A DNA stretch of 64,000 bases, taken from contig JAFECQ010000015.1 of NCBI GenBank assembly GCA_018242065.1, forward strand, positions 1 through 64,000. The letters run 5' to 3'. Positions 1 to 64,000 of this stretch are shown one piece after another. Within the stretch, counting starts at the first letter, position 1. Every line of letters starts with the position of its first letter. Made by a program: the position numbers and the translations under genes. The DNA comes from Pseudomonadota bacterium (GTDB lineage: Bacteria; Pseudomonadota; Alphaproteobacteria; UBA9655). The notes under the pieces were generated by a model that was not told the DNA's origin, made no database searches, and saw only the letters and a list, made by a program, of their open reading frames with translations.

Positions 1-1191
1 ATGGCGAAAGAGAAATTTGAGAGAAAGAAGCCGCACTGTAACATAGGCACGATAGGTCACGTAGACCATGGTAAGACGACGTTGACAGCGGCGATTACGA
101 AGGTATTGGCGGAGAGTGGGGGAGCGACGTTTACGGCGTATGACCAGATTGACAAGGCGCCAGAGGAAAAGGCCCGTGGTATTACGATATCGACAGCGCA
201 TGTTGAGTATGAGACAGCGGATCGTCACTATGCGCACGTTGATTGTCCGGGCCACGCGGACTATGTAAAGAACATGATCACGGGAGCTGCGCAAATGGAC
301 GGAGCGATATTGGTTGTGAGCGCAGCGGATGGCCCTATGCCCCAGACGCGTGAGCATATTGTATTGGCGCGTCAGGTTGGAGTACCAGCCCTTGTTGTAT
401 TTATGAACAAGGTAGATCAAGTTGATGATCCAGAATTATTAGAATTGGTAGAGATGGAGATTCGTGAATTGTTGTCTCACTATGGATTCCCTGGGGATGA
501 TATTCCGATTGTGAAGGGATCAGCGTTGTGTGCATTGGAAGGCCGTGAGGATCCAATTGGCAAGAACGCGATTATGGAATTGATGACAGCGGTTGATACG
601 TATATTCCCCAACCGATGCGAGCCCTTGATAAGCCATTCCTAATGCCGATAGAAGATGTATTTTCGATTTCTGGCCGTGGAACGGTTGTGACGGGCCGTG
701 TTGAGAGCGGGATTGTAAAAGTTGGTGAGGAAGTAGAGATCGTAGGAATTAAGCCAACACAGAAAACGACGGTGACGGGTGTTGAGATGTTCCGTAAGTT
801 GTTGGACCAAGGACAAGCTGGAGATAACATAGGAGCGCTTCTTCGAGGGACGAAGAGAGAAGACGTTGAGCGTGGTCAAGTATTGGCAAAGCCTGGTTCG
901 ATAACGCCGCATACGAATTTCAAGTGTGAAGCGTACATTTTGAAGAAGGAAGAGGGTGGTCGACATACGCCATTTTTGGAGAACTATCGTCCGCAGTTTT
1001 ACTTTCGCACGACGGATGTGACGGGTACGGTGAAGTTGCCGGATGGGGTAGAGATGGTGATGCCCGGTGACAATGTGACGATGGAAGTAGAGCTGATAGC
1101 GCCGATTGCGATGGACGAAGGATTACGCTTTGCGATTCGCGAAGGTGGTCGAACAGTTGGTGCAGGTGTCGTCGCTTCAATTTTGAAGTAA
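1..1191 (+). CDS. tuf: Elongation factor Tu
   Basis: This GTPase carries aminoacyl-tRNA to the ribosomal A site. The 396 residues are the usual family length. The G1 loop GHVDHGKT lies at residues 19-26, DCPGH with the catalytic His at 81-85, and NKVD at 136-139; the beta-barrel domains 2 and 3 follow to the end. The ATG is the first base of the window, so its ribosome binding site and anything upstream cannot be seen. It sits 47 bp before rpsJ, as in the classic str-S10 junction. Its codons end in G much more often than those of the genes that follow (many GCG, ACG, TTG), which stands out by eye. Identification is certain. Confidence 0.98.
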
Positions 1192-1238
1192 ATGATGTTA
1201 TCCGTGCTCAATTGGGGTGCACGAAAAGGAAGTAAGAA

Positions 1239-1550
1239 ATGAGTGAAAACCAAAATATACGTATACGTCTCAGGGCTTATGACTATCGAGTTCTTGATCA
1301 GTCAACAAGTGAGATTGTAAATACAGCGAAGAGAACAGGCGCAAAAGTTTGTGGTCCCATTCCGCTTCCAACTGATATTGAAAAGTATACAGTCTTGCGT
1401 TCACCCCATATTGACAAAAAGTCACGTGAGCAGTTTGAAATGAGAACGCATAAGCGGCTTTTGGATATTACCGAGTGGTCACCACAGACGGTCGATGCTT
1501 TGATGAAGCTCGATCTTCCTGCAGGTGTTGATGTTGAAATTAAACTCTAG
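1239..1550 (+). CDS. rpsJ: 30S ribosomal protein S10
   Basis: S10 belongs to the head of the 30S subunit and, as NusE in other bacteria, also takes part in transcription antitermination. The 103 residues match the family length and contain the conserved stretch GPIPLPT near residue 40 and RTHKRLLDI near residue 68. An AGGAAG ribosome binding site lies just upstream of the ATG. It is the first gene of the S10 cluster and is followed after 9 bp by rplC. The gene shows nothing unusual, and its position directly after tuf supports one long transcription unit. Confidence 0.97.
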
Positions 1551-1559
1551 GAGTTTTAG

Positions 1560-2327
1560 ATGATGCGAACTGGACTGATCGCTGAAAAATTAGGGATGAG
1601 TCGCCTTTTAACTGAAAAAGGTGAACATATTCCCATTACCTTGTTGAAGGTTGATAACTGTCAGGTGGTGGCGACAAAAACCACACAGAACGATGGCTAT
1701 TCAGCGGTTCAACTCGGTGTTGGAACAGCAAAGGTAAAGCGTCTTTCAAAAGCGATGAGAGGCCATTACGCAAAGGCAAAAGTTGAACCAAAGAAAAAGC
1801 TCGTGGAATTTCGTGTTTCAGAAGATGCTCTTTTAAATGTTGGTGATCATCTGTCGGTTGAACATTTTCTTAATGGACAATATGTCGACGTCACTGGTAC
1901 ATCTATTGGTAAGGGCTTTGCTGGTGCTATGAAAAGACATAATTTTGGTGGTCTAAGGGCAAGTCATGGTGTGTCTATCTCCCATCGTAGTCATGGATCA
2001 ACAGGACAACGTCAAGATCCTGGTAAAGTCTTTAAAGGAAAGAAAATGGCAGGTCATCTGGGTGCTGAGCGTGTTACTGTTCAAAACCTAAAAGTGGTTT
2101 TAACTGATCCAGCGCGCGGTTTAATTGGCATTCTTGGTGCAGTTCCTGGAAATCCAGGGGGGTATGTCCTGATCCAGGATGCTGTTAAGAAAAAGTCTCC
2201 GGAAAACTTACCTTTTCCAGCGGCCTTGCTCCAAGGGTCAAAGCCTGTTGTTGAGAAAGTAGTAGAAAAGAAAGTTTCTGAAGAATCGGCTCCCGAAACA
2301 CATGCAGAAACGGTTGAGGCAGAATAG
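1560..2327 (+). CDS. rplC: 50S ribosomal protein L3
   Basis: L3 binds 23S rRNA early in 50S assembly and reaches toward the peptidyl transferase centre. The start [14 protein letters not shown] and the central stretch rich in Gly, His and Ser (residues about 120-165, with [13 protein letters not shown]) are typical. There are two ATGs in a row at 1560 and 1563; the second would give the more usual MRTGL start. The protein is 255 residues, longer than the common 205-215, because of a C-terminal tail rich in Glu, Val and Lys after residue about 215. Such acidic tails occur in alphaproteobacterial L3. rplD begins 2 bp after the stop. Confidence 0.97.
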
Positions 2328-2329
2328 TT

Positions 2330-2950
2330 ATGAAGTACGAAGTTCGAAATTTTGATAATAAGAAGGTCGGGGAAATTCAATTAAACCCGGATATCTTCTC
2401 CGCCCCACTCCGGCAAGATATTCTTGCGCGCATGGTACACTGGCAGCTTGCAAAACGCCGTGCCGGGACTCATTCCACTAAAGGAATTAGTGATATCAGT
2501 GGAACAACCAAGAAACCTTGGCGCCAAAAAGGAACAGGTCGTGCGCGCGCAGGAAGTTTGAGGTCTCCTCAATTTCGAGGTGGTGCTACGATTTTTGGGC
2601 CTCAACCCAGAGATCATGGATATAATTTACCCAAAAAAGTGCGTCAGTTGGCTCTTAAAACAGCTCTTTCTTCAAAAGTAGCGAGCGGCGAATTATTAGT
2701 CGTTGAGGATTTAAATTTTGGTGCAAAGAAGACAAAAGAGCTTGTAAAAAAATTTAGTGGGCTGGGATTGCGATCAGCCTTGATTATTGATGGCGCAGAA
2801 GTTAATAAAGACTTTGCACGGACAGCGGCTAATCTCCCAGGTGTAGATGTGTTGCCTCAACAGGGAATCAATGTCTATGATATTCTACGTCATGAACATT
2901 TGGTTCTCACAAAAGCGGCCGTTGAAAATCTAGAAAGCAGATTAAAATGA
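2330..2950 (+). CDS. rplD: 50S ribosomal protein L4
   Basis: L4 is an assembly protein of the 50S subunit whose long loop lines the nascent peptide exit tunnel. The loop is seen at residues about 45-95 ([21 protein letters not shown], followed by [18 protein letters not shown]). The length of 206 residues is normal. Its last codons overlap the start of rplW by 4 bp, which points to coupled translation. In enterobacteria L4 represses its own operon; the mRNA leader that would be needed for that cannot be judged here, since the gene run starts with tuf and no leader hairpin was seen before rpsJ. Confidence 0.97.
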
Positions 2951-3270
2951 GTAAGGTTGCTATGAAAGATGTTCGCCTTGGAAAAGAAAGGCTTTATAAG
3001 GTACTCATGTCTCCAGTTGTGACAGAAAAGTCAACACGTGGGACAGAGCAAAGCAAAGTCACTTTTAACGTTGCGTTAGACGCATCTAAGCCTGAAATTA
3101 AAAAGGCTGTTGAAGACATTTTTAAGGTTCAGGTTACGGCTGTGAATACTTTGAGGGTCAAGGGAAAACTAAAGCGTTTCCGTGGAAGAGTAGGTCAAAG
3201 ATCTGATCGTAAGAAAGCGATTATCACTTTGGCTGAAGGTAGTTCAATTGATATGGCGTCAGGATTATAG
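2947..3270 (+). CDS. rplW: 50S ribosomal protein L23
   Basis: L23 sits at the tunnel exit and is the docking site for trigger factor and the signal recognition particle. The 107 residues include the motifs SPVVTEKST (about 22-30) and [19 protein letters not shown] (about 60-80), which are diagnostic. The ATG overlaps the end of rplD by 4 bp (ATGA). A later Met at residue 6 is a weaker alternative start. The N-terminus is about ten residues longer than in the E. coli protein. rplB follows after 2 bp. Confidence 0.96.
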
Positions 3271-3272
3271 AC

Positions 3273-4097
3273 ATGAGTTTAAAACATTATAAGCCAGTCA
3301 ACTCTTCTCAACGTGGTCTTATTCTTATAGACCGAAGTGAGTTGTGGAAAGGTGCTCCTGTAAAAACCTTAACCGAAGGGTTACGGAAAACAGGTGGACG
3401 CAACCATCATGGGCGTATTACAACACGCCACATTGGAGGAGGTCACAAAAGGCGTTATCGTTTAATTGACTTTAAGCGGACAAAGTACGATGTTCCTGCT
3501 ATTGTTGAGCGTTTGGAATATGATCCAAATCGGACCGCATTTATTGCGCTCATTAAATACACAGATGGTGAACAAGCGTATATCTTAGCGCCTCAACGCT
3601 TAGAGGTTGGTGCTCAAGTCATTGCTGCTGAAAAAGCAGATATTAAACCTGGAAATGCAATGCCTCTTAAGAGTATGCCAATCGGTACAATTATACATAA
3701 TGTTGAGATGAAGCCTGGTAAAGGTGGGCAGCTTGCAAGATCAGCAGGAACTTATATCCAACTTGTAGGCCGTGATGGGCCGGAAGCTATTTTGAAACTT
3801 GCATCAGGTGAAGTACGCAAAGTCAATGGTGAGTGCAAGGCAACAGTTGGTGCTTTGTCAAATCCTGATCAAAAGAACATTAATCTTGGAAAAGCTGGAC
3901 GGAAACGTTGGCTAGGTGTTCGTCCAACGGTGCGTGGTGTTGCCATGAACCCTATTGATCACCCTCATGGAGGTGGTGAAGGGCGAACGTCTGGTGGTCG
4001 TCATCCATGTACACCTTGGGGCAAGCCCACAAAAGGTAAGAAAACGAGAAATCGAAAGAAAGCTTCGACAAGTCAAATCGTTAGACGTCGAAAGTAA
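3273..4097 (+). CDS. rplB: 50S ribosomal protein L2
   Basis: L2 is one of the largest and most conserved 50S proteins; it is needed for subunit joining and for a fully active peptidyl transferase centre. The 274 residues are the standard length. The RNA-binding OB/SH3 core contains [22 protein letters not shown] (split at about residues 42-62), and the C-terminal block [14 protein letters not shown] carries the invariant His near residue 230. The basic tail [12 protein letters not shown] is typical. rpsS follows after 15 bp with its own AGGAG ribosome binding site. Confidence 0.98.
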
Positions 4098-4112
4098 AGA
4101 GGAGCAAGGTAA

Positions 4113-4391
4113 GTGGCACGTTCAGTTTGGAAAGGACCTTTTATTGATGGTTATCTTCTCAAGAAAGCAGAAGTAAGCCGTGAATCAGGTCGAAAGGAAG
4201 TAATTAAAACATGGTCAAGACGCTCAACCGTTTTGCCTCAGTTTGTGGGACTTACCTTTGGCGTATATAACGGCCAAAAGTTTATTCCTGTTTTAGTGAC
4301 CGAAAATATGATTGGACACAAGCTTGGTGAATTTGCACCTACGCGGACTTATTATGGTCACGCTGCGGACAAGAAGGCGAAAAGAGGTTAG
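4113..4391 (+). CDS. rpsS: 30S ribosomal protein S19
   Basis: S19 lies in the 30S head, where it contacts S13 and the tRNAs. The 92 residues begin [16 protein letters not shown] and hold the block [22 protein letters not shown] (about residues 32-53), both diagnostic. The start codon is GTG at 4113, which is preceded by GAGGAGCAAGG; no ATG in frame gives a full-length protein. It is followed by rplV after 2 bp. Nothing odd is seen apart from the GTG start. Confidence 0.97.
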
Positions 4392-4393
4392 AG

Positions 4394-4774
4394 ATGTCAA
4401 AGCCTAAAACGACAAGAAGCTTGCCGGATTATTCTGCCATCGCTAATTTACGCATGGTGCGCATAAGCCCGCGTAAATTAAACTTGGTTGCGCAAATGAT
4501 TCGAGGACAGAAAGTCAGCAAAGCTTTAGACGCTCTTACTTTTTCACCGAAAAGAATTGCAAATGATGTTAAAAAAACATTATTGTCAGCTATTGCAAAT
4601 GCAGAAAACAACCATGGCCTTGACATTGACAGATTGTTTGTCACAGAGGCAACTGTTGGTAAAGCATTGGTTATGAAAAGATTGGATATTAGAGGGCGGA
4701 GTAAGGCAGGCCGAATCAAAAAGCCATTTAGCCATCTTCGTATTATCGTCAGTGAGATTGGAGAAGTTGCGTAA
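4394..4774 (+). CDS. rplV: 50S ribosomal protein L22
   Basis: L22 spans the 50S subunit and its hairpin narrows the exit tunnel together with L4. The motif [18 protein letters not shown] (about residues 21-38) and the hairpin region [17 protein letters not shown]-like segment near residues 100-115 (here [16 protein letters not shown]) identify it. The 126 residues are normal for Alphaproteobacteria. The stop codon TAA shares its last base with the ATG of rpsC, so the two genes overlap by one base. Confidence 0.97.
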
Positions 4775-5460
4775 TGGGTCAAAAAGTTAATCCAATAGGT
4801 TTGCGCATTGGAATCAACCGCACATGGGATTCCAGATGGTATGCACGCCATGATTTTGATGTGCTTTTGCACCAAGACCTGAAGCTAAGGGAATTTATTC
4901 AAAAACGTCTGTCACAAGCGGGTGTTTCGAAGATCGTTATTGAACGTCCTGCAAAAAAAGCACGTGTAACGATACATACAGCACGCCCAGGTATCGTAAT
5001 TGGTAAAAAAGGGGCGGACATTGAAAAATTAAAGAATGAGCTTTCTAAAATTGCGGGAACGGAAGTTAGTTTAAATATATTAGAGATTCGTAAGCCTGAA
5101 CTTGATGCGAAACTTGCTGCAGACTCGATTGCACAGCAGCTTGAGCGCAGAGTCACGTTTAGAAGAGCTATGAAGAGAGCCATGCAAGCTGCGATGAAGC
5201 TTGGTGCACGTGGTATACGTGTCAACGTGAGTGGCAGGCTTGGTGGTTCCGAAATTGCACGTATGGAATGGTACCGTGAGGGTCAAGTTCCATTGCATAC
5301 TTTCCGAGCTGACATTGATTATGGGGAAGGGGTTGCCAAAACAACCTATGGAACTATTGGAGTTAAGGTTTGGATTTATAAGGGCGATATTATGGAGCAT
5401 GATCCCATGGCTCTTGATAAGAGAAACGCTCTGCACACAGTTAATCGAACGGCTAGTTAA
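4774..5460 (+). CDS. rpsC: 30S ribosomal protein S3
   Basis: S3 forms part of the mRNA entry channel of the 30S subunit and contributes to helicase activity. It begins [16 protein letters not shown], then has a KH type II domain with the GxxG loop GIVIGKKG near residues 72-79, and a C-terminal domain with [17 protein letters not shown] near 153-170. The 228 residues are typical. It overlaps rplV by one base and ends 14 bp before rplP. Identification is secure. Confidence 0.98.
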
Positions 5461-5474
5461 AGGATTGTCGGTAC

Positions 5475-5897
5475 ATGTTAGCGCCTAAGAAAACAAAATA
5501 TAGGAAGGCCTTTAAAGGACGCATCCATGGAAACGCTAAGGGCGGGACCAAGTTAAATTTCGGTGCTTTCGGATTAAAGGCAACTTCGCCTGATCGGGTA
5601 ACGGCTCGTCAAATTGAAGCCGCTCGAAGAGCAATTACACGTCACATTAAGCGTGCGGGTCGTGTTTGGATTCGTATTTTCCCAGACGTGCCTGTATCAA
5701 CGAAACCTGCGGAAGTTCGCATGGGAAGCGGTAAGGGATCCCCTGAATTTTGGGCGTGTCGAGTTGCACCCGGGCGAATTATGTTTGAGCTCGATGGCGT
5801 GCCGGAAGAGCTTGCGAGAGAAGCTTTTGAACTCGCTGCTGCTAAATTACCTTTGGCAACAAAATTTATCTCCCGCGAGACAAGAGGTATTGAATAA
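5475..5897 (+). CDS. rplP: 50S ribosomal protein L16
   Basis: L16 helps to place the A-site tRNA acceptor end and the ribosome recycling factor near the peptidyl transferase centre. The opening [16 protein letters not shown] and the block [19 protein letters not shown] (about residues 81-99) are hallmarks; the 140 residues are the normal length. The ATG at 5475 follows an AGGAT stretch. Its stop codon overlaps the ATG of rpmC by one base, as for rplV/rpsC. Confidence 0.97.
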
Positions 5898-6091
5898 TGA
5901 AGTGGCAAGATATCAAACAACTGGATGACGCGAGTCTAAAGGCAAAGTGTGTCGAATTGAGAAAAGAATTAATGGGGCTTCGTTTTCAACGAGTTACGGA
6001 GCAAGCTGAGAAAACCCATCAGTTTCAAGTTGCGCGACGCACCATTGCTCGTATAAAAACGTTATTAAATCAGCGCACAAAAGCAGTTTAA
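5897..6091 (+). CDS. rpmC: 50S ribosomal protein L29
   Basis: L29 is a small two-helix protein beside L23 at the tunnel exit. The 64 residues include the pattern [18 protein letters not shown] (about 14-31) and [15 protein letters not shown] near the end, which fit the family. It starts with ATG overlapping the end of rplP by one base. A GGAG ribosome binding site for rpsQ lies in the 10-bp gap after its stop. Confidence 0.95.
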
Positions 6092-6101
6092 GGAGTTAAA
6101 T

Positions 6102-6335
6102 ATGCCAAAACGTGTTTTAAGAGGAACTGTTGTGAGTGCGAAATGCGATAAGACGGTTACTGTTCAGGTTGAGCGGCGCATAAAGCATCCACTTTATCAC
6201 AAGTTCATCAAAAGGTCGAAAAAATTTGCAGCTCATGATGAATTAAATCGGTTCAAAGAAGGAGACCAGGTCAGCATTCAAGAATGTAAACCTTATTCCA
6301 AATCTAAGACCTGGGAAGTTGTTATTAGTGAGTAG
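6102..6335 (+). CDS. rpsQ: 30S ribosomal protein S17
   Basis: S17 is an early-binding 30S protein with an OB fold. The start [21 protein letters not shown] and the block [18 protein letters not shown] (about residues 26-43) are diagnostic. The 77 residues are standard. It is followed by a 62-bp gap that holds a hairpin, the longest spacing inside this part of the gene run, before rplN. The start has an AAGGAGTTAAAT ribosome binding site. Confidence 0.96.
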
Positions 6336-6346
6336 GACTTAGTTGT

Positions 6347-6372
6347 TAGTAATTAGAAAAGTCTAATTGCTA
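6347..6372 (+). promoter_or_regulatory. Hairpin between rpsQ and rplN
   Basis: Two 11-base arms, TAGTAATTAGA at 6347-6357 and TCTAATTGCTA at 6362-6372, pair with one mismatch around a four-base loop. It sits in the 62-bp gap between rpsQ and rplN, where all neighbouring genes are spaced by 0-15 bp. It has no T-run behind it, so it is not a standard intrinsic terminator. A role in mRNA processing, or as a site that tunes expression of the downstream spc genes, is possible; this is inference. Confidence 0.45.
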
Positions 6373-6397
6373 TTAGCTAGAAAGAAAGGAAGTTAAA

Positions 6398-6766
6398 ATG
6401 ATACAGATGCAAACCAACCTGAAGGTTGCCGATAATTCCGGCGCCCGTCGGGTGCAGTGCATCAAGGTTTTGGGTGGTTCAAAACGCAAAACCGCAGCCG
6501 TAGGCGATGTTATTGTTGTCTCCATCAAAGATGCGATCCCTAGAGGGCGTGTTAAAAAGGGAGATGTGCGTCGTGCGGTTATTGTGCGGACTGCGAAAGA
6601 AATCCGACGTCCTGATGGGACAGCCATTCGCTTTGATGATAATGCGGCAGTTCTTATTAACCAACAGGGTGAGCCCATTGGTACACGTATCTTTGGGCCT
6701 GTTACGCGTGAACTGCGTGCAAAAGATTTCATGAAAATTATTTCTCTTGCGCCGGAGGTCCTCTAA
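6398..6766 (+). CDS. rplN: 50S ribosomal protein L14
   Basis: L14 lies at the subunit interface of the 50S and touches the 30S in bridge B5/B8. The opening [19 protein letters not shown] and the block [25 protein letters not shown] (residues about 66-90, quoted only in part by position) identify it; 122 residues is the invariant family length. It begins after the hairpin gap with an AGGAAG ribosome binding site, and its stop overlaps the start of rplX by one base. Confidence 0.97.
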
Positions 6767-7089
6767 TGGCACAGCAATTTCGTATTAAAAAAGGTGATAC
6801 TGTTTGTGTCATATCTGGAAAAGATAAGGGCAAGTCAGGTTCAGTTTTGAAAGTATTGCGTCAAGATAATCGTCTTATTGTTCAAGGCGTTAACCTTGTG
6901 AAGAAACACCAAAAGCAAACCTTCGCTCAAGAGGGAGGAGTTATTCAAAAAGAATCTACTATTCATATTTCCAACGTTGCTCATGTGGATCCGGTTTCTA
7001 AAAAGCCAACGCGCGTAGGCATTAAGTTTCTCAAAGATGGACGTAAAGTACGTATTGCTAAGCGTTCTGGCGAAACGATTGAAAGTTAG
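6766..7089 (+). CDS. rplX: 50S ribosomal protein L24
   Basis: L24 starts 50S assembly by binding domain I of 23S rRNA. A KOW motif is seen near residues 7-30 ([18 protein letters not shown]), followed by the block NLVKKHQKQ near 43-51 and [15 protein letters not shown] near 57-71. The 107 residues are normal. It starts by a one-base overlap with rplN and ends 9 bp before rplE. Confidence 0.97.
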
Positions 7090-7098
7090 GGGTAACAT

Positions 7099-7644
7099 AT
7101 GGCACGCTTAAAAATTCATTATGAGAAGGTTTTAAAGCCTTCGTTGATAAAAGAGATTGGGTATAAAAACCCGTTTCAGGTTCCTCGTCTTGAAAAGATT
7201 GTCATCAACATGGGATTAGGTGAGGCAGCACAAGACAACCGTAAGGTGCAAGGTGCGCTTGATGAGTTGGCTCTTATTGCTGGACAAAAGCCAATCCTTA
7301 CAAAAGCAAAAAAGTCCATTGCAGGATTTAAATTGCGTGAAGGGATGAATATTGGAGCAAAGGTGACTTTGCGGCAGGATAGAATGTACGAATTTTTAGA
7401 TCGCTTGGTGAATGTTGCTATGCCACGCATTCGAGATTTCAGAGGGATCTCCCCGAAAAGTTTTGATGGCCGTGGTAATTACTCACTCGGTATTCGTGAG
7501 CATATCATTTTTCCTGAGATTAACTATGATAAAGTTGATCAAATGAGAGGAATGGATATTACGCTCGTTACAACTGCAAAGACAGATCAGGAAGCCCTTG
7601 TTCTTTTAAAAGGTTTTGACTTACCATTTGCAGGCCAAAGGTAG
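7099..7644 (+). CDS. rplE: 50S ribosomal protein L5
   Basis: L5 binds 5S rRNA and forms the central protuberance of the 50S subunit. The motif [11 protein letters not shown] (about residues 33-43), [15 protein letters not shown] (about 69-83) and the C-terminal block [12 protein letters not shown] (about 135-146) are diagnostic. The 181 residues are the usual length. It is preceded by AGGGGTAAC and followed after 14 bp by rpsN. Confidence 0.97.
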
Positions 7645-7658
7645 GGCAGGAGAGAAAT

Positions 7659-7964
7659 ATGGCAAAAACAAGTTCAATTGAAAAGAATCTCCGTCGTCAG
7701 AAGATGGTTAAGGAATATTCAAAGCGGAGAGCCCGTTTAAAGGATATTGCAAATAATATAACGCTGCCACTTGAAGAGCGCTTTAAAGCACGTCTTAAGT
7801 TGGCGGAGTTGCCACGGAATAGTTCTCCGAGTCGTGTTCGATCACGGTGTGAGCTGACAGGTAGACCCCGCGCGGTTTATCGTAAATTTAAACTTTCAAG
7901 AATCGCATTACGCGAGCTTGCGTCTGCTGGGCTTATTCCCGGTATGACAAAGTCAAGTTGGTAG
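7659..7964 (+). CDS. rpsN: 30S ribosomal protein S14 (long, zinc-free form)
   Basis: S14 belongs to the 30S head. At 101 residues this is the long form; the paired CxxC zinc ligands of the short form are absent (only one Cys, in [15 protein letters not shown] near residues 62-77). The end [18 protein letters not shown] is the standard C-terminus. Its stop lies inside the ribosome binding region of rpsH, so the two genes are tightly coupled. Confidence 0.97.
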
Positions 7965-7975
7965 GAGGAACAGAG

Positions 7976-8374
7976 ATGTCATTCTCAGATCCATTAGGTG
8001 ATATGTTAACCCGAATTCGTAATGGCCAAAAAGCAAGAAAAGCGGCCATTATTTCTCCAGCCTCAAAACTTAGAACGAGTGTTCTTGAAGTTTTAAAGCA
8101 AGAGGGGTACATCAGAGGATATTCTCAGGAAAAAGTTTCTGAGGGTATTGAGCAGCTCAAGATAGAGTTAAAGTATTACGAAAATCAGCCTGTGATTCGT
8201 AGCCTTGATCGTGTGTCGAAACCAGGTCGTCGGGTCTATGCTAAAATTAAAGACTTAAAATCGATTAACAATGGCTTAGGAGTTGTCGTTCTTTCAACGC
8301 CAAAAGGTGTTCTTTCCGATGGAAAAGCACGAGAGTTGAATGTAGGCGGCGAAGTTCTTTGCAATGTATTCTAA
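7976..8374 (+). CDS. rpsH: 30S ribosomal protein S8
   Basis: S8 binds the central domain of 16S rRNA and, in enterobacteria, also represses the spc operon. The start is set at the ATG at 7976 (MSFSDPLGDMLTRIRNGQ), because a strong AGGAGGAA lies at 7963-7970 and this is the conserved N-terminus; an in-frame TTG at 7958 would add six residues that do not belong to the family. The protein is 132 residues. The C-terminal block STPKGVLSDGKARELNVGGE is typical. Confidence 0.97.
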   Translation: MSFSDPLGDMLTRIRNGQKARKAAIISPASKLRTSVLEVLKQEGYIRGYSQEKVSEGIEQLKIELKYYENQPVIRSLDRVSKPGRRVYAKIKDLKSINNGLGVVVLSTPKGVLSDGKARELNVGGEVLCNVF

Positions 8375-8384
8375 GGATTAAACG

Positions 8385-8918
8385 ATGTCACGTGTTGGAA
8401 AAAATCCCGTTTCAATCCCCCAAGGGGTTACTTGCCAGATTAATGGGCAAGAAATCACGATAAAGGGCAAAAATGGTGAACTTTCTGCTCAAACGAGCAA
8501 GGAAGTTGAAGTTACACAAGCGGATAATTCGATCCTTGTAAGGCCTCGCGATGATTCAAAGCAAGCCCGTATGTTGTGGGGAACGTGGAAGAATCGTATC
8601 AGAAACATGGTTCAAGGCGTGAGTGAAGGTTTTACAGTGCGCTTGGAAATCAACGGTGTAGGTTATCGTGCTGCTGTGGAAGGAAATACATTAAAGTTAC
8701 AACTTGGTTATAGCCACGATGTTTTATACCCTATCCCACAAGGGATACACATTAAATGCGATAAACCAACAGCTATTGCTGTCTCAGGAGCTGATCGTCA
8801 GCGTGTAGGGCAAGTTGCTGCAGAGATTCGTGCATATCGTAAGCCAGAGCCTTATAAAGGTAAGGGCGTTAAATATGAGAACGAATATATTTTCCGTAAA
8901 GAAGGTAAGAAGAAGTAA
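8385..8918 (+). CDS. rplF: 50S ribosomal protein L6
   Basis: L6 lies near the factor-binding site of the 50S subunit and is made of two similar RNA-binding domains. It begins [15 protein letters not shown], has the mid block [19 protein letters not shown] (about residues 78-96) and ends with [24 protein letters not shown] (last 24 residues). The 177 residues are normal. A short 2-bp gap separates it from rplR. Confidence 0.97.
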
Positions 8919-8920
8919 TC

Positions 8921-9283
8921 ATGAGTCAGGCAAAAGATCTTTTTGAGCGACGTAAACGCCGTACACGGTTTAAAATCGCTCGTGTTTCAACAGAGAGGCC
9001 AAGACTTTCTGTTTTTCGCTCTAATCAGCACATCTATGTTCAAATTATTGATGATGAGGCACGTCGCACAGTAGTTGCTGCTTCGACGATAGATAAGGAT
9101 TTGAAAGGTAAGCTTAAAGCCACCTCAAACGTCGCTGCGGCGGAAGAAGTGGGAAAACTAGTAGCAAAGCGTGCTGTGAAGGCAGGTATTAAAGAAGTCG
9201 TATTTGATCGTGGTGGGTATCTCTATCATGGTCGTGTAAAGGCACTCGCGAATGCAGCTCGCGAGGGTGGTCTTTCATTTTAG
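8921..9283 (+). CDS. rplR: 50S ribosomal protein L18
   Basis: L18 binds 5S rRNA together with L5. The basic start ([22 protein letters not shown], residues about 10-31) and the end [26 protein letters not shown] are diagnostic; 120 residues is the usual length. It follows rplF after 2 bp and is followed by rpsE after 12 bp with a GGAAG ribosome binding site. Confidence 0.97.
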
Positions 9284-9295
9284 GAAGTAGAGAAA

Positions 9296-9847
9296 ATGGC
9301 ACAGACAGGAAGAAATAACCGGTCCTCACGATCAGATCGTGAAGAGATTGAATTAGTCGAAAAGCTGGTTGCAATCAATCGGGTTGCGAAGGTTGTAAAA
9401 GGCGGAAAACGTTTTGGCTTTTCAGCAATTGTTGTGGTTGGGGATGGAAAAGGTCGCGTAGGTCATGGAACAGGCAAGGCCCGTGAAGTTCCTGAAGCTA
9501 TCCAAAAAGCAACCGAGCAAGCTAAAAGATATATGGTACGCATTCCGCTTCGTGAAGGACGTACACTTCATCATGACGTAACAGCTTCTTATGGGGCTGG
9601 ACACGTTCACATGAGGGCAGCTGTTCCTGGAACGGGAATCATTGCAGGTGGACCGATGCGTGCTGTCTGTGAAGCATTGGGAATTCAGGATGTGGTTAGT
9701 AAATCTATAGGATCTTCCAATCCTCATAACATGGTGAGAGCAACATTTAAGGCTCTTCAAATGATTAGTGCACCACGTCAAGTTGCTGCCCGTCGAGGCA
9801 AAAAAGTTGGCGAACTTGTCGGACGCCGAACCCAAGGTGAGGTGTAA
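9296..9847 (+). CDS. rpsE: 30S ribosomal protein S5
   Basis: S5 helps to shape the mRNA entry channel and affects decoding accuracy. The N-terminal double-stranded RNA-binding-like domain contains [20 protein letters not shown] (about residues 35-54) and [15 protein letters not shown] (about 56-70); the C-terminal domain has [13 protein letters not shown] near 112-124 and [12 protein letters not shown] near 140-151. The 183 residues include a slightly longer, polar N-terminus and a basic C-terminus. rpmD follows after 3 bp. Confidence 0.97.
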
Positions 9848-9850
9848 ATT

Positions 9851-10048
9851 ATGGTGCAGAAAAAGACGAAAACCCTTATTGTTACCCAGACCGGGAGTCC
9901 TATTCGTCGCGAAGCTAAGCAAAGAGCGACTTTGTGTGGATTGGGTCTTAATAAGATAAGTCGGACACGTGAACTTCAAGATACACCCGAAGTACGTGGA
10001 ATGATTCGAAAAGTTCAACATATGGTAAAGGTGGAAGAGGGTCTCTAA
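9851..10048 (+). CDS. rpmD: 50S ribosomal protein L30
   Basis: L30 is a small 50S protein, absent from some lineages but usual in Alphaproteobacteria. The 65 residues contain [25 protein letters not shown] (about residues 11-35, only part quoted elsewhere) and end with [16 protein letters not shown], both typical. The first ATG is used. A 27-bp gap with a weak ribosome binding site leads to rplO. Confidence 0.95.
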
Positions 10049-10075
10049 GATCCTTCGCCGATTGGAAAGCAAACG

Positions 10076-10567
10076 ATGAAACTGAATGAAATTCGTGATA
10101 ATTCCGGAGCCCGTCGTGCAAAAATGCGGATTAGCCGTGGTATTGGGTCGGGTAAAGGAAAAACGGGTGGTCGTGGCGGTAAAGGCCAGACGGCTCGCAC
10201 AGGTGTTGCTATAAATGGGTTCGAAGGAGGGCAAATGCCACTCTACCGTCGCTTACCTAAGCGCGGTTTTACCAATATATTTGCCTTGAAATTTGCTGAA
10301 ATTAATTTAGGGCGACTTCAAGAAGCAATCAAAGCTGGCAAAATAGATGCTAAAAAACTCATTAATGGGGAAGCTCTTGTGAAAGCAGGACTTATTCGTC
10401 GTGAGCGTGATGGTATTCGATTGCTTGGAAAAGGCGAACTTAAAGAAAAAGTTTCACTCGAAGTTGCGGGAGCTACGAAAGCGGCCATTGCAGCTGTTGA
10501 AAAAGCGGGAGGAGCGGTTAAAATCTTATTAACTGAACCTGCAAAAGAAGAAAAAAGTAAAAAATAA
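10076..10567 (+). CDS. rplO: 50S ribosomal protein L15
   Basis: L15 is an assembly protein that threads through the 50S core. The N-terminus has the hallmark Gly-rich basic stretch [17 protein letters not shown] (residues about 22-38), then [18 protein letters not shown] near 49-66. The 163 residues are at the family's normal length. The C-terminus is rich in Ala, Lys and Glu. secY follows after 9 bp, the standard spc-operon order. Confidence 0.97.
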
Positions 10568-10576
10568 AGGATCATC

Positions 10577-11920
10577 ATGGCATCAGCCGCAGAACAACTG
10601 GCAGCTAATATAAACTTTAAAGCTTTTGCAAAAGCAGAAGATCTTAAAAAGCGTATATGGTTTACCTTAGGCGTCCTTATTGTTTATCGATTAGGAACTT
10701 ATATTCCTTTGCCGGGAATTAATCCTGCTGTTATGGCCGAATTTGCTCGCTCTCATGGAGGGGGAATTTTTGGTATGGTCGATATGTTTTCTGGTGGTGC
10801 TTTGAGTCGTATGTCTATTATGGCGCTTAACATTATGCCTTATATATCTGCGAGTATTATCGTTCAATTGATGACGGCGATCGCTCCCCAATTCGAAGCC
10901 CTTAAAAAGGAAGGTGAGTCCGGGCGACGCAAATTGAATCAATATACACGTTACTTAACGGTCTTGATTGCTGTTTTACAATCTTATGGGACGGCCGTTG
11001 GGCTTGAATCCATGCAAGGGATGTCAGGTTCGGCTGTTATTGATCCAGGGATTTTCTTTCGCTTAACAACTGTAATCACGATTGTGGGAGCGACGTTGTT
11101 TTTAATGTGGCTAGGGGAGCAAATTACAGGTCGTGGTATCGGGAACGGTATTTCACTTATTATCTTTGCTGGTATTGTGGCAAACCTCCCTTCATCGATT
11201 GTGAACGCCCTCGAATTAGGGCGTACAGGTGCGCTTTCTTATATTTTTATTCTGTTTATTTTAATATTTTCCGTTGGCATGATCGCTTTTATCGTCTTTG
11301 TGGAGCGCGCTCAGCGTCGGATCTTTATTCAATATCCTAAACGACAAGTGGGCAATCGTATGTATGGTGGGGAAAGCTCCCATCTGCCTATCAAGTTGAA
11401 TAGCACGGGTGTTATTCCTCCAATCTTTGCGAGCTCTCTTATTTTGCTTCCCGTATCAATCGCACAATTTTCTGCAGGTCATGGGCCGGAATGGGTGCAA
11501 TCAATTGCGGGGCTTTTCCACCATGGAAGTTTTGTGTATTTGAGTCTTTACTTGTTCTTGATCGTATTTTTTGCTTTTTTCTATACATCCATTGTTTTTA
11601 ACCCTCAAGAAACAGCAGAGAATCTAAAAAAAGCGGGTGGATTTGTGCCTGGTCAACGTCCTGGACAAAATACGGCTAATTATCTTGATTTCGTCATAAC
11701 ACGTTTGACTGTTGTTGGTGCAGCCTATCTTGCTTTTGTTTGTGCTGTTCCTGAATTCTTTTACGCAGCTTATTCATTGCCTTTCTATTTGGGGGGAACG
11801 ACTTTCTTGATTGCAGTCAGTGTTCCGATGGATACAGTTGCGCAAATTCATTCTCATTTGTTAGCGCATCAATATGAAGGGCTATTAAAGAAGACCCGGC
11901 TTAAGGGGATAAGGAAATGA
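10577..11920 (+). CDS. secY: Protein translocase channel subunit SecY
   Basis: SecY is the inner-membrane channel of the general secretion pathway, through which the many signal-peptide proteins of this window would pass. The 447 residues contain about ten hydrophobic membrane segments. Conserved blocks are RLGTYIPLPGINP (about 38-50), the plug region GGALSRMSIMALNIMPYISASIIVQL (about 73-98), GIGNGISLIIFAGIVANLP (about 190-208) and YPKRQVGNRMYGGESSHLPIK (about 254-274). Its last 4 bases overlap the ATG of adk. Confidence 0.98.
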   Translation: MASAAEQLAANINFKAFAKAEDLKKRIWFTLGVLIVYRLGTYIPLPGINPAVMAEFARSHGGGIFGMVDMFSGGALSRMSIMALNIMPYISASIIVQLMTAIAPQFEALKKEGESGRRKLNQYTRYLTVLIAVLQSYGTAVGLESMQGMSGSAVIDPGIFFRLTTVITIVGATLFLMWLGEQITGRGIGNGISLIIFAGIVANLPSSIVNALELGRTGALSYIFILFILIFSVGMIAFIVFVERAQRRIFIQYPKRQVGNRMYGGESSHLPIKLNSTGVIPPIFASSLILLPVSIAQFSAGHGPEWVQSIAGLFHHGSFVYLSLYLFLIVFFAFFYTSIVFNPQETAENLKKAGGFVPGQRPGQNTANYLDFVITRLTVVGAAYLAFVCAVPEFFYAAYSLPFYLGGTTFLIAVSVPMDTVAQIHSHLLAHQYEGLLKKTRLKGIRK

Positions 11921-12609
11921 ACCTGATTCTTTTTGGTCCACCAGGGGCTGGAAAAGGAACACAAGCGCATCTTATCAAACAGCGTCATGAATTGGCATTG
12001 ATAGCCACAGGGGATATTTTAAGAGAAGAAATAAAAAAAAAATCTTCTCTCGGCCTTGAAGTTGAACAAGTAATGGCGGAGGGGAGGTTCCCTTCTGATG
12101 AGATTATTTTAAAAATTTTTGAAGAATGTTTAGAAAACGTAAAAGAACAAGGCGTTATTTTGGATGGGCTCCCTCGGACATTGAATCAAGCTCAGAAAAT
12201 TGATCAAATTTTTAAGCGTGTTGATCGAACTGTTGATATTGTGATTCAAATTTCTGTCGATGAGGATGAGCTTATAAAGCGCCTTTCTTCTCGAATTGTT
12301 TGTAAACAGTGCGGCACTCCTTACATGGAAGATTCTTCATTCCATCCGAAGGGTGTTTGCTATGAGTGTTCGGGGCGAGATTTTATTCGCCGCCCTGACG
12401 ATGAGCCTGAGGCCATTAAAACACGCCTTAAGGTTTACAATGACCAGACAAAACCCTTGGTTGAGTATTATTTAAATCAAGGACTTTTAAAGGTTGTTGA
12501 TGGAATGAAGCCCGTTGCGGAGGTAAATGCTCAAATTGAAGCCCTCTTAGGAGCAACGCAAGTGTTGACAAGAAAATCTGGATGCCTATACTCCGCACAG
12601 GATATTTAG
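11917..12609 (+). CDS. adk: Adenylate kinase with zinc-type LID
   Basis: Adenylate kinase balances ATP, ADP and AMP in the cytoplasm. The P-loop GPPGAGKGT is at residues 7-15, the AMP-binding block ATGDILREE at about 31-39, and LDGLPRT at about 88-94. The LID has a four-cysteine set, VCKQCG near 128-133 and VCYECSG near 147-153, as in zinc-binding adenylate kinases. At 230 residues it is about 15 longer than usual; the extra lies at the C-terminus after ALLG. It overlaps secY by 4 bp and keeps the secY-adk-rpsM order typical of many bacteria. Confidence 0.97.
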   Translation: MNLILFGPPGAGKGTQAHLIKQRHELALIATGDILREEIKKKSSLGLEVEQVMAEGRFPSDEIILKIFEECLENVKEQGVILDGLPRTLNQAQKIDQIFKRVDRTVDIVIQISVDEDELIKRLSSRIVCKQCGTPYMEDSSFHPKGVCYECSGRDFIRRPDDEPEAIKTRLKVYNDQTKPLVEYYLNQGLLKVVDGMKPVAEVNAQIEALLGATQVLTRKSGCLYSAQDI

Positions 12610-12642
12610 GAATCTTAAGAGAAGTGCATTAAGGAGAAACGA

Positions 12643-13011
12643 GTGGCTCGTATAGCTGGCGTTAACATACCAACGCAAAAAAGAGTTGAAATAGGGTTAA
12701 GGTCAATTTTTGGAATTGGCCCTAGTAAAGCAAAAGAAATTTGTGACAAGTTGGGGATTCCAGCTGCACGACGTGTTCATCAGTTGACGGATGCAGAAGT
12801 TCTGAAAATCCGTGAAGCGATTGATCATGAATATAAAGTTGAAGGTGATCTTCGTAGAGAAGTCTCTATGAATATTAAGCGATTAATGGATCTTGGATGT
12901 TATCGTGGCCTTCGTCATCGAAAGGGGCTCCCTGTTCGGGGGCAACGAACACATACCAATGCGCGGACGCGTAAAGGTAAAGCTGTTGCAATTGCAGGTA
13001 AGAAAAAGTAA
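12643..13011 (+). CDS. rpsM: 30S ribosomal protein S13
   Basis: S13 is at the top of the 30S head and contacts S19, the P-site tRNA and L5. The start [19 protein letters not shown], the helix-hairpin-helix block [12 protein letters not shown] (about residues 24-35) and the end [19 protein letters not shown] are diagnostic. The start codon is GTG at 12643 with AAGGAG nine bases upstream. The 122 residues are standard. It opens the alpha-operon part of the run; the usual rpmJ before it is missing, as is common in Alphaproteobacteria. Confidence 0.97.
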
Positions 13012-13026
13012 AGGTTAGGAATATAG

Positions 13027-13419
13027 ATGGCGCAGAAACCAGCACAAAGGATTCGCCGTAGAGAGAGAAAAAACATCGTTTCAGGTGTAGCCCACGTGAA
13101 CGCTTCTTTTAACAATACGGTTGTAACTATTACGGATGTTCAAGGTAACGCGATTGCTTGGTCCTCTTCGGGAACGAAAGGATTTAAAGGATCTCGTAAA
13201 TCAACACCTTATGCTGCTCAAGTTGCAGCAGAAGATGCGGGGAAAAAGGCTCAAGAGCACGGGATGAAGTCCCTTGAGATTGAAGTAAAGGGGCCTGGCT
13301 CAGGGCGCGAGTCGGCACTTCGTGCATTGCAAGCAACAGGGTTCGTCATAACCTCCATTCGGGATGTTACACCCATTCCTCATAATGGATGTAAACCCAA
13401 AAAACGGCGCCGTGTATAA
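13027..13419 (+). CDS. rpsK: 30S ribosomal protein S11
   Basis: S11 lies on the 30S platform near the E-site mRNA. The blocks [18 protein letters not shown] (about residues 20-37), [20 protein letters not shown] (about 47-66) and the end [16 protein letters not shown] identify it. The length of 130 residues is typical. It follows rpsM after 15 bp and precedes rpoA by 44 bp. Confidence 0.98.
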
Positions 13420-13463
13420 AACTGAGCGTTTAATTGAAATCTTGATACCGAGAGGGTAAATTC

Positions 13464-14480
13464 GTGATACAGAAAAATTGGCAGGCATTGATAAAGCCCT
13501 ACAAGTTAAATTTGGATCATAGTGAAGATCCGAATTATGTTGCGACAGTCACAGCAGATCCACTAGAACCTGGGTTTGGCATGACTTTGGGAAGTGCTCT
13601 GCGTCGTGTGCTTCTTTCGTCTTTACAAGGATCAGCTATTACTTCTGTCCAAATTGAGGGCGTGCTGCACGAGTTCTCAACCTTGCCTGGAGTTAATGAA
13701 GACGTAACAGATATTATTCTCAATCTTAAGGGAGTGGTTACAAAACTTCATAAATCGGGGACTGTGCGTGTTAAACTTCAGGTTGAAGGACCTTGTGTTG
13801 TAACCTCAAGTGATATAGAAGCACCAGCTGACCTCGAGATCTTGAATAAGGATCACTACATTTGCACCTTGGGGCAAGGGTCAAAGCTTTCCATGGAATT
13901 AACCATAAGTTCTGGAAAAGGGTATGTTCCAGCTGAGAGCAATAAAAAAGCGGATGCGCCAATTGGTTTTATTCCCATTGATGCGCTTTATAGTCCTGTT
14001 CGTAAAGTTTCTTATAAAGTTGAAAATACACGTGTGGGACAACAAACAAACTATGACAAGTTGGTTATGCGTGTTGAAACTGATGGATCAGTGCGGCCTG
14101 ATGATGCAGTTGCTTTGGCAGCGCGTGTTTTGCAGGATCAACTTCAGAAATTTATCAATTTTGAAGAACCAAAAGAGGCTTATACTGAGAAAGAAGATTC
14201 TCTTCTACCTTTCAATCGCGCTCTTTTACGGAAAGTAGATGAACTTGAACTTTCCGTTCGTTCAGCGAATTGTTTGAAAAATGATAACATCATCTACATC
14301 GGTGATCTCGTTCAAAAGACAGAAGCGGAAATGCTACGTACACCAAACTTTGGTCGTAAGTCTTTGAATGAAATCAAGGAAGTGTTGACACAAATGGGAC
14401 TAAATCTTGGAATGGAAGTTCCAAGTTGGCCGCCAGAAAATATTGAAGAGCTTATTAAAAAGCTCGATGAGCCGTTTTAA
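13464..14480 (+). CDS. rpoA: RNA polymerase alpha subunit
   Basis: The alpha subunit nucleates RNA polymerase assembly through its N-terminal domain and contacts UP elements and activators through its C-terminal domain. The N-terminal domain holds [20 protein letters not shown] (about residues 32-51). The C-terminal domain is at about 260-338, with [16 protein letters not shown] and the helix-hairpin-helix block [16 protein letters not shown]. The 338 residues are normal. The start codon is GTG at 13464 after GAGAGGG. rplQ follows after 21 bp. Confidence 0.98.
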
Positions 14481-14501
14481 GGAATAAGGAGTATCTAGGA
14501 C

Positions 14502-14933
14502 ATGCGTCACGGTGTTAGTGGGCGTAAGCTCAATCGTCATTCGGATGAAAGAAAAGCCCTTTTTAAGTGTCTTGCTGCTTCACTTTTAAAGCATGAGCAA
14601 ATTAAAACGACTTTGCCTAAAGCAAAAGACCTTCGTCCTATCGTGGAAAAAATGATCACTTTAGGTAAAAGAGGGGGGCTTAGTTGCCGTCGTCAGGCAA
14701 TCTCTTATTTAGGTGATAAGGATCTTGCTGCCAAAATTATGGGGCCACTTGCTGAACGGTATAAAAATCGTTCAGGTGGTTATGTGCGCATCATAAAGGC
14801 TGGGACACGCCCTGGAGATAACTCACCGGTTGCGATTATCGAACTTGTTGATCGTGATTTATCTGCAAAAGGTCAAGATTCAGGACCAACGGCAGAGAAA
14901 CTATCGGATGAAGAGAAGACTGCTGGAGAGTAG
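14502..14933 (+). CDS. rplQ: 50S ribosomal protein L17
   Basis: L17 is near the tunnel exit of the 50S subunit. It begins [20 protein letters not shown] and has the block [27 protein letters not shown] (residues about 26-52), both diagnostic. The 143 residues include a polar C-terminal tail rich in Glu, Asp and Ser beyond residue 120. It ends the long run of co-directional ribosomal genes. A palindromic repeat begins 30 bp after its stop and probably ends the transcript between it and the opposing def gene. Confidence 0.97.
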
Positions 14934-14962
14934 AATCTAACCGTTTTGCAGTAGAATTATTA

Positions 14963-15025
14963 GGTCCCGGGTAGCAAGCAAATCTAAGCTCTCAAGAGAG
15001 CAAAATTTCCTAGCTCCCGGGATCC
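14963..15025. repeat. Palindromic repeat, copy C
   Basis: A hairpin of about 63 bp with GTCCCGGGTAGCAAG on the left and TAGCTCCCGGGATCC on the right, and a central palindrome GCTCTCAAGAGAGC. The reverse complement of copy B (17194-17257) matches it at nearly every base. A 10-base direct repeat TTTTGCAGTA flanks it at 14944-14953 and 15036-15045. It lies between the convergent rplQ and def genes, where it could act as a two-way terminator. It belongs to the same family as the two hairpins that frame the GIY-YIG gene near 43200-43650. Confidence 0.8.
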
Positions 15026-15097
15026 ATCTAATGTTTTTTGCAGTAAATAACGCTAGATTTCGGGATATTTCCTTTAATGTTAATCCCCGCTAGGTCC

Positions 15098-15760
15098 CTA
15101 CGACTCCATCGCCGCTTTGCGCTTTTTTCTATATTCTTCTATAGATAATAACTTATCTTCCTCAACATAATCTATAAAACAGTGGCCATTCAGATGATCT
15201 ATCTCATGTTGAATTAACCGCGCGAGGAATCCTTCCGCCGTGCCTTCAACGTGCGTCCCATCGGGTGTATAGGCTGAATATTGAATTGTCTTGAATCGAG
15301 GAACAGGACCTGTAATTTCATCGACAGAAAAGCACCCTTCGTAGTCTGTATGTTTATCGACTCCAACAGGTTCATAAGTCGGATTAATCCATATTGTTTT
15401 TGGCATCGTATCAGTTAAATCTGGACGCCACTTTTTAAGGTCAGGGTCATCATCAACAGCAAATACAATAATCTGTTTTCCAAAGCCAATTTGAGGAGCG
15501 GCAAGGCCTGCACAATTTTCTTCTTGATCAAATTTCTTAACAAGAGTTTCGATAATCTTTTTGTCCAACTCTGAGAGTGGAAAGGAGAGAGGCTCTGCTG
15601 GATTTCGCAAAACATCTGCGCGTGTTTCTTGAGGATTGTTGATCACGACGTAAGAGGGAAGTTCTGTCATATGAGTTTGTCCAACTAAAGGGTTGCTATA
15701 AAAAAGTAAACCGAAAAACCATACTTTTATACCTACTTTACTTATTTTATTGGAGCTCAT
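15098..15760 (-). CDS. def: Peptide deformylase-like protein with a hydrophobic N-terminal leader
   Basis: Peptide deformylase removes the formyl group from the initiator Met of new proteins. All three metal-site motifs are present: GLAAPQIG at residues 85-92, EGCFS at 141-145 (Cys ligand 143) and HEIDH at 185-189 (two His ligands and the catalytic Glu). The family is usually 165-190 residues; this one is 220 because of a leader of about 30 residues with the hydrophobic stretch VWFFGLLF. An internal ATG at 15670 (MTELPSYVV) would give a normal cytoplasmic enzyme, but no clear ribosome binding site precedes it. Export of this protein is therefore possible but unproven. It is 9 bp downstream of the symporter gene, in one operon. 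A leader-bearing paralogue of the housekeeping enzyme is the likely alternative. Confidence 0.88.
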   Translation of the reverse strand: MSSNKISKVGIKVWFFGLLFYSNPLVGQTHMTELPSYVVINNPQETRADVLRNPAEPLSFPLSELDKKIIETLVKKFDQEENCAGLAAPQIGFGKQIIVFAVDDDPDLKKWRPDLTDTMPKTIWINPTYEPVGVDKHTDYEGCFSVDEITGPVPRFKTIQYSAYTPDGTHVEGTAEGFLARLIQHEIDHLNGHCFIDYVEEDKLLSIEEYRKKRKAAMES

Positions 15761-15769
15761 GGTGAGCCT

Positions 15770-16990
15770 TTATTTTTTAATAAGCTTAAAAGAAAGGGTA
15801 TAAGCTACCTTTCTCATATGGCTCCAGCCGAGCTCAAAAACACGGCAAAGGGCACCATTTGCCATTACGTTGCTGCTTGTGATAATAGGATCAAGAAAAA
15901 CATTAAGAGCCAAGATAATTGCAATCATCTCAGGATTAAAATCAAGATAGGTTTCATAAATTGGAAGCATAATAAAAATGGCTCCCCCCAAGACAGCAGC
16001 TGTTGCAAAACGGGCTAAAACAAAAATAGAGCTAAACGTTGCCCAAGTCGAAAGGTCAGGGTTTATTCCATAAAAATGACGATAAATAAGGAAACAAAGG
16101 AAAGTTTGTGCGATGCAATCCCCAATTTGTTGAATATTAGTTGTGGCTGGAATGATACCTTGTGCGAGAGCAGGGTTATCAAGGTTCTTTGCAACACCCT
16201 GAATGGTCCATGGCATGGTTGAAAGACTACAACCAGACGTGAGAGCAATACCCCCAGCGGGAAGCATGTTTTTGATACTTGTTGATATCTTCCAAAGCGA
16301 AAAACCTGTTCCTAGAGCAAATAAGAATAAAAGGTAAAAGCATAAAAAGATAATAAGCCATAAAACAAGAAGGGTATAGTGCGTGAAAACATGAGTTAAT
16401 AAATTGGATTGATACATTTGAACAGCAAAGCCAAGAATAAAGAGAGGAATAAGGCGTGAAAAGATCTGTGTCAGCATAAATTCGACAATTTCTTTTCCAC
16501 GGGTAACGACTTTTGTAAGCAATGAGTTTGTACTAAAGGCATTAAGGCAACCCAACAGAAGACCCACGATGGCGCCTTTCTCAGCAGACCACCAAGTGGG
16601 TCTTTCTAAAGGTAAACGCCACAAAGCGGTAAAGTCAGTGGAGAGAGACGTAACCCCGAACGAAGGAAGATATTCCGAAGAAAGAGCGGCACAGCCATAG
16701 GCATACCATACGCTTGTAAAGTTAGAGAGTCCTTCGAATATAAGAAGTGCAATGACAAAAAGAGGGGCCTTTTTTTCAAAAGAACGTACAGCATAAGCAA
16801 TAAATAGCCCCACCGTGATGGGCATAACCCAGATAAGAAGATCTTTAATGAGCAAACTCACGGCATAAAAAAAACGGTGAGCCGTCAGAGGGAGCATTTC
16901 TGCAAGAAGAATGTAGGCTAATAAAATAAGGATAACTTGAACACTTCTTTGCTTAAGAGCATTATAGAAGAGAGAAGAGGCAGAATCCAC
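15770..16990 (-). CDS. Dicarboxylate/amino acid:cation symporter family protein
   Basis: This 406-residue inner-membrane protein has eight to ten hydrophobic segments and fits the DAACS (SDF, glutamate/dicarboxylate carrier) family. The Ser-rich hairpin region is seen as LPAGGIALTSGCSLSTMPWTI (quoted in two parts: LPAGGIALTSGCS and LSTMPWTI, about residues 243-264). The NMDGT-like segment reads TTNIQQIGDC near 282-291, and the last binding helix reads NVFLDPIITSSNVMANG near 367-383, matching the family's D-x-x-R/T-x-x-N pattern. The start codon is GTG with AAAGGA upstream. It is likely to import a C4-dicarboxylate or acidic amino acid with Na+ or H+; the substrate cannot be told. The def-like gene follows in the same operon. 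Confidence 0.8.
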   Translation of the reverse strand: MDSASSLFYNALKQRSVQVILILLAYILLAEMLPLTAHRFFYAVSLLIKDLLIWVMPITVGLFIAYAVRSFEKKAPLFVIALLIFEGLSNFTSVWYAYGCAALSSEYLPSFGVTSLSTDFTALWRLPLERPTWWSAEKGAIVGLLLGCLNAFSTNSLLTKVVTRGKEIVEFMLTQIFSRLIPLFILGFAVQMYQSNLLTHVFTHYTLLVLWLIIFLCFYLLFLFALGTGFSLWKISTSIKNMLPAGGIALTSGCSLSTMPWTIQGVAKNLDNPALAQGIIPATTNIQQIGDCIAQTFLCFLIYRHFYGINPDLSTWATFSSIFVLARFATAAVLGGAIFIMLPIYETYLDFNPEMIAIILALNVFLDPIITSSNVMANGALCRVFELGWSHMRKVAYTLSFKLIKK

Positions 16991-17094
16991 TGAGTTATTC
17001 CTTTATTTAAATCATAAAAATCCCTTTATCTATATCTTTCATAGCAAATTTTGAAGAAAGTGGGAATAGGGTCTTTTGTAGGGCGAACAATTGG

Positions 17095-17160
17095 GTCCCG
17101 GGTATTAAGAAATTCATATGCTCATTATATTCGCATTGAATTTCTATATCCCGGGATGAC
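17095..17160. repeat. Palindromic repeat, copy A
   Basis: A hairpin with outer arms GTCCCGGGTA and TATCCCGGGATGAC and inner arms AAGAAATTC and GAATTTCTA around an AT-rich loop. It has the same end sequences and plan as copies B and C but a different loop. Copies A and B lie 33 bp apart with their GTCATCC ends facing each other. The pair is upstream of the symporter gene. Confidence 0.75.
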
Positions 17161-17193
17161 GCGGTTGTATGTATTTGTTTTTCTTAAAGATTC

Positions 17194-17257
17194 GTCATCC
17201 CGGGAGCTAGGAAATCTTGCTCTCTTGAGAGCCTAGATTTTCTTGCTACCCGGGATC
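17194..17257. repeat. Palindromic repeat, copy B
   Basis: A hairpin of 64 bp running from GTCATCCCGGGAGC to TTGCTACCCGGGATC with a central GCTCTCTTGAGAGC palindrome. It is the inverted, nearly identical partner of copy C (14963-15025), so the two bracket the def and symporter genes in opposite orientation. It lies just beyond the stop codon of the pseudouridine synthase gene and may end that transcript. Confidence 0.8.
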
Positions 17258-17263
17258 AAATAG

Positions 17264-18016
17264 TTAGGTTCTTCTTTTCTTAATTTCATTACGACCGCGC
17301 GCGTTACCCAATTGGTCTTTAAGTACCTTTGGGGGGATAGCTTTAATACCGCCTGGCTCAAGAGTCCCGAGCTGAAAAGGGCCATAACTTGTTCGAATTA
17401 AGCGACTCACAGGCCACCCTAAGAATTCGAAAACGCGTCGTAGCTCGCGATTTTTTCCTTCTTGAAGACTAACGGTGAGCCAAGCATTATCGCCTTTTTG
17501 GCGATCAAGGGTCGCTGTGATGGCGCCGTAATGAATGCCCTCAACGGTGATTCCCTTTTCAAGTTTTTTAAGCTCCTGTGGGTCAATTTGACCATGAACA
17601 CGGACACGATACCGACGTACCCAACCGGTTGAAGGGAGTTCAAGATGACGAGCGAGTTCACCATCATTCGTGAGAAGAAGTAAGCCTTCGCTATTGAGAT
17701 CAAGCCGACCCACGGAGATAACACGGGGAAGCATTTTGCTTAGGGCTTCAAAAATTGTTGGTCGATTAAGCTCGTCTTTATGGGTTGTCACAAGACCTTT
17801 TGGCTTATAATAGCACCACAAACGGGTCGTTTCAGCTTGGGGAAGGGGCTTATCATCTACGAGGATGTGATTTTGGGGCGTTACGCAACGTGCTGGGGTT
17901 TCTAAAACTTTACCGTCGACCTTCACACGTCCGTCAAGGATCCAAGTTTCTGCATCTCGTCTCGAACAAAGGCCAGCGCGAGCCATGACTTTAGCGATTC
18001 TTTCACCTTTATTCAC
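17264..18016 (-). CDS. RsuA/RluB/RluE-family rRNA pseudouridine synthase
   Basis: This enzyme isomerises a uridine in rRNA. An S4 RNA-binding domain lies at the start (RIAKVMARAGLCSRRDAETW, about residues 5-24). The catalytic domain has the block SVGRLDLNSEGLLLLTNDG near 96-114, whose Asp is the nucleophile, and the family end motif EGKNRELRRVFEFLG. The start is set at the GTG at 18016: GAGG lies six bases upstream, and the conserved part begins right after it. A longer reading frame to 18304 only overlaps the upstream gene. The gene overlaps the end of the amidotransferase gene by 8 bp. The target uridine (RluB versus RsuA type) cannot be told from sequence alone. Confidence 0.9.
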   Translation of the reverse strand: MNKGERIAKVMARAGLCSRRDAETWILDGRVKVDGKVLETPARCVTPQNHILVDDKPLPQAETTRLWCYYKPKGLVTTHKDELNRPTIFEALSKMLPRVISVGRLDLNSEGLLLLTNDGELARHLELPSTGWVRRYRVRVHGQIDPQELKKLEKGITVEGIHYGAITATLDRQKGDNAWLTVSLQEGKNRELRRVFEFLGWPVSRLIRTSYGPFQLGTLEPGGIKAIPPKVLKDQLGNARGRNEIKKRRT

Positions 18017-18710
18017 GTGATGCCTCGATAAATGCCTGAAAAATGGATGCATCATGAGGCGTGATGATAAATTCTGGATGCCATTGTACCCCGAGGCAAA
18101 AACGGTAAGCAGGGGATTCAATCCCTTCAATAACACCATCAGGCGCGACTGCATTAATAATAACGCCCGGAGCAACTTCTTTAATGGCCTGATGATGGCC
18201 ACTATTGACAGAAAACTCTTCTTTCTCAACGATTTGATGGAGAAGGGTTTCTCTAGCAACCTGAATGGTATGACAGGGAAGATGTCTTGTCTTAACATGT
18301 TCAAGAGGCTGAGGCACTTCGTCGGGGATGTGCTGAATCAATGTGCCTCCAAGGACCACATTAATCAATTGTTGTCCCCCGCAAATTCCAAACACAGGTA
18401 AGTTCTTTTTAAGTGCAGCACGCGCTATTTCCATTTCGAATGCCGTTCGATGGGGCTTTAAGTTAACGGTGGGATGACGTTCCCTAACGCCATAGAGAAG
18501 GGGATCAACATCGTGCTCACCGCCTGTGATCATCAGTCCATTAATGAGAGAGATGTATTTGTCAGTGAGGCGTAGATCATGGGTTAAGGGAAAAGGAATT
18601 CCCCCTGCATCAGCAATGGCGGTGCAATAATTTTTGCGGAGAGCGTACCAAGGATAATCATTAAAGGCTTGGGTATCAAAGGTGATGCCAATAAGGGGAT
18701 ATTGTGCCAT
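18009..18710 (-). CDS. Class I glutamine amidotransferase-like hydrolase (peptidase C26, PuuD-like)
   Basis: The family includes gamma-glutamyl-GABA hydrolase of polyamine breakdown. The nucleophile elbow is GICGGQQLINV, with the active Cys, near residue 105 of the protein counted from 18710, and the His-Glu pair is in LGVQWHPEF near the C-terminus. GLMITGGEHDVDPLLYG is the typical oxyanion-side block. The start is set at the ATG at 18710 (MAQYPLIGIT), preceded by AAGGA at a spacing of about seven; an upstream start at 18773 would add 21 residues foreign to the family. No other polyamine genes are nearby, so the substrate remains open. Confidence 0.85.
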   Translation of the reverse strand: MAQYPLIGITFDTQAFNDYPWYALRKNYCTAIADAGGIPFPLTHDLRLTDKYISLINGLMITGGEHDVDPLLYGVRERHPTVNLKPHRTAFEMEIARAALKKNLPVFGICGGQQLINVVLGGTLIQHIPDEVPQPLEHVKTRHLPCHTIQVARETLLHQIVEKEEFSVNSGHHQAIKEVAPGVIINAVAPDGVIEGIESPAYRFCLGVQWHPEFIITPHDASIFQAFIEASRE

Positions 18711-18896
18711 GGGCTGGTCCTTAAAAACGAGGTTATGTATAAATCTTAGATACATCTTATACCTTAAAGACACAAGGGAGAGGTTTATTTATGACAGGAA
18801 TCATAAAAAGGATGAATTGTTGGGAGATAATGATGTAGGCTCCATGGTTAAGATGGAAGAAACAGAGGACTTGAGACGTAGTAAAATGAGATTGTC

Positions 18897-19379
18897 ATGC
18901 TGATGAGTCATAAAAATAACATTCATGTTCTTTCTCGGGCGGTTGTTTTGGATCAAGATCATATATTGGTTTGCAAAACCCGTGATCTACCCGTTCCTTT
19001 TTATTTTCTTCCAGGGGGGCATATCGAACATGGAGAAAGTGCTGAAGCGGCAGTTATGCGAGAACTTCTTGAAGAAAGTGGGGCTCAATCCAGGATTAAC
19101 AGATTTCTAGGGTGTCTGGAGTATAGCTTTGAACCTGGTCATAGCAGCATATGCCATAATCATGAATATAATTTCTTTTTTGAAGTAGAATCGGACATTT
19201 TAAAGATTCAGAAACCCTTACCTCGCTTAGAGGATCATATTGAACTTCTATGGCTTCCTTTTAGAGAGATTGAGTACATTGACTTTCGTCCAGAGCCTCT
19301 AAAAACGTTCCTTCCTGAATGGCTGAAATCATCTAAAAATGACGCATTTCAAAGCATGATGATAAGCGAGCATGGGTAG
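18897..19379 (+). CDS. NUDIX hydrolase
   Basis: NUDIX enzymes split nucleoside diphosphates linked to another group. The NUDIX box is complete at about residues 40-63: GGHIEHGESAEAAVMREL then LEESGA, matching Gx5Ex7REUxEExGU. The 160 residues are typical for a single-domain member. The start may be the ATG at 18897 or 18903 (MSHKNN). The first 40 bases around the start are repeated, slightly changed, at 27533-27572, where only a short broken frame follows. The substrate is unknown. The gene stands alone on plus, divergent from the amidotransferase gene. Confidence 0.85.
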   Translation: MLMSHKNNIHVLSRAVVLDQDHILVCKTRDLPVPFYFLPGGHIEHGESAEAAVMRELLEESGAQSRINRFLGCLEYSFEPGHSSICHNHEYNFFFEVESDILKIQKPLPRLEDHIELLWLPFREIEYIDFRPEPLKTFLPEWLKSSKNDAFQSMMISEHG

Positions 19380-19388
19380 CGGACGTAT

Positions 19389-19457
19389 CAATGTGTTGTG
19401 ATAGATGCTGGCCTTGCGGGGCTTATAGCAGCTTATAGATCTTGCTCTCTCTGGTAG
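19389..19457 (+). pseudogene. Possible relic of an FAD-binding oxidoreductase N-terminus
   Basis: In this 158-bp gap a 22-codon frame reads VVIDAGLAGLIAAYRS before a stop. It resembles the dinucleotide-binding start of amine oxidase-like flavoproteins (VVIIGAGLAGLTAAYRL type), with the first Gly changed to Asp. No continuation is found downstream in any frame. It may be decay from a former gene; the match is short and could be chance. Confidence 0.3.
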
Positions 19458-19558
19458 AGACGGTTTGCCTAAAAAGAAAATCTCTTTCCTTAAGTCTTTG
19501 AGTTGCTATACACTTCTCGAAACAAATAACACTGATCATGCAAGGGAAACAGGCAGTG

Positions 19559-22090
19559 ATGAAAATAATTCCCAATTTGCATCCTATCTTTGTACATTTT
19601 ACACGTTTAACCTTCATTTGTCTTACAAATGCATATGCTGCAGAGCAAGTCGTTGATTTAAATGTGGGCTATAAAACCGTTGGTTTTGCAGGGAAATGTG
19701 TTGAGGCGCTTGCGGTTAACAATCAAATTCCAGCCCCAACTCTTCATTTTAAAGAGGGGGATCAGGTCACAATTAACGTTCACAATCACCTACAGGAAGG
19801 AACAACGATCCATTGGCATGGCATCCTTCTCCCATGGAATATGGATGGGGTGGAAGGCGTCACCCAAGAAGCTATCCCGCCAGGTGGGGTTTTCTCTTAT
19901 AAGTTTAGGCTTAAGCAATCCGGTACCTATTGGTACCATTCCCATGCTGGTTTTCAAGAACAACAAGGAATATATGGTGGATTTATTATTGACCCACTTG
20001 AACCTCCTGCTTATCCTTATACTAAGGATTATGTTATTGTTTTGTCGGATTGGAGCAATATGGCTCCTGATCAAATTTTTGCAAACCTGAAGAAGGATGG
20101 GGATTATTATACGCCAGACTTTCCTTTGCAGCCCTCACTTGCTCGCTTCATTAGCGATTATAAAAAAGGATCTCCTAAAGAACGCCAAAAGCTTATCGAT
20201 GATTATGAGATGATGCAGAAGATGCGCATGAGCATCTATGACATCAGCGATGTGGCCTATGATGCCTTCTTACTCAATGGGCATCCCCAAACAAATCCAT
20301 GGACGGCACCTGTTCAGGTGGGGGATACAGTGCGATTACGTTTTGTTGGAGCGGGGGGAAGTACCATATTCCGCGTTAAAATCCCAGGCACCTCCATAGA
20401 AGTCGTTCACATCCAAGGACATGATGTTGTCCCTTATTTCGTTGAAGATTTTACCATAGCTCCTGGAGAAACAACGGATGTCCTTGTGAAGATTGAGAAA
20501 GATTGTCCTTATGTCATTTACGCTGAATCCTCAGATTCCTTAGGCGCTGCTTATGGAGCTCTCCTCACCCATCTTAAGCAAGCTGTGGACTATAGGGTGG
20601 ATCCTTTTCCAACACCTCAGCCCGTTATGATGGGCCATGGGATGATGGGACATGGTAGTATGGATCACGAGTCCTCAGGGATGAATATGGATATGAAGTC
20701 CCATGATGGGCATCAGATGGATATGAGTTCAGAACATGCGTCAATGAATATGAAATCAAGTGCTTCTCAGCCTGAGGAAGTTTCTAAGCCACAAAATCAT
20801 TCTATGCATACTGCATCTTCAACCCATTCAATGGATATGAACTCGCTACACCCTTCCATGAAATCTATGAAAATGGATATGAGCTCAGAGAATACACCAA
20901 TGAATATGGATTCCATGTCTCATGAAGAGAAGGGATCTTCAGAACATTCCTTCACTATGGGAACAAAATATCAAAACTTAAAATCTCCTGTTAAGACGAA
21001 TGATCCCAACAGGCCTTTTCAAGAAATTAAGGTGGAACTTTCAGGCTATATGAATCGCTTTATGTGGTTTATTAATGGCCTTCCTGAATATGAAGCGGAG
21101 CCTATTCGTATTGAGCCGGGGAAACGGTATCGTCTTGTCTTTACTAATACTTCTATGATGCATCATCCTATGCACATTCATGGCCACTTCTTTATCCTTC
21201 GGAATGGCCATGGTGAGTATGATCCTTTCCTCCATACGATTGAGGTACCCCCTGGAGCAACGGTTGTGGCGGATTTTGATGCGGATGCTCATGGGGGCCA
21301 GTGGTTTTTCCATTGCCATCACCTCTATCATATGATGGCGGGCATGGCCCAAGTCTTTCGATATTCAACCATTATGGAGGACTATAAAAAAGTTGAGTCT
21401 GAAGATCCTTGTCTCCAATGCCCAGGCCCTGTGCCAGAGTTTGTGATGCATCCTATGGCTCATCACCCACACATGCATCAATCAACCCTTATCGATATGG
21501 GATATGATCCTTATCATAATGTTCAGAAGGGAAACCTCGATGTTCTCGTGGGCTGGGATAAGCATAGACTTCAGTTCTATAGTGAGGATGCTGAGATCAG
21601 AAAGGGTAAGGTTGAAAGTGCTGATCTCGATGTTTTCTACTGGCATTTGCTGAGTGAGTTTTGGGCTATTAAAGGCGGTGCTAACTATTTCTATAAGCCC
21701 TCTCACAGACCTTATTGGCAACCTGGGATTGGGATTGAAGGAATGTTTCCTTATTTTATTGATACAAACTTCAGAACCTATCTACACGAGGGAAGCGTCA
21801 AATTTGACCTCCAACTTTCAAGGGACACTCAATTCGCCCATAACCTTTATCTAAGGACAGGACTTCGGGGAGTTGCTGCTACGCATGCCGTGAAAAAGGA
21901 TCAGATTGGCCGAGGATTAAATTACATAGAATACATTGTCAGGCCTTATATAATGGTAAGACCAGGCGTTGCCCTTTATACAGAATTTGACTTCACCCAA
22001 GATTATGGAAACCTAAAAAAGATCCTTCATAAGAAAGGAAAGTCAACAAGTGAATCAGTTCTTATGGTGGGCATTTCCGTTATGTTTTAG
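19559..22090 (+). CDS. Periplasmic multicopper oxidase fused to a CopB-like domain
   Basis: The first 28 residues are a signal peptide ending NAYA-AEQ; an earlier ATG at 19538 would add seven residues. A three-domain multicopper oxidase follows, with all four copper motifs: HWHG (about residues 85-88), HSHAG (about 128-132), HPMHIHGHF (about 535-543) and HCHHLYHMMAGM (about 584-595). Between domains 2 and 3 lies a Met/His/Ser-rich stretch (about residues 355-470) with repeated MDMSS/MNM units, as in CopA/PcoA copper-binding loops. After the oxidase, from about residue 650, the sequence reads like the outer-membrane protein CopB/PcoB: LDVLVGWDKHRLQFYSEDAE, WQPGIGIEGMFPYFID, and beta-strand-like alternation up to the end, FGISVMF-type. 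It ends in Phe, as outer-membrane beta-barrels do. CopA and CopB are normally separate neighbouring genes; here they appear as one 843-residue protein. It probably oxidises Cu(I) and binds copper in the periplasm. No copper regulator is next to it. Confidence 0.88.
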   Translation: MKIIPNLHPIFVHFTRLTFICLTNAYAAEQVVDLNVGYKTVGFAGKCVEALAVNNQIPAPTLHFKEGDQVTINVHNHLQEGTTIHWHGILLPWNMDGVEGVTQEAIPPGGVFSYKFRLKQSGTYWYHSHAGFQEQQGIYGGFIIDPLEPPAYPYTKDYVIVLSDWSNMAPDQIFANLKKDGDYYTPDFPLQPSLARFISDYKKGSPKERQKLIDDYEMMQKMRMSIYDISDVAYDAFLLNGHPQTNPWTAPVQVGDTVRLRFVGAGGSTIFRVKIPGTSIEVVHIQGHDVVPYFVEDFTIAPGETTDVLVKIEKDCPYVIYAESSDSLGAAYGALLTHLKQAVDYRVDPFPTPQPVMMGHGMMGHGSMDHESSGMNMDMKSHDGHQMDMSSEHASMNMKSSASQPEEVSKPQNHSMHTASSTHSMDMNSLHPSMKSMKMDMSSENTPMNMDSMSHEEKGSSEHSFTMGTKYQNLKSPVKTNDPNRPFQEIKVELSGYMNRFMWFINGLPEYEAEPIRIEPGKRYRLVFTNTSMMHHPMHIHGHFFILRNGHGEYDPFLHTIEVPPGATVVADFDADAHGGQWFFHCHHLYHMMAGMAQVFRYSTIMEDYKKVESEDPCLQCPGPVPEFVMHPMAHHPHMHQSTLIDMGYDPYHNVQKGNLDVLVGWDKHRLQFYSEDAEIRKGKVESADLDVFYWHLLSEFWAIKGGANYFYKPSHRPYWQPGIGIEGMFPYFIDTNFRTYLHEGSVKFDLQLSRDTQFAHNLYLRTGLRGVAATHAVKKDQIGRGLNYIEYIVRPYIMVRPGVALYTEFDFTQDYGNLKKILHKKGKSTSESVLMVGISVMF

Positions 22091-22255
22091 CTAACTTTAT
22101 CCTTTATAACCTTATGTGCCCAAGGCGTCGAGTTAGGTTTGAGCTGAGCGCTCGAGTTGTATTAAGTAAGTGCATGTCAGCTATTGTAAGCCATGTTCGA
22201 GAGAGAGAGGGTAGACTACCTCAAGAATAACTCCCTCAGGATGAACTGACAGTAC

Positions 22256-22495
22256 CTAGTACTTATTCAAATTTTCTAAAGCTTTCTCTGCATTCACTTT
22301 TCCCCGTCCTCTTTTCTTTACAGGGATGGTTTCAGCAATATCCGTATTTTCAACAAGGGGCGTGTTGCGAACGCATTTTTCATAAGATGACGTGCTTTCT
22401 AGCAGCGATATTTTTGATTTTACAAATAAGGCAGGAGATGAATTGGTGTCTCTAGAGAGGTTTTTTGTGTTTTTATCTGGTTTTCTAGTCTTTTA
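22256..22495 (-). pseudogene. C-terminal relic of an unrecognised gene beside the IS element
   Basis: On the minus strand an open stretch of 79 codons without a start ends at the TAG at 22256-22258. It reads as a plausible protein C-terminus: VKSKISLLESTSSYEKC, then RNTPLVENTDIAETIPVKK, and a basic end RGRGKVNAEKALENLNKY. Its upstream end meets the transposase region at about 22496-22520, so the gene was probably cut by insertion of that element. No N-terminal part was recognised on the other side of the element. The family is unknown. Confidence 0.4.
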
Positions 22496-22499
22496 CCTA

Positions 22500-23515
22500 A
22501 ATTTAGACAGAATTGTCCTGTCACGCCATAAGAGGTGATAGAGTGATTACCAGTAAACGCTTTAGGTTAAAGCATATGGCTTGCATTAAGGCAGTAAACT
22601 GGTTCTTAGCTATGCCCTTATAACGAACCCTTTTTGGATTGCTTGCAAAGACGCGTTCATAAGGGGCTCTTATCTTAGAATACCAGCAATCTAGGTCTGT
22701 ATTTTTGTTTTTCATGTTGTTTTTCTTAATAGCTGCTAAGTGGCATCCTTTGCAAACTGCAGCTTGCCTCGCAGGGAACGTACAATAGCCTTTGTCTGCA
22801 TAAACAGCGCCTTGGCTAGGGCATATGTGCTTTAGCCCTTGAGCATCTGTAACATTAGCAGGGGTAATGGCTACTTTATTAATCATGCCTGACTGCATGT
22901 CCATGCTGATATGCTTCTTGTACCCGTACCAGTATTTGTTCTTGCCTTTGCATCCGATTCTGGCTTGCTTATCATGAGCGACAATAGGGAGAACTTCGTT
23001 ATTCAGTTTCTCATACTTCTGTTTTAGAGCTTCGTCTCTTTCCTCCCATAAACTTGCTTTTGCAATAAGATGGCTGGCATCGACAAAGGTAAATACCTCA
23101 TTCATAAAACCTTGAGCTCTCAGCTGATCTCGTAAGTTCTCAAATAGCTTGGATAATAAAGTCGTACCAATCTTTTTGCGAGCTCGTGTAAAGACTGTAT
23201 GATCAGGTGTATCCTCACTTAGCAAGAATCCACAGAACCATTTACCTGCGCTGTTCTCTCGGAGAAATACCTCAAGCTCCCGATCGCTTAGATCCTCTAG
23301 AAACTGCAATAAGAGGCAACGGAAAACCCTCTCAAGTCCATAGCCTTTATGAGGATTACGGCTCTTGGCTTGACTCAAGAGAGAATCAACCTCCCTAAAG
23401 TCCCAAACTTTCAGGAATCTTCGATAGCGATGGTTCGGCAGTACCATTTGCTCCAAACTCACCATCTCTATCTGATCCATATAGACCTCCCAAATATGCT
23501 CACCCCCTTATAGCA
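22500..23515 (-). mobile_element. IS5-type insertion sequence, ends not resolved
   Basis: The intact transposase gene at 22521-23480 occupies nearly the whole element. Clear terminal inverted repeats and a target duplication were not found by eye, so the borders given are approximate: the left side is limited by the relic reading frame ending near 22496, the right side by the transposase ribosome binding site at about 23485-23490. Confidence 0.55.
22521..23480 (-). CDS. IS5-family DDE transposase
   Basis: A 319-residue transposase, intact from ATG to stop, with GGGAGG seven bases before the start. The N-terminal part has the IS5-type block GYGLERVFRCLLLQFLEDLSDRELE (residues about 47-71, cited by position). 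The DDE residues are in FTFVDASHLIA (first Asp near 133), VYADKGYC (second Asp near 229) and APYERVFA (Glu near 275), with the Y-x2-R-x3-E-x6-K-like end RIRAPYERVF...RYKGIAKN. The full length suggests that this copy could still be active. It lies between two relic reading frames. Confidence 0.93.
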   Translation of the reverse strand: MDQIEMVSLEQMVLPNHRYRRFLKVWDFREVDSLLSQAKSRNPHKGYGLERVFRCLLLQFLEDLSDRELEVFLRENSAGKWFCGFLLSEDTPDHTVFTRARKKIGTTLLSKLFENLRDQLRAQGFMNEVFTFVDASHLIAKASLWEERDEALKQKYEKLNNEVLPIVAHDKQARIGCKGKNKYWYGYKKHISMDMQSGMINKVAITPANVTDAQGLKHICPSQGAVYADKGYCTFPARQAAVCKGCHLAAIKKNNMKNKNTDLDCWYSKIRAPYERVFASNPKRVRYKGIAKNQFTALMQAICFNLKRLLVITLSPLMA

Positions 23516-23521
23516 AACTTC

Positions 23522-23644
23522 ATGATCAAAGACACCACGCAACAGGGTCATAAGAGACAACGCAAAATTCCCAGTAAAGGGGGGAGCAAGACAAAAGATC
23601 CTCAAAACAAAATGAAAGCGATGGTATTGAAGCAAGAAATTTAA
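23522..23644 (+). CDS. Possible 40-residue basic peptide or gene-end relic
   Basis: A short frame reads MIKDTTQQGHKRQRKIPSKG, then GSKTKDPQNKMKAMVLKQEI, and stops at TAA. It is rich in Lys, Gln and Arg. The frame is also open upstream of the ATG, into the transposase leader, so it may be the C-terminal end of a gene cut by the IS element rather than a true small gene. No ribosome binding site is seen before the ATG. No family was recognised. Confidence 0.25.
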   Translation: MIKDTTQQGHKRQRKIPSKGGSKTKDPQNKMKAMVLKQEI

Positions 23645-23754
23645 AGGGATATCATTCTGTAAAAATTTGCATGAATAAACTTTTGTATGCAGGTGCCTTT
23701 ATACGAAAAAAACTGATATCATATCAGCAACATTGAAATATAGGAGAATCAGAG

Positions 23755-24189
23755 ATGTATTATAAAATATTTTTATCAAGTTTCATTCTATGGGGAGCAT
23801 TTGCCGCAAGTGCTCAGGCTTCTATTCTTACTTTATCTGATGAAGATTTTAACAGTAACAAACCAGCAGCAACCCTAAAAATATTAGAGAGCACATCAAT
23901 AGGCCGACGAATCAATATAAAGCAAAACGGAGCTGAGCATGGTTATTCCTTCGTAGAGGTTAGGCATACTGTGAGCAAGCCAAATGGACTCGAGCTTAAA
24001 GGTATGCCTTTAGATATGGTAAAAGATCGTATCAGGAGCGGCGCAAAAAGTGACGATCCAAAATACTTAACTTTAAGCTTTTATTCCGGTGAAAGACCGC
24101 ATCTGTTTTCTGAATATAATTCTCGTAATTTGATATATGAAATTTTTATATCTTTAAAAGAAGAAGAGAAAAACAAGAAAAATACTTGA
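23755..24189 (+). CDS. Secreted hypothetical protein
   Basis: The 144-residue product has a clear signal peptide (KIFLSSFILWGAFAASAQA, cleavage likely after AQA-S at residue 23). The mature part is soluble and mixed in charge, with the segments IGRRINIKQNGAEHGYSFVE and GMPLDMVKDRIRSGAKS, and a Lys/Glu-rich end. An AGGAG lies seven bases upstream of the ATG. No family is recognised. It stands alone, followed by an opposing gene for another small secreted protein. Periplasmic or exported location is inferred from the signal peptide only. Confidence 0.75.
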   Translation: MYYKIFLSSFILWGAFAASAQASILTLSDEDFNSNKPAATLKILESTSIGRRINIKQNGAEHGYSFVEVRHTVSKPNGLELKGMPLDMVKDRIRSGAKSDDPKYLTLSFYSGERPHLFSEYNSRNLIYEIFISLKEEEKNKKNT

Positions 24190-24243
24190 TTATCCAAAAA
24201 GACTAGGTGTTTAGTTCCAATGAGTAATGGTGTATATTATATG

Positions 24244-24600
24244 TCATTCATTTTTGGGGTTCTTTGGAGTTGAATCCATTAGAGAAGCATAGGTGGGAGT
24301 ATAAGGAAGCTTCTTTATTGGGGTATATAATTGCAAATTATCTCTTATTAGGTTATATTGATTTTTATGAAATAATCTGGGCAATACATTTTGAGACTGT
24401 CCTAGATGAAAGCCAAGAAATTGTTTGAGAATTACACTTTGAGGCTGCCCTATTATTTCCTGATCTCTTTTAGGGCCTCGTACTGATACCTTTGATGTGG
24501 CTTCTTTATCCTCAGCTGTTCTTCCTTGTCCTGCATGCGCTAATGACATTGACAACGAGAAAAGACACATAGTACTCAATAAGATTTGTTTTCTTTTCAT
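24244..24600 (-). CDS. Secreted hypothetical protein
   Basis: The start is set at the ATG at 24600 because GGAG lies eight bases upstream and a good signal peptide follows (MKRKQILLSTMCLFSLSMSL, cleavage after AHA-G near residue 23). An earlier ATG at 24639 would hide the signal sequence. The mature part of about 95 residues is basic and Gln/Asn/Pro-rich, with the similar halves IGQPQSVILKQFLGFHLGQ and SQNVLPRLFHKNQ. No family is recognised. It may be exported; its partner gene at 23755 is convergent. Confidence 0.7.
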   Translation of the reverse strand: MKRKQILLSTMCLFSLSMSLAHAGQGRTAEDKEATSKVSVRGPKRDQEIIGQPQSVILKQFLGFHLGQSQNVLPRLFHKNQYNLIRDNLQLYTPIKKLPYTPTYASLMDSTPKNPKNE

Positions 24601-24766
24601 AAAATATCTCCAACAAATAGATTGTGTTATTTGTATCATTTTATAATGAGTTTATAAATATGCAACATATATAATATGACTTTCGTCACAATAAGACTTT
24701 GTCCAGTTTAAGGGTCTGATGCCAACTGAAAAAAATGAGCTAATAAATGTTGGATAGATCTATAAC

Positions 24767-25246
24767 TTATCCGCTGCTTAGTTCTAGCTGATTGATCAAT
24801 GATTCTTCAGTTCGCAACATCCCCATAAGAGCACGAGAAACACGCGCTGCTGTATTTTCATCAGGCTTTTGGATCTTACTCCAAAGATCCGCTAATATAC
24901 CGCTAACCATAGCTGCTGCAGCTGATGTGCCTCCCCAGCAGGGTTCGTCATCAAAAAAGGTCTTTAACTCATCTGCATCAGCATAGACAAAGCGTTTTTG
25001 TGCAGGCCCCTTTCCAGGTTTTACAGATTTTTCATGCAATTCTAAAGATCCTACTTTTGAAGATCCTACGAGAATGAAGTTAGAAAAGAGAGCTGAGGTT
25101 TCTTCCTCTCCTTTAAAAAGGTCACTCACTACTCTAAGCCCCTCTCTCATTCCATGCTGAGTTATCATCTCAAGAAATCCAATTCCACCAGAAATATTTA
25201 CAGACGCTTGAAATGACTTTTTGACAACTGATTTTTCCCGTTTGAA
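24767..25246 (-). pseudogene. C-terminal fragment of a subtilase (peptidase S8)
   Basis: The frame is open from 25246 without a start near it and holds the Ser part of a subtilisin-like protease: GGTSAAAAMVSGILADLWSK (from about 24910 downward) matches the catalytic GTSxAxPxVSG block. Upstream it reads ASVNISGGIGFLEMITQHG, like the segment after the catalytic His in the family. The Asp and His catalytic regions are absent. A first in-frame ATG at 25168 would give 133 residues with no active site. It is most likely a truncated gene; expression as a short protein cannot be excluded. Confidence 0.6.
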
Positions 25247-25330
25247 TTAATCTTTCCCACTTCTTAACGGTATTTTCATAAAAATAACTTATGATCCTCA
25301 TAAAGGGGAATATTTATTAAGAGAAAACAT

Positions 25331-26554
25331 ATGGATCCCTATGTTACACCAACCGCATTTAAAGATCTTTATTATGACTTTACCGGCTATATGCATCCAG
25401 GCTATCCAAAAGATCGCACGGCTATTGCCCAAGATTTAGCTGTTGCCTTAGGAACCTCAACTCAAACAGAAAATGGACCCCTGATTGTTGCGACAGAAAC
25501 AGGCGTTTACATTTATGATAGCAACAAAGGACATCAATTGGTGGCTGGTGCTTCAACGCGTGCAAGTGAAGATAGTGGATTTTATGAAATTACAAGCATC
25601 TCTCACATTGGACCAGCTATTGCTTATCTTGCCACTCTTAAGGAACTCGGACAAGACACTTGGGAAAAGCATATCAATACACTTCTCACACATATTAGGC
25701 AGGTGCGCGATATCAATGCAGCGTCTATACAAGATCACTGGTTGACAAGGCTAGATTGTCCTGCGTGGAGAGGGCGAGAGCAATCCATAAAGAACCTAAT
25801 AGATTATTCTTGTTTTTTAGCTGGGAACTACTTAGTGAAAATACAAAAAAATCCACACCATTTTTCTTCACAAGATGTGTTTGATAATTTTTTGCAGATT
25901 TCTGATGAAAAATACCCGATTCCTTATAATACAATTATGATTGGGACCTTTTCCTTAGCCGCTCTCCAAGCAGCTTATGGAATCTACAATGTTCTTTCTG
26001 ATAAAAAGATCGATTGGGAAAACGCTAAAGTCCTTATACATAATCAAGCTGGAACGAACTATGGCGCGGGATTAACTCCGGCGTCTAATTGGATTTACCC
26101 AACCATTGTAAGCCTCGCAGGTGCACGACTACGTAAGGAACGTATTATGATTGTTCCTTATGCAACTATTCCTGCATCTGTGGGGAATGAGCAGTTGAGT
26201 GAAGATGACTTTAACATGCTCGCAAATCGCATTTGGGGAGCGCTTTATGCGCGGTCTCAAACGGCGAATTTAGTTTTCTCAAGGATAGTTGATATAGAGG
26301 TGCCTTCTCAACCAGCTCTTCCGGGTGATTATGATTATACTAAAGCTGATCAAATAGATGATTTTATTAGGCGATTAAAATTCTCTACAGGAAACATTAC
26401 CCAAATGCTGTCCAATACGGTTGGATTTTGGATTGCTGGAGAAGCTTCAGAAAAACGCTGGGAGGTAGAGAAAATGGATATCCCGGGCCTAACTCATGGT
26501 TTACCTGAAGGATTCAGCGCGTATCCAGAAAAATCTCCGGAAATTAGTGAGTAA
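25331..26554 (+). CDS. Unrecognised 407-residue protein
   Basis: No family was recognised. The product is soluble, without a signal peptide or membrane segment, and of mixed alpha/beta appearance. Readable features are an N-terminal half with GPLIVATETGVYIYDSNKG and YEITSISHIGPAIAYLATLKE, and a C-terminal half with NQAGTNYGAGLTPASNWIYP and MIVPYATIPASVG. The Gly/Thr/Ser-rich pattern could belong to an enzyme, but no catalytic motif can be named. An ATG at 25331 with a weak GAGAA upstream is used. It is followed after 57 bp by another unknown gene on the same strand, so the two may form an operon. Confidence 0.75.
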   Translation: MDPYVTPTAFKDLYYDFTGYMHPGYPKDRTAIAQDLAVALGTSTQTENGPLIVATETGVYIYDSNKGHQLVAGASTRASEDSGFYEITSISHIGPAIAYLATLKELGQDTWEKHINTLLTHIRQVRDINAASIQDHWLTRLDCPAWRGREQSIKNLIDYSCFLAGNYLVKIQKNPHHFSSQDVFDNFLQISDEKYPIPYNTIMIGTFSLAALQAAYGIYNVLSDKKIDWENAKVLIHNQAGTNYGAGLTPASNWIYPTIVSLAGARLRKERIMIVPYATIPASVGNEQLSEDDFNMLANRIWGALYARSQTANLVFSRIVDIEVPSQPALPGDYDYTKADQIDDFIRRLKFSTGNITQMLSNTVGFWIAGEASEKRWEVEKMDIPGLTHGLPEGFSAYPEKSPEISE

Positions 26555-26611
26555 AAACATCTGCTTAAAATTAATAAATGAAGTCGAGATCATAATAGAA
26601 AGAAGGGTAAA

Positions 26612-27532
26612 ATGAATAAAACAGAGTATGAAGATTTTTTGCAACAGATTGTGCACCAAGGGCAGAAGCTTCAAGAACTAGCTGAAAATAATAAGAAAGA
26701 AGAATCCATTGCTATTCGAGATAAAATACGTCAACAAATCATTGCCCACTCAAGTAATCTAGATCAAGAAGTGGCAAATTTGCTTCTTCAGTATCTTGAG
26801 AATGTGATCAATTTTCATGCTCAACTTCTTGATTCAAAAAATATAAATGAAAGTATAAGAGATACTGCCATTGAAGGAGCTTTGTGGGATATACAACAAC
26901 AAGCAAAAATTATTAATGCATTAAAGCATAAAACTCTGGCAGATATTATCCAACTCTATAATTTATCAAAAATGTTTTTCGTAGTTAGGGATAACAAAGA
27001 ACTTAATGATCTTGCCAATACTTTAAGAGCCACGGCTAATATAGAGCTAGAAAAATATTCAACTGAATCACACTCGGAAAAATCACAAATTGTTGAGTAT
27101 TTGACAGAAAAGATAGATCGAATTACAGAAGTTCTTCCCTCTTTGAAAGACGAGAGCGTTATAAAGGATAAATACAACACACTTTCATTTTGCTTAAGAA
27201 TTATTTTTAAGTATAGAGTAGATTACAAAGCTGAAACCAAGTCATTTTCAGAGGCTTGCAAAAATCATTTTACAAGAATTCACGGGTACTTTGAGCTAGA
27301 AAGGAAAACCCATATAGCACATTATTACAACCTAGGATGTCAGATTCGTGCCTGTCTCAAAGCTCAAATATTAACTAGTGCGGACAAGCTCAATTCAGAA
27401 GAACGTTCTCGCTTAAAAAAGATTCTCTCTGATAGAATTGATTGGCTGAATATGCGGATATCTCAGGGTGCTGAAAAAGAAGGTGGTATGAAAGAAATTG
27501 CGTTTGCTCAGTACGCCATAGAAACATTTTGA
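26612..27532 (+). CDS. Unrecognised helical protein
   Basis: The 306 residues look almost entirely alpha-helical, rich in Glu, Lys, Gln and Ile, with heptad-like stretches such as LQELAENNKKEESIAIRDKI (about residues 18-37) that suggest coiled coil. It has no signal peptide or membrane segment. AAGGG lies five bases before the ATG. It follows the gene at 25331 on the same strand. No family is recognised; helical, charged proteins of this kind in host-associated bacteria are sometimes effectors, but nothing here shows that. Confidence 0.7.
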   Translation: MNKTEYEDFLQQIVHQGQKLQELAENNKKEESIAIRDKIRQQIIAHSSNLDQEVANLLLQYLENVINFHAQLLDSKNINESIRDTAIEGALWDIQQQAKIINALKHKTLADIIQLYNLSKMFFVVRDNKELNDLANTLRATANIELEKYSTESHSEKSQIVEYLTEKIDRITEVLPSLKDESVIKDKYNTLSFCLRIIFKYRVDYKAETKSFSEACKNHFTRIHGYFELERKTHIAHYYNLGCQIRACLKAQILTSADKLNSEERSRLKKILSDRIDWLNMRISQGAEKEGGMKEIAFAQYAIETF

Positions 27533-27551
27533 AAATGAGGTCATCGTACTG

Positions 27552-27608
27552 ATGAGCCATAAAAACAACATTCATGAAGCGCACCTACTACTCAACAAAA
27601 ATCTTTGA
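27552..27608 (+). pseudogene. Broken copy of the NUDIX gene start
   Basis: This 18-codon frame begins MSHKNNIHEAH and stops. Its first 25 bases match the NUDIX gene start at 18903 with two changes, and the match extends upstream to 27533. It is a duplicated gene leader that lost its body, joined to the EPTP-like fragment behind it. Confidence 0.45.
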
Positions 27609-27787
27609 TTTATCTGTGGAATGGGAAAGCCTTTGATATAATAAGTTCTTACCCTACCTACGGCGGTACAGCGTCTGCTACTTTCACATATAATCATAAG
27701 ATGTTTTTAGCCGTATCGAACTGTTTAAGCCCTAGTGTTAGATTTAACACTGTCTCCATGATCTATCGTTTAGACTTAGAAGCATGA
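27578..27787 (+). pseudogene. Fragment resembling an EPTP-repeat protein
   Basis: The frame reads SLIYLWNGKAFDIISSYPTY, then TFTYNHKMFLAVSNCLSP and VSMIYRLD before the stop. The pattern IYxWNGxxF...PTYG...F...FLAVxN...SxIYR is like the EPTP/beta-propeller repeats found in some large secreted proteins. It holds about one and a half repeats and no start with a ribosome binding site. It is probably the last part of a lost larger gene. Confidence 0.4.
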
Positions 27788-27863
27788 TCTTGAATCTTTA
27801 ATCACCTAAAATCATATAACGTGCTTCTCTCCCAACTCATGCATGTCTTTGTATTAAGAGCTC

Positions 27864-28583
27864 TTATTTTTCCACTGGGTGGTATAAAAAGGTTGCTTGA
27901 GAAATACGGTACCTTGTTGGATTATGCGGTGAAAACGATGCGATCCATTCAACAGTAAGTGTTGGCTCAATACTGGGCTCTTCGATAGGTGAATACGGAT
28001 AATCAGGGAACTTCATATAATGTGCTTCTCGTGCTTCTCGTCCAAGCAGGCAAAAACTATAATTCCCTTGCGAAAAAACCTTTGTTTCCATGCTGCAAAG
28101 TGTTTCCTTAGGGTCTTTCTTTGAGTCCTTATAGTGATTAAGTAGGGCCTGTGAGGCGAGAGTATGCAGCGTAGACTTATCTGTTTTGTCCAGCGCTTCG
28201 TAGTAAAAGCGCCATTTTAAGTTGGTGAGGTTTTTAGGGGTTTGCACATCATGTACAGACACTTGTAATGTAAGGATAGGGAGAGTACTTGCAGGTCCTA
28301 AATAATACTTAGATTTAGAAAAAGGATTACAGGATTGAAAATTCTGACGTGTAAACCTAATGCCATCTTTTACGAAAGTGTGCACCTCTGAAACCTTTGA
28401 AGAATCAAACCATGGAGCGTTGGCGTGTTGAAGTAAGATCCGTGAAGCACGTTCATGTAGGTCCTCTTTTACTATCGCTGAGGGGGATTTGAGAAGAAGG
28501 TCATCTGGATCTTCTTTCATGGCAAACGCAGGTTCAATTAAAGAAAATAAGGTCGTTGTTAACAATAAAATACTTTGATTCAT
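27864..28583 (-). CDS. Secreted hypothetical protein
   Basis: The 239-residue product has a signal peptide (NQSILLLTTTLFSLIEPAFA, cleavage likely after AFA-M near residue 21). The mature part is soluble, with three Cys (NFQSCNP, ETLCSME, SFCLLGRE) that could form a disulfide, and Pro-rich C-terminal segments such as YPYSPIEEPSIEPTLTVEW. AAGGG lies upstream of the ATG. No family is recognised. It stands alone on minus between gene fragments and the tRNA-Ala gene. Confidence 0.72.
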   Translation of the reverse strand: MNQSILLLTTTLFSLIEPAFAMKEDPDDLLLKSPSAIVKEDLHERASRILLQHANAPWFDSSKVSEVHTFVKDGIRFTRQNFQSCNPFSKSKYYLGPASTLPILTLQVSVHDVQTPKNLTNLKWRFYYEALDKTDKSTLHTLASQALLNHYKDSKKDPKETLCSMETKVFSQGNYSFCLLGREAREAHYMKFPDYPYSPIEEPSIEPTLTVEWIASFSPHNPTRYRISQATFLYHPVEK

Positions 28584-28770
28584 TAAAAATTACCCTTACT
28601 AAAAAATTAATAATATTTTTATAACTAGCCATTTTTATGCAGTTCGATATAGGGTACTTTGATGAGGGTTCTGTTAGGGTTAAACCTTTAGACAACCCCT
28701 TCAAAAAAGTGTTACCTATGTCCCCGGCATAATCTGTTATCTATGTATCCGGCATGGACCCGGAAATATA

Positions 28771-28846
<76 letters not shown>

Positions 28847-28877
28847 TTGAGGATGGGTCGAAATTAATGGCATACTT

Positions 28878-29330
28878 GTGAACATGCAACAGGAAAATGT
28901 TTATACTTTTCATAGTGTGGAAGAGACGGTGAACTTTGCTCATAAGATAGCCTCTCAACTGCATTTACGTGATGTTATCCTTTTAAAGGGAGAGCTAGGT
29001 GTTGGAAAGTCTGTGTTCGCGCGTGCTGTTATAAAGGCTTTGTGCGGGCAAGAAACGGAAGTGCCTAGTCCGACTTTTACATTGGTACAAACGTATCAAG
29101 CTCCTCATCTTACTCTCTGGCATTTTGATCTCTATCGGCTTAAACATCCTGAAGAAGTTTATGAATTAGGGATTGAAGAAGCCTATGCTCACGGTGTATC
29201 CCTAATTGAATGGCCTGAGCGCCTGGGTAATTTTTTACCCAAGGATTACATAGAAATCGAATTTACACATGGAAGTCACGAGAATGAACGTATCCTCTCC
29301 CTTAAAGGTTGGGACAACAGATTTTCTTGA
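28878..29330 (+). CDS. tsaE: tRNA threonylcarbamoyladenosine synthesis ATPase TsaE
   Basis: TsaE is the ATPase that works with TsaB and TsaD to make t6A at position 37 of ANN-decoding tRNAs. The P-loop is GELGVGKS (about residues 38-45); SPTFTLVQTY (about 64-73), HFDLYRL (about 82-88) and LIEWPERLG (about 110-118) are the other family blocks. The 150 residues are normal. It starts at GTG 28878 or ATG 28884; no strong ribosome binding site separates them. Its end overlaps the next gene by about 47 bp. Grouping with amgK and murU is known from many Alphaproteobacteria. Confidence 0.93.
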   Translation: MNMQQENVYTFHSVEETVNFAHKIASQLHLRDVILLKGELGVGKSVFARAVIKALCGQETEVPSPTFTLVQTYQAPHLTLWHFDLYRLKHPEEVYELGIEEAYAHGVSLIEWPERLGNFLPKDYIEIEFTHGSHENERILSLKGWDNRFS

Positions 29331-30270
29331 AGAAGAACGGTTGAGCCAACGATACTCTTTTCTTGAAAGAGAAGGGCTTGAAAAAGAGTTGCTCATTCCA
29401 CTTCCTTGTGATGCTTCTAAGCGTAGATATTTTCGTCTCTCAAATTGTTTGCTTATGGATGCTCCTCCTCCTTATGAAGATACGAGACGGTTTCATTTAA
29501 TAGCTCAACATTTACAGAGTGTAGGTCTAACGATCCCAAATATTTTTGCGGCAGACCATGATCGTGGCTTTTTATTGATCGAGGATTTGGGAGAATTACC
29601 CTATCGTAGAGCGATAGAAAAAGGATTTTCCGAAGAATTACTTTATGGGGAGACGATAAAATCTCTCGCTCATCTTCATTCCAACATGGCCCATAACACA
29701 GAAAGTATAGCTTCTTATGACCTTGAACTTTTTATTGATCGTGCTTGTCTTTTTTTTGAATGGTATGATCATTTTCTTCCTGTGGAAGCTAAGAATGAGT
29801 TCATAGAATTATGGACAGAAGTTTATAATAATCAGGCTCAAATTCCTCAAAGCCTTATCATGCGTGATGTTATGGTGGATAATCTTTTATGGTTGCCTGA
29901 CCGCAAGGGAATGAATCGTTGTGGCTTTATTGATTTTCAAGATGGTTTGTGGGGGCCGATTTCATACGATTTGGTTTCGTTACTCGAAGATGCCCGCCGG
30001 GACATTCAGCCACATTTTGCTCAGAAGATGTTAAATGTATATTTTGGTATATTTCCTAAACTTTCTCAGGAAGATTTTTGGAAAAGTTATGCACTTTGGG
30101 GAGCGCAGCGAAGCACGCGCATCTTAGGCGTTTTTTCTCGCTTGGCCAAAAGAGATGGAAAACCAAATTACCTTGCACATATACCGCGTATTTGGGGTTA
30201 TTTAAAAAGCGATTTAGAACATCCATCTCTTAGGTCTCTTAAAACTTGGTTTAAGAAAGTTATGCCATGA
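29284..30270 (+). CDS. amgK: N-acetylmuramate/N-acetylglucosamine anomeric kinase AmgK
   Basis: AmgK phosphorylates MurNAc and GlcNAc at C1 in the recycling route that by-passes de novo UDP-MurNAc synthesis. The fold is that of aminoglycoside phosphotransferases: SKRRYFRL near residues 44-51, LLIEDLGE near 98-105, the catalytic loop IMRDVMVDNLLW near 195-206 with Asp and Asn, and FIDFQDGLWGP near 219-229 with the metal Asp. The start is set at the ATG at 29284, eight bases after GGAAG; an ATG at 29269 is the alternative. The gene overlaps tsaE at its start and murU by 4 bp at its end. The assignment depends partly on that context. Confidence 0.85.
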   Translation: MNVSSPLKVGTTDFLEEERLSQRYSFLEREGLEKELLIPLPCDASKRRYFRLSNCLLMDAPPPYEDTRRFHLIAQHLQSVGLTIPNIFAADHDRGFLLIEDLGELPYRRAIEKGFSEELLYGETIKSLAHLHSNMAHNTESIASYDLELFIDRACLFFEWYDHFLPVEAKNEFIELWTEVYNNQAQIPQSLIMRDVMVDNLLWLPDRKGMNRCGFIDFQDGLWGPISYDLVSLLEDARRDIQPHFAQKMLNVYFGIFPKLSQEDFWKSYALWGAQRSTRILGVFSRLAKRDGKPNYLAHIPRIWGYLKSDLEHPSLRSLKTWFKKVMP

Positions 30271-30965
30271 TTAAAACAGCAATGATCTTAGCGGCAGGCT
30301 TAGGACAACGCATGCGCCCGCTAACAAACACAATTCCCAAACCATTGGTTTCTGTTGCAGGAAAGTGCATGCTTGAGCGAGCTTTTGAGCATATTAAGAG
30401 CGCTGGCATTTCAAAAATTGTGGTGAATAGTCATTATTTGGCTCCTTTGATAGAAGAATTTATTAAAAAAAATTATCCTGACACTTTGGTGTCTCATGAA
30501 GAAATTCTTCTTGAGACAGGGGGCGGTATTAAAAAGGCTCTTCCTCTTATAGGGGAAGGGGCCTTTTTCTCTCTAAATGGTGATAGCATCTGGACCGGCG
30601 CTAATAGTTTAATTGCAATGGAAAAATTGTGGGATCCAATAAAAATGGATGCTCTTTTGCTCCTTATTCCTCGCGACAAGGCTTACGGATATATAGGAAA
30701 GGGAGATTTTTCTATAAGTGAAAATGGGCAGTTAGCTCGTCCAGAAAAAGGTCAAGAGGCTCCTTATGTTTATATTGGGGTTCAAATTACACATTCAGCT
30801 TTTTTTGATGGAGCTCCAGAAGGTGCCTTTTCGTTAAATGTTTTATGGAACAAGTCTTTGACTCAAGGCCGTCTTTATGGATGTGTCCATCAGGGAGACT
30901 GGTTTCATATAAGTACACCAGAAGATTTAAGGGCTTTTGAGCCAATGGTGGGCATGTCGATTTAA
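30267..30965 (+). CDS. murU: N-acetylmuramate-1-phosphate uridylyltransferase MurU
   Basis: MurU turns MurNAc-1-phosphate into UDP-MurNAc, the step after AmgK. The nucleotidyltransferase signature is MILAAGLGQRMRPLT at residues 6-20 with the following KPLVSVAGKCML; the metal site is in LNGDSIW near 104-110. The 232 residues are typical. It starts in a 4-bp overlap (ATGA) with the kinase gene, so the pair is translated together. An alternative assignment would be a glucose-1-phosphate-type transferase, but the kinase next to it favours MurU. Confidence 0.85.
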   Translation: MIKTAMILAAGLGQRMRPLTNTIPKPLVSVAGKCMLERAFEHIKSAGISKIVVNSHYLAPLIEEFIKKNYPDTLVSHEEILLETGGGIKKALPLIGEGAFFSLNGDSIWTGANSLIAMEKLWDPIKMDALLLLIPRDKAYGYIGKGDFSISENGQLARPEKGQEAPYVYIGVQITHSAFFDGAPEGAFSLNVLWNKSLTQGRLYGCVHQGDWFHISTPEDLRAFEPMVGMSI

Positions 30966-31287
30966 AAGGGACAAGGTGCCTGGATTTGGAAAAATTTTGA
31001 GAGAGGCTTAATATTTTTCTGATATCCAGGCTTTATCACGCACGTACCATACAACTAGCCTTAACCAACTGACGAACAGATGAACAACCAACGTGAATGT
31101 CATTCTAGAAAAATGATTTCCATATATATATCATGGAAGTACCACTAGGAAGGTCCCCTAGGGGAACATCACCTAGGGATATTAAAAAGCAGATTGTGTT
31201 TAATCTATCTAGAGTTGAGTTTAATTCTAAGATAAATTTACGAGGAAACTTTCTTATCTTTAAAACAGGAAGAAGAGTCCATTTGAT
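30966..31287. other. Intergenic region upstream of the LuxR/NB-ARC/TPR gene
   Basis: No convincing gene is seen in these 322 bp. It holds an 8-bp inverted repeat with a long loop (GCCTGGAT at 30978-30985 and ATCCAGGC at 31024-31031) and a cluster of CCTAGG palindromes at 31154-31177. Short frames on both strands are products of the palindromes. Confidence 0.6.
31154..31165. promoter_or_regulatory. Perfect palindrome, candidate operator
   Basis: TCCCCTAGGGGA is a perfect 12-bp palindrome, with a second CCTAGGG at 31172-31178 and a partial CTAGGAAGG at 31145. It lies about 120 bp upstream of a gene that starts with a LuxR-type DNA-binding domain. Autoregulation at this site is a reasonable guess, not shown. 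Confidence 0.35.
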
Positions 31288-34200
31288 ATGCAAAAAAAAT
31301 TTGATCTTCTCCACAGTATCTATTTAGAACATTTGCAATCAATAAATGGTGTGAAACTTACACGTCGAGAAATAGACGTCATTGCCTTTTTTATCTGTGG
31401 CCGCTCCGCAAAGAAAATTGCTTCCTTTTTTGCAATTTCTCCTAAAACAGTTGAAAATCACACCCACAATATTATGTTAAAGCTTGGCTGTCATTCGCGA
31501 GAGAGTATTATTGATTTTATCGAACGATCAGATAGACTGCCTTTCTTAAGAAAGTACTATGCAACAGTTTTAGCTGAAGTTGCTTTTGAACAGTGTTTAA
31601 AAGACATTTCAAAATTACTACAAGAAGAAAATACCTCTTGTTATATCACCTATGGTTCTGAAAAATCTTCACAGGACCTTCTTATTTATCATCTAGAGTC
31701 CTCTTTAAAACTTCTTGGTGTTAGTGTTTTGACGGAAGTTCGTAATATTTCTCGTCCATTGCAGGCGATTTGTAAGAATCACTATGTGATCTATATTATG
31801 CCAAAAGATCCGACGGAAAATAAAGAGGATCTAGACGCATTGGCTAAAAGCACAAATCGTCTTCTTTTCCTTTTTCCTGAAGGCTATGATTTAAGAGAGA
31901 TATTTACGGATGAGAAGAGCGTAAACCTTTTAAATCTTACCGATCAAGAAAACTATTATCTATTGATTTTTGACATTTTAAAAATGCTGTTTCCACGCTA
32001 TAATTTTGATGGAGTTTATTCTGAATTTAATAATCAATACGAAGGTGTAGAGGGGATCACTGATCCTAATTCTCAACAAATTCCGATTGAAGAATTGACT
32101 AAAGAAATCGCGGAAGCTGATTTTTCTCGACCTGTGACCAGTAAATTTTTAAGCAACAAAAAATATGTCTTAGCAGGTTCTCTGACAATTCTTGTGCTGA
32201 TTTCTAGCTTTGTCTATGTGACAGGCGGGCAGACTTCTCTCCAGACTTTTCATACAAATAAAAATTTAGCAGGAACTGTCCCTATTCGTTCTGAATTACT
32301 TGTTCCGACGGATCCTGTTCTTCTCGATCGACCTGAGGTTATTGCTCAAATAGAGGAACGATTTAAAGGTTGGAGAGGAATTCAAGCTATTGCGCTTGTT
32401 GGTGTTGGAGGCGCAGGAAAAACGACACTTGCCCACTATTATGCAAGTTCTCAAATTCTTCCTGTCATTTGGGCCATTAACGCAGAGACAAAGGAAACGC
32501 TGAACGAATCTTTTGAAGAACTCGCGCAAGCTCTTTCAAGAACAGAAGAAGATCAAAAAATATTAAGGGGAATTCTCAAGGCAAAAATTGTAACGCAGCA
32601 AGAAGAGAATATTGTCCAATTTGTTAAGGAAAGATTACGGCTCCATTCAAATTGGCTTTTAGTTTATGATAACGTGGAGAAATTCACAGATATTCAAAAG
32701 CACTTTCCTAAGGATCCAGGCAATTGGGGGCAAGGAAGGATCATTCTCACAACAAGAGATAGTAACATCGGAAATAGTAACCGCGTCAATAATGTCATTC
32801 AGATCAAAGCCTTGAGTCCTGAGCAAAAGCTAAATCTTTTTATTAAAATTATGAGTAACGGTGGCGCTCTTTCTTATACGCCAGAGCAAACTGAAGAAGC
32901 TAAAAAATTTCTAGTTGAGATTCCTCCCTTTCCGTTAGATGTTTCGGTTGCGGCTTATTATTTAAAAGCAACGAATATCTCTTATAAAAATTATCTCGAC
33001 AACATGCTGAAATATAACAATGATTTTTCGATCGTTCAGGAAAAAATTTTGCAAGAGACAGGAGATTACACAGAAACACGTTACGGAATAATTACATTGT
33101 CTTTAAAACATCTTATTGAGACGAACAAAGATTTTAGAGATCTTTTGTATTTCATTAGTGTACTTGATTCTCAGAGCATTCCGAGGGAAATTCTTGTTAA
33201 ATTTTGCAATAATATTATTGTTGATAATTTTATATATCATTTAAAGAAATATTCGCTTGTTGCAAATGATTTTTCTTCAATAGATCGTTTGAGTTCTGAT
33301 ATCTCAATTCATCGAAGCACCCAAGCTATTATATCTGCTTATTTGAAGCAAAATTTACGGCCTGCTGAATCTAAGTCGTTACTTGAGCGTGTTGCTAATA
33401 CATTAGAAAATTATATGAGTGACGCTATCGATAAGGAAGATTTTACAAAAATGAAACTTCTTTATCGGCATGTCGAACAATTTTTGAATCATCAAGATTT
33501 GATGTCTGATAATATCAAAGGATCTTTGGGAGGAGAGCTTGGTTGTTTTTTTTACTATTTGCGTTATTTGACAAAAGCAAAGATCCTTCTTGAGGACAGC
33601 CTTTTAAAGTTGCAGAAAAAGCCTGATGAAAACCATAACAAAATTGCTCATTTTATGGTGTACCTAGGTAATGTTCATCGAAATTTAGGAGAATATGAAA
33701 CGGCTAAGAAGTTGTTTGAGAACAGTCTTCGTATTTATAATACCTATTCAGAAAATGATGTTGGGGTGGCGCGTGCATCGGGCTACTTGGGTGTTGTTTA
33801 TAAAGCTTTAGGTGATTTTTCAAAGGCGAGATCTCTCTTGGAGAGGAGTCTTGTCATTTATCGTAGATATCCAGAAAATCACATTGGACGTGCTTGGTCT
33901 TTAGCACATTTAGGAAGTGTATATTTAAGTTTGGGTGACTATGAAAAAGCAAAGGAACTTTTTGAGGAAAGTCGCCTTTTATATAAAAAATATTCTGAAA
34001 ATCACGTGGGCGCAGCATGGGTTTCTGGTGATTTAGGGGATACTTACTTAAAGTTGGGAGACTTTAAGAAAGCTAAAGAATTTATTGAAGAATGCCTCAA
34101 AATTTGCAATGAACACTTTGTTGAAGGGCATGTATATGTAGCTGAAGCATTCGTTCATCTTGGGGTGTTATATCGTGAACAAGGAGAATATGAAAAAGCG

Positions 34201-34596
34201 AAGAGCTTGTTTAAGAAAAGCTTAATAGCCTTCGAAGCAAATTATGGAAAAGATCATCCTGAAGTTGGCACTATTTTGAAAGATCTTGGGCAAGTTTATG
34301 TGTTGGAAGGAGATTTTGAAGGAGGGGAAAAAATTATAGGAGAAGCGTTCCGTATATTTCAAAAAAATAAACATCCAGATAAGTATATAATTTTAGAAAG
34401 TTTGGCTGAGCTCTACTTAAAAAAATCTCTTAGATCTGAGAAACAAGATAATAAACTGCAAGCAGAGGAATTTAAAACGTTAGCCAAGGCTTATTTGAGT
34501 CAAGCCTTTGAAATTCTTGAAACCCATTTTCCTGAAGATTCTCCTCATCGTCAGAGGATTCAATCAAAATTACGTACAATTACTTCTATTTTATGA
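31288..34596 (+). CDS. LuxR-type HTH, membrane-anchored NB-ARC NTPase with TPR repeats
   Basis: This 1102-residue protein joins several modules. Residues about 22-82 are a LuxR/GerE-type HTH: LTRREIDVIAFFICGRSAKK and the recognition helix segment SPKTVENHTHNIMLKLG. Residues about 105-235 form an alpha/beta domain (CYITYGSEKSSQDLLIYHLE, NHYVIYIMP, RLLFLFPEGYD) of unsure family, perhaps TIR-like. A single membrane segment is at about 294-312 (AGSLTILVLISSFVYV). Residues about 350-640 are a STAND/NB-ARC ATPase: P-loop GVGGAGKTT at about 372-380, Walker B LLVYDNVE near 456, and GRIILTTRD near 485. Residues about 785-1000 hold five or more TPR units (YLGNVHRNLGEYETAKKLFE and relatives). It reads like a sensor that couples ligand or protein binding at the TPR side to oligomerisation and to DNA binding across the membrane; topology and function are inference. 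The next gene codes for a large secreted repeat protein. Confidence 0.85.
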   Translation: MQKKFDLLHSIYLEHLQSINGVKLTRREIDVIAFFICGRSAKKIASFFAISPKTVENHTHNIMLKLGCHSRESIIDFIERSDRLPFLRKYYATVLAEVAFEQCLKDISKLLQEENTSCYITYGSEKSSQDLLIYHLESSLKLLGVSVLTEVRNISRPLQAICKNHYVIYIMPKDPTENKEDLDALAKSTNRLLFLFPEGYDLREIFTDEKSVNLLNLTDQENYYLLIFDILKMLFPRYNFDGVYSEFNNQYEGVEGITDPNSQQIPIEELTKEIAEADFSRPVTSKFLSNKKYVLAGSLTILVLISSFVYVTGGQTSLQTFHTNKNLAGTVPIRSELLVPTDPVLLDRPEVIAQIEERFKGWRGIQAIALVGVGGAGKTTLAHYYASSQILPVIWAINAETKETLNESFEELAQALSRTEEDQKILRGILKAKIVTQQEENIVQFVKERLRLHSNWLLVYDNVEKFTDIQKHFPKDPGNWGQGRIILTTRDSNIGNSNRVNNVIQIKALSPEQKLNLFIKIMSNGGALSYTPEQTEEAKKFLVEIPPFPLDVSVAAYYLKATNISYKNYLDNMLKYNNDFSIVQEKILQETGDYTETRYGIITLSLKHLIETNKDFRDLLYFISVLDSQSIPREILVKFCNNIIVDNFIYHLKKYSLVANDFSSIDRLSSDISIHRSTQAIISAYLKQNLRPAESKSLLERVANTLENYMSDAIDKEDFTKMKLLYRHVEQFLNHQDLMSDNIKGSLGGELGCFFYYLRYLTKAKILLEDSLLKLQKKPDENHNKIAHFMVYLGNVHRNLGEYETAKKLFENSLRIYNTYSENDVGVARASGYLGVVYKALGDFSKARSLLERSLVIYRRYPENHIGRAWSLAHLGSVYLSLGDYEKAKELFEESRLLYKKYSENHVGAAWVSGDLGDTYLKLGDFKKAKEFIEECLKICNEHFVEGHVYVAEAFVHLGVLYREQGEYEKAKSLFKKSLIAFEANYGKDHPEVGTILKDLGQVYVLEGDFEGGEKIIGEAFRIFQKNKHPDKYIILESLAELYLKKSLRSEKQDNKLQAEEFKTLAKAYLSQAFEILETHFPEDSPHRQRIQSKLRTITSIL

Positions 34597-34705
34597 GCTA
34601 AAGAACTTTCTTTAGCTACCAAAAAGTGCCTTCCGCTCTTGACAAAATTAAAATATAAATTATATAATATAAGTAAACTGCATTATAAAATATTAAAGGA
34701 ATGTT

Positions 34706-37231
34706 ATGAATAAATATTTTGCAAGTTTATTGTTTTTGCTTTCGAGTACTGCATTTGTTAATTCTCCGGCTTTAAGTATGCAGGAAGATGGCTTTGGTTT
34801 TGTTAGAAGTAAACTTTCGTCCAGTTCCGATCATTCCGATGATTCAGAGGAAGACTCTTATGATGACTTAGCGGCCTTCTCTGGGGCTGATACAACAGTT
34901 GCAGTTAGCCCGCTGGATGAATTAGAAGGGTTTCTCAGTAAACAAAACTATCCCCGGGCTTTTCGTTCCATGAAGGAAGGGAATAAGGCTTCTGATAAAG
35001 AGATTGTAGCATTTCTTCTTACGAGCAACGGTTTTACAGGATGGTCGATGTTATCGCCTGTAGAGAGGGCGAGTGTGGTTGGTAGAATTGCTTATGAAGC
35101 AGATAGAGATGAGCTAGAGGAATTTTTAAGTAAACAAAACTATCCACTGGCACTTCGTTCCATGAGGGAATCAGGAAATACGGCTTCTAATGAAGAGATT
35201 GTAGCACTTCTTCTTACGAGCAATGGTTATGCAAAATGGCCTGTTCTGTCTTTAGACAAGCGTGCTTGGGTTGTTGAGAGAATCACAAGAGAAGAAGAAA
35301 TAGATCATATAAGAGGGTTTCTAAGTGGACAAGATTTCCCCCGCGCTTTTCGTTCTATGAAGGAATCAGGGAATACAGCTTCTAATGAAGAGATTGCAGA
35401 ATACCTGATTGCGAGCAATGGGTACAAAAGATGGGAATCGCTGGAAGAGGATTCCCGTCGTATGGCTTTCGAACATATTATACTAGGAGAAGACATAAAA
35501 GATCTTCAAGAATTGCTAAAGGCACGGGATTTTTCAAGTGCTTTTCGATCTATGAGAGAAGGGAATGAGGCTTCTGATAAAGAGATTGTAGCATTTCTTC
35601 TTACGAGCAACGGTTATACAAAATGGGACCGCCTGCGAGAAGATGTTAAAAGCGCGGTTGTTAATTCAATTACAGGCGAAGACCCAGTGCAATCGCTCTA
35701 TTTATTTGATGACAGAGTTGCTTTTTGGAAAGCCTATAATTTTCTCAAAGCATCTAAAGCCTTGCCTTTAGATGAGGGCGTTGTAAGGTTGATCCTTGAG
35801 CAGAAGGGATTTAAGTTTTGGGATAATCTTCCGCCTGAGGTTCGCCCTGCTGTAGTTTCTCATGTGGCTAGAGGGTATTTCATGCCGTTTCCTCAAGCTG
35901 ATGTTGGCTTGATATTGGATGAGGAACGTGCTGCTATTGCTCGTAAGCTAGAAAAGCTTACTGAAGGTATGGCGCCTAGTACATTAAGGGGAATCCTTGA
36001 TGTAGCCTCCCAAATAGATGAAAAAGATATAGAGCCTCGTGTGGCGACTATTATGGCGCATTTACCTCCGCTCTTTACACAAGGTATGACCGAAGATGAC
36101 AAAGCCTTTATTATTCAAGAGGCTCTTAAGATTAGCAGTGAGGAAATAGGTGTACGCATGGAGGTTCTTATCGCACATCAAGGCAACCTCATTCCTCCAA
36201 AGGCAAATGATTATGATAGAGCTGAGTACATTGTAAAATTCTTAAACAAAACGGTTGAACAAACCCTTGCTATGGCAAGTCATCTTAACACAGTATTTCC
36301 TGGTGGAATGACTGTACAACAAGAGCTTCGGGTGATTGATAATTTTAGAGATTTGGCGACACATCATATATCACGCATGGCTGATGTTGTTCTTAAAGAT
36401 GAGATAGATTTAGGGGTAGATGTAAGTCCTCATATAGATACTGTTGCAGAAAATATAAGTAAGGTCATTACAAGTTCTATGAATGAGCCTGATAGGAATG
36501 TTATTATTGCAGCGGCTCTTCGTATTAAGGCTCGTGGTGATATTGGGCCGCGTATGGATGCCATTTCTCGTAATGCAGGTCCTCTTTTTAAGGGTATAGT
36601 AAGTCATTCTCAAATAGCTGACCTTACCGGGGCTCTTTTAGGGAGATCTACAAGTGACATCAAGGCCATTGCACGTAAAGCTGCCACTTTATATGCTCAC
36701 CTGAGCCCAGCAGAGCAAGTTAATGCTATCGAGACTTTTGTGTCCGCGCCCGTACAGATGGTGCCCGTGTTTCCGTCCGTACAGATGGTGCCTGTGTTTC
36801 CGTCCGTACAGATGGTGCCGTTACCCGTACTGACTTTAGGTGATGTAGTAGGTGATCATGCTTTGATCATTGAGCTAGTGAAAAATGCAGGTAGAGCTCA
36901 TCAAGAAGCCATTCAAGAGAATATACACAAAGTCTTTACAGGCGAAATGAAAAAGGTAGCTAAAAGAACAATCATTCAAGCGGCACTTGGAATTGAAGCT
37001 GAAGAGATTGGACCTCGTGTGGAGGCCATTTCTCGTAATGCAGGGCTTCTTTTTAGGGGTATAAATGATAATAATCATAGAGCTCTCCTTACTGAAGCCC
37101 TGTTAACGAGAGACCCAGGTGAGATTGATCATATTGCAAGAGAGTCAGATACTCTGTATCTCAATCGTGGAGATATAAAAGAGCAAGTTAGCATAATTAA
37201 ACAAGTCGTTTTCATTTCGGACGATTGGTAA
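34706..37231 (+). CDS. Large secreted repeat protein
   Basis: The 841-residue product begins with a signal peptide (NKYFASLLFLLSSTAFVNSP, cleavage likely near residue 24) and an acidic Ser-rich spacer. Residues about 72-330 hold four tandem repeats of about 70 residues, each with a core like FLSKQNYPRAFRSMKEGN followed by SDKEIVAFLLTSNGY and W. Residues about 400-841 hold a second helical repeat type with lines such as IGPRMDAISRNAGPLF, IEPRVATIMAHLPPLF and IGPRVEAISRNAGLLF. Between them, residues about 683-706 are a short repeat VQMVPVFPS in 27-bp DNA units. No enzyme motif is seen. The build suggests a surface or exported binding protein; no family was recognised. AAGGAA precedes the ATG. 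Confidence 0.78.
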   Translation: MNKYFASLLFLLSSTAFVNSPALSMQEDGFGFVRSKLSSSSDHSDDSEEDSYDDLAAFSGADTTVAVSPLDELEGFLSKQNYPRAFRSMKEGNKASDKEIVAFLLTSNGFTGWSMLSPVERASVVGRIAYEADRDELEEFLSKQNYPLALRSMRESGNTASNEEIVALLLTSNGYAKWPVLSLDKRAWVVERITREEEIDHIRGFLSGQDFPRAFRSMKESGNTASNEEIAEYLIASNGYKRWESLEEDSRRMAFEHIILGEDIKDLQELLKARDFSSAFRSMREGNEASDKEIVAFLLTSNGYTKWDRLREDVKSAVVNSITGEDPVQSLYLFDDRVAFWKAYNFLKASKALPLDEGVVRLILEQKGFKFWDNLPPEVRPAVVSHVARGYFMPFPQADVGLILDEERAAIARKLEKLTEGMAPSTLRGILDVASQIDEKDIEPRVATIMAHLPPLFTQGMTEDDKAFIIQEALKISSEEIGVRMEVLIAHQGNLIPPKANDYDRAEYIVKFLNKTVEQTLAMASHLNTVFPGGMTVQQELRVIDNFRDLATHHISRMADVVLKDEIDLGVDVSPHIDTVAENISKVITSSMNEPDRNVIIAAALRIKARGDIGPRMDAISRNAGPLFKGIVSHSQIADLTGALLGRSTSDIKAIARKAATLYAHLSPAEQVNAIETFVSAPVQMVPVFPSVQMVPVFPSVQMVPLPVLTLGDVVGDHALIIELVKNAGRAHQEAIQENIHKVFTGEMKKVAKRTIIQAALGIEAEEIGPRVEAISRNAGLLFRGINDNNHRALLTEALLTRDPGEIDHIARESDTLYLNRGDIKEQVSIIKQVVFISDDW
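36752..36819 (+). repeat. 27-bp tandem repeat inside the secreted repeat protein
   Basis: The unit starting GTACAGATGGTGCCCGTG occurs at 36752-36778 and 36779-36805 with one base change, then a partial third copy to 36819. It codes for VQMVPVFPS units. The number of copies could change by slippage without breaking the frame. Confidence 0.85.
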
Positions 37232-37664
37232 GGATTTCCAAAAAATTTCAGCTATTGATGCTATGTAGCAGGGACTGGAAAAATGTTTTTTAAATTCCTG
37301 AGTCAAGTTCGTAAGGAATCATAGAAGCTTCTATAATCCTACAATTTCAGATTTCAATTCTGAAATTGTAAATATTCTTGGATTTATGTTTATATGTGCT
37401 GTTGTTTCTCTCGTTTGAGTTTTATGATTAGCGCGTACTGATCAAATTTGGGCAGTGATATGGAATTACCTCATGAACCCTATTATTCTGTTTCATAATA
37501 CTCATTGGGAATCCCCAAGTGAGTTTATAAAAAACTCTTCCTATAGCCCTTTATGAATTTAAAGGAGATACAGCTACGACAGAATTCACTGGACATTTTT
37601 AAACAATGCTTCATAAATCAAAAATAGCCTTTTATCGATGTAATTATTAAGCGGTTTCTACCCC
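37232..37664. other. Intergenic region with two dyads
   Basis: These 433 bp hold no recognised gene. Two symmetric sites stand out: the perfect 14-bp palindrome ATAGAAGCTTCTAT at 37321-37334, and right after it a hairpin at 37340-37370. The rest is AT-rich. It separates the secreted repeat protein from the LysE-family gene. Confidence 0.5.
37340..37370 (+). terminator. Hairpin, possible terminator
   Basis: Perfect 12-bp arms TACAATTTCAGA and TCTGAAATTGTA enclose a 7-base loop, about 110 bp after the stop of the secreted repeat protein. There is no run of T after it, so it may need a factor or be a regulatory dyad instead. Confidence 0.4.
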
Positions 37665-38294
37665 ATGTTTATTCCAACTTTCTTTATCTTATTTTTAAAA
37701 GGGATTCTTGTTGGGTTTGTGATTGCTGCCCCTGTGGGGCCAATTGGGATTTTATGCATTCGACGAACGCTTGCGGGGAGCTATGCCCTAGGGTTGTTTA
37801 CAGGACTGGGGGCAGCCTTCGCAGATACGTTTTATGGGGCTGTGGCAGGTTTTAGCCTTGCTAGCATTGCAGATTTTATTAAGCATTATGATTTTTACTT
37901 GCGCTTTTTTGGGGGAATTGTTCTGGCTTGGATCGGCTTTACTATTTTTAGAGCTCCTCCTCGTATGAACACGGCAGAAGAGATGGACGGTGGAACGTTA
38001 TTACATGGATTTACCTCAGCCTTTCTTTTAACCGTTTCTAACCCGGTAACGCTTCTTGTATTTGCTGTCGCATTTGCGGCTATGGGTATTTCTCCCGTAC
38101 AGGATTCTCTCTTTCAAGCTTATGCTCTGGTGCTAGGGGTATTTGTTGGTGCAAGTGCTTGGTGGCTATCTTTGAGTACAGCTGTACAAGTCATGCACCA
38201 TAAACTCTCAGATAAACAACTGCTTTGGATCAATTATTCTTCTGGTATTATGTTATTTGGTTTTTCCGCATATATGTTGTTAAGCCTTATTTGA
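37665..38294 (+). CDS. LysE-family exporter
   Basis: LysE/RhtB proteins export amino acids or related small molecules through the inner membrane. The 209 residues hold about six hydrophobic segments and the family start GFVIAAPVGPIGILCIRRTL (about residues 17-36), then GLGAAFADTFYGAVAGF near 47-63 and SNPVTLLVFA near 128-137. The substrate is unknown. The start ATG at 37665 has only a weak ribosome binding site. It stands between two genes for secreted proteins, and no regulator is next to it. Confidence 0.88.
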   Translation: MFIPTFFILFLKGILVGFVIAAPVGPIGILCIRRTLAGSYALGLFTGLGAAFADTFYGAVAGFSLASIADFIKHYDFYLRFFGGIVLAWIGFTIFRAPPRMNTAEEMDGGTLLHGFTSAFLLTVSNPVTLLVFAVAFAAMGISPVQDSLFQAYALVLGVFVGASAWWLSLSTAVQVMHHKLSDKQLLWINYSSGIMLFGFSAYMLLSLI

Positions 38295-38399
38295 ATCTAA
38301 TAATATGATTTTTTCTTGACCCAATTAAAATCACATGAAATCATTATTAATGAGTCTTTTGGGGGCAATTCTCTTTAATTTTGTAATGGAGATTTAGAG

Positions 38400-39095
38400 T
38401 TGAATAAAAGAAGCTTTGTTGTTTTTTTTGCCTTACTTGGATTATATAGTAATCATAGTCATGCTATGCAAGAATTAGACATTCCAGGACCTCATGGAGT
38501 GTTGCCGTCAACGTCGCCCCTTCTTGTGGCTGACGATCCTTCTTCAACGCAAGCATCCTCTGTATATACAATGGATCCTAAGGAGCTATTCTTCAAAGCT
38601 CTAGGTCAGTTAAGAACTGCATTTCGTCTTCTTGAAGGTAATGTTGATTCTATATTAGATGCTTCCGAAAAAGAATTTAGGGGAGTCATTGAGAAACAAA
38701 ATAGTCATGAGCCTAAGGCAAAGGATGAACCAATACAGTCGGTCATACTTTCTCCTGATGATCAGGCAAGCCCTGTAACTATAGAAGGTATAGTAACAAA
38801 ACTTCGAGTTGATGTAGGACAAGAGATTTTGGGATGTGAGGACCAACTAGTTAATGGAGTGATGAAACGTTGCGAGGTCATCATAAGGCGTCAGATGGGT
38901 GTGATCCAAAATTTGCAGCAGCGATTAGCAGTGGCTCGGCATAAGCATACTCTAGCCATACTCGAGGGTGAAAGGGCACGATATTTCACTGGTATAATAA
39001 TGCGTCAGGATGGGGTTATTAATTGTTTAGAGAAACAGTTAGAGGAGAGTCGTCGTGCCCAACTAGGAGTTGCTAGAGATAGTGATCGTAAGTGA
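38400..39095 (+). CDS. Secreted coiled-coil hypothetical protein
   Basis: The start is TTG at 38400 with GGAG eleven bases upstream; it leads into a good signal peptide (NKRSFVVFFALLGLYSNHSH, cleavage after SHA-M near residue 22). No ATG near the start would keep that. The mature part has a Pro/Ser-rich linker and a helical C-terminal half with heptad-like MGVIQNLQQRLAVARHKHTL (about residues 165-184). The total is 231 residues. The family is unknown. The next genes downstream code for pyruvate dehydrogenase and appear unrelated. Confidence 0.7.
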   Translation: MNKRSFVVFFALLGLYSNHSHAMQELDIPGPHGVLPSTSPLLVADDPSSTQASSVYTMDPKELFFKALGQLRTAFRLLEGNVDSILDASEKEFRGVIEKQNSHEPKAKDEPIQSVILSPDDQASPVTIEGIVTKLRVDVGQEILGCEDQLVNGVMKRCEVIIRRQMGVIQNLQQRLAVARHKHTLAILEGERARYFTGIIMRQDGVINCLEKQLEESRRAQLGVARDSDRK

Positions 39096-39196
39096 GTAGA
39101 TCTCTTCTAGCCTTTATTAACGGTAGAAACCGGGTTGTCAATTGCGCCATTTCTAGGTAAGCATGACTCATTAATGTGTTAAAAAGAGGATTAATA

Positions 39197-40183
39197 TTGG
39201 CAAAGTCGATCTCTGTTGAAGAGGCCCTTAAGGTCTATCACGATATGCTTCTTATCCGTCGGTTTGAGGAGCGATCTGCTCAGCTCTATGGTATGGGGCT
39301 CATTGCTGGCTTTTGCCATCTTTATATTGGCCAGGAAGCTGTTGTTGTTGGGATACAATCCGTTCTTCAACCTCAAGATACGGTCATTACAGCTTATCGT
39401 GATCATGGGCATATGCTTGCTTGTGGAATGGATCCAAAAGGTGTGATGGCAGAACTTACAGGTCGTATAGGTGGCTACTCGAAAGGGAAGGGTGGCTCGA
39501 TGCACATGTTTAGTCGTGAAAAAAACTTCTTTGGTGGTCACGGTATTGTGGGGGCTCAAATCCCTATCGGCACCGGCCTTGCGTTTGCCCATCAATATAA
39601 GGGCGATCATGGTGTTTGTATTGCCTCAATGGGGGATGGCGCTGCAAACCAGGGTCAAGTTTATGAATCTTATAATATGGCAGCACTTTGGAAACTTCCT
39701 GTCATTTATGTGGTTGAAAATAATCATTACGGAATGGGAACGTCTGTGGAGCGGTCTTCTGCTGGTCCAAATTACTATGGTCGTGGTCAAGGATGGGGTA
39801 TTATAGGTGAAAAAGTTGATGGAATGGAGTATTTAGAAGTGGTCGCTGCCGCACGCCGTGCAGTCGATCATGCACGCTCGGGGAAAGGGCCTTATATCCT
39901 TGAAATGGATACCTATCGCTATCGAGGGCACTCAATGTCCGATCCTGCTAAGTATCGCTCTAAAGAAGAAGTTGAAGGAATAAAAGAAAAGCGTGACCCT
40001 ATTGATCGATTTAAGGATTATATGGTCAAAAATCTCAAGATCACGGATGATCAAATAAAAGTGATTGAAGATAAAGTTAAAGGTGTTGTTGCAGAAGCGG
40101 TTGAATTTGCAAAGACCTCGCCTGAACCTGAGGTTTCCGAACTTTATACGGATGTTTTAAAAGAAGAGATATCCATCACATGA
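39197..40183 (+). CDS. pdhA: Pyruvate dehydrogenase E1 component, alpha subunit
   Basis: E1-alpha with E1-beta decarboxylates pyruvate with thiamine diphosphate and loads acetyl onto E2. The thiamine-binding motif runs from [20 protein letters not shown] to VVENN (about residues 145-175), and the phosphorylation-loop region [11 protein letters not shown] lies near 245-255. The start is set at the TTG at 39197 (reading [10 protein letters not shown]), as GAGGA sits six bases upstream; a GTG at 39176 would add seven residues and has no ribosome binding site. The 328 residues fit the alphaproteobacterial form. It overlaps pdhB by 4 bp. Confidence 0.95.
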
Positions 40184-41208
40184 CCCTAAGCCAGAATGAG
40201 AAGCCTATGCCCCATCAATCTCTCACCTCAATGTCCGTTAGAGAAGCTCTTAGAGATGCTATGGCGGAAGAAATGCAACGCGATGACAGCGTTTTCTTAC
40301 TGGGAGAGGAAGTCGCTGAATATAATGGCGCTTATAAAGTAAGCCAAGGTCTTTTAGATGCGTTTGGGTCAAAGCGTGTCGTCGATACACCTATTACAGA
40401 GCATGGCTTTGCAGGCCTTGGCGTGGGGGCTGCCTTTGGCGGATTACGTCCTATAGTTGAGTTCATGACATTTAACTTTTCAATGCAAGCTATTGACCAA
40501 ATTATCAATTCTGCAGCCAAAACTCTTTATATGTCTGGCGGACAGATGGGCTGTCCCATCGTCTTTCGTGGTCCAAATGGAGCGGCCTCTCGTGTCGGTG
40601 CTCAACATTCTCACTGTTTTGCAAGTTGGTATGCCCATTGTCCTGGCTTAAAGGTTGTGAGCCCTTATAGTGCAGGTGATGCAAAAGCTCTTTTAAAGGC
40701 AGCTATTCGTGATCCGAATCCTGTTATTTTTTTAGAAAATGAACTGCTGTATGGTCAACATTTTGACGATGTCTCTCAAGATCCAGAACATGTTTTACCC
40801 ATAGGACAAGCACTTGTTCGACGCGAAGGAAAAGATGTTACCTTAACAGCTTTTTCTATTATGGTTGGCAAAGCGCTTGAAGCTGCTGAAGAGCTGGCAA
40901 GAGAGGGCATTGAAGCAGAAGTTATTGATTTGCGAACACTTCGTCCTTTAGATGTTGAAACAATTGTTCGATCGGTAATGAAAACAAATCGTATCGTTTC
41001 CATTGAAGAGAGTTGGCCATATGCTGGGATTGGTTCAGAAATTGCTGCCCAGATGATGGAGCATGCCTTTGATTACTTGGATGCGCCTGTTGTAAGAGTT
41101 ACAGGCGTGGATGTGCCGATGCCGTATGCTGCGAATTTAGAGCATTTAGCGTTGCCACAGGTCGAGAATATTGTAGAGGCCGCGAAAAGCGTGTGTTATC
41201 GGTCATAA
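40180..41208 (+). CDS. pdhB: Pyruvate dehydrogenase E1 component, beta subunit
   Basis: The beta subunit completes the E1 active site. The family blocks are [17 protein letters not shown] (about residues 19-35), [19 protein letters not shown] (about 40-58), the [19 protein letters not shown] block (about 71-89) and [17 protein letters not shown] near 129-145. The 342 residues lack the N-terminal lipoyl domain that many free-living Alphaproteobacteria carry on this subunit, as in the mitochondrial protein. It starts at ATG 40180 in overlap with pdhA; a second ATG at 40207 is possible. pdhC follows after 19 bp. Confidence 0.95.
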
Positions 41209-41227
41209 AAACAAAAGGATTTTAGGG

Positions 41228-42463
41228 ATGCCCATTGAAATTTTAATGCCTGCTCTTTCTCCCACAATGACAGAAGGTAATCTTGTTAAATGGCATAAGC
41301 ATGAGGGCGATAAGGTTAAAGCTGGAGATGTGATTGCAGAAATTGAAACCGACAAAGCAACAATGGAAGTTGAGGCTGTTGATGAAGGGCACGTGGGGAA
41401 AATCCTTGTGCCTGAAGGGACGGAAGCTGTAAAAGTTAACCAAGTCATCGCGCTGTTGCTTGAAGAGGGTGAAGATGCCTCTGCCTTAGAAAAAGTCAAA
41501 ACAGATGTTGCTCCCGAACCTAAAACTGCAGCGAAAGAACCAACACCAGAGAAAAAGCCAGAGTTAAAAGTTGTTACGCAAGCAATATCTTCTGAATCGC
41601 GTGTCTTTGCGACGCCTTTGGCGCGCCGCATTGCTGCAGAACAGAATCTTAATTTGAATGCTATGACAGGGTCTGGGCCTCATGGACGCATTGTTCGTGC
41701 TGATGTCGAGCACGCGGTGAGTCAGCCAGCGCTTAAACCATCATTTGCCTCTTCAACGCTTCTTTCTGGTTATGAGCCAGCTTATGATATTATTAACCCG
41801 TCCAATATAAGGAAGGTTATTGCGAAGCGTTTAGTTGAAGCAAAACAAACCATCCCTCACTTTTACGTAACTGTAGATTGTGAAATTGATGCGCTTTTGA
41901 AAGCCCGGCAACAAATCAATGCTCGATCAGATGGCGCTTATAAACTTTCTGTCAATGATTTTATTGTTAAGGCGTGTGGGTTGGCGTTAACTCAAGTGCC
42001 AGAGGCCAATTCTTCTTGGATTGATGATCAAGTTTATCAGTACAAGTCTGCAGACGTAGCGGTCGCTGTTGCGATTGAAGGAGGGCTTATTACGCCCGTT
42101 GTGCGTCAAGCAGAGAAAAAAGGTTTAGTCGAGATTTCAAAAGAAATGAAAGATTTTGCAGTTCGTGCGCGGGAAGGCAAGCTAAAGCCTCAGGAATTTC
42201 AAGGTGGAACCTTTAGTCTTTCTAATATGGGTATGTACGGGGTTAAGGAATTTTCAGCCATCATCAATCCTCCTCAAGGGTGCATCCTTGCGGTGGGAGC
42301 TGGTGAAATGAGACCTGTTGTAAAGAACGGGCTTTTGACCACAGCTACGATGATGACGTGCACACTTTCCGTTGATCATCGGGTGGTTGATGGGGCTGTG
42401 GGAGCTCGTTTCTTAAAGGTATTTAAAGATTTGATCGAGAACCCCATCATGATGGTTGTGTGA
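41228..42463 (+). CDS. pdhC: Dihydrolipoamide acetyltransferase E2 of pyruvate dehydrogenase
   Basis: E2 is the core of the pyruvate dehydrogenase complex and transfers acetyl to CoA. One lipoyl domain is at residues 1-80, with the lipoyl Lys at 43 in [12 protein letters not shown]. An Ala/Pro/Lys/Glu-rich linker follows, then the E1/E3-binding domain at about 122-157 ([19 protein letters not shown]), and the catalytic domain from about 190 with the active His and Asp in [13 protein letters not shown] near 379-391. The length of 411 residues is normal. The E3 gene (lpd) is not in the window. Confidence 0.95.
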
Positions 42464-42496
42464 GTTGTGTAAATAAACTTTTAAAAAAGGATCGTC

Positions 42497-42532
42497 TTGA
42501 TTTTTTCATTAAAAGTATATACAATGTATATA
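42497..42532 (+). promoter_or_regulatory. mazEF-type promoter and operator
   Basis: A likely sigma-70 promoter has -35 TTGATT at 42497-42502, a 17-bp spacer and -10 TACAAT at 42520-42525. The -10 box lies inside the perfect inverted repeat TATATAC-AAT-GTATATA at 42516-42532. The antitoxin's ribosome binding site AAGGAG follows at once. Binding of the antitoxin here would block its own promoter, as known for the MazE/AbrB type; this is inferred. Confidence 0.6.
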
Positions 42533-42548
42533 TATTAAGGAGAAAGTC

Positions 42549-42785
42549 ATGCGTACACATATTCAAAAATGGGGAAATAGCTTAGCCTTGAGAATTCCTA
42601 TTCAATTTTCTCGTCACTTTCACTTTGCGCCAGGGACGATGGTTGATATTTCTCTTGAGGATGATCATTTGCTCATCAAACCTCAAAAAGAGACACTTGA
42701 CTACCTTTTGCTACAAATTACGCCTGACAATCTTCATGGTGAAATTTTTGAAGACGATGCTCCACAAGGGCAGGAAATATGGTGA
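42549..42785 (+). CDS. mazE: AbrB/MazE-type antitoxin
   Basis: This 78-residue protein has the swapped-hairpin DNA-binding start of MazE: IQKWGNSLALRIP (residues 5-17), then GTMVDISLEDDHLLIKP (about 29-45). The acidic C-terminus, EIFEDDAPQGQEIW, would wrap the toxin. It starts at an ATG nine bases after AAGGAG and overlaps the toxin gene by 7 bp. It probably neutralises the next gene product and represses the shared promoter. Confidence 0.9.
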   Translation: MRTHIQKWGNSLALRIPIQFSRHFHFAPGTMVDISLEDDHLLIKPQKETLDYLLLQITPDNLHGEIFEDDAPQGQEIW

Positions 42786-43117
42786 CTTACGTGCCTGATC
42801 GGGGAGATATTGTATGGATTGAGTTTGATCCTCAAAAAGGGCATGAAATAAAGAAAAAAAGACCTGCTCTTATTATTTCACCGAAATCGTATAATCAGAA
42901 AACTAGCCTTGCGTTAGTTATGCCCATAACGAGTCAAATCAAGGGATATCCATTTGAAGTTCTTGTTGATTCCAAAGAAGTTGAAGGCGTTGTTTTAGCG
43001 GATCATATGCGCTCTGTTGATTGGAGAATGAGAAATGCTCAAAAAATAACGACAGTCTCAAAAAAAGTAGTTCACGAAGCCCTTTCAAAGTTAGCTCTTT
43101 TGGTGGGCTGGGACTAA
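42779..43117 (+). CDS. mazF: MazF/PemK-type toxin (mRNA interferase)
   Basis: MazF toxins cut mRNA at short sites. The 112 residues show the family start VPDRGDIVWIEFDPQKGHE (about 5-23), KKKRPALIISPKSYN (about 26-40), the ALVMPITSQIKGYPFEV block (about 46-62), and VLADHMRSVDWRMR (about 74-87). Arg and Thr/Ser in the RPALII and MPITS blocks fit the active site. The ATG overlaps mazE; a GTG three bases later is possible. The stop is directly followed by the left copy of the 23-bp direct repeat that borders the GIY-YIG element. Confidence 0.92.
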   Translation: MVTYVPDRGDIVWIEFDPQKGHEIKKKRPALIISPKSYNQKTSLALVMPITSQIKGYPFEVLVDSKEVEGVVLADHMRSVDWRMRNAQKITTVSKKVVHEALSKLALLVGWD

Positions 43118-43195
43118 AACCCAAACATATGATCCAAACTAAAATTTATAAAAAGGCTTCGTTCTGCATAGGAATTTGAGGCCATTTAACCTTCG

Positions 43196-43270
43196 TGTGT
43201 CATCCTTGGGTTAGAAAAGCTTTGACACTGCAAAGCAGTGGCAGTAGCTTTTCTTATCCCGAGGATCTAT
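43196..43270. repeat. Left palindrome of the GIY-YIG unit
   Basis: Arms ATCCTTGGGTTAGAAAAGCT (43202-43221) and the reverse complement of ATCCTCGGGATAAGAAAAGC near 43247-43266 pair with few mismatches. The loop holds a further small hairpin CACTGC-AAA-GCAGTG at 43226-43240. The TGTGTCATCC end points outward. Confidence 0.8.
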
Positions 43271-43285
43271 GCAACAGGTTCATTC

Positions 43286-43573
43286 ATGCCATATTACGTC
43301 TATATAATGGCAAGTAAGCCTAAAGGAACTCTGTACATCGGCGTAACAAATAATTTGATACGACGAGTTTATGAGCATAAAAATGGGTTAGTCGATGGAT
43401 TTACAAAAAGATATGAGATCAAGCTGCTTGTTTATTTCGAAACGCACGATTACGTCTACAATGCCCTTCAAAGAGAAAAAAACCTCAAACATTGGAAGAG
43501 GCAGTGGAAAATAAATATAATAGAAGAACTAAATCCTCACTGGAAGGATTTATATGAAACTATTTGTGCATAG
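43286..43573 (+). CDS. Small GIY-YIG nuclease-domain protein
   Basis: This 95-residue protein is a single GIY-YIG domain of the YhbQ/UvrC-like small type. The signature halves are YYVYIM (residues 3-8) and LYIGVT (16-21), followed by NLIRRVYEHKNG (with Arg near 26) and the catalytic Glu in REKNLKHWKR (about 63-72). The start is the ATG at 43286 (MPYYVYIM); a GTG at 43238 lies inside the left palindrome and would add residues foreign to the family. Start and stop codons lie within 16 and 4 bases of the two palindromes, so the gene is tightly packed between them. It may nick or cut the hairpin sequences; that is inference. Confidence 0.88.
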   Translation: MPYYVYIMASKPKGTLYIGVTNNLIRRVYEHKNGLVDGFTKRYEIKLLVYFETHDYVYNALQREKNLKHWKRQWKINIIEELNPHWKDLYETICA

Positions 43574-43576
43574 ATA

Positions 43577-43647
43577 GATCCTCGGGACAAGAAAATCTAA
43601 TGTTCCGCTCACGCGAAACAAAGTTTTTCTTGCCCAAGGATGACACA
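43577..43647. repeat. Right palindrome of the GIY-YIG unit
   Basis: Arms GATCCTCGGGACAAGAAAA (from 43577) and AAGTTTTTCTTGCCCAAGGA (43621-43640) pair with few mismatches around a GC-richer loop. It is the left palindrome in inverted orientation with a different loop. The TGACACA end points outward and away from the gene. Confidence 0.8.
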
Positions 43648-43667
43648 TAGAGGGGGGGTAAATATTA

Positions 43668-45521
43668 TTAAAACCCAAACATATGATCCAAGCTGAAGCT
43701 TCCATCTTTCTGGCGAAGGCCATGGTAACCAAACAGGCGACAGGTAGCGTCATTAATGATCACATATCCGCCACGTGCTTTTTCTCGATCGGTTGCAGAG
43801 AAAGTGTCTTGATAAACCCAGACACGTGAGCCACTTCGAGGAATTTTTAAGGAAGCTTCAGCGATGGGGGCTCCATCCTTTGTATAAAGGATGAGCTTTG
43901 TATCTGACGTTTCGTGCCATGAAGTAGAAGTCGGGTAAATCAGATGGCAAAAGCTCTCAATATCATCGTCTACTCTCAAGAATAGTCCTGTTGTTAACCC
44001 AGGAGCCGGACCTTTATAAGATTGGGGTTCGTTTTTATAGGTAAAAGCCGTATTGAAAATATGGCTTCCAAAGCTTGTTTCAGCTTGAGCGGGCAGGTCT
44101 TTATGTTCATAACGGAAGATGGCGTGAAGCCATCCATCAACCTCATCCCCTGCTTCAAAATCATAGACAAGTTCAACATGCCCATAATCTTTACCAAGTT
44201 GGACAAGATCATTGAGTACCAAAGCTTTTTCATGATGACGAGGAAGATTACCAAAGGCATAGGTTCCTTTAAAATTTCCATTCTTATCATAAACAAGAGC
44301 TTTGACAGGCATGAATTGGAGCTCTCGGCTCATGGGTGTGGGGAGTACGGAGGTTGTATAATCCTCTGTCGGGAAAAGAGGAGCAGGAAGGATATAAGCT
44401 TTCCCTAGAAGATCTTTCAGCTCTTTCACTTTAAAATCTGGTTTTAAATCATTTCGCTCAACGTTCATGTGCGCCATGCAGCGGTAGCCCTTTTTGTTGA
44501 TTACTTCGTAACGAGGGCGAACAAAATAGTGGTTTGCATGAAGTTCAATTTGTTGCGGCCAACGTGCCTTTGGAAAAAGGGTGGCGACATCGAGGGCATA
44601 GGTTCCAAAAGGAGGAATATCTCGATCGAGGTACACGTTTTCCGCTTGACCCATAAGGTTCAGGCTAACACCTTTTGCAGGAACAGTAAAAGAATGGCTG
44701 TTCTGAAGCCAGAGAATGACTTTTTCTCCTGTCCGTGGAGCAGGGAGGCCTGAAAAATATTCTGGAGGCCACGCATTGGCATCATGCGTTGCGGAAATCA
44801 TTCCACTATCATGAAAGGTATCGAGAGCATATTTTACAATGCTGTGTCCCTTTGTTCCTGTAATGTGGATAAAAAGCTGACCCGTAAAATCTGGTAAGTT
44901 AAAGCGCTTTTTTACCTCACGGCTGTCAATAACAATTGAGTGAACGGTAGGTGCGATTTTTTCTTCCCAGTCTGCGATTTTCTTTCCGTTCTCATCAAAA
45001 AGAATCGCCCATAGTTTAGAGTCTTTTGAGCCATATTTTGCCCAGCAATTGGCGCTTTTTACCCTTGTGTGCCAGCCATTTTCTTCACGAAAGAAAGCAA
45101 AATTGGTCGAAAAGTTCAAATCCGATAAATAGTTTGTTGAATCTTGAAGCATTTCATCTGGTAAACGCAAATCTTTAAGACTCATAATTTCACAAGAGGG
45201 TGGAAGGAGATATTTTATTTGCGTTAAATGCTTTTCAGGATCAAAAGAAAGAATAAGTAGTTTGTTAGGCTTATCATGTGAGATGTGTGAAATAAGTGCC
45301 GCATTTGGTCCTGAAGCTTCAATTGCTTGAACATAAATAGGGGAGGGTGCTGAAAGTCCCGTCATGGAAAGAAAATCGTCTAAATGTCCTTCAGGATCAT
45401 AAATCGCCGGTAGAGGAGACTTTTTAAAAATCTCGAGACGCTCAGCAATCATTGGATGGCCAAGAGCTTTAAAAAAAGTACAAGGCTTTTGATTCGCGAA
45501 TGTTTTAATCCTTAGAGCCAT
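43668..45521 (-). CDS. Unrecognised protein encoded beside ELM1 and hemA
   Basis: The 617 residues match no family I can name. There is no signal peptide and no clear membrane segment. Much of it looks like beta-sandwich or jelly-roll modules, e.g. GQLFIHITGTKGHSIVKYAL and AENVYLDRDIPPFGTYALDV, with KLILYTKDGAPIAEASLKIP near the C-terminus. The start is set at the ATG at 45521, six bases after GGAG; an ATG at 45527 lies too close to it. It is 13 bp downstream of the ELM1-like gene, in an operon with hemA. The last codons form one copy of the direct repeat of the GIY-YIG unit. A link to envelope polysaccharide is a guess from its neighbour's fold. Confidence 0.75.
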   Translation of the reverse strand: MALRIKTFANQKPCTFFKALGHPMIAERLEIFKKSPLPAIYDPEGHLDDFLSMTGLSAPSPIYVQAIEASGPNAALISHISHDKPNKLLILSFDPEKHLTQIKYLLPPSCEIMSLKDLRLPDEMLQDSTNYLSDLNFSTNFAFFREENGWHTRVKSANCWAKYGSKDSKLWAILFDENGKKIADWEEKIAPTVHSIVIDSREVKKRFNLPDFTGQLFIHITGTKGHSIVKYALDTFHDSGMISATHDANAWPPEYFSGLPAPRTGEKVILWLQNSHSFTVPAKGVSLNLMGQAENVYLDRDIPPFGTYALDVATLFPKARWPQQIELHANHYFVRPRYEVINKKGYRCMAHMNVERNDLKPDFKVKELKDLLGKAYILPAPLFPTEDYTTSVLPTPMSRELQFMPVKALVYDKNGNFKGTYAFGNLPRHHEKALVLNDLVQLGKDYGHVELVYDFEAGDEVDGWLHAIFRYEHKDLPAQAETSFGSHIFNTAFTYKNEPQSYKGPAPGLTTGLFLRVDDDIESFCHLIYPTSTSWHETSDTKLILYTKDGAPIAEASLKIPRSGSRVWVYQDTFSATDREKARGGYVIINDATCRLFGYHGLRQKDGSFSLDHMFGF

Positions 45522-45534
45522 CGTCATCTCCTTT

Positions 45535-46491
45535 TTAAAGTTTCATCGTCTTACGCACTGCGCGAGCAACGTTTTCTGTATCATTGAAAGGAACATATGT
45601 CCACGCGCTAATCTCACCTTCAAAAAGGCGAACGATTCCTTCTTGGGTAAGCTCTTGAATGAACTTTTTAGGTTTTGTATCTCCATGCCCCAAAAGAGGG
45701 AGAATATAGACGGGTTTTCCTGTGAAACAAGATTCACAGATCATGTTAACTGAATCATCGGTTGTAAAAATCACATCCGCCATCCCGAGCATGGCAAAAT
45801 AAGGATTTATTTTCTCGATATCCGCCAAAAAAATATGAGCCTCATGATTAAGTGATTGCGTTAAATGTTCTCGAAAAGGAGTACGGAAAGAAGGCGTTAC
45901 AATGACGCTCCCTTTTGTTGTATCGCGAATCCTCAAAATTACTTGAATCAGGTTATCAAGGGCCTTTCGAGACATTTTGTATCGATTGGTGGTTCCGCCA
46001 AGAAGAACAACGTTATAAGGACGTGGAAGATCTTGAAAGAGATGGTCAAAAGTCTTGACGCCTTCTGCAATCTTTTCATGAGTGACTTTATGAATAGCGC
46101 CTTTTGTTGAAATAACATTTTGGCCCTTGAGATGGTCATGTTCAGGAGCAACAATAAGATCAAAATCCTCTTTGTTTAGAATCGGATTTTGGATATGCAC
46201 GCAAAATGTTTTGCCCTTATTTTGTCTCTTGATAGCAAGAGCTAATGGTGCAGAACGTCGTCCGCATGTAATTACAAGATCAGGCCAAGGTGGGGAGAGT
46301 TCATCACTATTAGTCGTGAGTTGCGCAAGAGGATTTCCCCAGGATAGACTTAACCATCCCCAAGGCCAGCGTCGTTTGCAAGTTTTATGAAGGGTTGGAA
46401 GACCGATAGCTTCTGCTAAGCCTATGACCTGGCTTTTCATTCCAGGAGATACGTCTGTAATCGTCCAACATGTTTTTTTGGGGGCTGTCAT
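45535..46491 (-). CDS. ELM1/GtrOC1-family putative glycosyltransferase
   Basis: This 318-residue protein belongs to the ELM1 family (known in plants as a mitochondrial fission factor, and in bacteria as a GT-B-like protein of uncertain role). Typical blocks are TITDVSPGMKSQVIGLAEAIG (about residues 10-30, cited by position), PDLVITCGRRSAPLALAIKR near 70-89, VVLLGGTTNRYKMS near 161-174, and the end block ADVIFTTDDSVNMICESCFTGKPVYI near 238-263. It follows hemA after 6 bp. Sequence gives no donor or acceptor. ELM1 next to a heme gene and an unknown partner is of interest. Confidence 0.82.
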   Translation of the reverse strand: MTAPKKTCWTITDVSPGMKSQVIGLAEAIGLPTLHKTCKRRWPWGWLSLSWGNPLAQLTTNSDELSPPWPDLVITCGRRSAPLALAIKRQNKGKTFCVHIQNPILNKEDFDLIVAPEHDHLKGQNVISTKGAIHKVTHEKIAEGVKTFDHLFQDLPRPYNVVLLGGTTNRYKMSRKALDNLIQVILRIRDTTKGSVIVTPSFRTPFREHLTQSLNHEAHIFLADIEKINPYFAMLGMADVIFTTDDSVNMICESCFTGKPVYILPLLGHGDTKPKKFIQELTQEGIVRLFEGEISAWTYVPFNDTENVARAVRKTMKL

Positions 46492-46497
46492 AATATC

Positions 46498-47709
46498 TTA
46501 CGCCGCATATTCAATATAAAGGTTATCCCATACGCTTTTTAAAGCATCAATTAAATCATCGATCATTTGATCCGTATGCACAGGAGATGGTGTGATTCTA
46601 AGCCTTTCGGTTCCACGAGGAACTGTAGGGTAGTTAATTGGTTGAACATATATATTATGCTCTTTCAACAGTTGATCAGAGGCAAGCTTACATTGATGAG
46701 CATTTCGTACAAGAATTGGAATAATGTGAGAGGATGTCGGCATAAAAGGAATGCCTGCTTGCGTAAGCCTTTTTTTGACTTTCTGAACCCTTTCTTGGTG
46801 CCGTTGTCTTTCGACTTGGCTCATCTTTAAGTGCTGAATGCTCGCAAGAGAAGCAGCAGCTACGGCAGGAGGCATGGAGGTTGTAAAAATAAAGCCTGAG
46901 GCAAAGCTCCTCACAAAATCGACAAGGTAGGAAGAGGAAGCAATGTAACCTCCGACAACGCCAAACGCTTTACCCAGTGTTCCTTCAATAATGCTTAATC
47001 GGTGGTCTTGTTTATCCCTTTGCGCAATGCCACCGCCTTTATGACCATACATGCCGACAGCATGAACCTCATCTATAAAGGTGAGAGCTTTATATTCTTC
47101 TGCCAAATCACAAAATGCTTCGATAGGAGCGATGTCTCCATCCATGGAGTAAACAGATTCAAAAATAATAAGCTTAGCTCTTTCTCTGGGGTAGCGAGAT
47201 AAAAGTTCTTTCAGATGTGTGGGGTTATTGTGTTGAAAAATTTCCTTGGGTGTGCGGCTGTTTCGAATGCCTTGAATAATAGAGGCGTGATTATGTGCAT
47301 CAGAGAAAATGACGCATTCAGGTAGATGGGTGGCTAAGGCGCTGATAGAAGCTTCATTTGAAACATATCCAGAAGAGAAGATCAAAGCCGACTCTTTATC
47401 GTGGAGATCTGCAATTTCTTTTTCTAAAAGCACATGGTAATGATTTGTCCCAGAGATATTGCGAGTCCCGCCTGCGCCCGCTCCTACGCGATCAATCGCT
47501 CCTCTCATCGCATTAAGGACTTTCTCGTGTTGTCCCATGGCTAAATAATCATTTGCACACCAGACAATAACGCGACGAGGATCGCCTTCATTGTAATAAT
47601 AGGCATAAGGGAAGTCCTTGGCGCATCTCTCGAGATCTGCAAAGATCCGATATCGACCTTCGGTTTTGATATCTTGCAACTTTTGCTTAAAAAAGGATTC
47701 GTAATCCAT
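46498..47709 (-). CDS. hemA: 5-aminolevulinate synthase
   Basis: ALAS condenses glycine and succinyl-CoA to 5-aminolevulinate, the first step of heme synthesis in Alphaproteobacteria and mitochondria. The Gly-rich block [21 protein letters not shown] (about 75-95) and [15 protein letters not shown] (about 109-123) are seen. The cofactor Lys lies in [14 protein letters not shown] near residue 244, and [12 protein letters not shown] near 214-225 holds the PLP-ring Asp. The 403 residues are normal. It leads a three-gene minus-strand operon. Confidence 0.96.
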
Positions 47710-47773
47710 TCCGGACAGCTTAGTAAAAACAACTTAAGGGTAACCTAAAGGCGTTAGGAGTGAGATGCAAGGA

Positions 47774-47998
47774 TTATTGTTTCTGCCAGCTATCTCCTTT
47801 TTTGACATATTTCTTTTTGACCGCTGCCCAAGCAACTTTGTGAGCGGTTTCCTCTCTAGATTTGTCCGTTTTTCTTTTGTGAGGATCTTTATATTCCTTC
47901 CAGGCGTTGTTAAAGGTAGCTAAGTAAATTTCCTGCGCATGTTGTGGGAGTACGTTTATGATATTTTCGGGAAGATCGGAGATTTTTTTATAGGGCAT
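47774..47998 (-). CDS. ChaB-family protein
   Basis: ChaB-like proteins are small helical proteins first named as regulators of a Ca/H antiporter in E. coli; their role remains unclear. The 74 residues fit the family: LPENIINVLPQHAQEIYLATFNNAWKEY (about 9-36, cited by position), then a linker and HKVAWAAVKKKYVKKGDSW at the C-terminus. It stands alone beside DUF1328- and DUF1059-type genes, a group often seen with general stress genes. Confidence 0.85.
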   Translation of the reverse strand: MPYKKISDLPENIINVLPQHAQEIYLATFNNAWKEYKDPHKRKTDKSREETAHKVAWAAVKKKYVKKGDSWQKQ

Positions 47999-48109
47999 GA
48001 AAATTACTCCTTCTTTTAATTATTTTAAAAGAAAAAGTTACTTTCATCAATAGGTGTGAAAGTTTAATAAAAGAAGAATATTCTACTTTTCTTATCTATT
48101 AAGGATGTT

Positions 48110-48472
48110 CTATCGCTTGATCACGTGCATGATAAGTGACACCACGAACAAGATAAGGAAGATAATAAAGAGAATTTTTGCAATTCCAGCTGCAGCGCTC
48201 ATAATGCCTGTAAAACCCAACAAGCCAGCAATAATAGCCACAACTAAGAATACTACAGTCCATCCCAGCATGCTCGTTCTCCCATTTAAGGTGGTTGCGA
48301 TAAACCAATCCATTCTCCTTAGAAAATGAAGAAGAAAAGCAATCACGAATAAGATCAGAAAAATAACAAAGAAAAATTGTGCAATTCCAGCTGCAGCGCT
48401 CATAATACCTGTAAAACCAAGGAGGCCTGCAATAATTGCCAAAATGAGAAAGAAAAAGACGAGCCCAATCAT
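48110..48472 (-). CDS. Doubled DUF1328 (YtjA-like) membrane protein
   Basis: DUF1328 proteins are normally about 55 residues with two hydrophobic helices. Here 120 residues hold two units: residues 1-50 and 68-117, both with the core [19 protein letters not shown]. The two DNA stretches, 48180 onward and 48381 onward, repeat with a period of 201 bp (67 codons) and stay close to identical over about 37 bases. The linker [16 protein letters not shown] joins them. The protein would have four membrane helices. Function is unknown; single-domain relatives respond to envelope stress in some bacteria. Confidence 0.85.
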
Positions 48473-48624
48473 TTTTTTACCTATATGTATTCATATTTTT
48501 ATTTTATATAAAAAAAGTTAATATCTGGTAAATTGTTTTTATTTATATTTAATAAAATTATTCATAATATATTAATGTTTAATGTATTACAGTAGATGTT
48601 GATTTCTAACTTGTGGGAGGAAGT

Positions 48625-48819
48625 ATGTCTGAATCAAGAAAAGTCCTTGATTGTCGTTGGTTTCCGAGTGAAACAAAATGTACACTCGCTATTACAGGAA
48701 AAGAGGATGAGGTTCTTGACGCTGCTGTGGACCATGCGGTGAAGTGTCATGGAGAAAAAAAGCGTCCCGAGCTACGAGAAGAAATTCGTAAGCTTCTAAA
48801 GGATGCGAAGGATAAATAA
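48625..48819 (+). CDS. DUF1059-type small protein
   Basis: The 64 residues fit the DUF1059 pattern, with Cys near the start (VLDCRWFPSETKCTLAITGK) and the helix EDEVLDAAVDHAVKCHGE, then a charged C-terminal helix. The start is set at the ATG at 48625, four bases after GGAGG at 48616-48620; an upstream GTG at 48613 is not supported. Family members have no known function. The convergent ahpC gene lies beyond a palindromic element. Confidence 0.75.
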   Translation: MSESRKVLDCRWFPSETKCTLAITGKEDEVLDAAVDHAVKCHGEKKRPELREEIRKLLKDAKDK

Positions 48820-48899
48820 GGTACAAAATAACCTGGGAATTTAGGTGAAATGCTTAATACCCGACGGAATTTTTGAGGTCAAGGAAAACTGCCAAATTT

Positions 48900-48989
48900 C
48901 GTCATTGCGATGAGGGCCGAAGGCCTGAAGAAGCAATCCAGAAAGTTGCTTTCTGGATTGCCGTGCCCCTCTGGGGGCTCGCAATGACG
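48900..48989. repeat. Dispersed palindromic element, copy 1
   Basis: The 90-bp element has 11-bp perfect inverted ends, CGTCATTGCGA and TCGCAATGACG. Inside is a perfect 13-bp hairpin, GCAATCCAGAAAG-TTG with its complement, at 48933-48961. A second copy lies at 50336-50426. Elements with CGTCATTGCGA ends and GAAGCAATCCA interiors are widespread in genomes of host-associated bacteria. It lies between the convergent DUF1059 and ahpC genes and could end both transcripts. Confidence 0.85.
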
Positions 48990-49015
48990 TTAAAGAGATA
49001 ATAACTAAGTGTCTT

Positions 49016-49603
49016 TTACCTTGCAACCTTAACCAAATAGTCCGCAACACTTTCAGTTGTTGTTGTGATGGCACTTAATCCTTTTTTCCAATTGGCTGGA
49101 CAGACTTCGCCATTTTCCTCTGTATGCTGGAGGGCTAGAAGCATACGGAGCGCTTCTTCAACGTTACGTCCAAGAGGAAGGTCATTAACAACTTGATGGC
49201 GAACAATACCCTCACAGTCGATAAGGAAAAGGCCGCGATAAGCAATCCCATCTGGGTTTAAGACATCATAGCTTTTTGCGATGTGACCGCCCAAGTCAGA
49301 GATAAGACCATACGTAATGCCTTGAATGCCGCCTTTTTCTTTTGGTGTATTGAGCCATGCCATATGAGAGAAATGGCTATCCACACTGCAACCAAGCACA
49401 ACGCAATTGTTTTTTGTAAATTCCTCTAAACAGGCCTGGAAAGCATGAAGCTCGGTGGGACAAACAAATGTAAAGTCTAAGGGGTAGAAAAAGAGAATTA
49501 CATATTTTCCTTTATAATCTGTGAGACGAATCTCTTTGCATTCGTTTTTTACAACGCATTTTGCTTTAAAGTGTGGGGCTTCTTTTCCAACAAGTACGCT
49601 CAT
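49016..49603 (-). CDS. ahpC: Peroxiredoxin (AhpC, typical 2-Cys)
   Basis: The enzyme reduces hydrogen peroxide and alkyl hydroperoxides. The peroxidatic Cys is residue 48 in DFTFVCPTE, and the resolving Cys is residue 168 in GEVCPANWKKG. The 195 residues and the Thr and Arg of the active site (PTE, and Arg in GIVRHQVVND) are typical of the AhpC/Prx1 group. No ahpF or oxyR is nearby. A GGAAAATG stretch precedes the ATG. The palindromic element at 48900 lies just downstream. Confidence 0.95.
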   Translation of the reverse strand: MSVLVGKEAPHFKAKCVVKNECKEIRLTDYKGKYVILFFYPLDFTFVCPTELHAFQACLEEFTKNNCVVLGCSVDSHFSHMAWLNTPKEKGGIQGITYGLISDLGGHIAKSYDVLNPDGIAYRGLFLIDCEGIVRHQVVNDLPLGRNVEEALRMLLALQHTEENGEVCPANWKKGLSAITTTTESVADYLVKVAR

Positions 49604-49905
49604 GTTTCATTTTCCTTTTTCAATGAGAGGGTGATCTATTCATAACTTAGTGTGAAGCAATCGTTTTTACAATCCATTTAACATCAAATCGTATGAGATA
49701 TTGATATTAAATTGATATATTTCGACTGTTAAATTATTGGATAAATTACGATTAATATTTATTGATACGGTGTGTGCTTTTTTGAAAAAAGATAAATATC
49801 TTTAGGGTTATCCTAGATAGGTAGATAAGTTATAGATAATATATTGACAGCCTAGTAATTTATAGTTTACTTTTTTAAAAATTCGTATCAAAGGAGACAC
49901 AATTT
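49604..49905. other. AT-rich divergent intergenic region
   Basis: These 302 bp lie between the divergent ahpC and the secreted-protein gene at 49906. They are very AT-rich and must hold both promoters, but no clear operator, RNA or gene was found by eye. Confidence 0.5.
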
Positions 49906-50247
49906 ATGAATAATATTAAATCAATGGGACTGTTCTTTTCTATTTCTATACTAAGCATAGCTTATACTAATCCAACATGTGCAATGTGGAGTGATTGGAG
50001 TGAGGAAGACCATCAGAAAATTGCTGTAGCATGCAATGGGCTTCACAACTCCATAATTCAATTTGGAAAAGCCGATGATGAACTTGAAGAAGCGATTAAA
50101 AAAAATCAAGCAGCAAACGAGAAATTAAACCAAGGAATAAGGGAGCTTGCTGAAGAAAGGAAACGACTGGAGGTGCTACTGAAGCAACCAGGTTTTCATG
50201 AGAAATTAAAAGCTGCAATTCAAAAGAAAAGAGAACAAAATAGTTAG
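49906..50247 (+). CDS. Small secreted coiled-coil protein
   Basis: The 113-residue product starts with a signal peptide (KSMGLFFSISILSIAYTNPT, cleavage likely near CAM at residue 26). The mature part has NGLHNSIIQFGKADDELEEA and a helical end with heptads, NEKLNQGIRELAEERKRLEV. AAGGAG lies ten bases before the ATG. It stands alone, with the second palindromic element downstream. No family is recognised; periplasmic or exported location is inferred. Confidence 0.72.
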   Translation: MNNIKSMGLFFSISILSIAYTNPTCAMWSDWSEEDHQKIAVACNGLHNSIIQFGKADDELEEAIKKNQAANEKLNQGIRELAEERKRLEVLLKQPGFHEKLKAAIQKKREQNS

Positions 50248-50335
50248 GACAAAAATAATTAATGTGGCTATGGAGCTGATTCCCCTGATGATGAGAAGCA
50301 AGTAAAACAAATAGGTAGGGTGGTTTTACCCATCT

Positions 50336-50426
50336 CGTCATTGCGAACCCTGCAAAAGCAGGGTGAAGCAATCCATTTTCGCGGGCTTCTGGATCGCCAC
50401 GCCCTCTACGAGGGCTCGCGATGACG
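50336..50426. repeat. Dispersed palindromic element, copy 2
   Basis: The element of 91 bp runs from CGTCATTGCGA to TCGCGATGACG and contains AACCCTGCAAAAGCAGGGT, GAAGCAATCCA and the paired GCCCTCTACGAGGGC near its right end. It is a diverged copy of the element at 48900-48989. It lies downstream of the small secreted-protein gene and before the IS481 relic. Confidence 0.82.
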
Positions 50427-50513
50427 GTTTTTGTATAACTCGCCCATGTCATTCAACATGGAAGTCAACTGCATACCCACGATAATTAAAAGATACGTAT
50501 AACTAATGATTTG

Positions 50514-50840
50514 ATCAACGGACTTTCAAATTTTGTTTATGTGGCACTTTTGAAAATGAACGGTAAAGTAGATGCAACTTAATCTTTACCTACTCATACT
50601 AAAGGTATGACTTATATAGCATCCAGTGTTCTTGCTGACAAAGTTATTTAATTTGCAAGCAGAAAGACCCGTGAATATGCTCGGGCTCTTACTTTTGATC
50701 GCATCTTACATAAGTATAACATTGAGCATCGCCTCGCAAAAGTGAGGCATTTACGGAAGAATTGTTAAGTTGAACAGAAGAATCAAACTTTAAAACGACG
50801 TTATTACGATAACCATCACACGCGGGAACTAAACTTCTAG
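50514..50840 (+). pseudogene. Relic of an IS481/IS3-type transposase
   Basis: One frame, broken by at least three stops, reads NGLSNFVYVALLKMNGKVDA, then VLADKVI, then TFDRILHKYNIEHRLAKVRH and VEQKNQTLKRRYYDNHH. This follows the order of the integrase core of IS481/IS3-like transposases (SKFVHVELHEKAGK, VLTDNGIQF, IEHRLTKPNHPWTNGQVERMNRT), with the DDE blocks eroded. It is a dead copy. Confidence 0.7.
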
Positions 50841-51229
50841 TTAGCGCAAGTTAAAGTTCCATTATTATTTTCTATTTTTTTGCAAGTTGAAGCGTTGTTG
50901 AGCGTGGCAGCATTAAACTTTGAATTCCAAAATCTTATGCAACATAGCGCGGGATTCGTTTGGCCTGCGCAAGGGTCGTTGCTGGTAGCACAGGTGCAAT
51001 TAAGTTGGTCGTTTGTGGGGTTATACGTACAGTTAACACAGCTGTTTTGGTAAGAACCCTTTGGACAATTCTGCCCGGAAGCGCACCCTATAGTGCAGGC
51101 TGGTTGGTTTTTACATTGACAAGTAACAGGGTTATTCTGATTACACTCAACACAATTCTTTGGGCCGGTTGTCCCCGGGCACTGATAAGCGCACCCAAAG
51201 GCGCTATTTTGACCTTGGCCTACAACCAA
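50837..51229 (-). CDS. Cysteine-rich secreted protein with a cyanovirin-like domain, signal peptide frame broken
   Basis: The C-terminal part, about 70 residues from GSYQNSC to NNNGTLTCAN, follows the pattern of CVNH (cyanovirin-N homology) lectin domains: GxY/FxxSC..., L-x-C-x-C, ...C-x-x-I-x-N-x-x-G-x-L-x-C. In front is a Cys-rich stretch (CAYQCPGTTGPKNCVECNQ, CQCKNQPACTIGCASG). In this frame only a TTG at 51229 could start. A full signal peptide (IQCFLILSFLVVGQG preceded by an ATG at 51306) appears if one T is added to the run of five at 51285-51289. So either a recent one-base deletion, a slippage site or an assembly error is present. If expressed, it would be an exported, disulfide-rich sugar-binding protein. 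Confidence 0.6.
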   Translation of the reverse strand: MVVGQGQNSAFGCAYQCPGTTGPKNCVECNQNNPVTCQCKNQPACTIGCASGQNCPKGSYQNSCVNCTYNPTNDQLNCTCATSNDPCAGQTNPALCCIRFWNSKFNAATLNNASTCKKIENNNGTLTCAN

Positions 51230-51375
51230 AAAGCTGAGGATGAGGAAGCACTGTATTGTAGCACGTAGCCAATTTGCTTTTCCTAAAAATGGGGAATTTT
51301 ATGCATGATTTTCATTCTTCTTCTTTCTTTGCCGAGGATCCATAAGCCAAAGAAATTTGCACACTGCGTTACAAT

Positions 51376-51912
51376 TTAAATTCTCTCTGAGAGCCATATT
51401 GCTAAACGCGAGGCTCCTTTAATCGCATGTGAAAGAAGAGGGTAGGCAGGAGCTTCTTGGGCTCCATGCTCAAGCGCAATATCTCTATGTTCACGTTCTT
51501 CTTGTTGAAAGGTATAGATAACTTTACTGAGCTCAGGATTTTCATCTCCTAGGAGAATCAACTGCTTTTCATAATGTTCATCGATGACTTCTTCGACGGC
51601 GGCAGTGCAAGCCATTGCTGCCTTTTCTCCTAAAAGGGCTGTACCCGCTCCTAAAGCATAGCCTGCCACATGCCACAAAGGTTGGAGAAGGGTAGGGCGA
51701 ACATGGTTTTTCGCAACCCATTTTTCAAATACTTGAAGATGGTTTAACTCTTGGTCCCTCATATGCTCTAAAATGGGGGCTGAAGAGCTATTTTTGAGAA
51801 TGGCCAATTGACCTTCGTAAATTCGCTTAGCTCCATATTCACCAGCTAAATTCACGCGCAACATAGAAGCTTCTTGTTTTTGCAGCGAAGGTTGGCCGGG
51901 GAATGATCTCAT
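51376..51912 (-). CDS. coq7: Demethoxyubiquinone hydroxylase Coq7
   Basis: Coq7 is the di-iron enzyme that adds a hydroxyl to demethoxyubiquinone late in ubiquinone synthesis. Iron-ligand motifs are NLAGEYGAKRIYEGQ (Glu), MRDQELNHLQVFE (ExxH), AAVEEVIDEHYEKQ (ExxH) and QQEEREHRDIALEHG (ExxH). The start is set at the ATG at 51912, in a 4-bp overlap (ATGA) with dsbB; the longer frame to 51945 only overlaps dsbB further. The 178 residues fit the bacterial form. Confidence 0.93.
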   Translation of the reverse strand: MRSFPGQPSLQKQEASMLRVNLAGEYGAKRIYEGQLAILKNSSSAPILEHMRDQELNHLQVFEKWVAKNHVRPTLLQPLWHVAGYALGAGTALLGEKAAMACTAAVEEVIDEHYEKQLILLGDENPELSKVIYTFQQEEREHRDIALEHGAQEAPAYPLLSHAIKGASRLAIWLSERI

Positions 51913-52409
51913 TTTTGCTTCCAGAACCAACCCCAACATACACACACAAGCACCAAAGAAAGGATGGCGTTATAGGCTGCAAGCGAGAGCCCAAATAAAC
52001 TCCAGGTTACTTGATCACAACGCACCAAAGGTGTTTTTAGAAGCTGTTCTTTGAGAGCTTCGACAGACTCAAAGGCACTAAAATCGTTTGAACTACAAAA
52101 AGAAGGTAAACTAACCCAATGCTGTTGAATGGCAACATGATATCCCGCAAGAAGAGCGCCGCCTGCAAAGATAAAACCGAGAATTAAAAGAGCATAGTGT
52201 TGAAAACGTTGAGGGAGAACTAGGAGAGATAGAAGTGAGAAAATTCCAGCTCCCATAAAAACATTTCTTTCATAAAGACACATCTGGCATGGACGAACAG
52301 CAAAATAATGTTCCATGACATATGCTGCTCCTAAAACACCAACACAGATAAGTGTTAAAACGCCCAATAGTGTGCGAGATGAAAAGCATGTAAGAAATTT
52401 AAGACACAT
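51909..52409 (-). CDS. dsbB: Disulfide bond formation protein DsbB
   Basis: DsbB passes electrons from DsbA to ubiquinone and so keeps periplasmic disulfide formation going. Four membrane segments are seen. The first redox pair is RPCQMCLYER (about residues 39-48), the second pair lies in the next periplasmic loop: SFCSSN near 103-108 and VRCDQVTWSLFGLSLA near 127-142. It overlaps coq7 by 4 bp, a pairing that links it to quinone supply by context. Its clients would include the Cys-rich secreted protein nearby; this is inference. Confidence 0.93.
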   Translation of the reverse strand: MCLKFLTCFSSRTLLGVLTLICVGVLGAAYVMEHYFAVRPCQMCLYERNVFMGAGIFSLLSLLVLPQRFQHYALLILGFIFAGGALLAGYHVAIQQHWVSLPSFCSSNDFSAFESVEALKEQLLKTPLVRCDQVTWSLFGLSLAAYNAILSLVLVCVCWGWFWKQK

Positions 52410-52433
52410 ATTTGTCCTCCCTTTTAACTTATC

Positions 52434-53015
52434 TTAGCCTAAAACATAAACAAGACCAAATCCACCTATAAGAGCCCCTAAAGAGGCAAGTGTGACGAGA
52501 GTAAGATTTTTATCAATGTATTGTCTCATCGATGGGCCATAATACCAGAACAATGCGGCAAGTAAAAAGAAACGAAAGCCGCGCGCAATAAAAGACGCAA
52601 TCGTAAAAGATGTAAAGTCAAGTCCAGTGACCCCACAAGCAATTGTGACTACTTTATAAGGGATGGGTGTAAGCCCTTTGAGTGCTACGATCCAAAAACC
52701 CCATTCATTAAAGCTATCTTGAAATTTGTCGAACGCTGCTTGTAGGCCATAGGTTTGAAGGATAAATTCACCGATTGTTTCATAAAGACCATATCCAATC
52801 GCATATCCTAACCATCCCCCAACAACGGATGAAATTGTACAAATAAAAGCGAACTGCCAACTTTTTTCACGTCTAGCCAATAACATTGCAATGTAAAGTG
52901 GATCGGGTGGAATGGGAAAAAATGAACTTTCAGCAAAGGAGACAGCCGCCAAAATCCATACAGCATATGGGTGATTAGCAAAACTCATAATCCAATCAAA
53001 GGTACGTCTTAACAT
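52434..53015 (-). CDS. YqaA/DedA-family (VTT domain) membrane protein
   Basis: DedA/VTT proteins act in lipid transport across membranes and in envelope homeostasis. The 193 residues hold about five hydrophobic segments and the family blocks AAVSFAESSFFPIPPDPLYI (about 25-44), GGWLGYAIGYG near 65-75 and GLTPIPYKVVTIACG near 114-128, with Arg in FIARGFRFF. The start is set at the ATG at 53015 (MLRRTF); a TTG at 53027 would add four residues. It is 24 bp upstream of dsbB, so dsbB and coq7 may be co-transcribed with it. Confidence 0.88.
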   Translation of the reverse strand: MLRRTFDWIMSFANHPYAVWILAAVSFAESSFFPIPPDPLYIAMLLARREKSWQFAFICTISSVVGGWLGYAIGYGLYETIGEFILQTYGLQAAFDKFQDSFNEWGFWIVALKGLTPIPYKVVTIACGVTGLDFTSFTIASFIARGFRFFLLAALFWYYGPSMRQYIDKNLTLVTLASLGALIGGFGLVYVLG

Positions 53016-53095
53016 AATGTCTCTCAATACTCATCGCTATTTTGAGGGGTAGCATGGATTGTGGATAAGTTCAATGAAAATACCAGCAACAGTAT

Positions 53096-53848
53096 TTATT
53101 GAGCTGTGATACCGCCATCAACAACGAGTTCAGATCCGGTTATGTAAGAAGCATCATCACTAGCAAGGAAGAGAACGGCTTTTGCGACTTCTATCGGTTG
53201 GCCAGCTCGCTTGAGGAGCGTTTTGGAGATGAACCAATCTTTTTGGGTTGGATCTTTCATAATTTCGGATGTTAAAGGTGTTTCGATAAGTCCGGGGTGA
53301 ACGGAATTCACCCGGATGTTATCTTTTGCATAATCGACTGCAGCTGCTTTTGTGAGAAGGCGGACAGCTCCTTTTGAAGCGGCAAGGGCTGCTGCATTTG
53401 GCCCTCCGATCAAGCCATAGATCGAAGAGATGTTAATAATTGAGCCACCTCCTGATTTTCGCATGGCAGGAGCTATATGTTTGCACCCTAAAAAAACACC
53501 TTTGGCGTTCACATCAAAAACTTGATCCCATTCTTGTGAAGTTGTGTTTTCGAGGCTTTTTTGAAGTAAAATACCTCCATTATTTACAAGAATATCAATC
53601 TTTCCATAGGCTTGTAGCGTTTTCTCAATAACATTTTTCCAGCCCTCTTCCTCAGAAACATTATGCTCTAGAAAGAAAGCTTTTCCACCTTGCTGATGAA
53701 TTTCTTGAACAACTTTTTCTCCAGCAGCTGTATCTCGATCCGTTGCAATAACGCTCGCTCCTTCTTGAGCAAATAAGAGGGCTTCCGTATATCCCATACC
53801 CTTGGCTGCTCCCGTAATAAGAGCAACTTTACCAGCTAGCTTTCCCAT
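53096..53848 (-). CDS. SDR-family protein with the catalytic Tyr replaced by Leu
   Basis: The 250 residues are of the classical short-chain dehydrogenase type: cofactor loop TGAAKGMG (about 13-20), NNGG near 89-92, and the end SELVVDGGITAQ. In the catalytic Ser-x12-Tyr-x3-Lys set, the Ser (SSIYGLIGGP) and Lys (ASKGAV) are kept, but the Tyr position reads Leu (NAAALAASK). The adjacent paralogue at 53950 keeps the Tyr but lost part of the loop. It may be inactive, a partner subunit, or changed in chemistry. AGGAGG precedes the ATG. Confidence 0.88.
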   Translation of the reverse strand: MGKLAGKVALITGAAKGMGYTEALLFAQEGASVIATDRDTAAGEKVVQEIHQQGGKAFFLEHNVSEEEGWKNVIEKTLQAYGKIDILVNNGGILLQKSLENTTSQEWDQVFDVNAKGVFLGCKHIAPAMRKSGGGSIINISSIYGLIGGPNAAALAASKGAVRLLTKAAAVDYAKDNIRVNSVHPGLIETPLTSEIMKDPTQKDWFISKTLLKRAGQPIEVAKAVLFLASDDASYITGSELVVDGGITAQ

Positions 53849-53949
53849 CCTATCCTCCTAAATTGAACATTGAAGGTATCAATATAGCGTTAGAATGGAA
53901 AACTTTCAAATATTATTATAAAAAATATTTATTCATCATATATTTAAAA

Positions 53950-54690
53950 TTATTCAGTAATATATCCGCCGTCAACAACAAGTTCAGACCCTGTCATATA
54001 TGATGCGTCGTCGCTTGCAAGAAAAAGAACTGCTTTTGCAACTTCTATGGGCAAGCCTGCACGCCCCAAGAGTATTTTTGAAACGAAGTAATTTCTTTGA
54101 ACACGATCTTTGAAGATTTCTTCGGTCATAGATGTTTCGATAAGCCCGGGATAAATGGAGTTTACACGAATATTATCCTTAGCATAATCGATAGCAGCAG
54201 CTTTTGTTAAAAGCTGAACGGCTCCTTTAGACGCTTCATAAGCTGCTGCCGAAGGGCCACCGATAGATAAGATATTAATAATGGAGCCTCCACCCGCTTT
54301 GCGCATAGCGCCAGCAACATACTTACACCCTAAAAATGGTCCCTTTGCATTGACTTCAAAAACTTTTTCCCATTCCTTTGCGCTTGTATTTTCGAGATCT
54401 TTTTGAATCAAAATTCCAGCATTATTAACAAGGATATCCAATTTGCCATGAGCTTTTGTTACTTTTGCAATAATCTCACTCCAATCCTCTTCGCGGGCAA
54501 CGTCATGTTTAAAGAACATTGTCTTGCCATTCTTTTTTTGAATTTCACGGATTAATTTCTCTCCTGCGGCTGTATCTACATCTGTTGCAATAACACTTGC
54601 TCCTTCTTGAGCAAATAAGAGTGCTTGACTGTAGCCAATCCCATTTCCCGCACCTGTTATCAGTGCGACTTTTCCTTCTAGCTTTCCCAT
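53950..54690 (-). CDS. SDR-family oxidoreductase paralogue with a shortened catalytic loop
   Basis: The 246 residues share most of their sequence with the product of the gene at 53096. The cofactor loop is TGAGNGIG (about 13-20), NNAG lies near 89-92. The Tyr-Lys pair is kept (AAAYEASKGAV), but four residues between the Ser and Tyr are missing: NILSIGGPSAAAY has 9 positions from Ser to Tyr where 13 are usual. Thus the two tandem genes carry different lesions in the same active site. The end ELVVDGGYITE is typical. AGGAG lies upstream of the ATG. The pair arose by gene duplication. Confidence 0.87.
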   Translation of the reverse strand: MGKLEGKVALITGAGNGIGYSQALLFAQEGASVIATDVDTAAGEKLIREIQKKNGKTMFFKHDVAREEDWSEIIAKVTKAHGKLDILVNNAGILIQKDLENTSAKEWEKVFEVNAKGPFLGCKYVAGAMRKAGGGSIINILSIGGPSAAAYEASKGAVQLLTKAAAIDYAKDNIRVNSIYPGLIETSMTEEIFKDRVQRNYFVSKILLGRAGLPIEVAKAVLFLASDDASYMTGSELVVDGGYITE

Positions 54691-54709
54691 TATGATCTCC
54701 TGTTAAATA

Positions 54710-55081
54710 TTAAGACTGCTTTTTATCGAGCCATTTTTGGGCTTCTTTGTATTCTTTGCTTTTAAAATGCTTGAGCTCCATTTTCCTTAAAAACAGGTTT
54801 GAAACTTTTATGAGAGGGCTCATCCACCATTGGTCACCTACGGTTGCAATTCGTTCAAAGTTTTTAATGTGGTGGATGCCAAATTTAAAGTCATCAAGCA
54901 TGGCCTTACTCTCAATCTTTTCAAAAGTGCGCATGTCACAGAAAGCGCGGAGAGGAGAGGATGTTTTAATGGCCTTCTTAAGTTTAGGGATGAGAATTTT
55001 TTGATAGTCATCATGTGTGACGACACCTTCGTATTTAAGATGAACAAGTTTGCCATTTTGCTTATTTGAAACCTGGATCAT
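54710..55081 (-). CDS. SpoIIAA-like (STAS-related) protein
   Basis: The 123 residues fit the SpoIIAA-like family: beta-rich start GKLVHLKYEGVVTHDDYQKI, LRAFCDMRTFEKIE near 43-56, FKFGIHHIKNFERIATVGDQ near 64-83, and the end WWMSPLIKVSNLFLRKMELK, HFKSKEYKEAQKWL. The start is set at the ATG at 55081 with GGGAGG seven bases upstream; the longer frame to 55144 is not supported. Members are soluble and of uncertain role, in some cases membrane- or lipid-associated. Confidence 0.85.
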   Translation of the reverse strand: MIQVSNKQNGKLVHLKYEGVVTHDDYQKILIPKLKKAIKTSSPLRAFCDMRTFEKIESKAMLDDFKFGIHHIKNFERIATVGDQWWMSPLIKVSNLFLRKMELKHFKSKEYKEAQKWLDKKQS

Positions 55082-55186
55082 TTTTTCCTCCCTTTTTGAT
55101 CTTCTATTAAAAATATGCCTAATTTTTAAATAAATTGTTAACAAGGAGATGTTATTATTAAATTTGTAAGAAAAAGGAGGAAATGA

Positions 55187-55363
55187 ATGAAAAATTTTCT
55201 AATGCTATGTGCAATAGGAGCCGTCTCTTTAACCCTTTCGGGATGTGCTTATTATGGCGGGGTTGATGAGCCTTATTATGGGCCTGGTTATGACGGTGGT
55301 TTCTACGGTTATGACTATTTCTATGGCGGTGGTCATGGCCATCATGGCGGACACCATCACTAA
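55187..55363 (+). CDS. Tiny Gly/Tyr/His-rich lipoprotein
   Basis: The 58-residue frame begins MKNFLMLCAIGAVSLTLSGC, a lipoprotein signal with lipobox LSGC, so the mature protein is only about 39 residues, anchored by Cys20. It is rich in Gly, Tyr and His: YYGPGYDGGFYGYDYFYGGG, ending GHGHHGGHHH. AGGAGG lies six bases upstream of the ATG at 55187. The His cluster suggests metal binding, by composition only. No family is known to me. Confidence 0.72.
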   Translation: MKNFLMLCAIGAVSLTLSGCAYYGGVDEPYYGPGYDGGFYGYDYFYGGGHGHHGGHHH

Positions 55364-55378
55364 GAAACTCTTATAGAC

Positions 55379-56944
55379 CTATAATGCGATTGGAGCATGT
55401 GCTTGGGGAGTTGTAACTTTCATTGAGCCAATTCCCCAAACCGTGAGGCCTGCAGCCGCAAGAGCGCAAAGACAACCGAACATCATATTAAGAGAGAGCC
55501 CATGCACAAAAGCTTGATCAACCCAACTTAAAAGCTGAGGAATTTGCTCAGATGGAAACCCTTTAAGTTGAGAAGCAGAATGTTCAACTTTTGAGATTAC
55601 TTCTGCAAGAGTTTGATGTTGGTCAGGCGTAAGCATCATTCCATGAGCTTGGCTGATGTTAACAAGATAACTTCGTCCAAATAAGACCACAAAGCTGGTG
55701 GAAAGAACAATGCTAAGCGTATTGCCCACCATCATAAACATCATATAAACGCCAGAGGCTACATTCAAGTCTTCAGCTGGAACGGCGCGCATCATGGCTG
55801 TGTTGCATGCTGTAAAATAGGCTCCTAGTCCTGTTCCGACAAGGAACATAGCTGTTATGACGTATGTAAGAGAAGAATCCGCCTTTAAAAATATCAACAT
55901 TCCTAGAGCAACGGCTGTGACGAGAGCTCCAAAGACCATAGGACCTCTAATTCCAAATACATCAATCATTTTGCCGCCAATGGGAGAAAGGAGGCCCATA
56001 CTAATGGTCATGGAAATAAAGATTAAACCTGTTTCATAGCTCGAATAGTGGAGGGTGTTTTGGAGGTAAAGCCCCATCAAAACAAGAACCATTGAAAAGT
56101 TTATAGCCATAAAAAACTCTCCCACAGTTGCGGCCATGTAGGCTTTGTTTTTCAACAGATGGGATGGAATCATGCGAAGTTTTTGAGTTCGATCTCGAAG
56201 GATATAAAGCCCGAGCAAAAGGAGTCCAAAGATCATTACTTCCCATAATGTAATGCTTGCTATCCCCCAAGTTTCGATTTGGTTGAGCCCATAAACGCTG
56301 ATACATAAACCCGCACTTAGCAAAAAAGCACCAATATAGTCAATTTTCTCCTTAATGACGGGCAAGATGTCTTTTGCTGCATAGAGTTTGAGGATTGCAA
56401 TAACGATAATTCCTAATGGAATATTGATATAAAAAATCCAGCGCCAGCTCGCTTCTTCAATAATCAATCCAGCAAGACTAGGACCTGCTGCAAGACCAAA
56501 GCCGGCAAAAGATAAAATGATACCCATGACAAAACCCTGTTTCTCAGGAGGAGCAGTTGTAAAGATCACAGCCCAGGCAGGTGCTGAAAAAACAGCAGCG
56601 CCTAATCCTTGTAATACTCTTCCTAAAATAAGAATTTCAATAGAATGTCCTGCCCCTGTGAGACAAGAACCAGCCATGAATAGAATTAACCCTGCAATGA
56701 GAGCATTTCGTTTGCCATAAAAATCGGCAAGGCGGCCAGCAGGAATTACAAAAGCGGCCCAGACAAGAACGTATGAGCTCAAAAGCCATTGAAGACTATT
56801 AAGATCTGCATTAATTTCCTCAGCAATAGGAACAAGGGTTAAATTGACAGCTGTGTAGTCAATGTTCAAAAGAAAAATTAAGACGCCAACTGAAATGAGG
56901 ACCATCCAAGCATGTAGGGAAATTGTAGAGGAGGGCGCAGACAT
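55379..56944 (-). CDS. MFS drug efflux transporter (DHA2, 14 helices)
   Basis: This 521-residue carrier has 14 hydrophobic segments and belongs to the EmrB/QacA drug:H+ antiporter group. Motif A reads GRLADFYGKRNALIAG (about residues 70-85), and the following GRVLQGLGAAVFSAPAWAV is the family's motif B. Motif C is near 150 (GFGLAAGPSLAGLI). It would export hydrophobic compounds using the proton gradient. No EmrA-type partner or regulator is next to it. Confidence 0.9.
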   Translation of the reverse strand: MSAPSSTISLHAWMVLISVGVLIFLLNIDYTAVNLTLVPIAEEINADLNSLQWLLSSYVLVWAAFVIPAGRLADFYGKRNALIAGLILFMAGSCLTGAGHSIEILILGRVLQGLGAAVFSAPAWAVIFTTAPPEKQGFVMGIILSFAGFGLAAGPSLAGLIIEEASWRWIFYINIPLGIIVIAILKLYAAKDILPVIKEKIDYIGAFLLSAGLCISVYGLNQIETWGIASITLWEVMIFGLLLLGLYILRDRTQKLRMIPSHLLKNKAYMAATVGEFFMAINFSMVLVLMGLYLQNTLHYSSYETGLIFISMTISMGLLSPIGGKMIDVFGIRGPMVFGALVTAVALGMLIFLKADSSLTYVITAMFLVGTGLGAYFTACNTAMMRAVPAEDLNVASGVYMMFMMVGNTLSIVLSTSFVVLFGRSYLVNISQAHGMMLTPDQHQTLAEVISKVEHSASQLKGFPSEQIPQLLSWVDQAFVHGLSLNMMFGCLCALAAAGLTVWGIGSMKVTTPQAHAPIAL

Positions 56945-57012
56945 GAAAAGCTCCTATTTTTGAAGAAGTTATTTCAAAAAATAATAGAAAACAAGAGTCA
57001 AAAAACTATTTT

Positions 57013-58161
57013 TTAAGATAGCTGTGACTTTTCGACCTTACGTCTCTTCCAAACCCAGCTCACAAGATTAATCATTGTTAGAAGAATGAGTAGAGGATAC
57101 AGATAGTAAAGGATAGGTGCAAGGAACGCTACTATTCCATTGAAACCTAAATTTGACATAAGAAATGTTGTCAAAACAGTCATAAAAAGACATATAAATC
57201 GCGGAAGAGTATTCTTAAAAATCTGTTCGTAAAGATAATCCGTAAAGACGGTTGTCAGAGCGACCACAGTTGTTAGACACGACAGTATAATAGCAATTGT
57301 TACGATGCGTCCGCCAAAATTTCCGAGTGTGAGATAGGCAATGATACTTAAAAATTGCTCAGGAGCATGTTGACTCAGAGCTTCTGCAAATGTGGCACCC
57401 AAATAAACAAGAGCAAGATAGACAATGAGCAAAAGGCTTGATCCAAGAAGTATCGCATACAGAGAGAGATTAAATGAAAGGGTGTTATCTTCTTCGTCTT
57501 TTGAGAATTTAAGTTTAAAATGGCGCGCAACAACAGTGGCAAAGAAGAAACTCGCAATCAAATCCATCATTTGATATCCCTTGAATGAGCCATCTTGAAA
57601 AACATCCACAGGAGAGAGGAGGCTTAGCGCAGGAGATTGTGCATAGAGAAGTCCAAAAATGAGAATAAATCCCACAGATAAAATTTTTGCGGGAGCTAAG
57701 ATGGCACCTAAAAGCGGAATAACTTGGTTTTGATTGATACATAAGAGAAAAACAATGCAGCTCATGACAAAGCTGAAACCACTTAAATGAAAGTGAGGGG
57801 CTAATATTGAAAAGCTTCCAAAAGCAACTGTAATGCATCGAGGTAAGGCCCCAAATGGCCCTAATAGCAAGAGCATTAAAAAAATAAGAGTAAAAGCAGT
57901 TACTTTTCCAAAGCGTTCAAAAAAATTCTGGTAATTTCCATTATAAAGAAGGATGCCAACCAACCCGAGAAACGGGACAAGTATGCCTGTTAGGGTTAGG
58001 CCTGCAAAAGCAGGCAAGAAAGCGCTGGTCGCATTTTTCCCTGCTAAAAGGGGGAACACTAAGTTTCCGGCTCCAAAAAACATCGCAAATACAGCAAAAC
58101 CACCTGTAACAATAGCTAATAGTTCTTTTGAATTTAATTTTAACATTTTATTACTACTCAT
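57013..58161 (-). CDS. brnQ: Branched-chain amino acid:cation symporter (BrnQ/LIVCS)
   Basis: BrnQ-type carriers import Leu, Ile and Val with Na+ or H+. The 382 residues hold about 12 hydrophobic segments. The family start FAMFFGAGNLVFPLLAG (about 25-41) and the block LLGPFGALPRCITVAFG near 98-114 are diagnostic. The start is set at the ATG at 58161, eight bases after AAGGA; an ATG at 58170 sits directly on that site. It fits a lineage that imports amino acids. Confidence 0.9.
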   Translation of the reverse strand: MSSNKMLKLNSKELLAIVTGGFAVFAMFFGAGNLVFPLLAGKNATSAFLPAFAGLTLTGILVPFLGLVGILLYNGNYQNFFERFGKVTAFTLIFLMLLLLGPFGALPRCITVAFGSFSILAPHFHLSGFSFVMSCIVFLLCINQNQVIPLLGAILAPAKILSVGFILIFGLLYAQSPALSLLSPVDVFQDGSFKGYQMMDLIASFFFATVVARHFKLKFSKDEEDNTLSFNLSLYAILLGSSLLLIVYLALVYLGATFAEALSQHAPEQFLSIIAYLTLGNFGGRIVTIAIILSCLTTVVALTTVFTDYLYEQIFKNTLPRFICLFMTVLTTFLMSNLGFNGIVAFLAPILYYLYPLLILLTMINLVSWVWKRRKVEKSQLS

Positions 58162-58460
58162 TTCTATCATCCTTTGATATATAAGTACGACTTATCTACA
58201 TTTCTTCTTTTTTATTATAATAATGTTGGGGGAGGGGAATTGGGCAGCTAGCCGCCCACATTCAAGATGGATGATGAAATAATTTTAGTAAGGTGGGTAA
58301 ATTTTTTAATCATGTAAAAAGTATAAGAATCCTTTTTAATGGATGAAAGAAAAATCGACGAGTATTTGTTAAAATGGATTTAAGTTTTTGAAAAACAATC
58401 GAAGTTTCTTGTTTTGGATGTCTATATATAGTTGATTTAAATGAGAGCGACGCTGTTTGT
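58162..58460. other. Intergenic region with a GC-rich near-palindrome
   Basis: No gene is seen between brnQ and the toxin-antitoxin promoter. The 16-bp near-palindrome GGGCAGCTAGCCGCCC at 58242-58257 (one mismatched pair) stands out in AT-rich sequence. Confidence 0.4.
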
Positions 58461-58503
58461 GACTAAATTTAGTCTTGAAAAAGTATTGTTTTTTGACTAA
58501 TCT
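58461..58503 (+). promoter_or_regulatory. Promoter and candidate operator of the Phd/ParE module
   Basis: The perfect 14-bp palindrome GACTAAATTTAGTC at 58461-58474 lies directly before a likely promoter, -35 TTGAAA at 58475-58480, 17-bp spacer, -10 TAATCT at 58498-58503. A half site GACTAA recurs at 58495-58500, over the -10. This is a good candidate for autoregulation by the antitoxin. Confidence 0.5.
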
Positions 58504-58524
58504 GATAAAAAACAGGAGGTGCTT

Positions 58525-58791
58525 GTGAAAGAAATTTTACTTTCTGAAGATGTTGTCCCTATTGGTGAATTTAAAGCTCATGCGGCAAAATGGCTTGCGC
58601 AAGTTAAAGAAACGGATCATCCTTTAATAATAACGCAAAATGGTCGTCCGGCTGGTGTGTTGCTTTCTCCACAGGAGTTTGATCGTTTCCAAGAAAAAGA
58701 GAGATTTTTTTATTCAGTTGCGCAAGGGCTTGAAGATATAAAAGGAGGACGTGTCTTTTCAACTAAAGATTTGAAAGAACGTCTTGCATAG
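58525..58791 (+). CDS. Phd/YefM-type antitoxin
   Basis: The 88 residues show the Phd/YefM pattern: VPIGEFKAHAAKWLAQVKET (about residues 11-30), HPLIITQNGRPAGVLLSPQE (about 32-51) and a charged C-terminal arm. The start is the GTG at 58525, five bases after AGGAGG at 58514-58519; a GTG at 58519 overlaps that site and is unlikely. The toxin gene follows after 14 bp. It would bind its own promoter and neutralise the toxin. Confidence 0.88.
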   Translation: MKEILLSEDVVPIGEFKAHAAKWLAQVKETDHPLIITQNGRPAGVLLSPQEFDRFQEKERFFYSVAQGLEDIKGGRVFSTKDLKERLA

Positions 58792-58805
58792 ATTATTCTC
58801 TTTTA

Positions 58806-59108
58806 ATGAAGCTCTTATGGACCCAACAAGCATTAGAAAGACTTCTAGAAATTCAACAATATGTTGAAGGGAATACTTCAGCCGGGGTAGCAGCTAAGTT
58901 AATTAAAAGCCTTATTAGAAGAGCTGAAAACTTGCCAAGTTTTCCATATATGGGGCGCATTGTCCCAGAATTTTATTCTGAAAATCTTCGCGAAATTATT
59001 GAAGGAAAGTACAGAATAGTGTATTCTTTTCAAAAAGATACAGTGTTTATTCTCACGATTTTTGAAGGACATCGGTTGTTTCCTGAAAAAGACCTTCTCG
59101 TTAATTAA
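58806..59108 (+). CDS. RelE/ParE-type toxin
   Basis: The 100 residues fit the RelE/ParE fold: LLWTQQALERLLEIQQYVEG (about 3-22), LPSFPYMGRIVPEF near 43-56, and the core strand LREIIEGKYRIVYSFQKDTV near 61-80, ending with ILTIFEGHRLFPE. ParE types poison gyrase, RelE types cut mRNA; the lack of the RelE basic catalytic set favours ParE. It pairs with the antitoxin gene in front. Confidence 0.88.
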   Translation: MKLLWTQQALERLLEIQQYVEGNTSAGVAAKLIKSLIRRAENLPSFPYMGRIVPEFYSENLREIIEGKYRIVYSFQKDTVFILTIFEGHRLFPEKDLLVN

Positions 59109-59367
59109 TAGTAACTAAAAAGGAGATAAATATATTTTTATTTGTCGGGGTTTTGTATAAGTTTTTTCTTGATTTGTTTGAAATTAGCTCTTACATAGAA
59201 TACATGACATTTAGCAAATTCACAAAAAGTGCTTTTTTATATAAACGACCTCGTTTCTTCTAAGGCCATTATCTGATGGCTATCTTAGGCTATTGCCTAA
59301 CAATCAAGTTTAAAATGTATATGATTTTTTAATTCCACACGGAATTTTACAAAACGAGGAGACGAAT

Positions 59368-59706
59368 ATGATGACGATACCTTATGATGATTTTGCAAAA
59401 GTGAACATACTTTCAGGTACAATCATAAAGGCAGAGGTCTTTGAGAGAGCCCGCAAGCCCGCCTATAAAGTATGGGCTGATTTTGGTCCCGAAGTTGGTG
59501 TGTTACAAACGTCAGCTCAAGTAACAATTCACTACACCCCCTCATCCCTAATTGGACGTCAAATTTTAGGTGTGACAAATTTAGGGACAAAAAATATTGC
59601 TGGCTTTGAGTCCCAATTTCTTTTGGTAGGTTGTGAAGATTTACATGGGGCGGTTTGTCTCGCCACTCTTGACCCGAAGGTTGGGAATGGAAAAAGATTA
59701 TTTTAA
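59368..59706 (+). CDS. csaA: CsaA-like tRNA-binding domain protein
   Basis: CsaA is a small dimeric OB-fold protein like the tRNA-binding domain of methionyl-tRNA synthetase; it was described as an export-linked chaperone. The 112 residues match it along the whole length: VNILSGTIIKAEVFERARKP (about 11-30), QTSAQVTIHYTPSSLIGRQI (about 47-66) and VTNLGTKNIAGFESQFLLVG near 69-88. GAGGAG lies upstream of the first of two ATGs. A hairpin follows its stop. Confidence 0.92.
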   Translation: MMTIPYDDFAKVNILSGTIIKAEVFERARKPAYKVWADFGPEVGVLQTSAQVTIHYTPSSLIGRQILGVTNLGTKNIAGFESQFLLVGCEDLHGAVCLATLDPKVGNGKRLF

Positions 59707-59718
59707 TGAGGTAAAAAG

Positions 59719-59767
59719 AGCCGTGTGAACTCCACTCACGCGGCTACTTCATATATTATTTTTTTTA
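59719..59767 (+). terminator. Terminator-like hairpin after csaA
   Basis: Arms AGCCGTGTGA (59719-59728) and TCACGCGGCT (59736-59745) pair with one G:U around a 7-base loop. A run of eight T lies about 13 bases farther on, at the end of the span. It probably ends the csaA transcript. Confidence 0.6.
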
Positions 59768-59830
59768 GAAGTTAATCCCCTATTTCACCTTTAATCTTTT
59801 CACGCTAAACTCCTCTACAAGGAGAAAGAA

Positions 59831-61891
59831 ATGAAGCGCATTTTATTAGCAATCTGGAGCTTTTTGTTTTTAAGCGGCGTTGCTTTTGCTGTGCAGATGC
59901 CTTTAATAACAGGTGAAAAGGAACCTTCTGTATCTCCTCCCCTTAAAACGATCAAAGTTAGCGAAATTAACGCTAATCTTTTTTCTGCTATTTATGATTT
60001 TATGCAAGAAGCTGGAACGGGTATTTTTGAGGGCTTTGTTTCCTTAAAAGACTTTGTCGAAACAGGAGAATGGCTTATCATAAGTCTCCAAACGCCTGAA
60101 ATGCGTAATTTGGTGGGAGCCTTCAGCGTACGTCTTTTAATTTCAATTTTGATTGCATTTGCTGTATCTCAAGGATTTTCTTCCTGGCTGACACCAAAGA
60201 TTCATGAGCTTTTAAAATGCGTTGAGCATCCTTCTCCTCATAAGCAAAAAAAGATTACCTTTGCAACTATTTTATCTCTCGTTCCTCCTCTTACTTTTGG
60301 ATTCTTTTTGTATACTATTTTCAGGCTTATAAGTCCTCACGATGGTGTGTATCTCGAGGTTGTCCGTATCTTAAGTTCTGGGGCGGTTATCATTTGGGCT
60401 CTTTTGAATGTAGCTCACATTTTTTTAAAGCCCTTAAGCGCTGAGCACCAGCATATTCCCCTTTCTCGTGAAGTTCTTGCAACGACTTATATTTGGATTC
60501 GACGGATGGGCGTTGTTGCACTTTTTGGTTTCTTCGCCCTCGAAGCGGGCTCTTTAATTAGTTTACCGATCGCTGGAGAGAGGCTTTTGCTTCAAGGATC
60601 AGGATTTATTATTGCTGTTTGTGCGATTCTTATGATGCTTTCTCTTCATGAAGAGGTGAGTCATTGGATTCAACAGCAACGGGGACATCCAAAGCTATCA
60701 AGTCTGAAGAGAGCATTATTGCCATATCTTCAATACAGCTATATTCCTGTGATCGTTTTTATTGTTATTAGTTATGTTAGTTGGGTAACTCATGAGTTAG
60801 ATCGATTCCATGTTATTGTTTGGAAGTGCTTATTTACCTTAGCTCTTTTCCCATTTTTACGTGTTGCTGCTCATTGGATTCGTAAATTGCGAATTTTATG
60901 TATTCAAAGGAAAGTACAGGGTGTTGCTCCGTCTTTTGCAAAGCGCATGATTTTTTATGGGCAACAAATTGACTTTATAACAATCGTTATTTTGAATGTT
61001 TCAGCGCTTATTTTTATTCTTGATGTGTGGGGTTTCAATCCAACTTTTTTTATTTTCTCCCATGCAGGTCGGTTGATCGCAGAAAAGGCTTTCAGCATTT
61101 TTGTTATTATCGTGGTGGCGCTTTTCATTACGCGTATGGGAAATGATCTTTTAACGCGTTATTTAAGTAGCGAAAAAGAGCTGGTTAGTGACGCAGAAAA
61201 ACAAAGAGCCGCTCGTTATAAAACGATTTCAAGCGTTAGTCGTAATGTGCTTCGGATTGCTGTTTGGACGCCGGCTATCTTATTTATTATCGTTGAACTT
61301 GAAGTTGATGTCGTTCCTATTTTGGCAACAGTTGGTATCCTTTCGGTTGGGCTTTCATTTGGTGTGCAGTCTCTCGTCAAGGACCTTGTAACAGGCTTTT
61401 TTATGCTGCTTGAGGATGCTTTTGCAGTTGGTGATTTGGTTGTCATCAATGGTCAAATGGGACGTATTGAATCCCTGACAGTTCGAGTTGTGAGACTTCG
61501 CGCCACGGATGGATCTCTGTTTACTTTTCCTTATGGGAATATAACAACCCTTTGTAATCAAAATAGAGACTTTTCTGCGGCTCTTATGTTGTTTCAAGTT
61601 GGCTTTGATGCAGATATCAATCAAGTTTTTGAGATTCTAGAAAAGATTTATGCCGATCTTCAAAAGGATAAAAAAACGCGTTCTCTGCTTGCAGGCCCAA
61701 TAGAAATTGATGGTGTGAATGAAGTTAATGAGCATGCTTTTGAAATTAGAGCTGTTCTAAGAACCAAGCCGGGACAGCACTATAAAGTACGGTGGGCCTT
61801 TAATCGTCTTTTAAAACAGTACCTTGAGGCGAATAAAATTCCTGGGGCTTTCCCTCGTCAAATTTCATATAACTATGCCCTTGAAAAATAA
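59831..61891 (+). CDS. MscS-family mechanosensitive channel
   Basis: MscS channels release solutes when turgor rises. The 686-residue protein has a signal peptide-like start (KRILLAIWSFLFLSGVAFA) and about ten membrane segments, so it belongs to the large multi-helix subgroup. The pore helix and following beta domain are near residues 495-570: VGILSVGLSFGVQSLVKDLV, then FAVGDLVVINGQMGRIESLT and FPYGNITTLCNQNRDFS. The C-terminal domain ends at YALEK. It is a single gene. Large MscS proteins with N-terminal extra helices are usual in Gram-negative bacteria. Confidence 0.92.
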   Translation: MKRILLAIWSFLFLSGVAFAVQMPLITGEKEPSVSPPLKTIKVSEINANLFSAIYDFMQEAGTGIFEGFVSLKDFVETGEWLIISLQTPEMRNLVGAFSVRLLISILIAFAVSQGFSSWLTPKIHELLKCVEHPSPHKQKKITFATILSLVPPLTFGFFLYTIFRLISPHDGVYLEVVRILSSGAVIIWALLNVAHIFLKPLSAEHQHIPLSREVLATTYIWIRRMGVVALFGFFALEAGSLISLPIAGERLLLQGSGFIIAVCAILMMLSLHEEVSHWIQQQRGHPKLSSLKRALLPYLQYSYIPVIVFIVISYVSWVTHELDRFHVIVWKCLFTLALFPFLRVAAHWIRKLRILCIQRKVQGVAPSFAKRMIFYGQQIDFITIVILNVSALIFILDVWGFNPTFFIFSHAGRLIAEKAFSIFVIIVVALFITRMGNDLLTRYLSSEKELVSDAEKQRAARYKTISSVSRNVLRIAVWTPAILFIIVELEVDVVPILATVGILSVGLSFGVQSLVKDLVTGFFMLLEDAFAVGDLVVINGQMGRIESLTVRVVRLRATDGSLFTFPYGNITTLCNQNRDFSAALMLFQVGFDADINQVFEILEKIYADLQKDKKTRSLLAGPIEIDGVNEVNEHAFEIRAVLRTKPGQHYKVRWAFNRLLKQYLEANKIPGAFPRQISYNYALEK

Positions 61892-62040
61892 CTAATCTTT
61901 TTTAACTCTTTTTTAACTTTTTTAACCTGCCAATTTTAAAGAGTTATTTTTGCTTGACTTAAAAAGAATACAAGACTTTCAAGTCGTTGTGTGGGGGTGG
62001 CCTTGAATCAAAAAAAATGATACTTATATAGAGTAAATAA

Positions 62041-62058
62041 TTTGATCATTCGATCAAA
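62041..62058. promoter_or_regulatory. Dyad upstream of carD
   Basis: TTTGATC-ATTC-GATCAAA is a perfect 7-bp inverted repeat about 85 bp upstream of the carD start. It could be an operator or part of a promoter region; nothing in the sequence proves it. Confidence 0.35.
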
Positions 62059-62142
62059 CCTACAACTAGATTTTTTTATCCTCTCTACAATAGCTAGGTA
62101 GAATAAAAAACTCTTTATGCAACACTAAGCGGAGGGTTGAAA

Positions 62143-62640
62143 ATGGCAAAATCGTCTCTTTTTTCATGCGGCAATCATGTGGTTTATCCAGCACATGGCG
62201 TTGGGAAAATTAAGTCTATAGAGTCTCATGAGATTGGTGGGCATTCTCTTGAGATGTTTGTGATCTCTTTTGAAAAGGATCGAATGACTTTGCGCCTCCC
62301 TGTTGCTAAGGCAAAATCATCTGGACTACGCCCTGTTTGCACCTCTAAAGAGATGGCGAATGCTATTAACACTTTAAAAACGCGTGGTCGTGTGAAACGT
62401 TCCATGTGGAGTCGACGCGCTCAAGAATATGAAGCAAAAATTAATTCAGGAGATCCCATTTGCTTAGCAGAGGTGGTTCGTGAGCTTTATAGAACGGCAA
62501 CTCAACCTGAACAATCTTATAGCGAGCGTCAAGTTTATCAAAATGCTCTTACGCGTTTGGCAGGAGAGATCGCTGCTGTTGAAAATATTGATACAGAAAA
62601 CGCTATTCAAAAAGTCGAAACGATTTTAGAAGCAGCATAA
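62143..62640 (+). CDS. carD: CarD/CdnL-family transcription regulator
   Basis: CarD/CdnL proteins bind the RNA polymerase beta subunit and stabilise open promoter complexes, above all at rRNA promoters. The RNA polymerase-interaction domain is at about residues 6-65 with GNHVVYPAHGVGKIKSIES; the C-terminal helical domain includes RRAQEYEAKINSGDPICLAE near 88-107 and ALTRLAGEIAAVE. The start is set at the ATG at 62143, six bases after GGAGGG at 62131-62136; a TTG at 62137 is not supported. The 165 residues are normal. Confidence 0.93.
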   Translation: MAKSSLFSCGNHVVYPAHGVGKIKSIESHEIGGHSLEMFVISFEKDRMTLRLPVAKAKSSGLRPVCTSKEMANAINTLKTRGRVKRSMWSRRAQEYEAKINSGDPICLAEVVRELYRTATQPEQSYSERQVYQNALTRLAGEIAAVENIDTENAIQKVETILEAA

Positions 62641-62648
62641 CTTTTCAC

Positions 62649-62700
62649 AATCCCTGATTTTTTCTTGCTTTTTCCAAGAAAGTCAGGGATTTTTGCTTTT
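62649..62700 (+). terminator. Intrinsic terminator after carD
   Basis: AATCCCTGA (62649-62657) pairs with TCAGGGATT (62683-62691), and inside them TTCTTG (62662-62667) pairs with CAAGAA (62675-62680). A T-rich tail TTTGCTTTT follows. The site begins 9 bp after the carD stop. Confidence 0.8.
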
Positions 62701-62728
62701 ATAGAAAAGCTCGAGTGAAAAGGACAAA

Positions 62729-63739
62729 ATGACAATTCAAGAAACAGATGTTGCGATTATTGGTGCTGGGCCTGTCGGTCTCTTTGCCATTTTTGAATGT
62801 GGCATGATGCGACTCAAATGCCATGTTATTGATTCTCTCGATATGGTGGGTGGGCAGTGTCAAGCTCTTTACCCCGAAAAACCCATTTATGATATACCGG
62901 GTTTCCCTAAAATCTTGGCCGCAGATCTCATTGAAAACCTTAAGAATCAAGCTGCACCCTTTGAGCCTGTATATCATCTGGGACAACAAGTTCTGAGCCT
63001 TGAGAAGACTTCAAATGATACGTGGTGCCTTGAAACATCGGCGGGGCAAAAGATTGTAGCAAAAACAATTCTTATTGCAGCGGGTGTTGGCGCTTTCGGC
63101 CCGAATCGCCCTCCTCTTGAAGGACTCGAAGACTTTGAAGGTAAAAGTGTCTTTTATTATGTTAAAAATCGAGAAGATTTTAGAGGGAAATCTCTTGTTA
63201 TAGCGGGGGGAGGGGACTCCGCTGTAGATTGGGCGATTTCTCTTTCTGAAATTGCCAAAAAAGTTACGGTTGTTCACCGTCGTCCTAAATTTAGAGCAGC
63301 GCCTGAAAGCGAAGCTCAACTCCACCGATTAGCCCAAGAAGGGATAATTGACCTTGCGATCCCTTTTCAATTGGAAGGACTTGTTGGAGAAAATGCTTCT
63401 CTTCAAAGCGTTATTCTTAAATCGTTAGAGGGAGAACTCAAGGAAATTCCTGCTGATATTCTACTCCCTTTTTATGGTCTTTCTATGAACTTGGGCCCTA
63501 TTGCTCATTGGGGACTTCAGCTTAATACAACTCATATCATGGTAGACCCGAAAGATTGCTCAACGAATGTTCCCGGAATTTATGCGATTGGGGATATAGC
63601 AACATATCCGCATAAACTTAAGTTAATTTTGACGGGTTTTGCTGAAGCTGCCCAAGCGGCGCATGCTATTCGCGCTTATGTTCACCCAGGTGAGGTGTAC
63701 CACTTTGAATATTCAACGACGAGTGGTGTACCTGCTTAA
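62729..63739 (+). CDS. Ferredoxin/flavodoxin-NADP(+) reductase, thioredoxin reductase-like
   Basis: This 336-residue flavoenzyme of the type 2 FNR group moves electrons between NADPH and ferredoxin or flavodoxin. The FAD loop is IIGAGPVGLF (about 10-19), then GGQCQALYPEKPIYDIPG (about 42-59). The NADPH loop is IAGGGDSAVDWA near 158-169 with VVHRRPKFRA near 181-190, and the second FAD motif is GIYAIGDIATYP near 281-292. The CxxC redox pair of thioredoxin reductase is missing at its place, which supports the FNR call. It follows the carD terminator as its own unit. Confidence 0.92.
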   Translation: MTIQETDVAIIGAGPVGLFAIFECGMMRLKCHVIDSLDMVGGQCQALYPEKPIYDIPGFPKILAADLIENLKNQAAPFEPVYHLGQQVLSLEKTSNDTWCLETSAGQKIVAKTILIAAGVGAFGPNRPPLEGLEDFEGKSVFYYVKNREDFRGKSLVIAGGGDSAVDWAISLSEIAKKVTVVHRRPKFRAAPESEAQLHRLAQEGIIDLAIPFQLEGLVGENASLQSVILKSLEGELKEIPADILLPFYGLSMNLGPIAHWGLQLNTTHIMVDPKDCSTNVPGIYAIGDIATYPHKLKLILTGFAEAAQAAHAIRAYVHPGEVYHFEYSTTSGVPA

Positions 63740-63769
63740 CTTTAATTTTGTAATTTTTGGAGATGGTAT

Positions 63770-64000
63770 ATGTTAAAATTTAAAACTGGTTCTTTAACTC
63801 TTGTTTTAATAAGCTTTTTTCTTTCAAATAAAATTTTCACAGCAAAGGCCATGACTCAAGAAGATACAGAGTTCTTAGTCGCGCACTTGAAGGCAGGGCG
63901 AGGCGTACCACTTGCAGTGGAAATTTGTGAAGCGCGGCAAGGCTTGAAAGCCGCTCAGACTCAAGAAGCTTTGACTCAAAAGGAACTAGAGAAGGCAATA
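63770..64000 (+). CDS. Secreted hypothetical protein, truncated by the window end
   Basis: The frame starts at the ATG at 63770, seven bases after GGAG, and stays open to the last base (77 codons seen). It starts with a signal peptide (LKFKTGSLTLVLISFFLSNK, then IFTAKA-MTQ as likely cleavage region). The mature part is charged and helical: QEDTEFLVAHLKAGRGVPLA and Gln/Ala/Glu-rich LKAAQTQEALTQKELEKA, which could go on as coiled coil. No family is recognised. Confidence 0.7.
   Translation, partial: MLKFKTGSLTLVLISFFLSNKIFTAKAMTQEDTEFLVAHLKAGRGVPLAVEICEARQGLKAAQTQEALTQKELEKAI

Follow-up and report, generated by a model that had tools for sequence, protein, structure and literature searches.

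A predicted transmembrane regulator joining a LuxR-type DNA-binding domain to a periplasmic NB-ARC-TPR sensor in an ATP/ADP translocase-bearing alphaproteobacterium

The gene studied here encodes one polypeptide in which a LuxR-type DNA-binding domain and a STAND ATPase with TPR repeats are separated by a single hydrophobic helix. We analysed it within a window of 64,000 nucleotides (the whole stretch of DNA, positions 1 to 64,000 of contig JAFECQ010000015.1, assembly GCA_018242065.1). Based on our results, we infer that the protein is a one-component transmembrane transcription regulator which works like ToxR, with a periplasmic STAND (NB-ARC-TPR) sensor, and which regulates its own gene and controls nearby genes for secreted proteins. 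Judged from sequence, we give this reading a probability of about two in three.

Domain layout, nucleotide-binding residues and distribution

The order of domains within one polypeptide (Table 1) is as the initial annotation had described it, and the search for paralogues with the same order yielded 57 near-full-length homologues that align end to end, all with one domain order. Since the homologues share this order, the suspicion that two genes had been joined by error can be dismissed. The HTH scores 50.6 bits against a Pfam cut-off of 23.5, as expected of LuxR/GerE HTH regulators, and is present in 23/23 family members scanned; its key residues are 80-96% conserved among the 57 members. The ATPase domain scores 43.1 bits (cut-off 23.5) and, with its Walker A and B motifs, belongs to the NB-ARC/STAND class. 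In the AF2 model of the 1102-aa protein, which was built with six sequences only, the TPRs are confident and the NB-ARC region has low confidence.

Table 1. Features of the regulator gene and its surroundings in the window
Feature	Position	Strand	Remarks
Putative operator, 19-bp dyad CTAGGGGAACATCACCTAG	31158..31176		1 mismatch to CTARGGGANNNTCCCYTAG; 130 bp before ATG of the 31288 gene
LuxR HTH - alpha/beta - TM - NB-ARC - TPR protein, 1102 aa	31288..34596	+	single ORF, exact coordinates
GerE/LuxR-type HTH, residues 23-77	31354..31518	+	Pfam E 1.5e-13, over cut-off
Alpha/beta, flavodoxin-like domain, residues ~113-240	31624..32007	+	predicted structure
Single transmembrane helix, residues 291-313	32158..32226	+	hydropathy, AF2
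NB-ARC (STAND) ATPase domain, residues 355-556	32350..32955	+	Pfam E 4e-11
Walker A, GVGGAGKTT, residues 372-380	32401..32427	+	alignment of 57 members
Walker B-like LLVYDN, residues 457-462	32656..32673	+	alignment of 57 members
SIHRS, residues 673-677, at the probable place of the MHD motif	33304..33318	+	alignment of 57 members
TPR array, residues ~786-1045	33643..34422	+	Pfam match at residues ~790-1040, E 8e-49; AF2 blocks each with pLDDT of about 80-96
Signal-peptide gene downstream, possible local target	34706..37231	+	linkage not conserved elsewhere

The domain that had been called an unclear alpha/beta domain is indeed alpha/beta and follows a long helix (residues 84-110). Residues 84-262, modelled alone (pLDDT 78, pTM 0.77), give a flavodoxin-like fold with many equal matches, including the TIR domains of RPS4/RRS1, none of them at E<0.001. 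The Foldseek match to the TIR structure 4c6t (E 8e-3, TM 0.42-0.45) equals those to flavodoxin and PurE, and neither TIR nor SEFIR is among the Pfam matches listed at E<=1 for the family members scanned; a TIR identity was therefore rejected. An ElaD/SseL-like match in one family member (E 5.5e-6) was not reproduced in ten members rescanned.

Across the 57 members, G372, G375, G377, K378 and T379 of Walker A are 100% conserved, as are Asn462 of the Walker B-like motif and His675 of SIHRS, the latter at a place where the AF2 model has low confidence; Asp461 reaches 98%. Invariant Walker A Lys/Thr and His675, together with a near-invariant Walker B Asp, in members this divergent favour nucleotide binding.

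The genome itself (1.9 Mb, 45 contigs) holds a second intact copy on contig C5; on contigs C33, C20 and C15 it has copies that are truncated or broken. Two of these are cut at contig ends (C33:1-1285, L054; the end of C20, L053), so that the copy number is a lower bound; in the third region (C15:10613-13184, L055), several matches to the LuxR-type HTH are accompanied by in-frame stops and look like degraded paralogues. Congeneric genomes show up to 11 family matches each. Public relatives with titles are alphaproteobacterial MAGs, one of them labelled Bacteriovoracaceae. Outside the Alphaproteobacteria, no family member was found in 399 genomes sampled across the phylum, the only matches being those of the genome studied here and of G126.

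Membrane topology and the supply of ATP

The single membrane helix proposed by the initial annotation is well supported. Residues 294-312 are the sole strong hydrophobic segment (mean KD 2.11; runner-up 1.29), AF2 places one helix there, and a hydrophobic segment precedes the P-loop in 97/97 homologues of this TM class (mean KD 2.19, minimum 1.40), with 36 charged or His residues in 1843 for the 97 segments together. Only one of the 97 has a further segment above 1.8. In shuffled proteins a segment of >=1.4 arises in 20% of trials, but its retention in every member, in a region only ~25-30% conserved, argues against chance.

The flanks carry 4.0 K+R per 15 residues on the N-terminal side and 2.4 on the C-terminal side in the 55 members tested for charge; net charge is higher on the N-terminal side in 49/55 and the reverse in 1. 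Cys makes up 1.70% of residues ahead of the helix and 0.62% behind it. The flank charges place the HTH inside and therefore predict that the ATPase lies outside the inner membrane. On the basis of hydropathy, the bias in charge and signal-peptide rules of our own making, the N-in/C-out arrangement, with a cytoplasmic HTH and a periplasmic ATPase and TPR array, is likely. The one-helix, HTH-inside, sensor-outside plan of ToxR/CadC receptors is thus found here by prediction.

Related genomes encode a second class of NB-ARC-TPR proteins, mostly of ~770-800 aa, in which an N-terminal signal-peptide-like segment is followed by a P-loop at residue 64-95. A histidine-kinase-like gene, whose product combines HATPase_c with two TMs around ~200 aa, lies immediately upstream in 16 of the 18 such genes counted (the count omits a control and a TM-class gene whose start is uncertain), with many pairs overlapping by a few bases. 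A third class, at six loci, comprises proteins of 1.1-2 kaa that carry a signal-like segment at the N-terminus and have NB-ARC in the middle; three of this kind (L206, L072, L070) stand directly behind a TM-class gene. Among 134 NB-ARC ORFs, an in-frame P-loop goes with a TM or N-terminal segment save in L194, whose start is uncertain, in L134, where the segment is weak yet resembles a signal, and in the control L184. In the six controls, which come from non-Tlc genomes (L173, L174, L175, L176, L178, L184), no acceptable TM or signal peptide precedes NB-ARC; the highest segment values, 1.45 and 1.65, fall in apparently soluble domains. The signal-peptide class offers independent support for a predicted extracytoplasmic ATPase-TPR module.

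The initial annotation had seen a tension between such a topology and a periplasm devoid of ATP. The tension does follow from the predicted topology, but the objection is weak here, where the genome encodes two Tlc ATP/ADP translocases (E 1e-197 and 1e-186). Tlc imports ATP over the inner membrane, which makes ATP in the periplasm plausible, and it is likely that ATP from a host reaches the periplasm of this bacterium. The presence of Tlc and the genome size would also point to host association of the bacteria that bear the family. Tlc was found in 55/385 genomes of the class, and in 12/13 family-positive genomes (scored via the NB-ARC part, TPR-only matches set aside) versus 43/372 others; Fisher p is 3e-10 in a test that ignores relatedness, and the association may reflect ancestry, because both belong to one lineage. 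Family members without a Tlc hit in the same genome were seen in G318 (76% complete) and G001 (83% complete). In genome G007, the orthologue of the 31288 gene is followed after ~80 bp by a Tlc gene (L107, 8482-9999). A review of the Holosporales cites an ATP transporter of this sort in Caedibacter (PMC11909080).

Predicted operator and neighbouring genes

The palindrome noticed upstream of the gene proved to be a 19-bp dyad specific to the family. The dyad CTARGGGANNNTCCCYTAG stands 97-144 bp before the start of most closer members (at -294 in one), and most of the divergent members are without a recognisable operator. At <=2 mismatches it was found in 15/90 family upstreams versus 7/444 others, and these 7 may include divergent neighbours sharing a promoter. 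Across the genome there are only two sites at <=1 mismatch, each ahead of an intact family gene, and two at 2 mismatches, ~90-130 bp before genes for two secreted proteins, one trypsin-like and the other Peptidase_C26-like; at this 2-mismatch stringency, 3 sites match the reversed pattern. The 14 congeneric genomes contain 13 sites at <=1 mismatch and none for the reversed pattern. Twelve of these lie ahead of family genes; the remaining one (L244) lies ahead of a gene of ~200 aa, the usual divergent neighbour of a family gene. Presence at family promoters is partly circular, because the pattern was derived there; its near absence elsewhere is not. We regard the dyad as a putative family-specific operator, which the HTH of the family may bind.

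The upstream neighbour is divergent in 53/82 family loci and carries a signal peptide in 39/82, versus 59/284 background ORFs (p 4e-6). The 31288 gene differs, in that its upstream neighbour is co-directional and a signal-peptide gene begins 112 bp downstream. The latter, a secreted repeat protein, may be a local target; the co-occurrence that the initial annotation had suggested looking for was not conserved, as the pair is absent at orthologous loci and a relative occurs only near the second copy in the same genome. Further upstream, at 28878-30965 in the window, lie what we take to be a TsaE-like gene, then genes for an AmgK-like kinase and a MurU-like nucleotidyltransferase; among these, the profile scan covered the NTP transferase only.

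Comparison with known systems, alternative readings and proposed mechanism

Regulators in which a cytoplasmic HTH is connected by one TM helix to a periplasmic sensor are known from the ToxR/CadC type, as excerpts of PMC5430869 and PMC9214523 describe. The protein shares this layout, but theirs is an OmpR-type HTH, whereas here GerE and not Trans_reg_C was found and a STAND ATPase with TPRs, predicted to bind nucleotide, would serve as the sensor; the protein would work alike without being a member. MalT-type transcription factors, according to passages of PMC4381067, also unite a STAND NTPase, a TPR-like sensor and a LuxR HTH in one chain, and ADP/ATP exchange and oligomerisation are described for MalT in the same passages. 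The HTH of MalT is C-terminal and the family has no TM, whereas here the HTH is N-terminal with a TM helix between it and the ATPase, so that membership was rejected. Plant and animal NLRs have in common with the protein an NB-ARC with P-loop, a repeat sensor and probably an MHD-like His, but the present protein is bacterial, predicted to act outside the inner membrane, and has TPR instead of LRR and a DNA-binding output. To our knowledge, neither an HTH nor a TM is to be expected in TPR proteins of FxSxx-COOH systems. The NCBIfam model of these (NF040586) is the best curated match (residues 346-1043, E 3.5e-59), but with 201 bits the protein falls short of the cut-off of 300 and is not a member.

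Three other readings have to be weighed against the periplasmic sensor. The protein could have the predicted topology with an ATPase that is vestigial or structural, its TPRs sensing envelope or host peptides and its output depending on simple dimerisation as in CadC/ToxR. This has the precedent of the cytoplasmic HTH, TM and periplasmic sensor (excerpts of PMC5430869 and PMC9214523), but the conservation of the Walker residues and His675 over 57 divergent members makes it unlikely. We hold it to be quite improbable that the helix does not span the membrane (a buried helix or monotopic hairpin) and that the protein is a cytosolic MalT-like STAND regulator with its HTH at the opposite end: NB-ARC ATPases are usually cytosolic, the Walker motifs are conserved and the six proteins of non-Tlc genomes are without TM or signal peptide, but the hydropathy is held in all 97 members despite sequence drift, with hardly any charged residues, the charge is asymmetric across the helix, and the signal-peptide class bears the same ATPase-TPR module.

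The idea of an immune-type receptor sensing phage, raised by the initial annotation, found no link to anti-phage systems. NB-ARC-TPR proteins do resemble STAND defence proteins, and there are weak PADLOC matches to SspC, VakA and mad8; these matches are generic TPR or weak, no specific PADLOC model was matched, one end of the protein is a DNA-binding domain and its gene has a predicted operator of its own, and its neighbours carry signal peptides with no recognised defence genes among them. An anti-phage or NLR-type immune receptor is thus very improbable, and a defence role was rejected.

Returning to the periplasmic STAND sensor, a possible mechanism would be that a ligand derived from the host or the envelope binds the TPRs, upon which NB-ARC would exchange ADP for ATP and oligomerise in the manner of MalT and NLRs. 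The oligomerised sensor could then pull the cytoplasmic HTHs together via the helix, as in ToxR/CadC receptors, and transcription would shift at its own promoter and at adjacent secreted-protein genes. The periplasmic module also appears to occur apart, where the signal-peptide protein and its histidine-kinase-like partner would form a two-component version.

In the literature searched, no periplasmic STAND ATPase is described, and nothing was found on NB-ARC in Holosporales. If the topology is true, STAND ATPases act outside the cytoplasm, and the periplasmic ATP of energy-parasitic bacteria would be a usable signal or energy source. Bacteria with this family may switch genes on upon host-supplied signals and ATP. 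More broadly, and with somewhat less than even odds, ATP-importing intracellular alphaproteobacteria may possess an expanded repertoire of NLR-like receptors outside the cytoplasm, which would draw on periplasmic ATP from the host in sensing its cytosol and would signal inward either through an HTH in the same chain or through a histidine kinase as partner. The family would then provide, again if the topology is true, a concrete host-sensing candidate with a defined operator for uncultured protist-associated bacteria.
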